53,771 nucleotides of DNA from Candidatus Nomurabacteria bacterium GW2011_GWE2_34_25. GTDB lineage: Bacteria > Patescibacteriota > Minisyncoccia > Phycocordibacterales > UBA9973. Both the position numbers and the translations under genes were made by a program. Each line of letters begins with the position of its first letter. The first letter of the stretch is position 1. Positions 1 to 53,771 of the stretch are shown here, piece by piece. Under the pieces are notes generated by a model, which saw only the letters and a list, made by a program, of their open reading frames with translations, searched no databases and was not told the origin of the DNA. The stretch lies in assembly GCA_000990325.1 (NCBI GenBank), contig LBPS01000004.1, positions 1-53,771 on the forward strand, read 5' to 3'.

Positions 1-351
1 TGCTTTTTTCTTTGGTTGAATATCTTTTACCATTGTCTTCCAGTGCTTTTTCACTTCTTTTACAGCGTTTTCTAAATCTTGTGCATCAATACTTTTTACT
101 TTGGCATACTTTGCTTGTACTTGGTCTATTATCTTATGATAGACTGGCTCAGAGATTTCTTTTGCCTCTTCTAGTTTCTCAATGATTTCCCCTTTCATCT
201 TTATAGCCCAGCCCTTTATAGCTTTCTTGTTCTTCTTACCATCTGGTCCAAAAAGTACATAAGCAGCTGCCCCTAGTGCTGCCACCGTCGCACCTATCCC
301 TACCATCTCCCCTCCTGTTAAACCCTTTTTACTAACTTTTTTTGTTTCCAT
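1..351 (-). CDS. YtxH-like small membrane-associated protein, partial (runs off left edge)
   Basis: Open minus-strand frame from ATG at 349-351 to the window edge: METKKVSKKGLTGGEMVGIGATVAALGAAAYVLFGPDGKKNKKAIKGW...; single TM segment then charged helix. Not in the ORF track because no stop is in the window. Confidence 0.7.
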   Translation of the reverse strand, partial: METKKVSKKGLTGGEMVGIGATVAALGAAAYVLFGPDGKKNKKAIKGWAIKMKGEIIEKLEEAKEISEPVYHKIIDQVQAKYAKVKSIDAQDLENAVKEVKKHWKTMVKDIQPKKKA

Positions 352-467
352 CCCGTTTAGAAGCAGGTCGCGGTCGCTATTTTAAAAAAACAACTGTAAC
401 TCTGCTTAATTAAATTTATAATAAAACATATTTTCCGTTAAAACCGTGACCGCGGCTTCTAACGGGA
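351..467 (-). promoter_or_regulatory. Inverted-repeat leader A (tcccgtttagaagc...gcttctaacggga) ending at the start codon of the 1..351 gene
   Basis: Arms 351-375 and 448-467 are near reverse complements; encloses ATTATAAATTTAATTAAG, also present in leader B. Confidence 0.6.
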
Positions 468-489
468 TCCATATACCTTAATCGTATAA

Positions 490-741
490 TTACTTTTTAC
501 TCTTTTTTCTTTTACTCCCAAAAAAGAATTTAAAAATGGTACTTTCTTTAAGATCATTCCCTACTTCTTCGAGTGAAGATGCCGCTCCATCGACAGTGTT
601 CTTAAGAGTCTCTGATATATGAGAGAAGTTCTTCATTATTTTTATTAAATAAAAACCAACGATTATAAAAATAACTGTAATTAAAACTACAGAAATTGAA
701 CTGATAAAGAAAAATATTTCTGACTTTAATATTGATTCCAT
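490..741 (-). CDS. Small single-TM protein (83 aa), DUF948-like layout
   Basis: ORF track; N-terminal TM helix followed by amphipathic segment and basic C-terminus. Confidence 0.65.
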   Translation of the reverse strand: MESILKSEIFFFISSISVVLITVIFIIVGFYLIKIMKNFSHISETLKNTVDGAASSLEEVGNDLKESTIFKFFFGSKRKKSKK

Positions 742-859
742 CCCGTTAGAGATAGTCCCTCGTTAGATGGGACGTACCTTAATTAAATTTATATAATAAT
801 ATAAACAAAACCTATTTTTATATTATCCCGTAATCTTATAACAATCATCTCTAACGGGA
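741..859 (-). promoter_or_regulatory. Inverted-repeat leader B (tcccgttagagat...atctctaacggga)
   Basis: Arms 741-753 and 847-859 are perfect reverse complements; shared core ATTATTATAAATTTAATTAAG with leader A. Confidence 0.65.
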
Positions 860-882
860 CCATTCACTCATTATACCCTAAT

Positions 883-1521
883 TTATTTTGAAGACAAAGA
901 AGATAGTATAAATTGTTCGAGACCTATTGAAAAATCAGATTCTCCTCTATGCGCCTTGTGGTATATAGATACTATACGACTAGACTGACGCTTGAGTTCA
1001 TCTTTATCAAACAAATAATTTCCACTTAGGATCATAGTCTTAATTTTCCAAAATAAAATTCCGGCTATTGCCTCAGGTTCTACTCCTCCCTCTATTCCCC
1101 TGCGATATAAAACCCACGTCATAACTTTGTCGTGTTTTGCAAATGCGTCAGTAATTCCAAAAATATTAAATTTGTATGACACAGGCATTTTCTTGTTTTC
1201 AAAGATTTTTATCTCTCCATATTTTTTATATTTTTTTTGTTCTGTAGACAGAAACTTATCTTCTTTGAAAATAAATGGGGTATCTGAATCTTTTAATAAA
1301 TCTAACTCTTCGGATGAAAAAGATATAATTCCTTCATTTAGTATATTTTCCAATACTATAACGGGGTTTGCACCAAAGAGATTGGTATCAGATACATAAC
1401 TCATTATCAAGTTCTTGTCCGCATCGTTATTAAAAATAAAAGAACTCTCACGCCCATCTGTGAGTTCTTTTATATATATACTTTTATTTTTCACATCATC
1501 TCCTACCAATATATAAATCAT
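883..1521 (-). CDS. holA: DNA polymerase III delta subunit-like protein (HolA family, divergent)
   Basis: 212 aa; N-terminal MIYILVGDD...; conserved layout around DAFAKHDKVMTWVLYRR and C-terminal helical domain typical of short CPR delta-like proteins. Confidence 0.55.
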   Translation of the reverse strand: MIYILVGDDVKNKSIYIKELTDGRESSFIFNNDADKNLIMSYVSDTNLFGANPVIVLENILNEGIISFSSEELDLLKDSDTPFIFKEDKFLSTEQKKYKKYGEIKIFENKKMPVSYKFNIFGITDAFAKHDKVMTWVLYRRGIEGGVEPEAIAGILFWKIKTMILSGNYLFDKDELKRQSSRIVSIYHKAHRGESDFSIGLEQFILSSLSSK

Positions 1522-2042
1522 AACCAGTTTTTAACTTTCTTTTTATAATTAACATAAACTTCACCATATTTGTCTTCTAATATTTTTTCTTGTTTTCTAA
1601 CAAAAAAGATTTTCGTAATAATCTGTGCTAAAACTGTAAAGATAATCGAGAATAAAGAATTTATCATAAGTGCAAGCCCTAAGGTCATTATAAAAAGACC
1701 AAAATGTGTAGGACTGCGCAAATACTTGTACGGACCCCTATCAAAGTAAGTTTTATTTTTTAATTTGGCTTTTTCTTCTTTATAATTACCAGAAGTTGAT
1801 TGTGCCCAGTAGGCAATAACTGAACCCAGAATAATCATTAATATTCCAATGTATTGGAATATGATATTTGAGAAAATTCTAAAGGGAAAAATAATATCCA
1901 TAATCACACCCAAAATAACAGAAAACAAAAAGACAGAATACGATAGAAAAAGTAGCTGATGAACACTACTACTGCGATACCTACTCTCTTCTATTGGTTT
2001 TTTCTTGTTTTTATTCATATACATATTAATCCTACCACTCAC
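1518..2042 (-). CDS. Isoprenylcysteine carboxyl methyltransferase (ICMT)-family membrane protein
   Basis: Multi-TM; GPYKYLRSPTHFGLFIMTLG and C-terminal EKILEDKYGEVYVNYKKKVKNWL, characteristic of the family. Actual start may be an internal Met. Confidence 0.75.
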   Translation of the reverse strand: MSGRINMYMNKNKKKPIEESRYRSSSVHQLLFLSYSVFLFSVILGVIMDIIFPFRIFSNIIFQYIGILMIILGSVIAYWAQSTSGNYKEEKAKLKNKTYFDRGPYKYLRSPTHFGLFIMTLGLALMINSLFSIIFTVLAQIITKIFFVRKQEKILEDKYGEVYVNYKKKVKNWL

Positions 2043-2058
2043 AATAAATTTATGCCAC

Positions 2059-4530
2059 TTATTTTAATTCCCCCCAATTTTTACCAAAACCTATAGAAAC
2101 TTCAATTGGGACTTCTTTCATATTTTTTGTAAATTCACTGGGGATTGCCTTAATCATACCATTTTCTATGATTATTTTGGCCTTCTTTAAATCTTTCTCT
2201 TTAATCTCATAAACAAGCTCATCATGTACCTGTAGTACCATTCGGACAGACGAGAGCATATTCTCTTTCTCTAATTCTTTCTCTACCTTATTCATACCAA
2301 GCTTAATGATATCTGCAGTAGCAGTCCCTTGGATAGGAGCATTGGTTGCCATACGCTCAGCCATCGCTCTCATAAAAGGTAACGGGGAATTTATAGCGGG
2401 GAAATATCTTTTTCTTCCAAAAAGTGTCTTGGTGTATTTCTGTTCTCTTGCAAATATCTTAATACTTTCTAGATATGTAGCAATTGTAGGAAATTGTTTA
2501 AAATAATTATCATAGAATATTTGTGCCTCTTTACGATTAGTATTTAAGTTTTGACTGAGAGCCGTTACTCCCATACCATAAAGAATCCCGAAATTGATGA
2601 CCTTGGCCCTCCTTCTCATATCGGCGGTTACTTCATCTTCAGGAACTCCGAAAACTTTCATGGCCACGGCACTATGAATATCTCTCCTGTCTTGAAATGT
2701 TTTTATAAAAAAAGAATCCTGAGAGAGAAGTGCCGCAATTCTAAGTTCTATTTGTGAATAATCAAAAGAAGCTAAAATATATCCATCTTCTGCAATAAAA
2801 GCATTTCTTATCTTTTTTCCTCTCTCTGTCTTTATGGGAATATTTTGTAAGTTAGGATTATTTGAAGAAAATCTTCCTGTTGTGGTTCCATACTGCAAGA
2901 AGCTAGCATGAAGCCGTCCATCTTCTGAAATAACATTCGGAATTGTATCTATATAAGTAGAAAGTAATTTTTGTAATTCTCTATGTTCCAATATTTTTTC
3001 AATAATAGGATGAAATGGGCGAAGTTTTTCAAGTTCGCTTTCTTTTGTAGAACGAGCGCCCCCACTTGTCTTCTTCATTTTAATCCCCAAAGACTTTCCA
3101 TCTACTTCACCTATTTTTATCTCATCAAAAAGAACTTCTCCTAATTGCTTCGGTGAATTTATATTAAATTCTCTTCCTGCATAGCCCCATATCTCTTTCT
3201 CTATCTTGGTCAAATCATTATGATACTCTTTAGATAATTTACCTAAATAGCTCTTGTCTATTTTGATACCAATCTTTTCCATTCTTTCTATTATGGGGAT
3301 TAGGGGTAATTCTATTTCTTTATATACATATTCTAATCCTTCTTTTTTTATATTTTCTTCCATTTTTTGGATTGCCTCATCAAGAGATGAACTATTCTTG
3401 TATGAAATCACCTCCTCTATGTCAGGATTTGTCTTTTCAGAATCAAGCAACCAAAAAGCAATTTTTGCTTTTTCTTGTTGGGCCTTATCTGCTTCACTAC
3501 CAGGGTTGAGCAAAGCCTTTTGAGCAATATTCTGACCGAGCTTCCCAAAGGAATTGGGAGATGAGATCCGAGGACTTTGCTCGGCGTCGGTAGCAACATC
3601 ATTGTCTTTCCCTAAAATTTTTAAAAATCTACTTTGTAAGCTCTTGAATTCCATCGTTTTGAAAAATTCTGCTACAGTCCCTTCTACAACTAACTCTTTC
3701 CAAGTTTTCTTCGGAATTTTAAAATCAATCGGTGCATCACGCCTGATGGTGGCAAGTGTCTTTGAAAAGATAGCTTCATCTTCTCCTTCTTTTAATAAAT
3801 TAAAAACTCTTTCTGTAATTCCAAGTTTTTTTAAATCACTCGGGTTTTTCTTCAATTCTTTGTACATCTTCTCTACAGTTCCGTATTTAGAGATGAGTGT
3901 TGTCGCTGTCTTTTCTCCAATACCTTTTATCCCAATAATATTATCCGAGGGATCACCTCGAAGTCCTTTGTAGTCGGGAAGATATATGGGGTCAAAGCCG
4001 AAACGCTCTTTGACTTTTTCTTCATTATATAAAATGGTATCGTTGATCCCTTTTTTCAAAGTATAAACTTGCACTCGTCTATCATCAACAAGTTGTAATG
4101 TATCCATATCTCCTGAAGCAATAACAATATCTAAGTCTTTTTCTGATTTATTATGCTCAACAATAGTACCCAGTAGATCATCCGCCTCAAAGCCCTCACA
4201 CTCATACATCGGAATAGAAAGAGCTTTAAAGAATTCTCGGGAGCGGACAAGCTGAACAACCAAAGCATCATCTGTCTTGGCCCTACCGGCTTTGTAATCA
4301 TCATAAGCAATATGCCTAAATGTCTTCTTGGGTAAGTCATAACAAGCCACTATATAGTCTGGCTTTAATTCTGTTATAATTTTGAACAGCATTGTGGCGA
4401 GTCCATATATAGCCCCAGTTGGCTCGCCACGTGAGTTCATGAACTCTGGCAGCGCATGGTAAGCACGATGAATAATAGCATGTGTATCAAGCAAAACTAG
4501 CTTTTTGTTACTGTGTGTAATCTTCCCCAT
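2059..4530 (-). CDS. polA: DNA polymerase I; 5'-3' exonuclease and polymerase domains, 3'-5' exonuclease domain largely absent
   Basis: 5' nuclease motifs (DGDMDTLQLV-type, GLRGDPSDNIIGIKGIGEKTA) and polymerase motifs (ASFDYSQIELRIAALLSQD, RRRAKVINFGILYGMG, VLQVHDELVYE). Confidence 0.96.
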   Translation of the reverse strand: MGKITHSNKKLVLLDTHAIIHRAYHALPEFMNSRGEPTGAIYGLATMLFKIITELKPDYIVACYDLPKKTFRHIAYDDYKAGRAKTDDALVVQLVRSREFFKALSIPMYECEGFEADDLLGTIVEHNKSEKDLDIVIASGDMDTLQLVDDRRVQVYTLKKGINDTILYNEEKVKERFGFDPIYLPDYKGLRGDPSDNIIGIKGIGEKTATTLISKYGTVEKMYKELKKNPSDLKKLGITERVFNLLKEGEDEAIFSKTLATIRRDAPIDFKIPKKTWKELVVEGTVAEFFKTMEFKSLQSRFLKILGKDNDVATDAEQSPRISSPNSFGKLGQNIAQKALLNPGSEADKAQQEKAKIAFWLLDSEKTNPDIEEVISYKNSSSLDEAIQKMEENIKKEGLEYVYKEIELPLIPIIERMEKIGIKIDKSYLGKLSKEYHNDLTKIEKEIWGYAGREFNINSPKQLGEVLFDEIKIGEVDGKSLGIKMKKTSGGARSTKESELEKLRPFHPIIEKILEHRELQKLLSTYIDTIPNVISEDGRLHASFLQYGTTTGRFSSNNPNLQNIPIKTERGKKIRNAFIAEDGYILASFDYSQIELRIAALLSQDSFFIKTFQDRRDIHSAVAMKVFGVPEDEVTADMRRRAKVINFGILYGMGVTALSQNLNTNRKEAQIFYDNYFKQFPTIATYLESIKIFAREQKYTKTLFGRKRYFPAINSPLPFMRAMAERMATNAPIQGTATADIIKLGMNKVEKELEKENMLSSVRMVLQVHDELVYEIKEKDLKKAKIIIENGMIKAIPSEFTKNMKEVPIEVSIGFGKNWGELK

Positions 4531-4533
4531 TTT

Positions 4534-4977
4534 TTAATTATACTCTATTTTGATTACTCTTGTCGTCTCTCCCTTGTGTTCTAAATTTACCTTGTGGCAA
4601 TCATCATCAAAACACAGAGGAACCATTTCTGGCCATTCAACAATTATGAAATTGTCTTTATTCTTAACTATCTCTTCCCATCCCAAGTTAAGAAGTTCGT
4701 CGCTATTTTTTAGCCTATAAGCATCTATATGAATTAACTTTTTAAATTTTTTATCTTTGGTTTTATATATTTTCATAATGACGAAAGTTGGAGAAATGAT
4801 TCTTTCTCTGATTCCCAATTGTTTTGCTATTTCTTTTGTTAAAGTTGTTTTCCCAGCGCCCAAGTCACCACGAAAAGCAATAACTGTGGCTTTATTGTTG
4901 TGAATTTCACTTACTTTTTTTATTATTTCTTTAGCTGTTTGACCTAACTTTTCTAATGTTAATATCCTGGTTTTCAT
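4534..4977 (-). CDS. tsaE: tRNA threonylcarbamoyladenosine biosynthesis ATPase TsaE
   Basis: Walker A FRGDLGAGKTTLTKEIAKQLG, SPTFVI, HIDAYRL, EWPE motifs. Confidence 0.94.
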   Translation of the reverse strand: MKTRILTLEKLGQTAKEIIKKVSEIHNNKATVIAFRGDLGAGKTTLTKEIAKQLGIRERIISPTFVIMKIYKTKDKKFKKLIHIDAYRLKNSDELLNLGWEEIVKNKDNFIIVEWPEMVPLCFDDDCHKVNLEHKGETTRVIKIEYN

Positions 4978-4994
4978 ATGTATATACTAACACA

Positions 4995-5027
4995 ATTGCC
5001 CCGCCTCTCGAAGAGAGGCGGGGCAAT
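4995..5027. terminator. Perfect 15-bp GC-rich hairpin (attgccccgcctctc-gaa-gagaggcggggcaat)
   Basis: Perfect inverted repeat between the 5054..7660 stop and tsaE start, followed by tandem aatgttt repeats on the + side. Confidence 0.7.
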
Positions 5028-5053
5028 GTTTAATGTTTAATGTTTAATGTTTT

Positions 5054-7660
5054 TTAATGTGTTGTCGTGTGAATTACTGTTTTGCTTTCACTTGATGTTT
5101 TCCTGTAAGAACGAGCGATTAGAATTATTAACAAAATTAGAAGAATTATCAATAACCAACCTACAAGACCGATTGAGAACAATCCACCAAAGAAAGCTGC
5201 ACTTCCTAGAACAGAGTTATCTATTGTTGAAACTAATCCCCCCAATCTAGGCACATTGATGACATATGCCATAACATTTTCTTGGGATCCATTTGTATTT
5301 GTATATATCAGAATTGCTGTTGTTGGAATTTGAGAATTATTCAAGGGGATACTGTCGACTTGTCCTTGTAAATATATAACGCCTTCTTCTCCTGCATTAA
5401 GATCTTCAACCTGTGCAGAAAGTGTATGTGTATCTACTGCATATGTCCCACGTGAAGAATTTACAAGTGTAACGTTTGTAGGAAGAATCACTTGAACCAT
5501 AGGTTTTACTAACCTTGTCTTTCCAATATTTTTGTAAGTTACAACATAGTCGATAAGGTCACCTTCTCCAATAACTTGATATCTATTTGTTATATTTAAC
5601 AAAACAGGAGATTCTCTACCAATGACAGTTGTCCCTTGTATTATTATAGGTTGAACTGTGACCTCTTTTAGTGTTCTAAAAATTTCAATACTTCCCTTAG
5701 ATATTCCGTCTGGACCTTCTCCTACTGCTCTAAAGTAGTAAAGGGTATTGGGACTAAGGCCTCTTAGATAATCACTCATGTTACTATTACCAATAGTATT
5801 TTTTGAAGTGGTTCTTGATCCAAGATTTATTGTTGTTCCATACTCAAAATATGTATTGGCATTATAATAAGATGAGCTAGTTATATATCCATTAACTTGT
5901 GCTTCATTCTTAGAAATATTTGTGGCAACAGTTGTAACTACGTTTTTATTTACATAGATAACATAGTTACATGGCAATGCACCTTTGTAATTTGTCGCTG
6001 TTGGATCCTGACATAATTGCTGTGTTGGTGGATAATAACATGGTAATGAGCCACGGTAATTTGAAGCACTTGGGTCCTGACATAGTCTTACTGGGTATTC
6101 GCATGGGAGTAAACCGCGATAATTACTTGCTCCCGTATCCTGACAATATAGTCTTGTTGGTTGTGGATAATAACATGGTAATGAGCCACGGTAATTTGAA
6201 GCACCGGGGTCCTGACAAATTCTTACTGGGTATTCGCATGGAAGACTTCCTCTATAGTTACTTGCACCTGGATCTGTACAAACTCTTACGGGATACTCAC
6301 ATGGTAGTCCTCCACGGTAATTTGAAGCATTTGGATCCTGACATAGTCTTATGGGATATGTACACGGAAGTAGTCCTCGATAATTTGATGCAGATGGGTC
6401 TAAACAAATTCTTGATGGATAATTACATGGTAATGGACCTCTATAGTTTATAGCAGATGGGTCTTGGCAAAGTAGTACTGGGTAAGCACAAGGTAATGAT
6501 CCATTATAATTAGTTGCATTTGGATCCTTACAAAGCTGTGCAGGGTAAGTACATGGAATTGGATTATTGTAGTTTGATGCGGATGGGTCCTTACAAAGTT
6601 GCACAGGGTAATTACATGGCAATGATTTTCCGTAGTTTGTCGCTGAAGTATCTTTACAAAGCTGTAATTGATTCACAACAACAGTCCTTGTTAAATATTG
6701 ATATATTCCAGTTTGTGAACGTGCTGCCAATGTATAAATTGTTGTTTCAGAAGGTTTTACTGTCTCATAATCTACTTCATTTACAGTTCCTATTGTTGGA
6801 GAAATGCTTACTAAATTACATCCACTTGTTGACCAATTTAGCACGGAAGAATCTCCTACTGTTATAGTGCTAGGACTTGCTGAAAAGCCTTTAATTAAAC
6901 AAACAGTTGGCTGAGGATACACACATGGTAATGAGCCATTGTAGTTTGTGGCATTTGGATCCTTACAAAGCTGTGCAGGGTAAGTACAAGGAAGAGCCCC
7001 GTTGTAGTTTGATGCAGATGGATCCTTACAAAGTTGTGCAGGGTAAGTACAAGGAAGTGTACCTCCATAATTTGTCGCAGAAGGATCTTTACAAGTTTCG
7101 GGAATAATAGTGTCACTTACTTTAAATGCAACATTTATAGAACCCTGGGTATTCCAACCTGGAGCAATATCTCCAATATTTAAACCACTACTACTTAAAA
7201 CTGCAGAGCTACTCTGTCCATTTGGCAAAGAAGCTTCAACTTGAGTTTGATTTGGATACCATTTAGCAGAAAGAAGACTGAGGGTCTGTGATGATGAAAG
7301 ATTAACTGAGACATTTTGAGTATACAGATTTCCTTGGTTTGAAAGAATTTGTGCACTAAAAGAATGGTTCATAGAAGAACCAGTTGGTGCAAATACTTTA
7401 ATACGAGTATTTGTATTTGTTGTATTACTTGTATTGTGATAGTAAACCTTCACATTGATAATATCCCCTGCTTTGGCACTTATGTTTGTACCATTCCAGC
7501 AAGGACTACCATAACCGTTATTGGTTGTGTAGTTTGCAATGTTTATATCTGGACAATCACCAGATACACCGTTCCATGTTCCAGCGAAAGCGCTTTGAGC
7601 TACAAAAAGTAACGCAAAACCAAAGATTCCGACTATTATTTTTTTCATATATTTTTTCAT
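5054..7660 (-). CDS. Secreted, C-terminally membrane-anchored surface protein with 14 copies of a C-x-D-P-x-A-x-N-Y-x4-P-C-x-Y-P repeat, Ig-like and DUF11-like domains
   Basis: N-terminal signal peptide (MKKIIVGIFGFALLFVAQSAFAG); repeats such as CQDPGASNYRGSLPCEYPVRI; C-terminal TM GWLLIILLILLIILIARSYRK. Confidence 0.85.
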   Translation of the reverse strand: MKKYMKKIIVGIFGFALLFVAQSAFAGTWNGVSGDCPDINIANYTTNNGYGSPCWNGTNISAKAGDIINVKVYYHNTSNTTNTNTRIKVFAPTGSSMNHSFSAQILSNQGNLYTQNVSVNLSSSQTLSLLSAKWYPNQTQVEASLPNGQSSSAVLSSSGLNIGDIAPGWNTQGSINVAFKVSDTIIPETCKDPSATNYGGTLPCTYPAQLCKDPSASNYNGALPCTYPAQLCKDPNATNYNGSLPCVYPQPTVCLIKGFSASPSTITVGDSSVLNWSTSGCNLVSISPTIGTVNEVDYETVKPSETTIYTLAARSQTGIYQYLTRTVVVNQLQLCKDTSATNYGKSLPCNYPVQLCKDPSASNYNNPIPCTYPAQLCKDPNATNYNGSLPCAYPVLLCQDPSAINYRGPLPCNYPSRICLDPSASNYRGLLPCTYPIRLCQDPNASNYRGGLPCEYPVRVCTDPGASNYRGSLPCEYPVRICQDPGASNYRGSLPCYYPQPTRLYCQDTGASNYRGLLPCEYPVRLCQDPSASNYRGSLPCYYPPTQQLCQDPTATNYKGALPCNYVIYVNKNVVTTVATNISKNEAQVNGYITSSSYYNANTYFEYGTTINLGSRTTSKNTIGNSNMSDYLRGLSPNTLYYFRAVGEGPDGISKGSIEIFRTLKEVTVQPIIIQGTTVIGRESPVLLNITNRYQVIGEGDLIDYVVTYKNIGKTRLVKPMVQVILPTNVTLVNSSRGTYAVDTHTLSAQVEDLNAGEEGVIYLQGQVDSIPLNNSQIPTTAILIYTNTNGSQENVMAYVINVPRLGGLVSTIDNSVLGSAAFFGGLFSIGLVGWLLIILLILLIILIARSYRKTSSESKTVIHTTTH
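5960..7095 (-). repeat. Tandem ~63-bp (21-codon) coding repeats, two blocks (about 6905-7095 and about 5960-6662) split by an Ig-like domain
   Basis: 14 near-periodic repeats read directly in protein and DNA. Confidence 0.9.
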
Positions 7661-7872
7661 AATAATGTTAATAATTTAATTAATTTTATACTGGGTATTA
7701 TATCATATTTAAGAAATATGTCAATATACACATATAAACTTGATTTTGTTAATTTTACAATTTTAAACCTTCAATTTCGAAGAATTAAAGACTTAAAAAA
7801 GTGGAGGACAGAAACGATATTCTGTTTTGTCCTCCGGTTTTTAGAGAAATAACCAATACATGAAAAAATATT

Positions 7873-8787
7873 TTATCCACCATTTGGCGGTGGGTCAATC
7901 CCTGGCCCTCCTGTATTTGTATTTCCAGGATTTGGAGGCGGATCAATCCCCTGATCAGGCAAGTCCGGATCATCTGAGTGACCCAAAAGGTGTTTAGCTA
8001 ATAAAATCAGGGCTGTTAAAATCCCTAAGGAAATTACCACATCACCGATTCTAATTTTAATTTCACCTCTTTGTGGCCTTGGATCTTGGTTTGGTTTTCC
8101 CAAGTCCTGAACTGATTTATTTACTTTCAGTACCTTTTTAGGGGCCTGATTGTTGTCGTCAGTAGGTGGAGGTGGAGGAGGCGGTGGTGGATCTTGCTTT
8201 GGTGGGGTTGCTTTAACCATTTCACCAATGCGTTCTAATGGATTGCCACAATCACATTTGATTGTTGGCGTCCCATCTATAACCAAAACCCATACTCCTT
8301 CATCAGCACCTGAATAATTATCATTAAACTGTACTTTCTTGTTTAGAGATGAATAATAATAATTTCGAACTCTGACGGAGATATCATTCCCCCATTGAGT
8401 TCTTTCAGAGGTTGAAATTGCTTCAAAAACCAACTGGGCTGTTGTAGCAGAAGGTCTAGCTACCTTCACACATCTTTCGATGTATTCGAGGAAAAGGCTA
8501 GGTTGAGGAATTTTATATACCACCCCAGTTGAGAGACGATATACATCATTTGGTAATATTTTATTCCCAACCAATGCTCCATAGATATCAGACATTTCCA
8601 AACGAGTCAAACTATGTTTTGTCTCAACCATACTTTTATTTGCTCGTTCTTCGTAAAAAGTAATCCAGTGCTGATAACTATCAGCACCAACGCTCTTCAA
8701 ACCTAATAATAAGGCGAGGAGCAGAAAAACCATACATTTTTTCATGTTTTTTTGTTTTAAGAATTTATTTTTTTTATTTTTCCCCAA
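7873..8787 (-). CDS. Secreted/membrane protein with proline tracts (PPPPPPPPP), function unknown
   Basis: Signal peptide, poly-Pro linker, C-terminal TM (VVISLGILTALILLAKHLLG), Pro/Gly tail DPPPNPGNTNTGGPGIDPPPNGG. Confidence 0.65.
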   Translation of the reverse strand: MGKNKKNKFLKQKNMKKCMVFLLLALLLGLKSVGADSYQHWITFYEERANKSMVETKHSLTRLEMSDIYGALVGNKILPNDVYRLSTGVVYKIPQPSLFLEYIERCVKVARPSATTAQLVFEAISTSERTQWGNDISVRVRNYYYSSLNKKVQFNDNYSGADEGVWVLVIDGTPTIKCDCGNPLERIGEMVKATPPKQDPPPPPPPPPTDDNNQAPKKVLKVNKSVQDLGKPNQDPRPQRGEIKIRIGDVVISLGILTALILLAKHLLGHSDDPDLPDQGIDPPPNPGNTNTGGPGIDPPPNGG

Positions 8788-8956
8788 AAATTCAGGAAAA
8801 AACTTTTAGATATAAATCTAACATTTGAACATATTATATCAAGTCAAGCAGTATTTGTCAAGCCACACTAGAATGCCCCCTGCTATAGCTTTTCTGTCAA
8901 ATAAAAGCCTGGTTTATAAATAAGCCAAGCTTTTGTAATTATTCAAAATAAAAATT

Positions 8957-9619
8957 TTACTCTTCGTATCCCTTCCATTCTCTCCTGTCAACCAGGAGAT
9001 ACGAATCTTCCGTCTCATTAATAATGAGCTCAAAAGATAAACCCTTAGTGGTTTTCCCTTTGTAGGTAACTGTTGCCGTACCCCAAGGCACGAAAACATT
9101 TGGATATTTAACGGGGGCTGTTACCATCTTAGTCTTCCCTTGTTTATCCACAATTTGTTTTTTATCAGCTTTTGCGACAACTCCTTTCCTGAAATAATTG
9201 ATCACGTAAGTGACCTCATTATTCTCGAAAGAAGCAACAATCTTTTTAAGTACTCCCTTTTCATCGCGCTCAATTAAATAGGTTGAAGCTGGTGTCCGGG
9301 CCGGAATAGTCTGTAATACTCTGTTAGCTGAATCAGTCAGGGTATAGTAAAGAATTCCATTCTTAACGAAATTTTCGTCTTCCAAAAAATTCTTTTTGAC
9401 CCTGATCTCGCTACTATTAAAGACAACCATAGAGTCTGCGACTGAAAGTTTCAACCTTAGGAATGGCTCAAAGATAGTCAAAGAATCCTCTTCTTCCGCT
9501 TCCTGAGCTGGAGGAGTTGATGTTACAGTTTTTGAGCTTGTATCACAACTTGTTGAAACTAATCCAATAAATACAAATCCAATAAATACTACATAAGGCA
9601 ATACTTTTTTAATTTTCAT
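8957..9619 (-). CDS. Putative lipoprotein, function unknown
   Basis: N-terminal MKIKKVLPYVVFIGFVFIGLVSTSC lipobox-like Cys; 220 aa. Confidence 0.65.
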   Translation of the reverse strand: MKIKKVLPYVVFIGFVFIGLVSTSCDTSSKTVTSTPPAQEAEEEDSLTIFEPFLRLKLSVADSMVVFNSSEIRVKKNFLEDENFVKNGILYYTLTDSANRVLQTIPARTPASTYLIERDEKGVLKKIVASFENNEVTYVINYFRKGVVAKADKKQIVDKQGKTKMVTAPVKYPNVFVPWGTATVTYKGKTTKGLSFELIINETEDSYLLVDRREWKGYEE

Positions 9620-9737
9620 CTTTTTGTTCTCCTATTTTTTAGTTTACAAATCTTTTATGTTTCCCTTAAATAAAAGCACTAATGATTGTGATTGTCAAGT
9701 GTAGATATTAACCTCTTATAAGCTATAATATCTCTAT

Positions 9738-11438
9738 ATGAGTATTATATTTGATGATGATAAGCAAAATAAAAACCTTGCAGATTTAAAAAAGCAAGAA
9801 GAAGAAGATTTAGTTCAAGTTTTAGCTGAAGCTCGCTATGGAGTACCGGCTGTTCACCTCTTGGATATGCCCATAGACAATGATGCCCTCCGTACTATCG
9901 AGGAGAAAGAAGCGAGAGCACTAGGAGTTGCTCCATTTAAAGTTTTAGGTAAGGATATTCATGTCGCAGTTCACTCTCCTCAACCAGACAAGCTAGAAAA
10001 CTTACAAAAATATTTTTCTGATCACGAATATATCCCCCACTTCTATATGGCCTCAATGGCTAGCCTTGAAAAAGCATGGGAGAGATATAAAGAAATATCT
10101 TATGCCAAAGAATCTAAATCTGGAAGTATCGCAATTTCAGGTGAAGCTTTGAAAAATATAATGGTGAATATAAAAAATGTAGAGGATATTAAAAAAGCTG
10201 TCCTAGAAATTGAAAAGGATAACGTACATACCACTTCACACATACTAGAAATCGCCATCGCAGGGGCTGTCGCTATCAATGCTTCTGATATACACTTTGA
10301 ACCAGAAGAAAATACTGTTCGACTAAGATTCCGCCTCGATGGAATTCTTCATGAAGTCATGGAGATTCCACCAGTTGCTCATAAATTTATAAATTCTCGA
10401 ATCAAACTTATTTCTGGACTTAAAATTACCTCAAACTCTATCGCCCAAGATGGACGCTTTAGTATCTTTCTAGATGATGATGAAATAAGTCTCCGTGTAT
10501 CTCTGATCCCTGGTGCTTACGGTGAGTCTATCGTCATGCGTATTTTAAATCCAAAATCTATCAGAGTAAAGCTAGAAGATATGGGAATCGAACCAAAGTT
10601 GTATGACATTTTTATGAGAGAAATTAAGAAGCCCAATGGGCTCATACTTCTGACCGGCCCTACTGGCTCAGGTAAAACAACCACCCTTTACTCTTTCCTA
10701 CAAAAAATTTATTCATCAGAGATTAAAATTATTACAATTGAAGATCCTATTGAATATCATTTGCCTGGGATCACTCAGACTCAGACAGACGATGAGAAGG
10801 GATATACCTTCTTAGAAGGGCTACGTTCTTCTCTTCGTCAGGATCCAGATGTCATAATGGTTGGAGAAATCCGGGATGCCGAGACAGCAAAAATTGCCGT
10901 AGAATCTGCCTTGACTGGTCACTTGGTCTTTTCTACCTTGCACACCAACAACGCTGCAGGTGTGATCCCCCGTCTTATAGACTTGGATGTTAATCCCAAG
11001 ATTCTCGTTTCAGCTCTTTCCTTATCTATCGCTCAGCGACTAGTGCGAAGACTTTGTGTACATTGTAAGAAAGAAAGAAAAATAAAAGACGAAGAATTAT
11101 CTACAATCAACACTCTCCTAGAAAAGGCAAAATCTCATAACAAAAATCTGAGTGATTATGGAGTAGACTTAAGTACCCCATTTAAAATTTACGAACCAGT
11201 TGGCTGTCTAGAATGTAACAATACTGGATACAAAGGGCAGATAGGAATATTTGAAGCTATTTATAATGACGAAAGGATTGAAAATATCATAACTAAAAAT
11301 CCAAGCGAGAGAGAAATAAAAGAAGCTGCCAGAGATCAGGTCTCTCTCACTATACAAGAAGATGGTTTAGTAAAAATATTAAAGGGCATCACTGCTTATG
11401 AGGAAGTTACGAGTGTAGTAGATTTATCGGAAGAGTAG
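9738..11438 (+). CDS. pilB: Type II secretion/type IV pilus assembly ATPase (GspE/PilB family)
   Basis: Walker A GPTGSGKTTTLYSFL, Asp box ITIEDPIEY, Walker B DPDVIMVGEIRDAETA, His box, zinc motif CVHC...CLEC. Confidence 0.93.
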   Translation: MSIIFDDDKQNKNLADLKKQEEEDLVQVLAEARYGVPAVHLLDMPIDNDALRTIEEKEARALGVAPFKVLGKDIHVAVHSPQPDKLENLQKYFSDHEYIPHFYMASMASLEKAWERYKEISYAKESKSGSIAISGEALKNIMVNIKNVEDIKKAVLEIEKDNVHTTSHILEIAIAGAVAINASDIHFEPEENTVRLRFRLDGILHEVMEIPPVAHKFINSRIKLISGLKITSNSIAQDGRFSIFLDDDEISLRVSLIPGAYGESIVMRILNPKSIRVKLEDMGIEPKLYDIFMREIKKPNGLILLTGPTGSGKTTTLYSFLQKIYSSEIKIITIEDPIEYHLPGITQTQTDDEKGYTFLEGLRSSLRQDPDVIMVGEIRDAETAKIAVESALTGHLVFSTLHTNNAAGVIPRLIDLDVNPKILVSALSLSIAQRLVRRLCVHCKKERKIKDEELSTINTLLEKAKSHNKNLSDYGVDLSTPFKIYEPVGCLECNNTGYKGQIGIFEAIYNDERIENIITKNPSEREIKEAARDQVSLTIQEDGLVKILKGITAYEEVTSVVDLSEE

Positions 11439-11452
11439 ATTTATATATAAGA

Positions 11453-11573
11453 AAGTAAAAGGTGAAATAGTCTTATCAGAGGGGCCGGCGGAGGGCGACG
11501 GCCCGAGCAATGAGCAAATTTCTAGCAAGAAATTATGCGGACCCTCTGAGAAGAGCTATTTCGCCTTTTACTT
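11453..11573. ncRNA. Structured intergenic repeat element, copy 1
   Basis: 18-bp outer stem (aagtaaaaggtgaaatag / ctatttcgccttttactt), cagaggg/ccctctg stem, GGGC-gacg-GCCC hairpin, aatttct-agca-agaaatt hairpin; homologous to 42079-42178. Confidence 0.6.
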
Positions 11574-11579
11574 ATAATT

Positions 11580-11723
11580 AAAAAAACATAAATCTCTAAA
11601 CAATCCTTTGGAAGCATGCGCTAACAAAGTAACATATGATTACAGGATAGCCACAGTAAATATAAATATAAACCAAGACGTCCTATGCACATATATAGAG
11701 CACGGGGCCGATTGCTTAGAGAT
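11580..11723 (-). ncRNA. Candidate small RNA (~140 nt) with closing stem, internal bubble and hairpin; 6S RNA-like layout
   Basis: Minus-strand 5' UCUCUAAGCAAUC pairs with 3' GAUUGUUUAGAGA; AUAUAUG/CAUAUGU and AUAGGA/UCCUGU inner stems; CUUUG-UUAGCGCAUGCUUC-CAAAG hairpin in the 3' bubble; T7 at 11580-11586; strong promoter immediately upstream. Confidence 0.65.
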
Positions 11724-11727
11724 GGAG

Positions 11728-11756
11728 AGTATAGCATACTAAGAAAATAATGTCAA
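11728..11756 (-). promoter_or_regulatory. Sigma70-type promoter of the ncRNA: TTGACA - 17 nt - TATACT with extended TGn
   Basis: Minus strand TTGACA (11751-11756), 17-nt spacer ending TGC, TATACT (11728-11733). Confidence 0.75.
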
Positions 11757-12772
11757 GTAAAGATATCACAACAAAAAATAGTGGTTCCGACCCCCTAGTA
11801 CAGAAAGACGAGGGGTTTTTGGATCAAACATTACGTCCAAATGTATGGACAGACTATATTGGTCAAGAAAATATTAAAGCTAACCTTAAAATACTTCTAA
11901 CTGCAGCCGAAGAGCGTTCTCATCCAGCTGAACATATACTTTTTTATGGACCTCCTGGTCTCGGAAAGACAACTTTGGCACATTTAATAGCCAAAGAGAC
12001 TCGTCGACAAATCAAAATTACTTCAGGTCCCGCCATTGAGAAGGTCGGGGACCTGGCATCAATCCTCACAAATCTTGCTCCAGGAGATATTGTTTTTATT
12101 GATGAGATTCATCGCTTAAATAAAATGGTAGAAGAAATTCTTTACCCAGCAATGGAATCTGGAGTTTTGGATATTATTATTGGTAAAGGTCCTTCAGCTC
12201 GAACAATCCAACTTGAGCTTCCGCCCTTTACTCTTATAGCTGCAACTACTCGTATCGCTCTCCTCTCTTCTCCTCTTAGGTCTCGATTCTCTGGAGGTGT
12301 TTTCCGTCTTGAGTTTTATACTCATGATGAAATAAAAAAGATTTTAACTCGTTCAGCAAAAATTCTCGGTGTAGAATTAGAAGATGAGGCATTAGATGAG
12401 ATTGCGAAACGGGCTCGATTTACTCCTCGTACTGCAAATTATTTCCTTAAACGTTGTCGTGATTATGCCCAAGTCCACAAACTACCCCTTTCGAAAGGCG
12501 CCGTCAAAAGTGCCTTGGCCTTACTAGAAATAGATGAAATAGGATTAACTTCTTCTGACAGAAGGGTTCTAGAAATAATTATTAATAAATTTAATGGTGG
12601 ACCAGTTGGATTGAAAACCATTGCTGCCGCTACAAGCGAAGAAGAAGCTACCATAGAAGAAGTTATCGAGCCTTATCTAATACAACTTGGTTTACTTGAA
12701 AGGACAACCAGAGGTAGAACAGTAACCAAGAAGGGTTATGAGCATTTGGGGTTCGATTTTATAGAAAAATAA
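11750..12772 (+). CDS. ruvB: Holliday junction branch migration DNA helicase RuvB
   Basis: LRPNVWTDYIGQENIKANL, Walker A YGPPGLGKTTLAHLIA, DEIHRL, RSRFSGG; C-terminal winged helix. Confidence 0.97.
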   Translation: MSSKDITTKNSGSDPLVQKDEGFLDQTLRPNVWTDYIGQENIKANLKILLTAAEERSHPAEHILFYGPPGLGKTTLAHLIAKETRRQIKITSGPAIEKVGDLASILTNLAPGDIVFIDEIHRLNKMVEEILYPAMESGVLDIIIGKGPSARTIQLELPPFTLIAATTRIALLSSPLRSRFSGGVFRLEFYTHDEIKKILTRSAKILGVELEDEALDEIAKRARFTPRTANYFLKRCRDYAQVHKLPLSKGAVKSALALLEIDEIGLTSSDRRVLEIIINKFNGGPVGLKTIAAATSEEEATIEEVIEPYLIQLGLLERTTRGRTVTKKGYEHLGFDFIEK

Positions 12773-12776
12773 ACTT

Positions 12777-13268
12777 ATGCGAATTTTAGCAATTGATCCA
12801 GGGTTTGAAAGAATAGGAATAGCTATATTGGACAAGACTTTAAAACCAAAACACGAGCTGGTGTATTCGTCTTGTTTTAAAACTAGGGCTGATATTCCGT
12901 TCCATGCCAGACTAACTTTAATCGGCAATGAAATAGAAAAAATAATTAAAAAATTTAAACCGGAAGCTTTAGCGATAGAAAAACTTTTTTTTACTAACAA
13001 CCAAAAGACCGTCATGGGTGTCTCTGAGGCAAGAGGTGTGATTATTTACAGTGCATCAAGAAATAATTTGCTTATTTTTGAGTATACTCCACCTCAGGTT
13101 AAAATTGCCGTCACAGGATATGGTAGGTCTACCAAAGACGGTGTAATGTCTATGGTCCCTAAATTAATTGAGGTAAGAACTAAGGTGACTTCTGATGATG
13201 AATTAGATGCTATTGCTATTGGTATTACTTGTTTAGCTTGCGAAAAATTCGATTTAAAGTACAAATAG
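12777..13268 (+). CDS. ruvC: Crossover junction endodeoxyribonuclease RuvC
   Basis: MRILAIDPGFERIGIAIL, EALAIEKLFF, DDELDAIAIGITCLA. Confidence 0.93.
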   Translation: MRILAIDPGFERIGIAILDKTLKPKHELVYSSCFKTRADIPFHARLTLIGNEIEKIIKKFKPEALAIEKLFFTNNQKTVMGVSEARGVIIYSASRNNLLIFEYTPPQVKIAVTGYGRSTKDGVMSMVPKLIEVRTKVTSDDELDAIAIGITCLACEKFDLKYK

Positions 13269-13272
13269 TTAT

Positions 13273-13345
13273 CTCCCACACCCATATTTTTATTGCAGAT
13301 TTTTAATCTGCGTTGTAAGCAACTATAAAAATATAGGTGTGGGAG
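13273..13345. repeat. Y-shaped hairpin element, copy A
   Basis: ctcccacacccatatttttat / ataaaaatataggtgtgggag arms with internal GCAGAU..AUCUGC and GUUG..CAAC hairpins; homologous to 20576-20647. Confidence 0.75.
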
Positions 13346-13354
13346 TTATCCACA
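13346..13354 (+). promoter_or_regulatory. DnaA-box consensus TTATCCACA
   Basis: Exact match directly after the Y hairpin copy A. Confidence 0.5.
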
Positions 13355-13433
13355 GACGGGAAGCTATTGCAAAGAAAATAATATTTTGATACAAATGGAT
13401 ATTATAATATGTTTTTAAAATATTAAAGAAATT

Positions 13434-13631
13434 ATGAGTTATAAAGATGACGAAGAAATAGTGGGTGATGTAGATATAAACGAAGATGATGTGGATATAT
13501 TAGCACCTGATGAAGATTTAGATGATCCGCTTCTAGTAGATGATGATCTTTTAGGCGATGATGACATTCTTGGAGGTGATGATGAAGAAGAACTTGAAGA
13601 ATTCGCGGGACTCGATGGTTCTGAATATTAA
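13434..13631 (+). CDS. Small highly acidic protein (65 aa, Asp/Glu-rich)
   Basis: ORF with TATAAT-like sequence upstream; MSYKDDEEIVGDVDINEDDVDILAPDEDLDDPLLVDDD...; followed by a terminator. Confidence 0.65.
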   Translation: MSYKDDEEIVGDVDINEDDVDILAPDEDLDDPLLVDDDLLGDDDILGGDDEEELEEFAGLDGSEY

Positions 13632-13663
13632 ATTAGGTTCTAGTATCTAGTTTCTAGTGATTA

Positions 13664-13698
13664 GTAAAAATACCTTGGCGATGCCAAGGTGTTTTTAC
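13664..13698. terminator. Bidirectional intrinsic terminator (taaaaataccttggc-gat-gccaaggtgttttta)
   Basis: Perfect hairpin with T-tract; lies between convergent 13434..13631 and tyrS. Confidence 0.85.
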
Positions 13699-13725
13699 TA
13701 GAACCTAGTCACTAGCTACTAATCA

Positions 13726-14937
13726 CTAATTAATAATTATTTTACAAAATCTCTTCTTCCCTATTCGATAGACTCCTTCTTTCACAATTTCAACATGAGA
13801 TAAAACTTTCTCATTTGTATCTAAGTTGGTAATTGCTTTTTCGTCTACAAGCCTACGGAAGTCACCCTTAGATGTTACTATTTTATTTTTTAACAGAACG
13901 TCTACAAGCAATTCGTCTTTTTTTACTTTTATTTCTAATACATCTAGAGGAGTTTCTTTTTTAGAAAAAGTCTTTTCCCACTTCTCTTGCGCTTCTTTGG
14001 CTTTTTTCTCTTTGTAAAAAAGAGCAACTATTTCTCTGGCAAGGCGTATTTTTAAATCTTTAGGATTAACTAAATTTGCATGTATGTCCTTAGACATTTT
14101 TTCTATTTCAAGGGTTGGTGTATTGGTACAAAGTTCAAATCCTGGAACAATCATCCCGTCGGTCCAACTCATTACTTTTCCATACATTTCTTCTGGGGAA
14201 TCTGAAAGGGCTATCATGTTGCCTTCTGTCTTCCCCATTTTTTTACCAGAATTATCTTCGAGAAGCTTCATTGTTATAACAAACTTCTCTTTGTTCTTCA
14301 TGGTTTTCATAAGATCACGACCACAAAGCATGTTAAAGGTTTGATCATTACCTCCTATTTCACCATCTACATCCATAGCAACAGAATCATATCCTTGCAT
14401 GAGAGGGTACATAAATTCGTGTAGATATATAGGCTTGCCATCTTTCATTCTTTTTTCAAACATATCTCGTTCAAGCATTTGCTGAACTGTCATGTTTGAT
14501 GCAAGAGAAATAACTTTTTCAAAATTCATTTTTCCGAGCCAAGAAGAATTAAATGTAATTTTTGCGGGATTTTCCCCTGTAAAAGAAATCAGTTTACTTG
14601 CTTGTTTTTTATAATTCTTTAAATTTGCCATTACTTCTTTGTGGGTGAGTTGTTTGCGGGCTGCCCCTTTATCGGTAGGGTCCCCTATCATAGCAGTAAA
14701 GTCACCCATGAGAAGTATGATTTTATGTCCTACCTTTTGGAATTCACTTAGTTTTTTAATTGGGATAGCGTGCCCCAAATGAAGCGTAGGTCCTGTAGGA
14801 TCTATGCCTAAATATATTGTAAGTTTTTCTCCTTTTTTTATTTTTTCTTCTAAAAATTCTTTTGTGGGGTAAATAAAAGATATTCCTCTGCTTAGGAGCT
14901 CTGCTCTTTTTTCTTCATCTATTATTATTTTACTCAT
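13726..14937 (-). CDS. tyrS: Tyrosyl-tRNA synthetase
   Basis: YLGIDPTGPTLHLGHAIPIKKL (HIGH-type), KMGKTEGN (KMSKS-type), C-terminal S4-like domain. Confidence 0.95.
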   Translation of the reverse strand: MSKIIIDEEKRAELLSRGISFIYPTKEFLEEKIKKGEKLTIYLGIDPTGPTLHLGHAIPIKKLSEFQKVGHKIILLMGDFTAMIGDPTDKGAARKQLTHKEVMANLKNYKKQASKLISFTGENPAKITFNSSWLGKMNFEKVISLASNMTVQQMLERDMFEKRMKDGKPIYLHEFMYPLMQGYDSVAMDVDGEIGGNDQTFNMLCGRDLMKTMKNKEKFVITMKLLEDNSGKKMGKTEGNMIALSDSPEEMYGKVMSWTDGMIVPGFELCTNTPTLEIEKMSKDIHANLVNPKDLKIRLAREIVALFYKEKKAKEAQEKWEKTFSKKETPLDVLEIKVKKDELLVDVLLKNKIVTSKGDFRRLVDEKAITNLDTNEKVLSHVEIVKEGVYRIGKKRFCKIIIN

Positions 14938-15004
14938 ATCCTTATATTATCACATCTTTAAGTCTTTGTCCGCTATACCATTTTTTGTGTTATGATACTA
15001 AAAT

Positions 15005-17500
15005 ATGAAGAAATATTCATTTAAGTCATTTAAAAACGTTACATTTTTTATAATTGGATTGGGAATTATATTATTCGGAGCCACTATCATTTGGGTTAGT
15101 ATGCTTGAATTGCCAGACTTTAAACTATTTACAGAAAGAAAAGTCCAAAGTTCTACTAAAATATATGATCGTACTGGGGAAATATTGCTTTATGATGTAC
15201 ACGAAAATATTAAAAGAACCGTCATCCCCTATGAAGAGATTGGTGTAAATATCAAGAATGCAACTGTTGCTATAGAAGATGGTGAATTTTATAAACATAA
15301 AGGAATTAGGATCACTTCGATTTTTCGTGCAACAATTTGGGCTAAACTAACAGGAAGAAAGGTCCAGGGAGGTTCTACTATAACCCAACAATTAATAAAA
15401 AACACACTACTAACTTCCGAGGTTTCAATTACTCGTAAAATGAAAGAGTGGATCCTTGCAATCAAACTTGAAAAGGTTATGAGCAAAGAAGACATCCTTA
15501 CTTTATATTTAAATGAAGCACCATATGGTGGAAATATCTATGGTATAGAAGAAGCTTCAAAGGCCTTTTTCAATAAAAAACCACTTGACCTGACTTTGGC
15601 TGAATCAGCATATATGGCTGCAATACCCAATGGTCCGACATATTATTCTCCTTATAGAAAAAATAAAGATAAATTGGATGAAAGAAAAAATCTGGTTCTG
15701 AAAAGAATGCTTGATTTAAATTTTATAGATGAAAACACATACAATAAAGCAAAAGAAGAAATAGTTGTCTTTATGCCAGAGAGGCCCATGAACATAGCGG
15801 CTCCACATTTTGTATTTTTTATTAAAGATTATTTAGAGAAAAATTATGGACTAAATTCTCTTGAAGGTGGAGGATTAAAAGTTATAACTACCCTTGATTA
15901 TAATTTACAAAAAAGAGCCGAAGAGATAGCTTTTGAAAAATCAAAAGAAAATGAAAAAAACTGGAATGGTTCAAACGCTGCAGTTGTGGTAATAGACCCC
16001 AAGACTGGGCAAATCCTCGCAATGGTAGGGTCTCGTAGTTATTTTGATAAAACAGTTGATGGGAATTTCAATGTAGCCACAGCGGAAAGACAGCCGGGAT
16101 CTTCCTTTAAGCCAATTGTCTATGCTCTTGCCTTTGAAAAAGGATATACTGCCAACACAACTCTCTTTGATGTAAAAACTGAATTCAATTCTTCTTGTGA
16201 TCCTACGGGGTCTCCTCTTGCGGGCCACAAAACAGCAGACTGTTATACACCAAGTAATTATGATGATAAGTTTCGTGGACCATTAACATTTAAACAAGCA
16301 CTTGCTCAGTCTATAAACGTAGTTGCTGTTAAGGTTTTATATTTAGTTGGTATTAAAGATGCACTAAAAATGGCAAGTGATTTAGGAATTACAACCTTAA
16401 CTGATCCAACTCGATATGGACTATCTCTTGTTATCGGGGGAGGAGAAACAACTCTACTGGAAATGACTTCGGCCTATGGGGTATTCGCAGCCAGTGGAGT
16501 TCGTCATCCACACAAAGGCATTTTGTCTGTAGAAAATTCAAAAGGGGAACTGCTTGAAAAATATGAGGATAAGTCATATCAAGTAGTTAGTCCAAACACT
16601 ACAAACATATTGTCAGACATACTGTCAGATGATGTTGCTCGTACTCCAACATTCGGAGCTAAATCCATATTAAATATACCAGGCCATGAAGTTGCCGTTA
16701 AAACAGGTACAACAAACAACAATAAAGATGCATGGACAATCGGATATACGCCCTCTGTAGCTGTTGGTGTGTGGGTTGGTAACAATGACAACACCCCAAT
16801 GAAAAAAGGTGGTGCAGCCCTTGCTGGACCTATCTGGAACGGAGTTATGAGCGAAGCACTAAAAGATAAACCAAACGAATTTTTTGAGAAACCAGAGCCT
16901 ATAGATAATTCTCTTCCTCCTATTATTCGTGGTTTTTGGCAAGGAGGAGAAACTTTTATGGATAACCCTACTTCATATGATTTAGTAACAGGTATCCCAA
17001 TAGATACCAACAATGAAGTGTCTATAACAAACGTACATACTATTTTGTATTGGATAAACAAAGACGACCCACTAAACACTACTCCCAGTAAAAGTACCAG
17101 TGATTTACAATACAACAACTGGGAATATGGTGTTCAAAAATGGTGGTCAAGTAATTATATAAATTACAAAATAATATCTTCTGTGAATCAACCATTGATA
17201 AATGGCGAAAATAAAACTAACCCAGAATTTATAATAAGTGGTATTTCTGATCTTCCATATAAGAATGACGATACTGTCGTTTTCAATATAAATTCGTTAG
17301 GCCAAAATCAAATAAAAAAAATTGACATTTTTATAAACAAAACTTATTTAAAATCTCTTAAAACAGCCCCCTTTAATGTTTCTTTTATTCCCAAGGAAGT
17401 AGTGGGCACAACAAACAGTAATGTTGTTAGTGTTGTTGGATATGATATAAATGGGAACAAAGGGGAAGCTGTGGCGAATATTTTAATTAGTGATTACTAG
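15005..17500 (+). CDS. Class A penicillin-binding protein (PBP1A family)
   Basis: Glycosyltransferase motifs (EDGEFYKHKGI, GGSTITQQLIKN, KEDILTLYLNEAPYG) and transpeptidase motifs (RQPGSSFKPIVYALAFE, KTGTTNNNKDAW). Confidence 0.95.
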   Translation: MKKYSFKSFKNVTFFIIGLGIILFGATIIWVSMLELPDFKLFTERKVQSSTKIYDRTGEILLYDVHENIKRTVIPYEEIGVNIKNATVAIEDGEFYKHKGIRITSIFRATIWAKLTGRKVQGGSTITQQLIKNTLLTSEVSITRKMKEWILAIKLEKVMSKEDILTLYLNEAPYGGNIYGIEEASKAFFNKKPLDLTLAESAYMAAIPNGPTYYSPYRKNKDKLDERKNLVLKRMLDLNFIDENTYNKAKEEIVVFMPERPMNIAAPHFVFFIKDYLEKNYGLNSLEGGGLKVITTLDYNLQKRAEEIAFEKSKENEKNWNGSNAAVVVIDPKTGQILAMVGSRSYFDKTVDGNFNVATAERQPGSSFKPIVYALAFEKGYTANTTLFDVKTEFNSSCDPTGSPLAGHKTADCYTPSNYDDKFRGPLTFKQALAQSINVVAVKVLYLVGIKDALKMASDLGITTLTDPTRYGLSLVIGGGETTLLEMTSAYGVFAASGVRHPHKGILSVENSKGELLEKYEDKSYQVVSPNTTNILSDILSDDVARTPTFGAKSILNIPGHEVAVKTGTTNNNKDAWTIGYTPSVAVGVWVGNNDNTPMKKGGAALAGPIWNGVMSEALKDKPNEFFEKPEPIDNSLPPIIRGFWQGGETFMDNPTSYDLVTGIPIDTNNEVSITNVHTILYWINKDDPLNTTPSKSTSDLQYNNWEYGVQKWWSSNYINYKIISSVNQPLINGENKTNPEFIISGISDLPYKNDDTVVFNINSLGQNQIKKIDIFINKTYLKSLKTAPFNVSFIPKEVVGTTNSNVVSVVGYDINGNKGEAVANILISDY

Positions 17501-17775
17501 TATATATCTTTAAATTTTGTTTCTTTAATTATTTGGGATATATCAAACAATATCTTTTCTTTGTGCATCATAATCTCGTTATGAACCAGTGGTGAGGCTT
17601 TTATATAAATAAATGGAGCCTTTATAGAAATAAATTTGGTTTCAATTTTTAATGAAATGTTCTTTTCAAGAATAATAGAAATAATTTTAAGATTTTCTTC
17701 TTTTGAAAAAAGAAGTGTTTTAAATTTCTCTAAATAGTTTTTGATATGATTATAGTCCATAATATTAAGGGCCAC
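17497..17775 (-). CDS. DUF721-like small protein (possible DciA-type helicase-loader relative)
   Basis: 92 aa; C-terminal FISIKAPFIYIKASPLVHNEIMMHKEKILFDISQII resembles DUF721 core; directly follows dnaA-dnaN. Confidence 0.5.
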   Translation of the reverse strand: MALNIMDYNHIKNYLEKFKTLLFSKEENLKIISIILEKNISLKIETKFISIKAPFIYIKASPLVHNEIMMHKEKILFDISQIIKETKFKDIY

Positions 17776-17830
17776 AGGTCGGACCTAGGGTCTTTTGTTT
17801 TAAATTTTTGTCCCTAGGTCCGACCTATGG
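17772..17830. repeat. Long inverted repeat between dnaN and the DUF721-like gene
   Basis: ccacaggtcggacctaggg / ccctaggtccgacctatgg arms, 19 bp with one C/A (plus) or G.U (minus) position, 21-nt AT loop. Confidence 0.75.
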
Positions 17831-17835
17831 AACAC

Positions 17836-18933
17836 TTACCTATTCATAGGCATTACTAAATACAAGAAAGAGGCGTCTCCTACTGGTTTTATTATCATAG
17901 GTCTATTGTTACCATTAAATTCCAAAACTAATGAATCAGAAGATATAGAAGTGAAACAATCTATAATATACTTATAATTAAAATTAAGAATGACATCTTC
18001 TCCAGAAAGGGCACCCCCTAGAAGAGTTATGTTTTCACCAACATCGGTGTTCTTAGCTTCTATTTCAAAAACTTTTTCCTTGGGTTTTATATTGAATGTT
18101 ATTTGATTAAACTTATCTGAAAAAATATTTGATATCTTTAAAGACGAACTAAAGTCTTGTTTGAGAAGGGTCACATCCGTTGTTCCCCTTTTGGGAATTA
18201 TCTGTTTATAGTCTGGAAACAAACCATCAATGATTCTTGATGTTAAATATATATTTTGTGTTGTAAAAGAAATTTGATTTTTTTGTAGGGTTATTTTAAT
18301 ATCACCATCCATATTTTCAAAAACCTTTATTATCTCAGTTGTATTCTTAAATGGAATTAATATTCCACCAAATGAAAGTTTTTGTTTTATTTTTACCTTT
18401 TTTTCTGCAAGCCTAAATGAGTCCGTCGCAACAAAGACAAGCATGTCTTCTTCTGGATAAATATAAATACTTCCAATTTCTGGTTTTATTTCAGACATTG
18501 AAGCACTATAGTAAACAGACTTAATTCCTTCTATAAATTTACTTATAGAAATGTTTAATTCTTCTCCTTCTATCAAGGGGATGGTTGGAAAATCTTCACT
18601 TGATATACTTTTAAGAATTATTGTATTTAATTTCGTCTTGACAGATAAATTATCATTAATTAATTCGAATGAAACAATTGAATCTCCTGATAAAACAGAA
18701 AAGAGGGATGATAAAATATCACTTCTTATGGCTACAATCCCTTCTTTTTCAATTTTGGCAGGTACTTCCATTTCAATTCCAATATTTAAATTTGTAGCAC
18801 GTAATTTTAAAGACTTTCCAGTAGCAACCCAAAGAACAGAACCTAGAACTGGAAGAGTTAAATTTTTCCCTGTTATCCTATCAACCGTCATGAGAGCATT
18901 TTTAATTTTTTCTATTGAGCATTCTAACTTCAT
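17836..18933 (-). CDS. dnaN: DNA polymerase III beta subunit (sliding clamp)
   Basis: MKLECSIEKIKNALMTVDRITGKNLTLPVLGSVL...; C-terminal MIIKPVGDASFLYLVMPMNR. Confidence 0.95.
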   Translation of the reverse strand: MKLECSIEKIKNALMTVDRITGKNLTLPVLGSVLWVATGKSLKLRATNLNIGIEMEVPAKIEKEGIVAIRSDILSSLFSVLSGDSIVSFELINDNLSVKTKLNTIILKSISSEDFPTIPLIEGEELNISISKFIEGIKSVYYSASMSEIKPEIGSIYIYPEEDMLVFVATDSFRLAEKKVKIKQKLSFGGILIPFKNTTEIIKVFENMDGDIKITLQKNQISFTTQNIYLTSRIIDGLFPDYKQIIPKRGTTDVTLLKQDFSSSLKISNIFSDKFNQITFNIKPKEKVFEIEAKNTDVGENITLLGGALSGEDVILNFNYKYIIDCFTSISSDSLVLEFNGNNRPMIIKPVGDASFLYLVMPMNR

Positions 18934-19148
18934 GGTATTTTTATAATTAATTATTAATATATTTTATTATTATTATTATAGGTGTGAATATGTGTATTAC
19001 TTTTCTGGTGTTGTTTTATAAGTCTCATTTTTTAATTTTTTTATTTTTTAAAACAATAGTTTTTGAATAAATATAAATAATATTTTTTGCTTGAAAGTTT
19101 TACACTTTTAAATTTTTTATAAACACACCTTTTCCACACCCTTATTAA
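18934..19148. promoter_or_regulatory. Candidate oriC/dnaA-dnaN intergenic region
   Basis: 215 bp, very AT-rich between dnaA and dnaN; DnaA-box-like TTTTCCACA at 19130-19138. Confidence 0.45.
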
Positions 19149-20495
19149 TTATTTAAACATAATTCTTATTTTCTCTATTTCTTGTAATAGTGCTGGGTCT
19201 GTTTTTAAATCATCTTTAATTTTTAAGTGTGAATGTATGGCTGTTGTGTGGTCCCTGCCACCCAGTTTACTACCTATAAGTGGATAAGAAATATTAAAAT
19301 CTTCACGGAGTATATACATCGCTACTTGTCTAGCCCTTACAATCTCTTTCCTGCGAGTCTTCTCATAGATAATTTCGTCTGATATTCCATAATAATTAGC
19401 AATTATGGTCACTATGTCTTTTATGGCAACAGTTTTCTTTGGTTTTATGTTATTTTTAATGAGAATTTTAATTTCATTCAAAGACAAGGATTTGTTTTTA
19501 AGTTGAGATTGACAAATTATAGTATTTAAACTTCCTTCAAGTTCACGAATGTTGCCGTCTAATATTTCAGCTAAATAGGCCGTTATTTCTTCCTCTATAA
19601 TACAGTTTGTCGACTCAAATTTGGCTTTTATTATAGCTATTCTTGATTCATAGTCTGGTTCTACTATTTGAACAGTCATTCCTGATGCAAATCTAGATTG
19701 CAACCTTTCTTCTAATCCTTGTATAAAGTTTGGATGTTTGTCAGACGAAAAGATTATTTGTTTGTTGTTTTCATATAATGTATTAAATAAATGAAACAAT
19801 TCCTCTTGTGTTTTGTCTTTACCAGATATAAATTGTATATCGTCCATTATAATAACATCATATTTTCTATATTTTTCCTTAAAAGAATTTGGATTTTTGT
19901 TTTGAATTGAGTTTATGTAATCAATCGCAAATCTTTCTAAGGAAACATAATATATTTTTTTATTAGGATATTTTGTTTTAATAGTATTCCCTATCGCCTG
20001 TATCATATGTGTTTTACCAAGCCCTGTTCCACCATATACAAAGAAAGGGTTATAGTTTTGACCAGGATTCGTGATTATAGCTTGAGCAACAGCATAAGCT
20101 AGCTCATTAAAAGGACCCACAACAAAAGAATTGAAATTATATTTAGGATTCAAGTTGTCGTCCTTGTTTAAATAAAGATCATTAAGGGGAAGCTCTTTAT
20201 TAATATTGATTTGTTTAATAGCCTCAATGTTTTTATTGGGGGTAGTTTCGTTTTTGTGTATTACATATTCAATACTACGAACACCCTCTTCGTGCCCAAT
20301 TATTGTTTTAAGTATTAATTTGTGGAATTTATTATACAACCAGTCTTTCACGAATTCGTTTGGAACTCCAACATATAGTGTCCCCGCTTCTTCTTTGATT
20401 ATAGACGTGTTTTTAAACCAAGTTGTAAAATTAGCTTTTGATATATTTAGTTCTACTTCAGAAAGGCACTTTTCCCAGAGTTCGTTTGTATTCAT
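19149..20495 (-). CDS. dnaA: Chromosomal replication initiator protein DnaA (start set at MNTNELWEKCL; ORF track start 20504)
   Basis: FVVGPFNELAYAVAQAI, GGTGLGKTHMIQAIGN, DDIQFISGKDKTQEELFHLFN, C-terminal GRDHTTAIHSHLKI. The upstream ATG overlaps a TATAAT box. Confidence 0.97.
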   Translation of the reverse strand: MNTNELWEKCLSEVELNISKANFTTWFKNTSIIKEEAGTLYVGVPNEFVKDWLYNKFHKLILKTIIGHEEGVRSIEYVIHKNETTPNKNIEAIKQININKELPLNDLYLNKDDNLNPKYNFNSFVVGPFNELAYAVAQAIITNPGQNYNPFFVYGGTGLGKTHMIQAIGNTIKTKYPNKKIYYVSLERFAIDYINSIQNKNPNSFKEKYRKYDVIIMDDIQFISGKDKTQEELFHLFNTLYENNKQIIFSSDKHPNFIQGLEERLQSRFASGMTVQIVEPDYESRIAIIKAKFESTNCIIEEEITAYLAEILDGNIRELEGSLNTIICQSQLKNKSLSLNEIKILIKNNIKPKKTVAIKDIVTIIANYYGISDEIIYEKTRRKEIVRARQVAMYILREDFNISYPLIGSKLGGRDHTTAIHSHLKIKDDLKTDPALLQEIEKIRIMFK

Positions 20496-20502
20496 GTCAT
20501 CC

Positions 20503-20508
20503 ATTATA
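20503..20508 (-). promoter_or_regulatory. -10 box TATAAT of dnaA
   Basis: Exact TATAAT on minus strand, 7 nt before the ATG of MNTNELW. Confidence 0.55.
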
Positions 20509-20575
20509 CCTGTGTTTTTAAAAACACAATAATTAGAAATCTTAATTAAGCTGTTAATAACATGTGGATATGTTT

Positions 20576-20647
20576 ACCCCCACACCTATATTTTTATTGC
20601 AGACTAATCGTCTGCGTTGAAAACCATAAAAATATAGGTGTGGGGGT
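20576..20647. repeat. Y-shaped hairpin element, copy B (dnaA-rpmH intergenic)
   Basis: acccccacacctatatttttat / ataaaaatataggtgtgggggt with GCAGAC..GUCUGC inner hairpin; compensatory differences from copy A. Confidence 0.75.
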
Positions 20648-20695
20648 TTATGGCTCTATATTGCAATTTTGTCAATTATAGTATATATTTTGCAT

Positions 20696-20836
20696 ATGTC
20701 TCAAACATATCAACCAAATAAAAGGAAAAGAGCCAAAACTCACGGATTCTTGGTTCGTGCAAAAACTCCAGGTGGAAAGAAGGTCACCAAAGCACGTCGC
20801 CAAAAGGGCCGTGCAAAGGTTTCAATTGCAAAATAA
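20696..20836 (+). CDS. rpmH: 50S ribosomal protein L34
   Basis: [46 protein letters not shown] (46 aa, below ORF-track cutoff). Confidence 0.96.
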
Positions 20837-20855
20837 TAATCAAAATAAAGCAAGT

Positions 20856-21176
20856 ATGCTCTCAAAAAAAAAGCGAGTTACCAAAAACGCCTTCCAAACC
20901 ATTATGGAGAAAGGAAACGTCGTTTCTGGCTCGTTTTTTATTTTGCGGTATATAAAACAAGATATCCCCTCCTATGCCTTTGTTGCACCCAAAAAGGTGG
21001 CTAAAACAGCTGTAAGGAGAAATTCTTTACGTAGAAAGGGTTATAATATACTGCGTTCTTATGATTTAAAATCTTGTGCAGGAATATTCTTTTATAAAAA
21101 AGAAGCTTTAGTAGCTTCCCCTATTGAAGCAAAGAAAGATATTGAATTTATTCTTAAAAAAGCCAAAATCATATAA
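20856..21176 (+). CDS. rnpA: Ribonuclease P protein component
   Basis: MLSKKKRVTKNAFQTIM...; KKVAKTAVRRNSLRRKGYNIL motif; adjacent to rpmH. ORF track start 20757 overlaps rpmH. Confidence 0.88.
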   Translation: MLSKKKRVTKNAFQTIMEKGNVVSGSFFILRYIKQDIPSYAFVAPKKVAKTAVRRNSLRRKGYNILRSYDLKSCAGIFFYKKEALVASPIEAKKDIEFILKKAKII

Positions 21177-21177
21177 A

Positions 21178-21384
21178 ATGAAAAAATTTTTTATATATTT
21201 GATAAATATTTATCAAAAAACACCACTTCGATCACATAACTCGTGTGTTTTTTTACCAACCTGCTCAGAATATACCAAAGAAGCCATCTCAAAATACGGC
21301 TCATTTATAGGGATTTATAAGGGTTTTATAAGAATTCTTCGTTGTCACCCTTGGCAGAAGAAGCACTTTGATCCACTTGTATGA
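21178..21384 (+). CDS. yidD: Membrane protein insertion efficiency factor YidD
   Basis: MKKFFIYLINIYQKTPLRSHNSCVFLPTCSEYTKEAISKYGSFIGIYKGFIRILRCHPW. Confidence 0.95.
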   Translation: MKKFFIYLINIYQKTPLRSHNSCVFLPTCSEYTKEAISKYGSFIGIYKGFIRILRCHPWQKKHFDPLV

Positions 21385-21427
21385 GTAGAAAGTAGAAAGT
21401 TATAACTTCTTGTGCTACAATAGAGCA

Positions 21428-22168
21428 ATGTCATCAATATGGAATTCTATTTTTTACCAACCAATTTACAATATCCTTATTTTTATAGTTGATAATGTCA
21501 CTTTTGGTGATGTTGGTTTTGCCATTATTCTTGTAACGATTCTTATTAAACTAGCCCTTTCTCCCCTAACCAAGAAATCCATCAAGAGTCAAATTCTTAT
21601 GAAGAGAATGGAGCCAGAAATCAAACAAATTAAAAAGGATTATCCCAACAAAGAAGAACAAGCCAAAAAAACCTTTGAATTATATAAGAAATATGGAACT
21701 AACCCATTTTCCGGCTGTATTGTTGTTTTAATACAACTACCTGTCATCTTTGCTTTATATTATGTATTTTTAAAAGGACTTTCTCTGGATGCTGGAGCAA
21801 TCTACTCATTTGTCTCTAAACCAGTTGCCATGAACACAAACTTTTTAGGATTAATTGAACTAGGTGGAAAAAGTCTTGTTTTGGCTATTTTGGCTGGTAT
21901 TACCCAGTTTATTCAAGGCTACTTGGCCTCCCCTGTTAAATCTAAGGTTGAAATTATCCCTAGTAACACACCAATAGAAGCCAAAACATTTCAAGACGAA
22001 CTTTCAGGGAGCATGCAAACAAACATCAAATACATATTACCTATATTTATAGTATTTATTTCTTGGAAGATTTCAGCTGCAGTTGCTTTATATTTCGTTA
22101 TAAGTAATATATTCACTATCGCTCAAGAATGGCATATTCGTCGATCGTTAGAGAATAAAGTAATTTAA
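21428..22168 (+). CDS. yidC: Membrane protein insertase YidC/Oxa1 family
   Basis: FAIILVTILIKLALSPLTKKSIKSQILMKRMEPEIKQIKKDYPNKEEQ..., NPFSGCIVVLIQLPVIFALYYV. Start at MSSIW preferred over track start 21410. Confidence 0.94.
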   Translation: MSSIWNSIFYQPIYNILIFIVDNVTFGDVGFAIILVTILIKLALSPLTKKSIKSQILMKRMEPEIKQIKKDYPNKEEQAKKTFELYKKYGTNPFSGCIVVLIQLPVIFALYYVFLKGLSLDAGAIYSFVSKPVAMNTNFLGLIELGGKSLVLAILAGITQFIQGYLASPVKSKVEIIPSNTPIEAKTFQDELSGSMQTNIKYILPIFIVFISWKISAAVALYFVISNIFTIAQEWHIRRSLENKVI

Positions 22169-22169
22169 T

Positions 22170-22634
22170 ATGAATGAAGAAATAATTAAATCAACAATAG
22201 AAGATATTTTTAAGCATACAGCTTGTACTATTTCAAAATTGGAAATTTCTCTTGAGAATGGCATGCTTTGGTGTATGATTGAGACACCAGACTCAAGGTT
22301 TATGATTGGGCGCGAAGGAGAGACACTCAGATCACTCAATCATCTTGTTCGTAAAATAGCTGAAAAAAATTCTGGACAAGAAGAAATTTCCAATATTTTT
22401 GTTGATGTAAATGGTTATCAAAAGAAAAGATTTGATAGTTTGAAAAATATTGCTCATATGATGGCTGAGCGTGCTAAATACTTTAAAAGTAATATTGAGA
22501 TAGATCCTATGCCTGCCAACGAGCGTCGTATTGTGCACATGTTTTTAGAAGGAATTCCTGATATAAAAACTGAATCAGAGGGTTATGGACCAAGCCGAAG
22601 AGTAGTTATAAAATACACAGGGAGTAGTATGTAG
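22170..22634 (+). CDS. khpB: KH-R3H RNA-binding protein (KhpB/Jag family)
   Basis: FMIGREGETLRSLNHLVRKIAEKN (KH) and R3H-type MPANERRIVHMFLEGIPDIKTESEGYGPSRRVVI; downstream of yidC. Confidence 0.92.
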   Translation: MNEEIIKSTIEDIFKHTACTISKLEISLENGMLWCMIETPDSRFMIGREGETLRSLNHLVRKIAEKNSGQEEISNIFVDVNGYQKKRFDSLKNIAHMMAERAKYFKSNIEIDPMPANERRIVHMFLEGIPDIKTESEGYGPSRRVVIKYTGSSM

Positions 22635-22650
22635 AAAGTAGAAAGTAAAA

Positions 22651-22685
22651 AGTAAAATGCCTTGGCGTCGCCAAGGTATTTTACT
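22651..22685. terminator. Bidirectional terminator (agtaaaatgccttggc-gtc-gccaaggtattttact)
   Basis: Hairpin with T-tract between convergent khpB and 22718..23977; same CCTTGGCGNYGCCAAGG core as 13664-13698. Confidence 0.85.
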
Positions 22686-22717
22686 TTATAAACTTTATAA
22701 CTTTCAACTTTATAAAC

Positions 22718-23977
22718 TTACAAATCTAAACTCCAAAGAGTATAATCTTTTTTGTTTACAAAGAATAGTTTATCTTCAGCCTTACTTAAAAACATGTTAA
22801 TACTATCCACTGGGATTTCGTCTTTAGAATTAGCCAAGGTGATCCTCTCTCCTGTTGTTGTGTTTATTTTTACAAAATAATCATCAAAAGAAACTAATCC
22901 TTGGTACCAAGAATTTGGATATTGATTCCCTACTATCGTGTTTGGGATAGCACAATAAACAGTTACGTCATCATTGCTCCAAGCACACTTCTCTGGTAGT
23001 CCTGATGTTTTCAAATCCACAGAGCTGTGTTTATTTATATTAAAAACATTAAGTCTAGGACCATTACCTGTAGATACACTATATAGAATATCTGAGCCAT
23101 TTGAATTAACCAAGGTCGTAAGTCCAGCTATGCCACCAAATAGTTTTGTAATAGTTTTGTTTGCTGTATTTAGTATAAATATACTTCCGTTGGATGCATA
23201 ATAAGGCTTGGTGGTTAAAAATATATTTTGATTATTGGTCCATTGTGGTAGCCACTCTGTGAAAGGAGAACTGAAAACGATACTTTCTTTCTTGTCTTCA
23301 AAATTTCCAGATACTCCAGTTGAACCATTTCCATTTTTTACTAAATAAAAGTATTTTGTTTTATCAAGAGATACAGCCATGTCTGTGATATTTTGTGGCA
23401 AGAAATCTTTTGTCGAGGATCCAATTTTCATTGCCAAGCTATTTATTGTTTCATCATCAGACAGATATCTATACAATACAGTATCGGCCTTGCTGTTGAA
23501 ATATGATTCGTAAATAGCTGTAATAGTTAAATTTGATATTTTTTCTTTTGTTTTTGTATCTAAAAACATTTTATAAACATGTCCATTTTTTCTTTCGACA
23601 TATCTGACGGATGGAGCTTTTTCATATGGATCTTTTTCTTCTAGAGCAACCCCCTCTATATCTGTGTTTGTAATATCTACTAGTCTCGTATCTTCTAAGA
23701 AGGTCGCACCTGCTACTGCAAAGTCAGTTATTTGATAAAATTTAGAAGACTCCTTAGATGTAACCCCCTCCCCTGGTTTATTTGTCTCATCAGGCTTGGC
23801 ATCAGGGTTTACGGGTATTTTGTTTCCAGGACTAAATGGATTGAATTTTTGATAGAAAGTTGCATTTGGGTCAGTTGTGTTTGGATTTTTACTTTTGTTA
23901 TAAAAATAAACACCAAGCAATATTGTAAGGGTAATTATGAATACAGTTATAAATATTATTTTTGTTTTTCTTGGCAT
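22718..23977 (-). CDS. Membrane-anchored extracellular protein, possible beta-propeller (TolB/WD40-like repeats)
   Basis: N-terminal TM (IIFITVFIITLTILLGVYFY), repeated SNDDVTVYCAIP/NNQNIFLTTKP-type strands. Confidence 0.5.
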   Translation of the reverse strand: MPRKTKIIFITVFIITLTILLGVYFYNKSKNPNTTDPNATFYQKFNPFSPGNKIPVNPDAKPDETNKPGEGVTSKESSKFYQITDFAVAGATFLEDTRLVDITNTDIEGVALEEKDPYEKAPSVRYVERKNGHVYKMFLDTKTKEKISNLTITAIYESYFNSKADTVLYRYLSDDETINSLAMKIGSSTKDFLPQNITDMAVSLDKTKYFYLVKNGNGSTGVSGNFEDKKESIVFSSPFTEWLPQWTNNQNIFLTTKPYYASNGSIFILNTANKTITKLFGGIAGLTTLVNSNGSDILYSVSTGNGPRLNVFNINKHSSVDLKTSGLPEKCAWSNDDVTVYCAIPNTIVGNQYPNSWYQGLVSFDDYFVKINTTTGERITLANSKDEIPVDSINMFLSKAEDKLFFVNKKDYTLWSLDL

Positions 23978-23982
23978 AAAAT

Positions 23983-25413
23983 TTATTTAAAAGCAGAAGC
24001 ACAATATTTCTTGTCACCAATCCAATTATTCATTCCATATGAGTTATGAAACAAACTTTTTGCAATTGCTAAGTTGGTAGTAGTGTCCAATAATCTATTT
24101 TTGCACGTATTATAAAGATTTTCTTTTCCTGGCAATAGTTTACAACTATAACCACTAGTGTATTTTGGTTCTATGGCATCTGCTCCTCTTACTCTTTTAT
24201 CAAATAAATCAACACAATCTTTTCCGGCAAGAATACCATTTGTCGCTAAATTAACTTGGAATAAACCGAAAGAAAAAGAAGTATTACCAGGTTTACAGAC
24301 ATCGGTTCCACTAGCAACACTACTACCCCCACTTTCCATATTACAAATTTTTGACATAGCCACTGCCTTTTCTGCTCCAAAAATAGGAGTTAGGTTTGCG
24401 ACGGAACAAGGACCAGACAGAACAGGTGTGCATCGGACACTTTCACCGCTTGCAGTTTTGGGATCATTTGCTCCTCTATCATACAAAGGTTCTATTTTTA
24501 CATTAACTTGATCAATCGCTACCCCTTTCCCTCCCAACAAATCTGGATCAATAGTATTTAATAATGCATAAGAACCAAGAGCTATAAATAGTCCAAGTAT
24601 TGAAGCAAGGATCTTACTCTTAGCCTCTGTTTTACCAAAGATGGATTCATCCCCCATGTATTGGATGCCACTTATCACTATCATCACCACAGCAAGTACG
24701 CCACAGAGCCCAATAGCTAATTTGAATATTAAATTAAAGTAATCACCAATATCATTTGGAGCTTTTACAAATTTTCCTATTGGAGCTAGAAGGTTGTAAT
24801 CATTATTTACAATTCCTTCTATTTGGCCATCAACGACGACAGGCTTATCGTCTGAACCCAATGCGGTAACTGATAGAAATTTTCCATTTTCATCACATAC
24901 CGTATCACAGTCATAAAAAAGTTTATTATTGGACTTGTAAAGATTATTTTTAGGTCCTATTTTAAAATATAAATCACAATTAGTTCCTGTTTCACCTGTA
25001 ATAGTATGAGCACAATCTTCTTCTCCTAAGAGAAGACTAATAGCGAAATTATCAGCCGGTACAGGAATTGCTCTATTGTATAGACCAGAATCATTCCATA
25101 CATCATTGGTCATATTGGTAACAACCCCATCATCTTCATAAACACTTAGAAATACTACTCCTGGATTTTCTGTACAATTTTTTGACTTAACTATTATATT
25201 TGCAACAGTGTTGCCATCAGTGAAGAACCCTTTTTTCTGTTCCCCTGAAGGATCCCATACAGCTGACGATATAGTACATTCAGTTGTTTCAGCATATACA
25301 ATGCTTTTTTGTATTGGTATCTCTTTATTATCTTTAAATGCAATACTAAAAGGTAATAATAAATTTACAAAAATTATAAACGAAACCAATATATAAGAGA
25401 TGTATTTTTTCAT
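23983..25413 (-). CDS. VirB2/TrbC-like TM domain fused to a C-terminal lysozyme-like/lytic transglycosylase-like domain
   Basis: Two-TM block FNLIFKLAIGLCGVLAVVMIVISGIQYMGDESIFGKTEAKSKILASILGLFIALGSYALLNTIDPDLL, then EKAVAMSKICNMESGGSSVA...SFSFGLFQVNLATNG...NLAIAKSLF (Glu-Ser and GLFQVN, SLT-like). Confidence 0.7.
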   Translation of the reverse strand: MKKYISYILVSFIIFVNLLLPFSIAFKDNKEIPIQKSIVYAETTECTISSAVWDPSGEQKKGFFTDGNTVANIIVKSKNCTENPGVVFLSVYEDDGVVTNMTNDVWNDSGLYNRAIPVPADNFAISLLLGEEDCAHTITGETGTNCDLYFKIGPKNNLYKSNNKLFYDCDTVCDENGKFLSVTALGSDDKPVVVDGQIEGIVNNDYNLLAPIGKFVKAPNDIGDYFNLIFKLAIGLCGVLAVVMIVISGIQYMGDESIFGKTEAKSKILASILGLFIALGSYALLNTIDPDLLGGKGVAIDQVNVKIEPLYDRGANDPKTASGESVRCTPVLSGPCSVANLTPIFGAEKAVAMSKICNMESGGSSVASGTDVCKPGNTSFSFGLFQVNLATNGILAGKDCVDLFDKRVRGADAIEPKYTSGYSCKLLPGKENLYNTCKNRLLDTTTNLAIAKSLFHNSYGMNNWIGDKKYCASAFK

Positions 25414-25414
25414 A

Positions 25415-26446
25415 TTATAGTGTTAATTTTAGATTATTGGTAACTTTTTGGAATAATTCATTTATATTTTCAATAACTAAACTTATATTTGCATATCCAC
25501 CACGGGAATTTGGCCTGACGGTTAACTCTGTCTTTTTCCTTGGTGTATCTATCATTTTTCCATTTATTTGCCAGTCATAAGTGAAGTTACCCTCATTGCC
25601 ATTTAGAGGTAGAAAGTACGGAGCAGCCACTAGTGTCATTTCCTCTTCAGCCATTCTTGCCTCTTTATCGAGAGCTATGTTGTAGAACACACCCTCAGCT
25701 GGAGATTTTCTATAAAAAATTATTTTAGGATTATAGGTTGGTATTTGAATTGATGTTTCCGCATTGTAGTTGCCACTTACTGAGGAGGCTGTTACTTTGA
25801 TTTCATTTTTACTATCAAATACATCATTTTTGAAAACATATGAATTTTTATTGTAACCAGAAGCTTCGAGTACAGTGTTGTCATTGTTCTTCCAAGTATA
25901 AGTTATACTACCATTCCCAGACTTTATTGTATTTGTATTGGGTATTGCTACTGCTTTGACCATACCACCACTAACAGGCAGAGACTTTCCTTTATAAAAT
26001 GGAGGAGTATAACCGTTCAAAGCTTCCCACATGATTTCTATTTCAGAGGGAGCTATTGTCACCCTCTTGGTTACAGTACTCATAGAATTTGCCGGCTTAA
26101 TAGTTATATCAAAAGTAGTGGATGTATTTGGTCCATAAGCTGTAAAAGCATAACTAGTCTTTCCTATTCCCGAAAGTAGAGTTTTTGAATTTTCTTGCCA
26201 TGTTATTGTTGCCTTATTTAAGTCTGTTGCATAGCTTGATATTTTTATAGTTACATTTTGATATGGCTGTGGATTGTTTGGACTTGTGGTTACCTCGATT
26301 TCCCCTTCTTGGATTTCAATCTGCATTTCAGCGCTCAAAAAAGAAGGTATATTTATCATACCTAAAACAAAAAGTCCAATAATTAGAATTTTTAATTTTT
26401 TTGACTTCACTTTATACATTATATAACAACTAAACCGAATCAACAA
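25415..26446 (-). CDS. Secreted/anchored protein with Ig/PKD-like beta domains
   Basis: N-terminal TM; TITWQENSKTLLSGIGKTSYAFTAYGPNTSTTFDITI, ITYTWKNNDNTVLEASGYNKNSYVFKN repeats. Confidence 0.6.
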   Translation of the reverse strand: MLIRFSCYIMYKVKSKKLKILIIGLFVLGMINIPSFLSAEMQIEIQEGEIEVTTSPNNPQPYQNVTIKISSYATDLNKATITWQENSKTLLSGIGKTSYAFTAYGPNTSTTFDITIKPANSMSTVTKRVTIAPSEIEIMWEALNGYTPPFYKGKSLPVSGGMVKAVAIPNTNTIKSGNGSITYTWKNNDNTVLEASGYNKNSYVFKNDVFDSKNEIKVTASSVSGNYNAETSIQIPTYNPKIIFYRKSPAEGVFYNIALDKEARMAEEEMTLVAAPYFLPLNGNEGNFTYDWQINGKMIDTPRKKTELTVRPNSRGGYANISLVIENINELFQKVTNNLKLTL

Positions 26447-26457
26447 TTTATAAGGCC

Positions 26458-28320
26458 CTACTTACCATTTGAGGCTTCAAGTTCATCTTTTGCCTTTTTA
26501 ATAGCTAGAATTTGTGATGGATCAGATGTAATTATTTGGTCTTCTGTATAAGAGGCTATTGTTTTTATGGCTACGTGTTTTAATCCTGCAAAGAAGATGC
26601 CCTCCCCTACATTTGCTTCAAGGAGTAAATATTTTTCTTCGTCAGTTAGGCTAAATGTCTTTTGAAGGACATCTATTGTTGCTGGAGACTGCTTGAGTAG
26701 AAGTTGTATAGAAGAGTTTGTGACAATAGGTATTCCATAAGGACTCTTCATGAAGTCGCCTACGTCCTGAGTGATTGTGGCGAGCCCTAGGTAGTATTTT
26801 CGTCCTCTCTTAGCTATAGAATACAAGAAAGAAGCAGTATCTTCTGATTTCATCATCCACCAAGCTTCGTCCACTACGAGTAGACGCTTTTTAAGGGTCT
26901 TGCGTACGGCATTCCATATAAAATGAGTGACGATATACATAGCGACAGGCTTCAGTTCGTCCTCCATATCTCTCACTGAGAAGACCACGAACTTACGATT
27001 GATATCGACGTTTGATGGTCTATTTATAAAAGAAGCCCATGATCCATGTGTATACTTAGCTAAGCGTTGAATGAGGGAATTACTACCATCCATACCAGCA
27101 AGGACAACTTCGAAATCTGTAAGAAGTGGAGGTTCTATGTTTGTAAAGTTTGATAGAGCGGTAATATCTTTTAAGGCATAAGTTTCAGTAATAGCCCTGT
27201 CTATTATAGAATCTTCTTCTGGAGTTAGACCTCCGAGCATTATACGGAAAAGTCCTACTAGATTTATAGTGTTTGCACGGAGTACATCACCAGCAGTTTC
27301 GTCTGGTCTGGGTATTGGCAAATCAAAAGGATTTATATGGTGATCAGAAGACAGAGATATGTTGAAGTATCTACCACCTATAGCTTCTGCTAGGTATTCG
27401 TATTCACGCTCAGGATCTATAACTATAACTTCAGCATCAAACATAAGCGTACGTATAATTTCAAGCTTGGTAGCGTATGATTTACCAGCTCCAGCTGTAG
27501 CAAATGTTATAGAATTGTAGTTTGGCAGAGAAAATCTATCAAAAATAATAAGACTAGAATTGTGTCTATTTACTCCATAGAGTATTCCTTTGTCGGAAGT
27601 AAGGTCAAAAGATACAAATGGGAAGATGCTTGAAAGAGGCTCGGTATTAAGCTTCTGGTGAATACCCAGAACATCAGTTCCTAGTGGTATTACACTTTTG
27701 AAACCCTCATCTTGTTGGAATAATGCTGGTTTTAAGTAAACTAATTTTGACTCAAGGAGAGATTTGATTTCACTTTCTATTTTAAACAAGTCGTTGTCAT
27801 TGTCAGCATAGACAGTGATATATAGACCTACATCAAACATTTTTTCTTGAGCTTGCATTAAGTTGTCACGAAGATTTTCAAGATCTTGGTAGGCAGTATC
27901 AAGCATTGGGTCACGAACTAAGCCTTTTGATTCACGTATAGATATCTGACTTTGGACTTCGGCTACCTTTTTCTGAAAAGACCTTAATATATCAGCAGTT
28001 TCAATTGGGTGAATAAAAATAGATACATCAAAGACTTTATCTAAATTGATAATAGGCGAAAACCAATTGTCGGTTAGATATCTAGGATAAGATATGACGA
28101 AGAAAGTTCTTGCTATTTTGTCGCCTAGGTTTATTCCTTTTGGTGTTATTTGTAGAGCAGAAGGAGCTATTACATCTTGGAGTTCAAGAGTTGCAGCTTT
28201 ATATATTTCTGTAGGCAAAACAGGCATCACAGATCCTTGTGGTTTTTTATTGTCTCCTTTATTAAAAATTGATGAAAAGATTCCCATATTATTGTAATTT
28301 AATTCCTTGGCTGATATCAC
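26458..28320 (-). CDS. VirB4/TraC-like T4SS ATPase
   Basis: Walker A FATAGAGKSYATKLEIIR; VIDPEREYEYLAEAIGGRYFNIS; Walker B KKRLLVVDEAWWMMKSEDTASFLYSIAKRGRKYYLGLATITQDVGDF. Confidence 0.92.
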   Translation of the reverse strand: MISAKELNYNNMGIFSSIFNKGDNKKPQGSVMPVLPTEIYKAATLELQDVIAPSALQITPKGINLGDKIARTFFVISYPRYLTDNWFSPIINLDKVFDVSIFIHPIETADILRSFQKKVAEVQSQISIRESKGLVRDPMLDTAYQDLENLRDNLMQAQEKMFDVGLYITVYADNDNDLFKIESEIKSLLESKLVYLKPALFQQDEGFKSVIPLGTDVLGIHQKLNTEPLSSIFPFVSFDLTSDKGILYGVNRHNSSLIIFDRFSLPNYNSITFATAGAGKSYATKLEIIRTLMFDAEVIVIDPEREYEYLAEAIGGRYFNISLSSDHHINPFDLPIPRPDETAGDVLRANTINLVGLFRIMLGGLTPEEDSIIDRAITETYALKDITALSNFTNIEPPLLTDFEVVLAGMDGSNSLIQRLAKYTHGSWASFINRPSNVDINRKFVVFSVRDMEDELKPVAMYIVTHFIWNAVRKTLKKRLLVVDEAWWMMKSEDTASFLYSIAKRGRKYYLGLATITQDVGDFMKSPYGIPIVTNSSIQLLLKQSPATIDVLQKTFSLTDEEKYLLLEANVGEGIFFAGLKHVAIKTIASYTEDQIITSDPSQILAIKKAKDELEASNGK

Positions 28321-28939
28321 CAGGATTAAATGTTTTATAAAATAATTCCACTACTTCGTCGGTCTTTAATTGACTGCTTCTAATTCCTATACCACTTAAA
28401 CCATTGATAATGACGTTTGTTCTCTGGTCTAGTTGACTACGCTTCTCCTCAAATGAAGCTAGGTCTATTGCCTTTTTGGTATCCTCAATTTGTTTTTTAG
28501 GAGCACCACCACCCAAGAGACTGTCTATCATACCCTCCTTTGTTTTTAATACATTGGGACTATAGGGTACAACTACAAAGAAAGTTTTCGTCATAATATT
28601 CACTTCATCAGTAAATGATCTTATAAATTCTATATACTCTTTCGTTTGTATTTTTAGGAGAGGTTCTGTTTGCTCTTTGAGTCTGTTGTCTAACATCAAG
28701 AGATAAGGCCTGATATCTAATCTTCTGGACTGGATTACTATTTGAGTTGGGAAATCAAGCCCGTTTAGAAAGGATTGGAATTGGTTAATGACAGCCGCTT
28801 GCTCTTCGCCTGATTTGAGTGAAAGATTTATAGAAGAAGCGATCAGTATAGCACGAAGACCACCACCCTTTAGAATTATGATGCCATTTCTAACTTCTTT
28901 TATTGGTACGAAATCTTGTGCTGCTTTTGCGTCAACCAT
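28289..28939 (-). CDS. VirB4/TraC N-terminal-domain-like protein encoded as a separate gene upstream of virB4
   Basis: KEVRNGIIILKGGGLRAILIASSINLSLKSGEEQAAVINQFQSFLNGLDFPTQIVIQSRRLDI; 32-nt overlap with the VirB4 ORF. Confidence 0.75.
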   Translation of the reverse strand: MVDAKAAQDFVPIKEVRNGIIILKGGGLRAILIASSINLSLKSGEEQAAVINQFQSFLNGLDFPTQIVIQSRRLDIRPYLLMLDNRLKEQTEPLLKIQTKEYIEFIRSFTDEVNIMTKTFFVVVPYSPNVLKTKEGMIDSLLGGGAPKKQIEDTKKAIDLASFEEKRSQLDQRTNVIINGLSGIGIRSSQLKTDEVVELFYKTFNPGDISQGIKLQ

Positions 28940-28941
28940 AA

Positions 28942-29036
28942 ATAATTACTGATTACCAATTACTAATTAATAATTTAAATTCTAATACCATTGTAGCATA
29001 TAATCAGTAATTGGTAATTAGTAATTGTTAATTATT
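28942..29036. repeat. Inverted repeat of ATTACTGATTACCAATTACTAATTA units (R1/R1')
   Basis: 28942-28977 and reverse-complement-like 29002-29036 flank an extended -10-like TGCTACAAT. Confidence 0.85.
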
Positions 29037-29445
29037 GACTATCCTTCCTGTCTTGAACATCCAAACTCCATGATAAATCCTTAAGTTTATTTTCTGAAAG
29101 CATTGGAACATTTGAGACGGCTGTAGGCATAGTGATTTCTTCTTCTTGTATGTCCCCCTTTTTAACTAATCTCTGTTTCCAAATATATAACTTACTAGAA
29201 ATTAGATAATTAAACGAAGCTTGCAGATAATAAATAAAAGGCTTGCTATTTATTTTAACGAAAACGAGACAAATAGTAAGCCCAGCCAATGGCAGTATCA
29301 GGAATATACTAATATATATAGGCAAAAGTTTATACAAGACAAAAATCATCCCTGCTCCACCAGCCATATAAGCAAACTGGTGAAAAGTAAAAGGACCAAA
29401 AAGCTTATCCTCTATATCTATAAATTGTGGAACTTTAAATTGCAT
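29032..29445 (-). CDS. PrgI-family protein (VirB3-like T4SS component)
   Basis: FKVPQFIDIEDKLFGPFTFHQFAYMAGGAGMIFVLYKLLPIYISIFLILPLAGL, characteristic PrgI N-terminus. Confidence 0.85.
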   Translation of the reverse strand: MQFKVPQFIDIEDKLFGPFTFHQFAYMAGGAGMIFVLYKLLPIYISIFLILPLAGLTICLVFVKINSKPFIYYLQASFNYLISSKLYIWKQRLVKKGDIQEEEITMPTAVSNVPMLSENKLKDLSWSLDVQDRKDSQ

Positions 29446-29449
29446 GTAT

Positions 29450-29600
29450 ATAATTACTGATTACCAATTACTAATTAATAATTTAGCTCAAGAATGACAC
29501 TAATTAAAACCTAAAATCGTAACATATAACAATATTCTACCACAACAACCATAACTTTTGCATTTTTATCAGTAATCAGTAATTGGTAATTAGTCATTAT
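29450..29600. repeat. Inverted repeat of the same AT-rich units (R2/R2')
   Basis: 29450-29485 is a 36-nt exact copy of 28942-28977; 29569-29600 is the inverted arm. Confidence 0.85.
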
Positions 29601-29949
29601 TCCTGTTGTTTTTAGTTGTTTTTTGAATAGAAGTTAATAATTTTAGAATTACAACTATTTTTTCAGTATAAAAATCAAACTCTTTTTGTGTTATATATTT
29701 ACCTCCTAATAATAATTTTAACCAATATTCAGTTTCCCTAGCCTCTTTATAAGAAATAGATATTTTTGATATAAAATCATTTCTTGATTGTGCCCCTATA
29801 GATTCTTCAATATTTGCACCAATTGATGTTGCTGAACGAAAAATCTGCTTTGATATAATATATTCTTTTCTATCAACTAGCTTTTTGTATAATTCAATTA
29901 TCAGTAATGAAAACTCAAAACTTTTTTGCTGGATGATGTTTTCTTTCAT
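29590..29949 (-). CDS. Four-helix bundle protein (S23 / 23S rRNA intervening-sequence / bAvd-like family)
   Basis: FRSATSIGANIEESIGAQSRNDFISKISISYKEARETEYWLKLL signature. Confidence 0.9.
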   Translation of the reverse strand: MKENIIQQKSFEFSLLIIELYKKLVDRKEYIISKQIFRSATSIGANIEESIGAQSRNDFISKISISYKEARETEYWLKLLLGGKYITQKEFDFYTEKIVVILKLLTSIQKTTKNNRNND

Positions 29950-29969
29950 TAGTAATTGGTAATTAGTAA

Positions 29970-31133
29970 TTATATAGTCTCGTGGTAGGGATCGTGAGGG
30001 TTTGAAGAAGCTTCTCCTTGTGCCTTCATAAATGGATCTGGCTTAGGAGTCATTTTTGGGATAGAGTAATCTGTAGCTGTAGTTTGACTGACTGTTGTAT
30101 TGAATAATTTATCGGCTACTATGTTGCCTATAAGTGCACCCTCTTTCTTTGGTGCCACTTCCATAGATTTCTCTTTTGGTATTTCTATTGGTGCCATATT
30201 TTCTACTTCAGGCGTATAATTATTTGAAATAATTTCTATGCCATGTTCTTTATATAGATCAGCTTCTGATTTAGTGGAGAGTTTGTCTAGATTATCTTGG
30301 AGGCTCTCCTGGGTTATCTCTTTCAAACTAGCCCCTTTTATTTCAGTTTTAGGAGGAAGTGGTACCTCACTTTCTGTTTCTTTGGTAATTGGTAACTTGT
30401 CACCCGCCTTGTTGTCGGACAGGCTAGTAATTACTTTGTATGGAGGAAGTGGTACATTTTCGTCACTTGGTCCTACCTCAGCACTGTTTTTCATGGCCTC
30501 TTTTATGTTTACAAAGATACTTTCATTTATTTCCGCCACAAATTCCTTGATTTTCTCTTTCTGTATCTCTATTTTAGAAGTCACCTCTGATTCATACTGG
30601 TCTGCTCGAATTATTCCTAGAAATACATTGGCGGTGATGTCTTCCAATTGACCCATTTTATCAACAGCTAGATTGTATTTATTGGCTATTGTATAGAGCT
30701 TCTCCTTCCAGTTAGAGAAAGCAATCGCATCCTTTACTTCATTGGGAAGTTTATCGAAACGTTCCTCGAAATTTTTTGCATATGCTTCTTTTTCAAATTC
30801 TGCTATGTTGTCGGTATAAGATTTATATATTAGAGGAGCTATATCTTTCACTATTTTTTCATTGACCTCTTTTATTATATCGTCGGTTTTACCTTCTTCG
30901 AGTTTTACCTCTTCCCTCAAAGTTTGCTCATAATCATTTGGATCTATAATTCCTAAAAGTAAAAGGGTGGTTTCTGTTCCGAGAGATTTAATCTGTTCAT
31001 CATTTAAAGAATATTTGGTATCAATTTCTTTTATGGTTTCTAGCCAACTCATACCAGCAAAAAGTACCTTTGTCTCCTCTGGAAGCTTTTGGTAGTATAA
31101 GGCTATTTTTTCTTGTAATTGTGTTTGATCCAT
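29970..31133 (-). CDS. Cytoplasmic protein with two tandem ~95-aa helical domains, conserved with T4SS-like cluster by position
   Basis: Duplicated LPEETKVLFAGMSWLETIKEIDTKYSLNDEQIKSL... and LPNEVKDAIAFSNWKEKLYTIANKYNLAVDKMGQL.... Confidence 0.65.
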   Translation of the reverse strand: MDQTQLQEKIALYYQKLPEETKVLFAGMSWLETIKEIDTKYSLNDEQIKSLGTETTLLLLGIIDPNDYEQTLREEVKLEEGKTDDIIKEVNEKIVKDIAPLIYKSYTDNIAEFEKEAYAKNFEERFDKLPNEVKDAIAFSNWKEKLYTIANKYNLAVDKMGQLEDITANVFLGIIRADQYESEVTSKIEIQKEKIKEFVAEINESIFVNIKEAMKNSAEVGPSDENVPLPPYKVITSLSDNKAGDKLPITKETESEVPLPPKTEIKGASLKEITQESLQDNLDKLSTKSEADLYKEHGIEIISNNYTPEVENMAPIEIPKEKSMEVAPKKEGALIGNIVADKLFNTTVSQTTATDYSIPKMTPKPDPFMKAQGEASSNPHDPYHETI

Positions 31134-31205
31134 TTCTTTAATTATACACTTTATATTATTTCTCTTAAATTAATTTTTTAATTAATTTTTGATTCTTAAT
31201 TAATC

Positions 31206-33872
31206 CTAATGATGTCCTCCAGCATGAGGGTCTCCACTACTCTTAGTCTCACCCACATGTCCGAGGTCGACATTGACCTTCATGCTTTTTAGAGAATCAC
31301 TTATTGTATTACCTAAATCCTTCATAAAATCTCCTTCTACTTTAACTCCTCCATTACTCATACCAACATTTTTTATTCCAGTACGGACTCCCATTGCCAC
31401 TGCTGCAGTGAAAGCCACAGGTATTTTAGTAAAGAATCCTTCCCGTTTGTCTGATTTTATATCTGAAAGTTTTCTAACATCCATACTGCCTGTATTTGTT
31501 TGAGAAATAGCCCTAGAAAATCCTGATATTTTTTCTGATGCATGGTGTAGTTCTTTCTCAAATTCGGCATTAGCTCTTGCTGTTACATTTCCCCTTAGTT
31601 CTGTTACTTGTGCTGGGGTTAATGCCTCTTTATCAGTTAATCCTTTGTCTTTTCTAAATGCATCTTCTTCTTCTTGTGCCCACTTACTCTTGTTGTCTTT
31701 AACATAAAGATCCTGAACCTTTTGTTGTTGTGTTCCAGAAAGTCTACCGTAGTCAATATCTTTAAATCCAGCTTTGTCCTTGGCTTCATCTACTACATGT
31801 CTTGCATGATCTACTTCCCCAACACTTTTCTGTGTCTTATTTAACAATCCACCAATACCCGATCCTGCAGTAACGGTACGTTTACCAAGTGCATCCTGTG
31901 TTGTTTCACCATAAACCTTACCAAGCTGAAGTTTTGAACCAGTCGCCCCTTTCATTTTCTGCCATACACTTAGTTTATCCATAGCAGCAGTGCCTCCCGA
32001 AAGTGCATCTGATTTTTGAGCAGCTTCGTACTTTTGTGTTGAGGTATCTCCTCTTGATGCTTTTGCCAATGTCTGACCAATCACTGCTCTTCCCGCAAGG
32101 GCAGCTCCACCTGTTGCTACCCCTAGTGCTATTCCACCCACGGCGGCGATTCCGTTTGTAATAGACTGTCCTAGTTTGCCGGACATTGTTGTGGCAACAC
32201 TCTTGGCCTTTGTGAGGAGAACCATTAGAAAGGCGAAAGGAACTATCACAGCTATGAAGAAGTCAGCGCCATGCTTATTGGAAGCATCCATTACCCCTAA
32301 TCCTGTTTCAAGGAATTTTACAATGAGATATATGAAGAACATGAATACAGGAGCGAGAAATGCGAGCTTGAGAGTCTCTGGCCACCATTTCTTCCAACCA
32401 ACCATATCCAAGTCTTGAGCTTGCGGTATTATATATGTGAAAAATGCCAGAGGTACGAAGACCATAGCTAGCCATAGTCCTATGACTCGCGTTATCATAA
32501 TGAGACTCACTGAGAAGAAGACTATCAGTCCTATTATGTTCATAGCACTGGCCAGTATTGTAACTATAATAAATGTCGTATTGTCTATACTTCCACCATC
32601 TTGATCCCCTGTTAGATCTATACCCTTTGCTTTTATATTATTGGCCTCGCCTGCACTCATGATTATCTTTTGAGGATTCACTTTCTTCACGATACTTTCT
32701 GATATTTGTTTTTCTCCAAATGCTCCAACCTTCTCTACTACTACACCATTTACCTTATCTCCAATGGTTATACTATTATAGAACACCCTTGCCAGTATAT
32801 TTGAAGTATCTATAATAACCTGCGTTGCAAATAAGCTGAAGTTTATGAGAAGCCCTATAATGACTACATTTATAATCATTTCTTTGGGTTTGACACTATG
32901 AATACCAAGTATTGTTCCAAAAGCAATATATAGAAGAACAAAGATAAAGAAGAGATTACAGAAATCTCTGACTACCCCCCATCCTTGTACGACAAACTGT
33001 GAACGGTAAGAAGTATCTTTTATGGAATAATTGAATGTATAGTCCAAGGCCTTCCCAGATAAAGCAAAGAGATATGAACTAGGCTGGAAAACTAAACGAT
33101 ACAAAACTATTCCGACACAGCCACCAATATTGTTTAATGCACATATCGGAAGCAATCCTACTTCGTTTGTTGATGCCGCGTTACCTGCACTAACTGGCTT
33201 TGTTTCTCCTTCTTTTAATGTCGTAATATCTAAAGTTACACCTGCTTTGTTTTTTGTAGCACCCTCTAATTCAATGATACTACCATCGCTATTAAATAAT
33301 TGTAATGCACCAAGAGTGCCAATTGTGTATGATACTCGAGCAACGTTTTGAATTTTAGTTGTCCAACTTGTATAATTTTGTTCCGCAGAAACTAATACAT
33401 GATAATCTGTCTCAGGGAGTAATCCCGGAAAGGTTATTTTATATATTTTTTCAATATTTGGTGATTTTAGAAGAAAACTTTTTGCGACACTAGCAACTTC
33501 GGGGTCGTCGAGATCAAAATCCTTCATTTCCTTCATGGAACTTATTAATTCTTGAGGAGTTATTTCCTTAGTTGTTTCCTTTTTAAGAGAATCAAAAATG
33601 ATTGAAGTTATTTTTTTATCCCCTACCCCTGCCCACCAACTGTTTACTTGATATACTGGCATTGCATAGATAGTGATTGTTTTGTCTGTTTTGTAAGCTT
33701 CAGCATACACTGTAACCCCCGCCTTATCGTCTTCTCCTGGTTTTGTTTCTGCCTCCACCTTGTTGCTATTTATTTCTATCTCATTTTTCTCTCCCATGCC
33801 GACAGTAAATGGCGCGAAGAGATTCGCAAAAACGATAAACAATATTAAGATGTGTGATAAAACTTTTTTCAC
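31206..33872 (-). CDS. VirB6/TrbL-like polytopic membrane protein with long cytoplasmic C-terminal tail
   Basis: Signal-like N-terminus; multi-TM core (FCNLFFIFVLLYIAFGTILGI..., VIIGLLINFSLFATQVIIDTSNILARVFYN, MVFVPLAFFTYIIP, ...); charged 300-aa C-tail. Confidence 0.78.
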   Translation of the reverse strand: MKKVLSHILILFIVFANLFAPFTVGMGEKNEIEINSNKVEAETKPGEDDKAGVTVYAEAYKTDKTITIYAMPVYQVNSWWAGVGDKKITSIIFDSLKKETTKEITPQELISSMKEMKDFDLDDPEVASVAKSFLLKSPNIEKIYKITFPGLLPETDYHVLVSAEQNYTSWTTKIQNVARVSYTIGTLGALQLFNSDGSIIELEGATKNKAGVTLDITTLKEGETKPVSAGNAASTNEVGLLPICALNNIGGCVGIVLYRLVFQPSSYLFALSGKALDYTFNYSIKDTSYRSQFVVQGWGVVRDFCNLFFIFVLLYIAFGTILGIHSVKPKEMIINVVIIGLLINFSLFATQVIIDTSNILARVFYNSITIGDKVNGVVVEKVGAFGEKQISESIVKKVNPQKIIMSAGEANNIKAKGIDLTGDQDGGSIDNTTFIIVTILASAMNIIGLIVFFSVSLIMITRVIGLWLAMVFVPLAFFTYIIPQAQDLDMVGWKKWWPETLKLAFLAPVFMFFIYLIVKFLETGLGVMDASNKHGADFFIAVIVPFAFLMVLLTKAKSVATTMSGKLGQSITNGIAAVGGIALGVATGGAALAGRAVIGQTLAKASRGDTSTQKYEAAQKSDALSGGTAAMDKLSVWQKMKGATGSKLQLGKVYGETTQDALGKRTVTAGSGIGGLLNKTQKSVGEVDHARHVVDEAKDKAGFKDIDYGRLSGTQQQKVQDLYVKDNKSKWAQEEEDAFRKDKGLTDKEALTPAQVTELRGNVTARANAEFEKELHHASEKISGFSRAISQTNTGSMDVRKLSDIKSDKREGFFTKIPVAFTAAVAMGVRTGIKNVGMSNGGVKVEGDFMKDLGNTISDSLKSMKVNVDLGHVGETKSSGDPHAGGHH

Positions 33873-33925
33873 TTGTTATTTATTATTACCTACTATCTTC
33901 TACATACTACCCTCTACTTTTTCAT

Positions 33926-36900
33926 TTACCAAATATTTAGAATTGCCTCGTATTCTTTCAAATTTACTTTAGGTGTCCACTTACAGTCATTTATAAAATT
34001 TTTACCAAATGGATCTTCATAAATACAGTACAATTGACTTACGGGATTTGCACAATTATAATCACCGTTTCCAATATCACCAGCACCAGAACAAAAACTA
34101 TTTTCAACTGGAACATTTATACTTGCTCCTCCCCCAGTTAAGTACGAACCTCTCTCATTATATTTATACCAAGGATTACCGTATCTTGTTGTAGGCCCTG
34201 TATATGTTGGGTTTTTTGTTAACCCGTTTTTACTTGTTGTTTCGGCATAGCATTGATTTGTGAGATAGTCTAACCTTCCTATAAGTTCCTTGTAATTGTC
34301 TATTTCTCTATAGATCATACTTATATCTTCTTCGGTCTTAAGAGTTGGAGCAATGAGGTAGAATTTACGCAAGAGTTCTGCAAGCTTTGCCTTTTCTACA
34401 TCTGTAAATGTTAGAGGGTTTTGATCTATTGCTAGACATTTGTTGGCAGGGACAGGTGGAACCTTCTCTGAATTATGAGTAGCCACGTAAGGTTTCTCTA
34501 ATTTACCCTCTTCGTGACACTGCGGATCAAGCTGGTCTATAAAGGTATCATCGTCATTATCTACCGTATCAGCACATGCTGTGGGAGATACACCCTCGGA
34601 ATCGTTACTAGGGATATAAGGCTTGGCTAGATTTCCTTCTGCATGACAGTTAGGATCCTTCTCGTCAACCTTACCGTCCCCATCATTATCCTTAGTATCA
34701 GAACATTGTGTAGGAAGAGTGTCTTCAGAGAAGTGTGTAGGAATATATTCCCCTGTTACAATGCCACCAATATGACAATTGGGGTCAAGAATGTCTGCAA
34801 GCTTATCCTCATCATTATCCTTGGTGTCATTACATTGAGCAAATTCACTGACCGGAGGAGAAACTTTTTCGGAATTGTGACCAGGTACGTAATCTTTATT
34901 CAAATCTCCATCAATGTGACATTGTGGATCATTTTTATCTATAAGCTTATCCCCATCATTATCTTTGGTATCAGCACATTGGGATACTCCATCAGCGGGA
35001 GAGAACTTTTCTGAAAAATGTGTAGGGAGGTATTTACCAGTTATGACTCCTCCCTCGTGACAGTTTAGATCTTCTACATCTATCTTGCCATCTCCGTCAT
35101 TGTCTGTCCCATCAGAACATTGAGCCCTACCACCCCCTACTTGAACAGCTTCAGAGAAATGAGAAGGCACATATTCTTTATTCAAATCTCCATCAATGTG
35201 ACATTGTGGATCAAGTGCATCAGCCTTAGTATCTTTATCGTTATCTTTTCCATCAGAACATTGAGCTTTGCCATCTCCCACTTGAAATGCTTCAGAGAAG
35301 TGAGTAGGTAGATATGAATTTATATTATTTACATCCCCATCTGTATGACATTGTGGATCTCTCACATCTGTAACTTTATCACCGTCGTTATCTATGCCAT
35401 CAGAACATTGGGCATTTGTTGATAAAGGAAAAGTAGTTTCGGAAAAATGGGTAGGTATATATGCTTTTGCCAAGTTACCATCTAGGTGGCAACTTGTATC
35501 GCCTTCATCTGTTTTGCCATCTCCATCATTGTCTATATCGTCATTACATTGTGCGATTAGACTATTGGGTGAAGTAGTTTCTGAAAAATGAGAAGGTACA
35601 TACTCTTTATTCAAATCTCCATCTAGATGGCAGTTTGGATCATCTTTATCACTTTTCCCGTCATCATCATTATCTATACCATCAGAACATTGTCGGATTG
35701 CACTATTGTTGTCGTTACTTACAACAATAACAGAAGTACTCCCGCCGATAGATCCATTAATTCCAGTACATGTAACAGCAAAAGATTTACTTGTAGTTAG
35801 TAACCCAGTCGAAAATGATCCCGTTGTTCCAGTTCCATTACCAATACCCGCATTACAGCTTACTGTGTCTGTCGATGTCCAAGAAATAGTCGCCATCCCT
35901 TCTCTCTCAAAAGAAGATGGATTAGCTGTGACTGTGACTGTTGGGAAAGTTCTGTTGCTCCCAATGATAACAAAAGCGTTACCACCACTTGTTCCATTTT
36001 CACCAGTACAGACAACGCTGAACATTTTACTTTTCTTTAGTAATCCTGTAGAAAATGATCCCGTTGTTCCAGTTCCATTACCTGGTCCAGCACTACAGGT
36101 ATTGCTATCTGTCGATGTCCAAGAAATAGTCGATACCCCTTCTCTCTCAAAAGAAGATGGAGTCGAGGTAACTGTAACTACTGGGAAACGATAAGGATCT
36201 ATTTTTTCCCAACCACCAACACCATCTCCCTTCCCTTCACCATTTTCACTATTGATTTGCGGGTTAATGATTACAGGTTTTTCGATTTTTGGTGCAGTTT
36301 TCTTTCCCAAGAATCCAAAGAAAGAATCCCAGAAGGTGTTTGAGGTACTACTGTTCGTTAATGTTACTTCTCCTATATTATCATTTCTTATATTTTGATT
36401 GGCAAAACCAAAAATATTATTATTTTTGATAGCACTAGGATCATTGTTTACCATATTCATAACAATAGGTATTTGCTTTTTGTACTTAGTATAAGTAGAT
36501 ATATATACTTCGTCCCCCTCTTTGAGGTCTTCTCCCCCTTGGGCTATTATTCTCTTGTTCTGTCTGTTGCTATCTGTTATTGTGACCCTACCTAGAAGAT
36601 TAATACTTATATCTTGATTTGCAATTCCATATATATTGTTTGGATCAGATGAATTAGGGTCATTGATATCCACTTTGAAAACCTTGGCCACAGTTTCAGT
36701 CTTTTCAACATAGCCCGAAACGTAAATGCTGTTCTTGTCTTTTATTTCTTCGCCAGCTAGAGCCAAGGTTTTGTTGGACTCATCAGGATCTTTAGATGAC
36801 AGTAGAGAAGAGAATAATCGAGCACTACTACTTGAGGAATTCATTATTCCTCCATCTTTAAATAATAGGAAATAGCCTGCTATTAAAAGCAATAGAATCA

Positions 36901-36949
36901 GTATGAATGTTATGATGAAAGCTTTACTTTTTTTAGGTTTATTTTCCAT
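33926..36949 (-). CDS. Membrane-anchored surface protein with two Ig-like domains and nine Asp-rich CxDxxDNDxDxxxDxxDPxCH repeats
   Basis: N-terminal TM IITFILILLLLIAGYFLLF; nine ~47-aa repeats such as QCSDGIDNDGDKVTDVRDPQCHTDGDVN...PTHFSE. Confidence 0.85.
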   Translation of the reverse strand: MENKPKKSKAFIITFILILLLLIAGYFLLFKDGGIMNSSSSSARLFSSLLSSKDPDESNKTLALAGEEIKDKNSIYVSGYVEKTETVAKVFKVDINDPNSSDPNNIYGIANQDISINLLGRVTITDSNRQNKRIIAQGGEDLKEGDEVYISTYTKYKKQIPIVMNMVNNDPSAIKNNNIFGFANQNIRNDNIGEVTLTNSSTSNTFWDSFFGFLGKKTAPKIEKPVIINPQINSENGEGKGDGVGGWEKIDPYRFPVVTVTSTPSSFEREGVSTISWTSTDSNTCSAGPGNGTGTTGSFSTGLLKKSKMFSVVCTGENGTSGGNAFVIIGSNRTFPTVTVTANPSSFEREGMATISWTSTDTVSCNAGIGNGTGTTGSFSTGLLTTSKSFAVTCTGINGSIGGSTSVIVVSNDNNSAIRQCSDGIDNDDDGKSDKDDPNCHLDGDLNKEYVPSHFSETTSPNSLIAQCNDDIDNDGDGKTDEGDTSCHLDGNLAKAYIPTHFSETTFPLSTNAQCSDGIDNDGDKVTDVRDPQCHTDGDVNNINSYLPTHFSEAFQVGDGKAQCSDGKDNDKDTKADALDPQCHIDGDLNKEYVPSHFSEAVQVGGGRAQCSDGTDNDGDGKIDVEDLNCHEGGVITGKYLPTHFSEKFSPADGVSQCADTKDNDGDKLIDKNDPQCHIDGDLNKDYVPGHNSEKVSPPVSEFAQCNDTKDNDEDKLADILDPNCHIGGIVTGEYIPTHFSEDTLPTQCSDTKDNDGDGKVDEKDPNCHAEGNLAKPYIPSNDSEGVSPTACADTVDNDDDTFIDQLDPQCHEEGKLEKPYVATHNSEKVPPVPANKCLAIDQNPLTFTDVEKAKLAELLRKFYLIAPTLKTEEDISMIYREIDNYKELIGRLDYLTNQCYAETTSKNGLTKNPTYTGPTTRYGNPWYKYNERGSYLTGGGASINVPVENSFCSGAGDIGNGDYNCANPVSQLYCIYEDPFGKNFINDCKWTPKVNLKEYEAILNIW

Positions 36950-37031
36950 AATTATTTTCTATCTTCTATTAATAAATTTGTTCTTGAACATGACGACCAC
37001 TATTTGTGTAATTTGAATCATTATTATAGTC

Positions 37032-40000
37032 TTAATGACCAATACAATCAGGGTCTTTCCCGTCTATCAAACCATCGAGATCATTATCGCGCCTATCACT
37101 ACACCTTGCTCCGTCTTCTACATAAGTATCATTCATGATGTCATTTGTATCATAGTAAGTTATATCTTCTTGCTCTAGACATGATGCATATGTTTTCTCA
37201 AATGCATCTAATTGAGTTTTGTACAGAACTTTAAACTTGGCCACATCTTTTGTTATGTCCCTGGCAGTGTTTGTTTCATCTTGAACACAAGTGTTGTATT
37301 CATTGAGACAAGTTTGTCCGTCTTTTTTACAATTTGTTTTGGCTGTCTCGCATTTGTTTGGTATCTTGCCTAATATTTCAAGTAGTCGGATATTACGACG
37401 GTCTTGAGCTGCTAGAATAATCTTACTAACCTCACTCTTTATCTTATTGAGCTTCATTGCATTTGATTCAGCTTGGGTAATAGCATTGTTGTAATCTTCT
37501 ACCGCCGTAGTGAGGCCAGCGTCATAATTTACAATATCTTTAGTTAGATTATACCCTTCTTCTGCCATAGGAATATAGGCTGTATTAGGTACTAACACTT
37601 CTATATTTTCTTTTTTCAAGAATTCTTGTGTCATTGTGTTATAGACACCCTTGAACACTTTATCATTATAATCTTTGTAGAAGATTTTTATATCGTTTTG
37701 TATTTGGTTTAAGAGATCATCGACAGCTTGCGTTGTTCTTTCTTCTGCTCTGTCCTTTGCTATAGCTAGGCCGTTCCCCAATTCAACAAGACTGCGCCAA
37801 GGTAGGGATTGTTGAATAGAACTCCAATAAGTTGGTGTATCTTTAAATATATTTCTATAATCTTCATAGACATTACTTCCTGGTTGTGCCAAGGAGAAGG
37901 TGGTGGTGTCTCTTTTAAAGAAGGAACCATCTTTATATATTGACTGTAAGGATCCAGCAAATTCGTTAAATGCGGCGGCTGTATCTCCTGAATTATTTTG
38001 GAAATATGGATTTGGTCCAGGGATACAGTAATCAAGCTCACCCATTCTTGGCATGATACTTGGGATTACTTTTAGTAAATCTTTTATGGCAATACTGTAA
38101 TCCTTCTGTATTTGAATGACACCTCTCTGGTCGACTGGGTCAGTTGTGCCCGCTTTCCAGTTCTGCCACTCTTTGCCGTTCCAGAATGCCCTGTCTCCTA
38201 TTGCCCACCCTGTATATCCATTGTTGTAAAGCTTAGTATTACCTGCTATTGATACGGTGTAATAAACATTTGAGGGATAAGACTTTTCTACTTCTAGATA
38301 TGGACCAAGACCGGTATGAAGTTCTGGTTCATTTGTCTTGGCATTCCAAGTTCCTAGGTTTCTTGGTTTGTTGTGTACATAAGTATTCCCGAGATCGCGA
38401 GTAATATCAAAAGAAGAATTATTGTAAGCACCATCGTTGGTCGTCTCATCATTTATTCCATCATTGTTAGTATCTATGGCAGAATTGAAGCCGAATTCAC
38501 CTGCTCCCATATTATCAATAACTGCATATTTTTCCCTTGAAAGACCCAAGAGTCCTTCGTTTCTAAATTTTTCAATAAGAGAGGTGAAGAGACTATTGAG
38601 TGATTCATTTATAGTATCTGCAAGTTCCAGTTGTCGTTCTGGAGAGTTAACGTAATTTGTAAGTTTGTCCTTGATGATACTTCCAGGAGTCACTGTTTCG
38701 TCTTTAATACATTTATCATTTGGGCCCATTTGAGTCTCATTAAATATGAACGCTTCTTGTTTTGAAAGTTCTTCTAAATCATTATTGGAAACATCTTCCA
38801 TCCCAAAACGAGTAGTATCTACTGCCGTTTTAGTTGTTTTTATGGCTGGTTTCCCCGTAGTATCATCATATCTTTGCCAGAGGAGGCATTTCTTCTGGCT
38901 TAAGAACCCACTATTTGTAAGTAACTCATCTCTAACTTGTGTTTGTTTTTCATTTCTCTGGTCTTCTAGGTATTGACTCACTGCCATTGAAAAACCAAGA
39001 GGATTATTTTGGTCTCTCTGTGTTAGAGCCAACCACCCATCCCATCCTCCAGTAGAAAAATCGTTGGAGAAGATGTTGTTGGACTCTTTGGCTTTCTCTA
39101 CTGCAGATTTTGTCGTTTCTGTTCCAAAGGAACTTCCATCACTACCATAGTCCCCACTACTTTCATATTCACCAACAGTTTTGTATTCTCCGTTTGGTCC
39201 ATAATAACCTTCATCGAAAATACCAGTATTACTGAATTTGTAATAAGACTTTGGATTTGTTATGAAGTTACCCAAGTCTGAAGAGAGAGAATACAAGAAG
39301 TTTTCGGCTCCATAGTTTAGACTTCTACCGGATCTGTAGCTTCTGATCGCTGTTCTTGAGAAATCACTTCCATAAGGGGAACCAGTAATAGGATTGGTTA
39401 TTACATTGATACCTCCCTCTATAATATTTTTCCCCATTGTGTTTGTGAAGGATGTCATGTTTCGAACATACATAGGATCACCATTAAAGCCAGAATTTAC
39501 CCAGTTGATAGTCTGACGAGTCATAGAAGTAAGCTGATTCTTTGCCATTGTATAAGCTAGTCCGTCAAAACAGTCTGATCTTTTTCTGGCGGCTTCATTC
39601 TTTTTCTGATCTTGTTGTAATTGAGTTAGAACATCTGTGTCAGTTACACCTTGTATGTCTTTACAGTCTATTTTGTCTGTTAGTGCAGTAGCATATTCTG
39701 TATTTAAAATACCCGCCATTGATGCAACAATAGAAGCCTTTACGGCCTTACAAGATTTATTTTTGGCTAATTCGGCTGCTTTTTTCTTCCAGATACTTTG
39801 GATAAGTTTATTGGCTTGGTTACTGAGGAAATCTGTAGTAAATGAAGTGACTTTGTCTACTAGTCCAGTACACCCTACCACTTGCATCATTGTACTAGGA
39901 TTTAGTATTGCATCGGTGTTTATTTTATAAGGATTGTCTCCTTTTTTATTTGGATTATCCCAGTTGAGTTCTGCTGCTCCTGCCTCTTTAGGTAATGCGA

Positions 40001-40076
40001 ATTGCGAAAAAGATATTACAAATGAAAAGACAATTATTCCTGAAATTATTTTTAGTACAATTTGTTTTTTCTTCAT
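37032..40076 (-). CDS. Large secreted protein of T4SS-like cluster with one C-terminal Asp-rich repeat
   Basis: Signal peptide MKKKQIVLKIISGIIVFSFVISFSQFALPKEAGA; C-terminus DGARCSDRRDNDLDGLIDGKDPDCIGH matches repeat unit of the adjacent gene. Confidence 0.75.
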   Translation of the reverse strand: MKKKQIVLKIISGIIVFSFVISFSQFALPKEAGAAELNWDNPNKKGDNPYKINTDAILNPSTMMQVVGCTGLVDKVTSFTTDFLSNQANKLIQSIWKKKAAELAKNKSCKAVKASIVASMAGILNTEYATALTDKIDCKDIQGVTDTDVLTQLQQDQKKNEAARKRSDCFDGLAYTMAKNQLTSMTRQTINWVNSGFNGDPMYVRNMTSFTNTMGKNIIEGGINVITNPITGSPYGSDFSRTAIRSYRSGRSLNYGAENFLYSLSSDLGNFITNPKSYYKFSNTGIFDEGYYGPNGEYKTVGEYESSGDYGSDGSSFGTETTKSAVEKAKESNNIFSNDFSTGGWDGWLALTQRDQNNPLGFSMAVSQYLEDQRNEKQTQVRDELLTNSGFLSQKKCLLWQRYDDTTGKPAIKTTKTAVDTTRFGMEDVSNNDLEELSKQEAFIFNETQMGPNDKCIKDETVTPGSIIKDKLTNYVNSPERQLELADTINESLNSLFTSLIEKFRNEGLLGLSREKYAVIDNMGAGEFGFNSAIDTNNDGINDETTNDGAYNNSSFDITRDLGNTYVHNKPRNLGTWNAKTNEPELHTGLGPYLEVEKSYPSNVYYTVSIAGNTKLYNNGYTGWAIGDRAFWNGKEWQNWKAGTTDPVDQRGVIQIQKDYSIAIKDLLKVIPSIMPRMGELDYCIPGPNPYFQNNSGDTAAAFNEFAGSLQSIYKDGSFFKRDTTTFSLAQPGSNVYEDYRNIFKDTPTYWSSIQQSLPWRSLVELGNGLAIAKDRAEERTTQAVDDLLNQIQNDIKIFYKDYNDKVFKGVYNTMTQEFLKKENIEVLVPNTAYIPMAEEGYNLTKDIVNYDAGLTTAVEDYNNAITQAESNAMKLNKIKSEVSKIILAAQDRRNIRLLEILGKIPNKCETAKTNCKKDGQTCLNEYNTCVQDETNTARDITKDVAKFKVLYKTQLDAFEKTYASCLEQEDITYYDTNDIMNDTYVEDGARCSDRRDNDLDGLIDGKDPDCIGH

Positions 40077-40110
40077 ATATTATTAATATATTATATCACT
40101 TTATTGCTAT

Positions 40111-40995
40111 CTATTGCAAAATTTCTGAGAGCTTTTCCATGTCAACTCCAATTGCGTCAGTGTATTTTTTGTAATTGAGTACAGACCTCATGCCAACGAT
40201 AGGATCAGATAGAACTTTCGTTAGTCCATCTATTGATTGAGCAGTTTTCTCATAGTTGTTTGCAAGGCTCAGATTGAGAGTTGCCGCTGAGCTTGGAACG
40301 GGTATGCTTAAAAGCTCTTCTCCAAAAGCTCTGTATGCAGAAGCGACAGTCCTTGCCGCGTAGAGTGCCTGTGGATCTTGGTTGACTATACCCTGTGAAA
40401 TGAGAGTAAGTTCACTGCCAATATCTTCATTTGCATACTTATCTACAAGAGCACTAAATAGACCAAAGTAAGCTATGTCCGCTTCGTTGGAATCTTCTTT
40501 TATTATTAACATATCTCTCGTATATATATCATCTATAGGAGTTGCTTCAATTTCTTTACCAATAGAATCAGAAATTGATTTTAGAGACTCCTCGTTTAAG
40601 TTTCCTGTTTGTTGCAAGGACATAATAGCTGCAAAGAATTGCATTGAGAGTTCTTCGTTCTCAGTTATACTTCTTGAATCATCATTAGAATATATCTCCC
40701 CGTTTTTTAATAATGTTTTCTTTTTGGCTAATATGAATTCTTTATTTTCTTGTCCAGTTTTATTTGGATCAAGTCCCCATAAATATTCTTCCCAATCAGC
40801 GATGCCGTTCTTGTTACTATCTTTTTGTATTAGAGTGCCAACTGTCATTGTGGTTGGAGATTCTTTTGATATTTGTTTATTTTTGAAATATGAGATAATC
40901 CCACGCACAGTAAAAAAAAGTACAATAAATACAACAATAACAAGAAGGATGGTAGTAAATTTTCTACTTGGGAGATAATTTTTGTAATCGCTCAT
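40111..40995 (-). CDS. Membrane-anchored protein with EF-hand/TSP3-like Ca-binding motif
   Basis: TM TILLVIVVFIVLFFTVRGIISYF followed by KDSNKNGIADWEEYLWGLDPNKTG. Confidence 0.65.
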   Translation of the reverse strand: MSDYKNYLPSRKFTTILLVIVVFIVLFFTVRGIISYFKNKQISKESPTTMTVGTLIQKDSNKNGIADWEEYLWGLDPNKTGQENKEFILAKKKTLLKNGEIYSNDDSRSITENEELSMQFFAAIMSLQQTGNLNEESLKSISDSIGKEIEATPIDDIYTRDMLIIKEDSNEADIAYFGLFSALVDKYANEDIGSELTLISQGIVNQDPQALYAARTVASAYRAFGEELLSIPVPSSAATLNLSLANNYEKTAQSIDGLTKVLSDPIVGMRSVLNYKKYTDAIGVDMEKLSEILQ

Positions 40996-41071
40996 AAATA
41001 AATTAAGCAGTTCAAATATTTTATATTTATAAAAATACTACTTTGATTATACAACTTATTTTTAAAATATC

Positions 41072-41887
41072 CTAAGCATTTTTATCGAAAGATTCTCTAA
41101 TTTTTAGCCATTTTTTGAAAGGTACATCTTCGGCTCTAACTTTTGTATCTATCTCTAATTTATTAAAAATTTCATCAATATAAGGAAGTCCGACTTCCTT
41201 AATATTAAGATCTTCCAAATTTTTTCTGAGGACTTTTCTTTTGTGTGCAAAACCAGCTTTGATTAATCTAAAGAATGATTCTTCCTCTTTTTTATCCTTA
41301 AAAACTTTATTGGAAATATTGTTTATAGAAATAATAGCTGAATCAACCTTTGGAGATGGAGAGAAGAACCTTTTGTGGACTTTCATTATATACTTTGGTT
41401 CTCCATAAGCCTTGATACTTAAGGATAATATGCTTTCTTTGTTGTCTCTCGCGACAATTCTCTCGGCCACTTCCTTTTGCACCAAAAGAGTCATGGTATT
41501 TGGTCTGTTTACTTCTGAAAGGAACCTTCGAATGATAGAACCCGTTATATTATAAGGAATATTGGCGATAATCTTATAGGTTTCAGGTTCTAGGTTATAG
41601 GTTTTAGGGTTGAATTCCAATATATCTTCATTAAGTAAAATCAATTTTCCTTCTTTTATTTCATTTGCAAATTTATCCTTTAAAATATCGATTAAATCTC
41701 GGTCTTTTTCAATGGCAATGACATTTTTTGCTTTTTCTAAGAGTTTTTCAGTCAAAACACCTTTCCCTGGTCCAATTTCTACAACAATATCGTTATTATT
41801 CACATCTCCAGCCTCGCACATCTTGAAAAGAGCCTCTTTAGACTTCAAAAAATTCTGCCCCATCGATTTTTTCGCTTTGTGAATCAT
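41072..41887 (-). CDS. rsmA: 16S rRNA (adenine1518-N6/adenine1519-N6)-dimethyltransferase
   Basis: AKKSMGQNFLKS, VVEIGPGKGVLTEKLL, IANIPYNITGSIIRRF, KRFFSPSPKVDSAII. Confidence 0.95.
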   Translation of the reverse strand: MIHKAKKSMGQNFLKSKEALFKMCEAGDVNNNDIVVEIGPGKGVLTEKLLEKAKNVIAIEKDRDLIDILKDKFANEIKEGKLILLNEDILEFNPKTYNLEPETYKIIANIPYNITGSIIRRFLSEVNRPNTMTLLVQKEVAERIVARDNKESILSLSIKAYGEPKYIMKVHKRFFSPSPKVDSAIISINNISNKVFKDKKEEESFFRLIKAGFAHKRKVLRKNLEDLNIKEVGLPYIDEIFNKLEIDTKVRAEDVPFKKWLKIRESFDKNA

Positions 41888-41904
41888 ATTATTGTATTAG
41901 TATA

Positions 41905-42050
41905 CTAAAAACTCCAACAAATAGCTCTTCATTTTATTGTTTTTAAAATCTTCATTAAAAAATTCTCGGACTCACCACACAATAAAATTCTGCTGAATTT
42001 TTTGCTCGCACTCGGCTCGACAGCCTGCGTGAGGGTTCGCTCGAGAACAT
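41905..42050 (-). ncRNA. Structured intergenic repeat element, diverged copy 3 (inverted orientation)
   Basis: Minus strand GGCU-GUCG-AGCC hairpin, GAGC, AAAAUUC-AGCA-GAAUUUU hairpin, and 3' tail GAAGAGCTATTTGTTGGAGTTTTTA identical to copy 2 tail. Confidence 0.5.
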
Positions 42051-42078
42051 TTTAATTCCGCATTTTAAAAAACGTAAA

Positions 42079-42178
42079 CAAATAGTCTTATCAGAGGGGC
42101 CGGCGGAGGTCGACGGACCGAGCAATGAGCAAATTTTCAGCAGAAAATTATGCGGACCCTCTGAGAAGAGCTATTTGT
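42079..42178. ncRNA. Structured intergenic repeat element, copy 2
   Basis: caaatagtcttatcagagggg...ccctctgagaagagctatttg, highly similar to 11461-11560 with compensatory changes. Confidence 0.6.
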
Positions 42179-42191
42179 TGGAGTTTTTATT

Positions 42192-44135
42192 TTAAAGATA
42201 AACAATTTTTTCTCCTCCCCTCGAGTAACTTTGTGTGAAATCTGTCAGGTGAGCTGGAATATCATAGATGAATTCACTTGGTGTATTTACTTGCTTCATA
42301 CCGAAAATTGTACGGAGCGATGCATAAGTGAGGAATAACTTTTTTTCAGCCCTCGTTAGAGCCACATAGAAAAGTCGGCGTTCCTCTTCCTTATCTTCTT
42401 TAGTACCAGTTCCCGTGCGAGCATGAGGGAAGAGATCTTGTTCAAGCCCCGTGACAAATACATATTTGAATTCTAGTCCCTTAGAAGCATGAACGGTCAT
42501 AAGTCTTACCCCACCTTTTTTATCTGTATTGCTTGGTATCAAGCCGTCTTGATCACTTGAGAGAGAGGCATCTTCTAATAATTTTTCGATACCATCTTCC
42601 ATTTCATCATATTTAAGACAAAGGGTCACAAGTTCTTTCATATTTTCTAATCTCTCCATTTCTTCATTGGTCCCGTGTGAGAGTTCATCTTCAAGTCCAC
42701 TTTTTTCTATAATATATTTTATAACCTCTGTTGGTTTATGGGTGTCTATATATTCATGAATCTCTTCAAGTAGTGCATAGAACTTATTTATTTTAATTTG
42801 CATTCCGGCTGGTAGCTCAGAAGAAAGACCTGCAAGTATTTTTGTTAGGGTTACTTTTCCTATCCCCCTTGCTGGTGTATTTATAATTCTTTTTATATCA
42901 CTTAGGCTTTCTTTATTTAAACTTGCTTTAACATAAGAAAGGATATCTTTGATTTCTTTTCTCTCAAAGAATTTTATTCCGAGTACTTGGTAAGGAATTT
43001 GTCTAGAAAGAAGAGCTTCCTCCAATACACGCGATTGGAAATTAGCCCTATAAAGTATAGCTATATCTTCAGGTTTGTTTTCCCTTAGAAGCTCATCTAT
43101 CTCTCTAGCGACGAAGTCAGCTTCGCTTACTTCGTCGTATGCCTCACAAACAACTATTTGTTCACCATCAACATTTTTCGTAAACAAAGTTTTTGGAACT
43201 CGGTATTGATTCTTCTCTATTACATTATTGGCTGCTTCAATTATTTTTCCTGTCGAGCGATAATTCTGCTCAAGCATTACTATCTTTGCACTAGGATAGT
43301 CTTTTTCAAAATGAAGCATGTTTTTTATATTGGCTCCTCGCCAGCTATAAATATTCTGATCTGTATCTCCAACAACACAAATATTTTCATTTTTACCTAC
43401 CAGAAGTTTTGTCATCTCGTATTGAACTTCGTTGGTATCCTGATACTCATCGACGTGCACATATTGCCACCTTTCCTGGTATTTATTTCTTATATCTCCA
43501 AATTTACGCAAGATCAAAACCGATTCTAAAAGTAAGTCATCGAAGTCTAAACCTTTTTCTTTTTTGAGCCTTGCTTCGTAGCCTCCCCATACTAGTGCTA
43601 CGATACTTTGTATGCTACTTTTTACATTTGCTCGATAGTTTTCGAGACTTATGAAATCCCCTTTTGATTTTGAAATTATACTTTTAATTTTTCTAGGTTC
43701 ATGTTGCTTGGGATCTATGTCGTGCTCTTTCATTACATCTTTAATAATAGATATAGCATCGCTCTCGTCGATAATTGCGAAGTGTTTCGTTAGTCCTATT
43801 AGGTGAGCATTTTCTTTAATGATGTGGACACCAAGAGAATGAAAGGTGGAGACAAAAGGGATACCGGCGCCCGAGCTTCGCTCGGGCGCACTTACCCCAT
43901 GAATCTTATTTTCCAAAAGCATCATTACCCTGTCTCGCATCTCTTTCGCCGCTTTGTTTGTAAAAGTAACAGCCAGTATCGAAGATGGATCAACCCCCTC
44001 ATGTATCAAGTGGATTATCCTGTGAGTTATCGTCTTCGTCTTCCCCGCCCCCGCCCCAGCTACTATCAAAAGAGGCCCCTCTATGTAAAGGACCGCCTCT
44101 TTTTGTTTATCATTTAGTGAATCAAGATATTCCAT
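42192..44135 (-). CDS. pcrA: UvrD/PcrA-type superfamily 1 DNA helicase
   Basis: LNDKQKEAVLYIEGPLLIVAGAGAGKTKTITHRI, VDEYQDTNEVQYEMTKLL, VVGDTDQNIYSWRGANI, LMTVHASKGLEFKYVFVTGLEQDLFPH. Confidence 0.95.
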   Translation of the reverse strand: MEYLDSLNDKQKEAVLYIEGPLLIVAGAGAGKTKTITHRIIHLIHEGVDPSSILAVTFTNKAAKEMRDRVMMLLENKIHGVSAPERSSGAGIPFVSTFHSLGVHIIKENAHLIGLTKHFAIIDESDAISIIKDVMKEHDIDPKQHEPRKIKSIISKSKGDFISLENYRANVKSSIQSIVALVWGGYEARLKKEKGLDFDDLLLESVLILRKFGDIRNKYQERWQYVHVDEYQDTNEVQYEMTKLLVGKNENICVVGDTDQNIYSWRGANIKNMLHFEKDYPSAKIVMLEQNYRSTGKIIEAANNVIEKNQYRVPKTLFTKNVDGEQIVVCEAYDEVSEADFVAREIDELLRENKPEDIAILYRANFQSRVLEEALLSRQIPYQVLGIKFFERKEIKDILSYVKASLNKESLSDIKRIINTPARGIGKVTLTKILAGLSSELPAGMQIKINKFYALLEEIHEYIDTHKPTEVIKYIIEKSGLEDELSHGTNEEMERLENMKELVTLCLKYDEMEDGIEKLLEDASLSSDQDGLIPSNTDKKGGVRLMTVHASKGLEFKYVFVTGLEQDLFPHARTGTGTKEDKEEERRLFYVALTRAEKKLFLTYASLRTIFGMKQVNTPSEFIYDIPAHLTDFTQSYSRGGEKIVYL

Positions 44136-44170
44136 GATTCATATTGTAGCATTTTATTTATAGAATTAAT

Positions 44171-44467
44171 CTATCCTAATTTTTCCTCCATTCCCTTTCG
44201 GAGTAACCAGGCTTCTTCTGTCACTATTTTATTAAATTCTGGAACTTTTTGGCTTAAAAATAGAAATAGAGTCGCCCCATCCTCATCTTCGGAAGTTGTG
44301 ATTCTTTCGTATTCTGTTAAATCTTCTTCAGATAAAAGTGGTAGAGAGCGTACTAATACTGCTTGGAATACTAAGCTTGCAAGACGTTCAAGCATTTCAT
44401 TTGCTTTTTCGGGTGGCATTTTATCTAATTGGAACAAATCAAACAAATCTTTTTTTATTGAATTCAT
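44171..44467 (-). CDS. Small helical protein (98 aa), DUF5663-like
   Basis: DLFQLDKMPPEKANEMLERLASLVFQAVLVRSLPLLSEEDLTEYERI. Confidence 0.6.
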   Translation of the reverse strand: MNSIKKDLFDLFQLDKMPPEKANEMLERLASLVFQAVLVRSLPLLSEEDLTEYERITTSEDEDGATLFLFLSQKVPEFNKIVTEEAWLLRKGMEEKLG

Positions 44468-44494
44468 AATATTTTTATTTAATTAATAATTTAA

Positions 44495-47089
44495 TTATAA
44501 TTTAACCTTATCAAGTTTGCCAATTTCCGCTGCTACTTTTAGTGCATCATTTATAAATTGATCATTTGTTTGTGGAAGGTACATATTATCACCTGGTAAT
44601 GGCTTTATTCCCGTGACACTACTTAACTTGTGTAAATAATGATGTAATGGTTTATATTCATCTGAGACCTCACCAACCTTGAGATGATACAATTTATAAG
44701 CATCCATATTCTTTGCTTCATGCCAATTTTGATCTTCGTAATTATTTGGGAAAATTTTATGTATATTGTGATTGCTAACTCTTTCGATTTGCCTCATCTC
44801 TTTGCTTGTTAGTTCATGATGTGTGGAATCTTTTACAGAGTCGGCATCTTCTTTAGTGGCAGGTTTAACAGGATGCTCATCTGGATTTTTGTGTGGGGCG
44901 CCAGTTTGATCTTCACTATTATTCTTTACAGGGGTTTCAGCATGTTTGGAAACTGCTTCTTCTTCTGGATGAAGATAAGTTGTAGGATCTTCATTGTACT
45001 CTCCTCCAGGTGTTATATGAGGGGTATCTATTATTGTACTTCCTTCTACTGTTTCTGGTAGTCCATTTGGACCTAAGTGTGGAGTATTGGTTATTTCAGG
45101 ATTTGAACTTGGTGTGTTTGTAGAACCTTCAATTTTGGTTCCCGAATGATCTGAATCAAACATCTTTCCATCATATTTTTCAATTGTTTGTTCTGTTCCC
45201 TTGGTTTGAATCAAAACATGATCTTCACCTGTTTTAATTTCATGAAGGGTTAAATTCCCGTGGCTATAATTTAAAGTTGAACCTTTTAGAACAAAAGCAC
45301 TCTCTTCTGGATCATTTGGATTGTACAATCCAAGGCGAATTGCTTGGTGAGTGGCATCTGTTTTCATGAATTCCTGATCCTCTTGAGGGGCTTTTGATAT
45401 GTCTGGATATTCATGACGAATTTGTTCCTTAATATCTAATATGGTTTGGATAGCTCCCTTTGAACTGAAATCAACACTCACGGTTTTATCTGTACCACTT
45501 GCATCACTTTCAATTTTTACTGCTGGTTCACTTTTAACACTCGTAGTATCTTTTACTTCCTCCGTTTTTGCTTCAGCTCCAGACTTAACATGCTCCGTAT
45601 CTTTTATTTCTGTTGCTTGTTTAACCTCTGCCGTATCTTTTACTCCTTCACTTTTAACCTCTGCCGTATTTTTTATTTCTACTGAGTCTTTTGTTTCTGT
45701 TTTTATTTCAACCCCACTTTTAACCTCTACTGTATCTTTTATTTCCACTGAATCTTTAATTCCTGCAATCCCTGCTTCAGTTTGTTTGGATTCCACTGTA
45801 TCTTTTACTTCTGTAGCATTAGTTTCTACCTGGTTATCTCCAAAGGCAGATTTTATGTCAGCATTGGACATACCCCCTGTATGATTTTTTAATTCTGATT
45901 CAGAAAGTATTTTACCTCCTGCTCCGCTTCTCATGTGAGTTGCATCCTGTTGTTCCCCTGAATCAGTTTCACTACCCATAGCATGAGTCATTGTTTTTAA
46001 TTCAACTTCTTTATCATCTACAATTGCTTCTTCTTGTTTTATTCCCAACTCTGTTGGTTGATCAGTTTTCATGTGATCATGAATCTCTCCTGAGACTTCA
46101 AGTGCGAGGCCACTTATGACAGAACCTACTGTCAATTTAGATGCTCCATCTAGTAATTTACCCCAGATTCTCTGTCTTTTATATTTATTGAATATTTTAG
46201 TGTATTCCTGTTCAATTTGTTTGATACTATCTTCATTCAATTCTCTATTTTCTGCCTTTATTTTTTTAAGAAATTCATTTTTTGCCTCTTGTTCTCTTGC
46301 GAGTATCTTTTCATCTGTGAATTTCCCGTTAAATTTTTGAGACAATAGTCCTAAGGCAAAAGCACCTCCAGCAGTTGCACCAGCTGCCAATCCTGCAGGA
46401 GTGAGAAATGCGGCTCCAACAAATCCGATTCCTATCACTTTTGGAAGCCATTTTTTAACTTTATCTGAAGCACCACTGTTGCCAATGATATCCATAGAAA
46501 CTCCCATTCCTAGGCCAATACCCAGTTTCATTCCAATTTTCGAGAATATTCCACCAGCCAGAGATGTTGCTGTACCTATATCATTTTCTGCAAGTTCTTG
46601 TACTCCTACGGAAGAGATTAATCCTATTAAAGCAAGATTAATTCCCATCTTGGTCATTCTTTTTGCAAATCCTTTTGGACCAGCTTCTCCTTGTCCAAAT
46701 TTTTCCCATTTGCTTAATCCTCGAAGTACACTACCTCCAAATTTATTAGCTTCCAGCTTCGCTTTATTTACTGCTTCAGCATCAGCAATTAATTGCTCAA
46801 GTGTTTTTATTTCTTCCGGAGAGATTTGACCTGAGGTTGGTTCTGGATTAGGATTAGCTCCCTTGTTTTCTGTGTCTATTGGGGGCTCTTTATCAGTATC
46901 TCCTCCCTTACCCTTATCCTTTTCTTCCCCTGTTGGATCTTTATCTGTATCTTTATTTATGGGCTCACTTGATTTTTTCTTTTTCTTATCAAGAAGTGCC
47001 TGTGCCATAGCTCTAGCCTCCTCCAACTCTTTCCTTGTAGCAGATATTTCGTCATCTATATTTGGTTTTTGTGTTTGTCCTGTTTCCAT
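44495..47089 (-). CDS. Large low-complexity protein with Gly-rich hydrophobic region and EVKDT/EIK repeat segment
   Basis: Coiled N-terminus, hydrophobic GxxxG-rich block, EVKDTVESKQTEAGIAGIKDSVEIKDTVEVKSGVEIKTE... repeats, His-rich C-terminal domain. Confidence 0.7.
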   Translation of the reverse strand: METGQTQKPNIDDEISATRKELEEARAMAQALLDKKKKKSSEPINKDTDKDPTGEEKDKGKGGDTDKEPPIDTENKGANPNPEPTSGQISPEEIKTLEQLIADAEAVNKAKLEANKFGGSVLRGLSKWEKFGQGEAGPKGFAKRMTKMGINLALIGLISSVGVQELAENDIGTATSLAGGIFSKIGMKLGIGLGMGVSMDIIGNSGASDKVKKWLPKVIGIGFVGAAFLTPAGLAAGATAGGAFALGLLSQKFNGKFTDEKILAREQEAKNEFLKKIKAENRELNEDSIKQIEQEYTKIFNKYKRQRIWGKLLDGASKLTVGSVISGLALEVSGEIHDHMKTDQPTELGIKQEEAIVDDKEVELKTMTHAMGSETDSGEQQDATHMRSGAGGKILSESELKNHTGGMSNADIKSAFGDNQVETNATEVKDTVESKQTEAGIAGIKDSVEIKDTVEVKSGVEIKTETKDSVEIKNTAEVKSEGVKDTAEVKQATEIKDTEHVKSGAEAKTEEVKDTTSVKSEPAVKIESDASGTDKTVSVDFSSKGAIQTILDIKEQIRHEYPDISKAPQEDQEFMKTDATHQAIRLGLYNPNDPEESAFVLKGSTLNYSHGNLTLHEIKTGEDHVLIQTKGTEQTIEKYDGKMFDSDHSGTKIEGSTNTPSSNPEITNTPHLGPNGLPETVEGSTIIDTPHITPGGEYNEDPTTYLHPEEEAVSKHAETPVKNNSEDQTGAPHKNPDEHPVKPATKEDADSVKDSTHHELTSKEMRQIERVSNHNIHKIFPNNYEDQNWHEAKNMDAYKLYHLKVGEVSDEYKPLHHYLHKLSSVTGIKPLPGDNMYLPQTNDQFINDALKVAAEIGKLDKVKL

Positions 47090-47110
47090 AAGTTAGTTAT
47101 TTATTATTTG

Positions 47111-48442
47111 TTATTCTTTCGACTTAGAATCTTTTTCAAATTGTTCTTTTAATTTTTTCTCATATTCTGTTGATTTTTCTTCATAAATTCTGGTGGCTTC
47201 ATTGTAACCATGTATATCATCTGCTATGACTTCTTCTCCAGGTCCTAGTATTTTATATATTGCATTATCTGAATATGTATCTATACCATCTTTTGTTTCG
47301 ATCGCTTTTGCATTTTTGATAACTTTAATAAAGCCCAGTATATTAAATTCAAAAAATACTTCACCATTATTTATTCTTTGCATGAATGTATAATTCATAC
47401 GATAGTTATCGTTTGCACACTCTCTGAAATCCAAGAGTGATGTCTTTTCTCCTCTATTTCTAGTTAAAAGAATTTGATTGTCGGACTTTTCCATCGCATA
47501 ATAAATAAAAGGTTTTTCCTCTCGGTCTTTTTGGATTTCTTCCTTTTCTTTCTTGAATTTTTCTACGAAAGTCCTCCTTTCTTCTTCTAGTTCTAATATT
47601 TTATTTTCTCTTTCCGTTATTTGTTTTTTAGTCCTCTCTATTATATAAGGTATTTCTGATAGCCTTTCGTTGAGTTCTTTCTTGAGATATGGCTCCCAGT
47701 TGGATATCCTTTTGGTAAAACTATCTAATTCTGATAAGTAACCATAGACCAGATTATCTTTTGCCCAAACGAATGGTTTGTAGAATTTTATAGATTTTAT
47801 TTTTTCTTTTATGTATGTTTTAGATTCATTTTGTCTATCTATGCGTCTCTGTCTTTCCTTGTTGTCTTCTTTGTCAGACTCTATTTGAAAGGTTATCTTT
47901 TGAATTTTGTTTTTTATTGTTTCAATTTCTTCTGCACTTAGTTCTTCTGTTTCCAATTCGTTCATTTTTGTTGAATTATCAGACCCTTCTTCTTTGTTTT
48001 GCTTGCCCTCTCTCTCTTTTCGAGCTTCAAGTTCGGCAAGTTTTGCCTCCAATTTATTTATAGTAGCTAAAATATTTTCCAAGGCTTTTTCTTCCTCAGC
48101 AGTTAGTTCTTCTTCATTTTCTTCTTCTGCGGTTACCTCCCCCTCTACCTTAATTTCCTCCTCAGTGTTTTTAGTATCAAATGTTTTATTTATTTCCTCT
48201 TTTACTTCTTTTACTGTTCTCCCCTTTCTTTTGCTTGGTTGCTTTTTGGCATCCTTTTTACCTGCTGGTATTGTTTCACCTTCCTCTTTTTTCAGAGGAG
48301 CTGTACCTTTTACCCTAGCTAAAATAGCATTTATTGCTTCCGTTCCTTTTTGAATAGTTTCAAGATCTTGAGTATGCTGGAGCTCTCTTTCTTGTATTTT
48401 GTCTGCTGCTGTTTGAGGTGGCTTGTTTGGTGTGTTGTCCAT
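47111..48442 (-). CDS. Coiled-coil protein of unknown function
   Basis: 443 aa, Glu/Lys-rich heptads. Confidence 0.65.
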   Translation of the reverse strand: MDNTPNKPPQTAADKIQERELQHTQDLETIQKGTEAINAILARVKGTAPLKKEEGETIPAGKKDAKKQPSKRKGRTVKEVKEEINKTFDTKNTEEEIKVEGEVTAEEENEEELTAEEEKALENILATINKLEAKLAELEARKEREGKQNKEEGSDNSTKMNELETEELSAEEIETIKNKIQKITFQIESDKEDNKERQRRIDRQNESKTYIKEKIKSIKFYKPFVWAKDNLVYGYLSELDSFTKRISNWEPYLKKELNERLSEIPYIIERTKKQITERENKILELEEERRTFVEKFKKEKEEIQKDREEKPFIYYAMEKSDNQILLTRNRGEKTSLLDFRECANDNYRMNYTFMQRINNGEVFFEFNILGFIKVIKNAKAIETKDGIDTYSDNAIYKILGPGEEVIADDIHGYNEATRIYEEKSTEYEKKLKEQFEKDSKSKE

Positions 48443-48499
48443 AAATTTTTTATAATGCTTTTAATTGATTATCTTCAATTTAAATTTTTTCGACTTTTA

Positions 48500-50707
48500 T
48501 TATTTTATATCCCTCAATAATTCTTCAACATTTTTTACTAGTTCAGGGTTTGATCCGTCCCTTTTTGCTATATTGTAACGTTCTATAATCTGTGTTGCAA
48601 TCTTGTGATTGTGTTTTCGTGTAAGCATATCTGTAACCTCTGTATTATTATCAAATTGTTTTATTTCCTCATTTTTTTCTGCAATAAAACCAGAAATTCC
48701 TGCACTTCCAAAAGATTTGAAAAGCTCCACATCATCCTTCGGTATAACTTTTTCAAGAGTAGCAATTGCACTCTCGGGATCTATTTCCTCTTCAGGAGTT
48801 TTAGGGACACTAGTTTCAATTGCTCCTTTTGCTTTTTCCTCCTCTTCCAATTCTGCCTTCAGTAGCGCCATATCAGACTCATATTCAGCCACTCTTTTCT
48901 TGGCAGACTCAATTGCAAGAGCGAGCTCATCTATCATTCTTTGCTCTTCGGCTGTTAATTCTATTGTATCGTTTTCAGGTGATATCTGGTCTTTACTATC
49001 TTCGCCCTCAGATACATCGTTGGGATCTGAAAGTTCTACGGGATTTTCAGTTCCGTTCTTTTTAATTACTTGTACCTTTTCTTTCTTTATTTTAAAATTC
49101 GAACCTTTTATTGTTTTAGGATCTATAAAGTACAATAATTCTGCTTCTGTTATTCCGTCTTTTATTTTCCCAAACAAGAAGGTGCCTCGCACTTCGATCG
49201 CACAACCTGGATATTTTTCGTTTATTCTATCGGCAACCCCTCTTAAATTTGGTGAAGTTGAATTAATAAAAAACTTCTCTTCTCCTACTTCTTGGTTCCA
49301 GTTTACAAAGCTATCACACCCCGTAGCTCTTGTTCCTATAAAACCTAAATTATTAGCTATTTTTACTTTAAATTCTGTATTGCCAGCTGTTTTTACTTTT
49401 CCATGATAATTATAATAAACTATATTCCCTATGTTAGTATTTCTGAGATTTAATTTTTCCTGTTTGGCATATCTCTTGGAATCCTTTATTCCCTTGATGG
49501 TTTTTACCGCTCCGTCTATGTTTAATTCTCCCTTGCTTTTGTCCCCCTCTTTAGCTCTCATACAAAGCTCAGCAATTGTGAATTTCCCAGCTTCAGTCTG
49601 GCCTAGTTCACCTTCTAATTGCTCCTTGGTAAATGGGATAGAAGGATTTTCTATTTTTCCTGATAGTATTAAATCTTGCAATACTTTAAACGGTATCTTT
49701 TCTGCTATAGCATACAGAGTATTTGGCCACACGTTTTCAAAATATTCTTCATTGAAGATTTTGTCTCCTTTTTCATTTTTGTTATCTAGATAAGTTAGGT
49801 TGTCTAACTCAACAACAAAATTAACCATTTTTTCTAACTCAGGTGTACTTTCTATAAGTTCTGCTTTCTTCAAAAATTCGTACATCATTTTTGAACCAGA
49901 GGTAGGCTCTCTTTTTCCAGATCCATGATGGTCGAAACGAAGAGTCGTAGTCTCTCCATCCTTTTCAAATTTCATCCAAGTTCCTCCAACATCAAGGAAA
50001 ACTCTGACCCCTTTAGTTTTTACTGCAGGCTCTGTTTCTCTCTGTTTAGTATTTATGATAGTAGCCACGGCTCCATCATTATAGATTTCGTTTAAATTTC
50101 CACCTTTGGATTTATTTAGTAATTCATTGGCAAACTTACTATCAACATCCTGACTAAAGGTATCAATCTTGCCACTCCTCTCTTCTAGTCTCTTTTTTTC
50201 TTCATCTGTAGTGAATAGCTTTCTCTCGCTATTTAGTATTTTTCTTTCTCCTCCTCTTACGATAATTTCATCGATTTTATTATTTTTAAATATATCAATT
50301 GCTTCTTGTTCAGAAATTTCTCTACTTTTTGGTTTTAATTCTATTTTTTTAGGTTTTTTTTCAAGACCTTTTTGTCTATTTTTTGTTTTTTCTAAAGCTT
50401 TTTCTAAATAAGTATCAACTACAGTATCTGTAATTTTTAAAGAAGCAGCCATTCGCTCCTTCTCTTTTCTCTCCAGATAGCTTTCGAGATCTTTGTCTTT
50501 ATTCCCTGTTATAGTGACTTTTACTTTTTTTTCCGCCTTACCGGTTGTAGTTTCTGGCTTTTTCTTATCTTTTACCGGTATTGTTTCTTCATTTTTAGTT
50601 ATCTCTGACTCACCCTCTATTAATGGCTTAATCTTCTCTAGCTCAGCTCCCATTTCAGCGAACGAATTACCCTTTATTATTCCTATAGGTTTTTCCTTTT
50701 TGTTCAT
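48500..50707 (-). CDS. Large protein with a possible DHH-phosphoesterase-like domain and coiled-coil
   Basis: VRVFLDVGGTWMKFEKDGETTTLRFDHHGSGKREPTSGSKMMYEFLKKAELI ... MVNFVVELDNLTYLDN; coiled C-terminus. Confidence 0.6.
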   Translation of the reverse strand: MNKKEKPIGIIKGNSFAEMGAELEKIKPLIEGESEITKNEETIPVKDKKKPETTTGKAEKKVKVTITGNKDKDLESYLERKEKERMAASLKITDTVVDTYLEKALEKTKNRQKGLEKKPKKIELKPKSREISEQEAIDIFKNNKIDEIIVRGGERKILNSERKLFTTDEEKKRLEERSGKIDTFSQDVDSKFANELLNKSKGGNLNEIYNDGAVATIINTKQRETEPAVKTKGVRVFLDVGGTWMKFEKDGETTTLRFDHHGSGKREPTSGSKMMYEFLKKAELIESTPELEKMVNFVVELDNLTYLDNKNEKGDKIFNEEYFENVWPNTLYAIAEKIPFKVLQDLILSGKIENPSIPFTKEQLEGELGQTEAGKFTIAELCMRAKEGDKSKGELNIDGAVKTIKGIKDSKRYAKQEKLNLRNTNIGNIVYYNYHGKVKTAGNTEFKVKIANNLGFIGTRATGCDSFVNWNQEVGEEKFFINSTSPNLRGVADRINEKYPGCAIEVRGTFLFGKIKDGITEAELLYFIDPKTIKGSNFKIKKEKVQVIKKNGTENPVELSDPNDVSEGEDSKDQISPENDTIELTAEEQRMIDELALAIESAKKRVAEYESDMALLKAELEEEEKAKGAIETSVPKTPEEEIDPESAIATLEKVIPKDDVELFKSFGSAGISGFIAEKNEEIKQFDNNTEVTDMLTRKHNHKIATQIIERYNIAKRDGSNPELVKNVEELLRDIK

Positions 50708-50913
50708 GTTTTTAATTATACAACATATCTCTTATTTTTGTCAAAAAAACCTGTGATATATATAAATAAGCATAGATTGTGGCTTGTTTACTTGTTGTGC
50801 ATAACTATGTTGACTAACATTAGCGTATGGGCTACCCTTATAGATAAGACCTCTCAATAAGGGGTCTATCATACTGAAAGGCCAGAAAAGCTTTATTTTG
50901 TAAGCTTTACCGA

Positions 50914-52152
50914 ATGATTGTAACAATTATGCCTATAAAACAAAATTCAAAAGATTCTATTGGTGACTTGCCTCCACAAAGAACCCAAAAGATGAAAATA
51001 GCTATATTTTTTAAGTCCTATAATATTAAGGCTTATTCTTTTGTTTTACTCATGTCACTTTTTGCTGGTATACCCTCTCTGGCCAATGCCGGCTTTTTTA
51101 ATGATTTAATGACAAGTATTGTTGGGTCAAAGGTTCAAGCAACGGAAATAAATAATGACATTGTTCATAATTCACAGAATGTACCATTTATAGAGACTTC
51201 TATCGATACTGATATGAAGAATTCGGGTAGCGGTTCATATGTTTCCATAACTCTAGATGGAGCTATTATTCCAGATAATTTAACGGGAACAGACGGAGAA
51301 GAAAACTCATATATATCTTCATCGGACAAGATTACTACATATACAGTGGTAAAAGGCGATACTATCGGAGGAGTGGCAAGTAAATTCGGTATATCTAAGA
51401 ATACTATCCTCTACGCCAACACAAACATCAAGAATAACGCTTTAAAAATAGGGCAAATACTTACAATTCTTCCTGTAGATGGCGTGCCTTATACTGTGAA
51501 AAAGGGAGATACTATATCCTCAATTGCCAAGGCTTATAAAGCAGATGCTAAAGATATCTCCGAATATAATGATATTTCAGACAAGAATTTAAAGATTGGG
51601 GAGAAGATCATAGTTCCAGGCGGTACTGTTGTGAAGAAAGTTGAGACTCCTCGCCCTATTGTTAAAGATCAGAAAGATTCGGTGGATGTAAAGGTATCAG
51701 TAGGAACAGAAGATAAGACAGAGAAATCTCAAGCAAGTCCAGAACAAATATCTAGTGGTAATGGTATTACTGGCGATTACATTTGGCCATTCCCTAAGGG
51801 TGTAGGTAGGGTGTCACAGAAACTCCACGATGATAATGCTTACGACTTTGCTGCACCAAAGGGTACTCCTATATATGCGATACAAGATGGTAAGGTTCTC
51901 ATTGCTGATGGATCGGGTTATAATGGAGGATATGGACTCTATGTAGTTGTTGACTTTGATGATGGGGCACAGGCTATCTTTGGTCATATGAGTAAAGTGT
52001 CAGCAAGTGTGGGTGAAGTAGTAAAGAAGGGTGATGTCATAGGGTATGTAGGTTCGACAGGTAGATCCACAGGTAATCATGTTCACATTGGATACCGTGG
52101 TGGTAAGTCAAATCCATATCGCAATTTACCTAAAAATAGCAATGGGTTATAG
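50914..52152 (+). CDS. LysM and M23 (LytM/NlpD-type) peptidase-domain protein
   Basis: Two LysM motifs (YTVVKGDTIGGVASKFGISKNTILYAN; YTVKKGDTISSIAKAYKADAKDISEYN); M23 YDFAAPKGTPIYAIQDGKVLIAD...GNHVHIGYR. Confidence 0.92.
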   Translation: MIVTIMPIKQNSKDSIGDLPPQRTQKMKIAIFFKSYNIKAYSFVLLMSLFAGIPSLANAGFFNDLMTSIVGSKVQATEINNDIVHNSQNVPFIETSIDTDMKNSGSGSYVSITLDGAIIPDNLTGTDGEENSYISSSDKITTYTVVKGDTIGGVASKFGISKNTILYANTNIKNNALKIGQILTILPVDGVPYTVKKGDTISSIAKAYKADAKDISEYNDISDKNLKIGEKIIVPGGTVVKKVETPRPIVKDQKDSVDVKVSVGTEDKTEKSQASPEQISSGNGITGDYIWPFPKGVGRVSQKLHDDNAYDFAAPKGTPIYAIQDGKVLIADGSGYNGGYGLYVVVDFDDGAQAIFGHMSKVSASVGEVVKKGDVIGYVGSTGRSTGNHVHIGYRGGKSNPYRNLPKNSNGL

Positions 52153-52168
52153 TATTGAATTATAGTTT

Positions 52169-52504
52169 ATGAAACAAAAAACAATTGTTTTAATAATTTT
52201 AATTTTTGTAGCGACAGCTTCCTCTTTTGGAGTTTTAGCTTCTGATGGTTACTTGAGTAAAAAGAAAGAAGAAAGTAAGGTTCTGTCAACTACACAACAG
52301 GCCCTCCCAGCTTCTGTAGTTTTAGCAAAGGAAAATACCACAGCAAAAAAACCCACAGTTACCAAACAGGCTACCACAGTAAAGAAAGGCCCAGTGAAAA
52401 AAGCCGTAGTAAAGAAAAAGCCCGTTGTAAAAAAGAAAAAAGTAAACCTCAATCCCCCAGTCTTCACTCCCGCCACCGCTCCCTACTCAGCAAAGAAGAG
52501 ATAA
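52169..52504 (+). CDS. Small secreted Lys/Ala/Pro-rich basic protein
   Basis: Signal-like N-terminus then KKPTVTKQATTVKKGPVKKAVVKKKPVVKKKKVNLNPP. Confidence 0.6.
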   Translation: MKQKTIVLIILIFVATASSFGVLASDGYLSKKKEESKVLSTTQQALPASVVLAKENTTAKKPTVTKQATTVKKGPVKKAVVKKKPVVKKKKVNLNPPVFTPATAPYSAKKR

Positions 52505-52572
52505 GAAGAATAATTAACCCAGTAGGTGATTTTGGTAAATCATGATTACCAATTACTAATTAAAAATTGAGA

Positions 52573-52617
52573 AACAAGAAAGGGCTCGTCAGCTAAAGCT
52601 GACGAGCCCTTTCTTGT
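52573..52617. terminator. Strong bidirectional terminator (aacaagaaagggctcgtcagc-taaa-gctgacgagccctttcttgtt)
   Basis: Near-perfect long hairpin with T-rich 3' arm, between convergent genes, flanked by ATTACCAATTACTAATTA/TAGTAATCAGTAATTTGTAATTA arms. Confidence 0.9.
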
Positions 52618-52648
52618 TAGTAATCAGTAATTTGTAATTATTAATTAC

Positions 52649-53771
52649 CTAGTATATTTCCTTCTGATAGCAACTCTCACAATATATTATATCTAATTTA
52701 TCTGGGCTGTAAGTTGTTTCAAACTCATTCTCACATCCTTCTTTCATACAAGACCGATGATACAATTTCATCCCATTTCTTTTTTTCATTCTATCTTCAT
52801 GTCTACATTCGAAATCTTTATGAGGTAAAGGTAATCCCATTTTTTTATAAAAAGTTAATTCAGCTTCAACTATTTTGAAATTCTTATTACAGGATTCACA
52901 AATCAATACTTCATCTAAAATATTTTCATTGACATCGTTTATAGAGTTAAGGATTTCTCCTTTTTTGATTGTTTCTTTCCCAAAAGTTCCAGTTGTTTTA
53001 TCTTGCCATTTATACCCTCTCTTGAGAGCTTCTTCTTTAGTAAGTGGGAAGAAATCATGAATTAAGGATTCATTGTAAGCAAATGGTGCAACTTCAGGTG
53101 GAAAGAATTGTCCAAAGTCTTTTTCATTTTTTCTCTGCTCATCAATCTTTTCTTTAAATACCAGATACTCTTCTTTCTCATATTCTTTATTGAAAATCAT
53201 GTAATTCCCCTTTCGTACAGAAATACAACCAATACCGTTTGATAAATGATGACAATTGTCGCAGTATTCAACTTCATTACAATAGAATACAAAAGCAGAA
53301 TTTTTTAATTTACTTCCTTGTAATGCCCCCATTACGTTATATATAAACTCTGGTTTATCGTAAGCATTATTGCAGTCCATACTATCCATTGCACCATCAA
53401 TATCTTTCATGTATGAACAATTTTTAGCATCGTATGTATCAAAAAGTTTTACCCCTTCTTGGCAATTATGTAAATAATCTCCAGTGACATTGTGACATTT
53501 CGTCTGAGTTGCGAATTTTTTAATAGTTTTATTTTTTAATTCCTCGAATTCTTTTTTAGCCTGCTCAATACTTTCGTAATTTTTTAATATTTCAGATTTT
53601 TTCTTTTCGTATTCTTCTTTTGTATATTTTATATTTAATATTGCGTTTGAAAGATTTCTTCCATTTGCACAAAAAATACAATTGTTTGAATTTTTTAGAT
53701 TATAACAAAACAATAAATCAGTAGAATCTTGGCATTGTAGAGAATACATACACTTGAAACATTTTCGGCAA
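52649..53771 (-). CDS. Cys-rich CPR-type protein, partial (frame open to right edge)
   Basis: Frame continues upstream of track Met as CRKCFKC-MYSLQCQDSTDLLFCYNLKNSNNCIFC...; C..C pairs and YMIFNKEYEKEEY motif; C-terminal CESCxK and ESCYQKE zinc-ribbon-like segments. Confidence 0.75.
   Translation of the reverse strand, partial: CRKCFKCMYSLQCQDSTDLLFCYNLKNSNNCIFCANGRNLSNAILNIKYTKEEYEKKKSEILKNYESIEQAKKEFEELKNKTIKKFATQTKCHNVTGDYLHNCQEGVKLFDTYDAKNCSYMKDIDGAMDSMDCNNAYDKPEFIYNVMGALQGSKLKNSAFVFYCNEVEYCDNCHHLSNGIGCISVRKGNYMIFNKEYEKEEYLVFKEKIDEQRKNEKDFGQFFPPEVAPFAYNESLIHDFFPLTKEEALKRGYKWQDKTTGTFGKETIKKGEILNSINDVNENILDEVLICESCNKNFKIVEAELTFYKKMGLPLPHKDFECRHEDRMKKRNGMKLYHRSCMKEGCENEFETTYSPDKLDIIYCESCYQKEIY

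Follow-up and report, generated by a model that had tools for sequence, protein, structure and literature searches.

The 53,771-nucleotide stretch of Candidatus Nomurabacteria bacterium GW2011_GWE2_34_25 analysed here (contig LBPS01000004.1; hereafter the window) carries three copies of a palindromic repeat that probably represents a new non-autonomous, RPE/REP-like family of the Patescibacteria, acting and keeping its fold at the DNA level. Copies are gained and lost at gene ends, their conserved heads are homogenised genome by genome, independently of the arms, and the hairpin inverts in place. Very small Patescibacteria genomes therefore carry an actively turning-over palindromic repeat, one that enters the essential genes recG and tsaD in frame and replaces terminators.

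An earlier reading of the DNA made without database searches (the sequence-only reading) had proposed a structured element at 11453-11573 with a second copy, and three family members in the window. The element is real. Its 97-nt core (AAATAG...CTATTT; 11465-11561, + strand) forms together with self-complementary flanks a unit of about 11453-11573 between a type II/IV secretion ATPase gene (9738-11438) and ruvB (11750-12772). The left and right arms (11453-11464 and 11562-11573, both +) are unique in sequence to this copy and pair with each other, in line with the claim of different but self-complementary outer flanks. Head hairpin 1 (11493-11504, +) reads GGGC-GACG-GCCC, with the loop motif YGWCGR and non-canonical GGA / GA flanking it, and head hairpin 2 (11514-11538, +) reads GCAAATTTCT-AGCA-AGAAATTATGC, with a single bulged A. 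The core of copy 2 (42080-42176, +) is 94% identical to that of copy 1, and its arms (42069-42079 and 42177-42187, +) contain a symmetric internal loop, GTA / GGA. The third member (41957-42052, -) belongs to a diverged subfamily with the outer stem TTCTCG...CGAGAA and was recovered over the window at 42.1 bits (E 1.5e-9) by a covariance model built from 29 copies; the next independent matches reach only E about 0.1. Copies 2 and 3 lie 27 nt apart on opposite strands in the intergenic region between an rsmA-like gene (41072-41887, -) and a uvrD-like gene (42192-44135, -). The three stem exchanges quoted earlier as preserving pairing are all present, and the folds of copies 1 and 2 are more stable than those of shuffled sequences (z -8.5 and -6.6, respectively; 0 of 200 shuffles equally stable). 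The window also contains a second, AT-rich dispersed repeat in intergenic positions (AGTAATTGGTAATTAGTAATTA and its reverse complement; 28939-29610, 29936-29972 and 52532-52647), as well as large genes on the - strand (5054-7660 and 33926-36949) that contain tandem repeats of ~63 bp and 129-147 bp and probably encode surface proteins.

Every copy folds into a long hairpin whose tip forms a Y-shaped head: hairpin 1, carrying the YGWCGR loop, and hairpin 2, carrying a loop of the AGCA type and one bulged A, are set apart by joints rich in G and A. Among 118 aligned copies, standard pairs fill 96.4% of the paired cells, double changes occur at 29 of 30 pairs and covariation extends to all four helices. 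It scores 0.521 versus 0.181 for shuffled alignments and no more than 0.11 with the structure slid, above every shuffle and every slid control; relatedness is not removed by the shuffle and is retained by the slid control. Mismatches in the stems are almost all G-A (83 versus 3 T-C), and G-U exceeds A-C (58 versus 20). Thus, the preserved fold is that of the G-A rich strand. Strong covariation by itself need not imply a functional RNA. At L396:1345-1479, L067 and L071, a different hairpin stands in for head hairpin 2 or enlarges it, which suggests nested insertion.

A genome-wide covariance-model search, as the sequence-only reading had recommended, identified about 20 copies at >=40 bits in the window's genome (767 kb, 19 contigs, Ca. 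Nomurabacteria-like) and at least one match in 54 of 61 relatives, with a maximum of 31 matches. An assembly artefact is excluded, since copies occur not only in the assembly that the window comes from but also in dozens of independently assembled genomes of related species. Across 287 genomes sampled evenly from the phylum, covariance-model matches were found in 6 of 12 genomes of the same order, the window's own genome not counted, and in none of the 11 from other orders of the same class; outside this class they reappear in one or two families (f84, f76), where copies have the same head and unrelated arms. Scanning 85,462 species for an exact pattern gave 31 stretches, all from Ca. Nomurabacteria, Parcubacteria, Adlerbacteria or unnamed uncultured genomes. 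No family among the Rfam 15 covariance models matched, whether by gathering score or by E-value, no similar DNA was found in the phages and plasmids searched, and the open-access literature yielded no earlier description in Patescibacteria.

Copies sit mostly just past genes, after stop codons, in either orientation; among copies flanked by tandem genes, 46 run in the sense and 38 in the antisense direction. A count by hand in genome G004 gave no link between copy orientation and GC skew or replication strand. Eighteen loci of the window's genome are comparable in G004, with a family member at 8 and none at 10; read by eye, 4 of these 10 loci hold another palindrome and 6 nothing of the family. 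Five of the seven intergenic copies with a G004 counterpart are inverted in place: the uvrD-rsmA pair, turned as one block, the copies at C13:39571 and C14:7139, and the copy upstream of recA, in which the inner part is reversed and the outer arms are retained. The empty sites at C17, C9 and C13:36377 contain no hairpin, and the recA-upstream locus indicates that a hairpin is not required at empty sites. Copy boundaries are not sharp, and target-site duplications are unreadable because intergenic flanks diverge fast. Unrelated palindromic families (GGTCCTCGGACGAAGG..., CTTTACCCCAAAGGGGC..., CCCCTCCCCCTTA...) occupy the same intergenic or in-gene hot spots in related genomes (L364, L368, L370 and L371; tsaD loci L097, L103 and L105-L108).

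The arms and the heads of these hairpins evolve separately. About 11 nt on each side of the core are self-complementary within each copy (142 copies), with pairing of 80-84% at positions 1-3 (31-35% for re-paired flanks) and 70-77% at positions 7-10 (about 30%), and a dip at positions 4-6, where GNA stands opposite GNA in many copies. Arm sequences differ even among copies whose cores are at least 95% identical. Heads are on average 0.757 identical within a genome, 0.68 across genomes at orthologous loci and 0.666 at unrelated loci, whereas arm identity is 0.40 between orthologous loci versus 0.33 otherwise; within-genome pairs are non-independent, and p-values for this comparison are indicative only. 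The rpmE-prfA copies of G000 and G017, for example, share their arms (AAAAAAATCAT / ATGATTTTTTT), while their heads are only 59% alike. A single hairpin thus has two levels, heads that track the genome and arms that track the locus, so that head conversion, in-place inversion and templated correction of palindromes can each be tested directly. It is conceivable, if on balance doubtful, that what moves is the Y-shaped head alone, a piece of ~60 nt of DNA that would replace or enter the tips of existing hairpins (terminators, other palindromes) and leave host-specific arms, with no usual transposase involved.

At rpmE-prfA, most element-free relatives carry a short hairpin and T-tract directly 3' of rpmE, and the element occupies this terminator place in G000, G001, G013, G015, G016 and G017; at least six species carry it instead of the simple hairpin. 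The outer arms of the G015 copy (AAAAAGATA / TATCTTTTTT) match the simple terminators of G003, G012 and G014. Since the rpmE arms resemble a resident terminator whereas other empty sites are free of hairpins, one insertion model does not cover all copies; insertion into a pre-existing hairpin, tried as a single model, fits rpmE in G015, fails at several hairpin-free empty sites and was rejected. Over all tandem contexts, runs of four T in the transcript sense occur in 58% of downstream flanks versus 32% of upstream flanks. A scan for simple terminators called none at the window copies, so termination is only inferred.

Two copies of the window's genome lie in frame within recG and tsaD, and both inserts share the peptide GSI....PS.SKK.S..LLRADG.NM. 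The RecG insert is present in G000, G004, G015, G020, G021, G010 and G017 and absent from G003, G009, G012 and others, where the loop is about 28 residues shorter. The TsaD insert is present in several genomes and absent in G004; its site holds other palindromes in G005, G009, G019, G020, G021 and G023. The structure of the in-gene copies covaries as well, and 72 of 114 copies overall are open in the frame used within genes. To judge from these sequences, an ORF-bearing subfamily appears to be tolerated in the RecG and TsaD loops, leaving the genes unbroken. A small in-frame hairpin insert (CAAATTTTCAGNAGAAAATTT) was also observed near the N-terminus of RsmA in G004 and G009 (L073, L074) and is absent from the window's genome.

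The compensatory changes had been attributed at first to selection on RNA or single-stranded DNA structure. The constraint on one strand's fold stands, given the mismatch bias and the covariation of all four helices, but the RNA part of that claim is not supported. A regulatory or protein-binding 3' UTR element, selected as RNA, would agree with the strong covariation, with a strand that tolerates G-U over A-C and G-A far over T-C, and with a location just past stop codons; it is nevertheless very unlikely in the face of random orientation to transcription, in-place inversion between close genomes, common empty sites and the blank Rfam search. The random orientation of copies to genes and the five inverted copies out of seven thus make a strand-specific RNA unlikely; single copies may have an RNA function. 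The covariation could instead be mostly mutational, produced by quasi-palindrome correction through template switching with no selection on the fold. Whole paired blocks change between close orthologues (CTAGCAAG -> TCAGCAGA), arms are self-complementary though unique, and hairpins invert in place, all of which such correction would explain. However, conserved unpaired features (GGA/GA, the bulged A and 3x3 loops) survive it and the mismatches are almost all G-A, so a selected or copied fold is needed, and correction as the main source of covariation is rather unlikely, if a serious contender. Templated palindrome correction, not selection, may lie behind part of the covariation.

That the element is more than an ordinary terminator, as had also been claimed, holds for its structure, yet some copies occupy the exact intrinsic-terminator position of relatives. 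The replacement of the rpmE terminator, together with the left A-tract and right T-tract, is what a family consisting only of elaborate, non-mobile intrinsic (bidirectional) terminators would produce. We consider such a family quite unlikely, because copies also lie in frame within recG and tsaD, unrelated loci of one genome share near-identical heads, copies come and go between close genomes, and the terminator scan was blank at the window copies. The suggested association with TnpA_REP was not supported. A REP-like element mobilised by a RAYT / TnpA_REP (Y1 HUH) transposase would be palindromic, as here, with about 20 copies per genome and a G-A rich strand asymmetry, and the window's genome has three genes of the RAYT family PF01797. 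Copy number, however, correlates only weakly with PF01797 count (rho 0.27; 0.18 within genus), a search for PF01797 had no match in 8 genomes carrying 9-27 copies, and one copy lies near the 32 PF01797 genes, which is about the chance expectation. Neither copy number nor location is tied to PF01797 genes; mobilisation by RAYT was therefore rejected and is highly improbable. No transposase recurs beside copies, their neighbours being housekeeping genes; this, and outer arms that differ among near-identical copies, led us to reject a DDE-transposase MITE as well. A divergent mobilising enzyme below the detection limit is possible. For the Rickettsia palindromic elements (RPE), too, we know of no mobilising enzyme. 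Two loci with RAYT-like genes were seen in passing: at L049:1270-2650, a RAYT-like Y1 transposase gene has around it three copies of another palindrome (AAATGCACTAGG...CCTAGTGCATTT), apparently its own REP-type repeat, and at L081 (G013) a RAYT-like gene has inserted immediately 3' of uvrD, at the place where other genomes have the element.

For a palindromic DNA repeat of the kind favoured here, copying would involve a hairpin of the G-A rich strand, in single-stranded or cruciform form, and the fold of this strand would be what is retained. Conversion or template switching between resident hairpins would spread the heads, perhaps along with insertion at hairpin tips; for head exchange as for inversion, it is the outcomes that point to such a mechanism. 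Intergenic copies would be tolerated because strong, roughly symmetric hairpins can serve as bidirectional terminators, a role consistent with the hairpin and T-tract seen at the transcript 3' end of rpmE in several genomes; some copies lie instead inside genes.

The family is new and its kind is known (RPE/REP-like); its unusual traits are swappable heads, self-complementary unique arms and in-place inversion. REP and BIME sequences are short extragenic palindromes by gene ends, present in many copies, one strand of which has a preferred fold. The family described here is similar in being a multicopy palindrome by gene ends with a strand-preferred fold, but differs from the REP / BIME-RAYT system in its much greater length, its three-way junction and the lack of a link to RAYT genes. 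SPRITE-like MITEs (named in PMC10969869) are terminator-like repeats at gene ends, a description that also applies here; unlike them, the present family has no constant terminal inverted repeats, as its arms vary by copy, and the T-tract does not lie behind every copy. RPE are palindromic repeats of ~100-150 bp found in intergenic regions and in frame in unrelated genes, with a conserved encoded peptide (PMC10969869). They are close in kind to the present family: both are multicopy palindromes of ~100-150 bp with in-frame copies in unrelated genes, an open frame and a shared peptide. The family differs from RPE in its host, Patescibacteria rather than Rickettsia, in the mostly intergenic position of its copies, and in its Y-shaped conserved, exchangeable heads, unique arms and in-place inversion.
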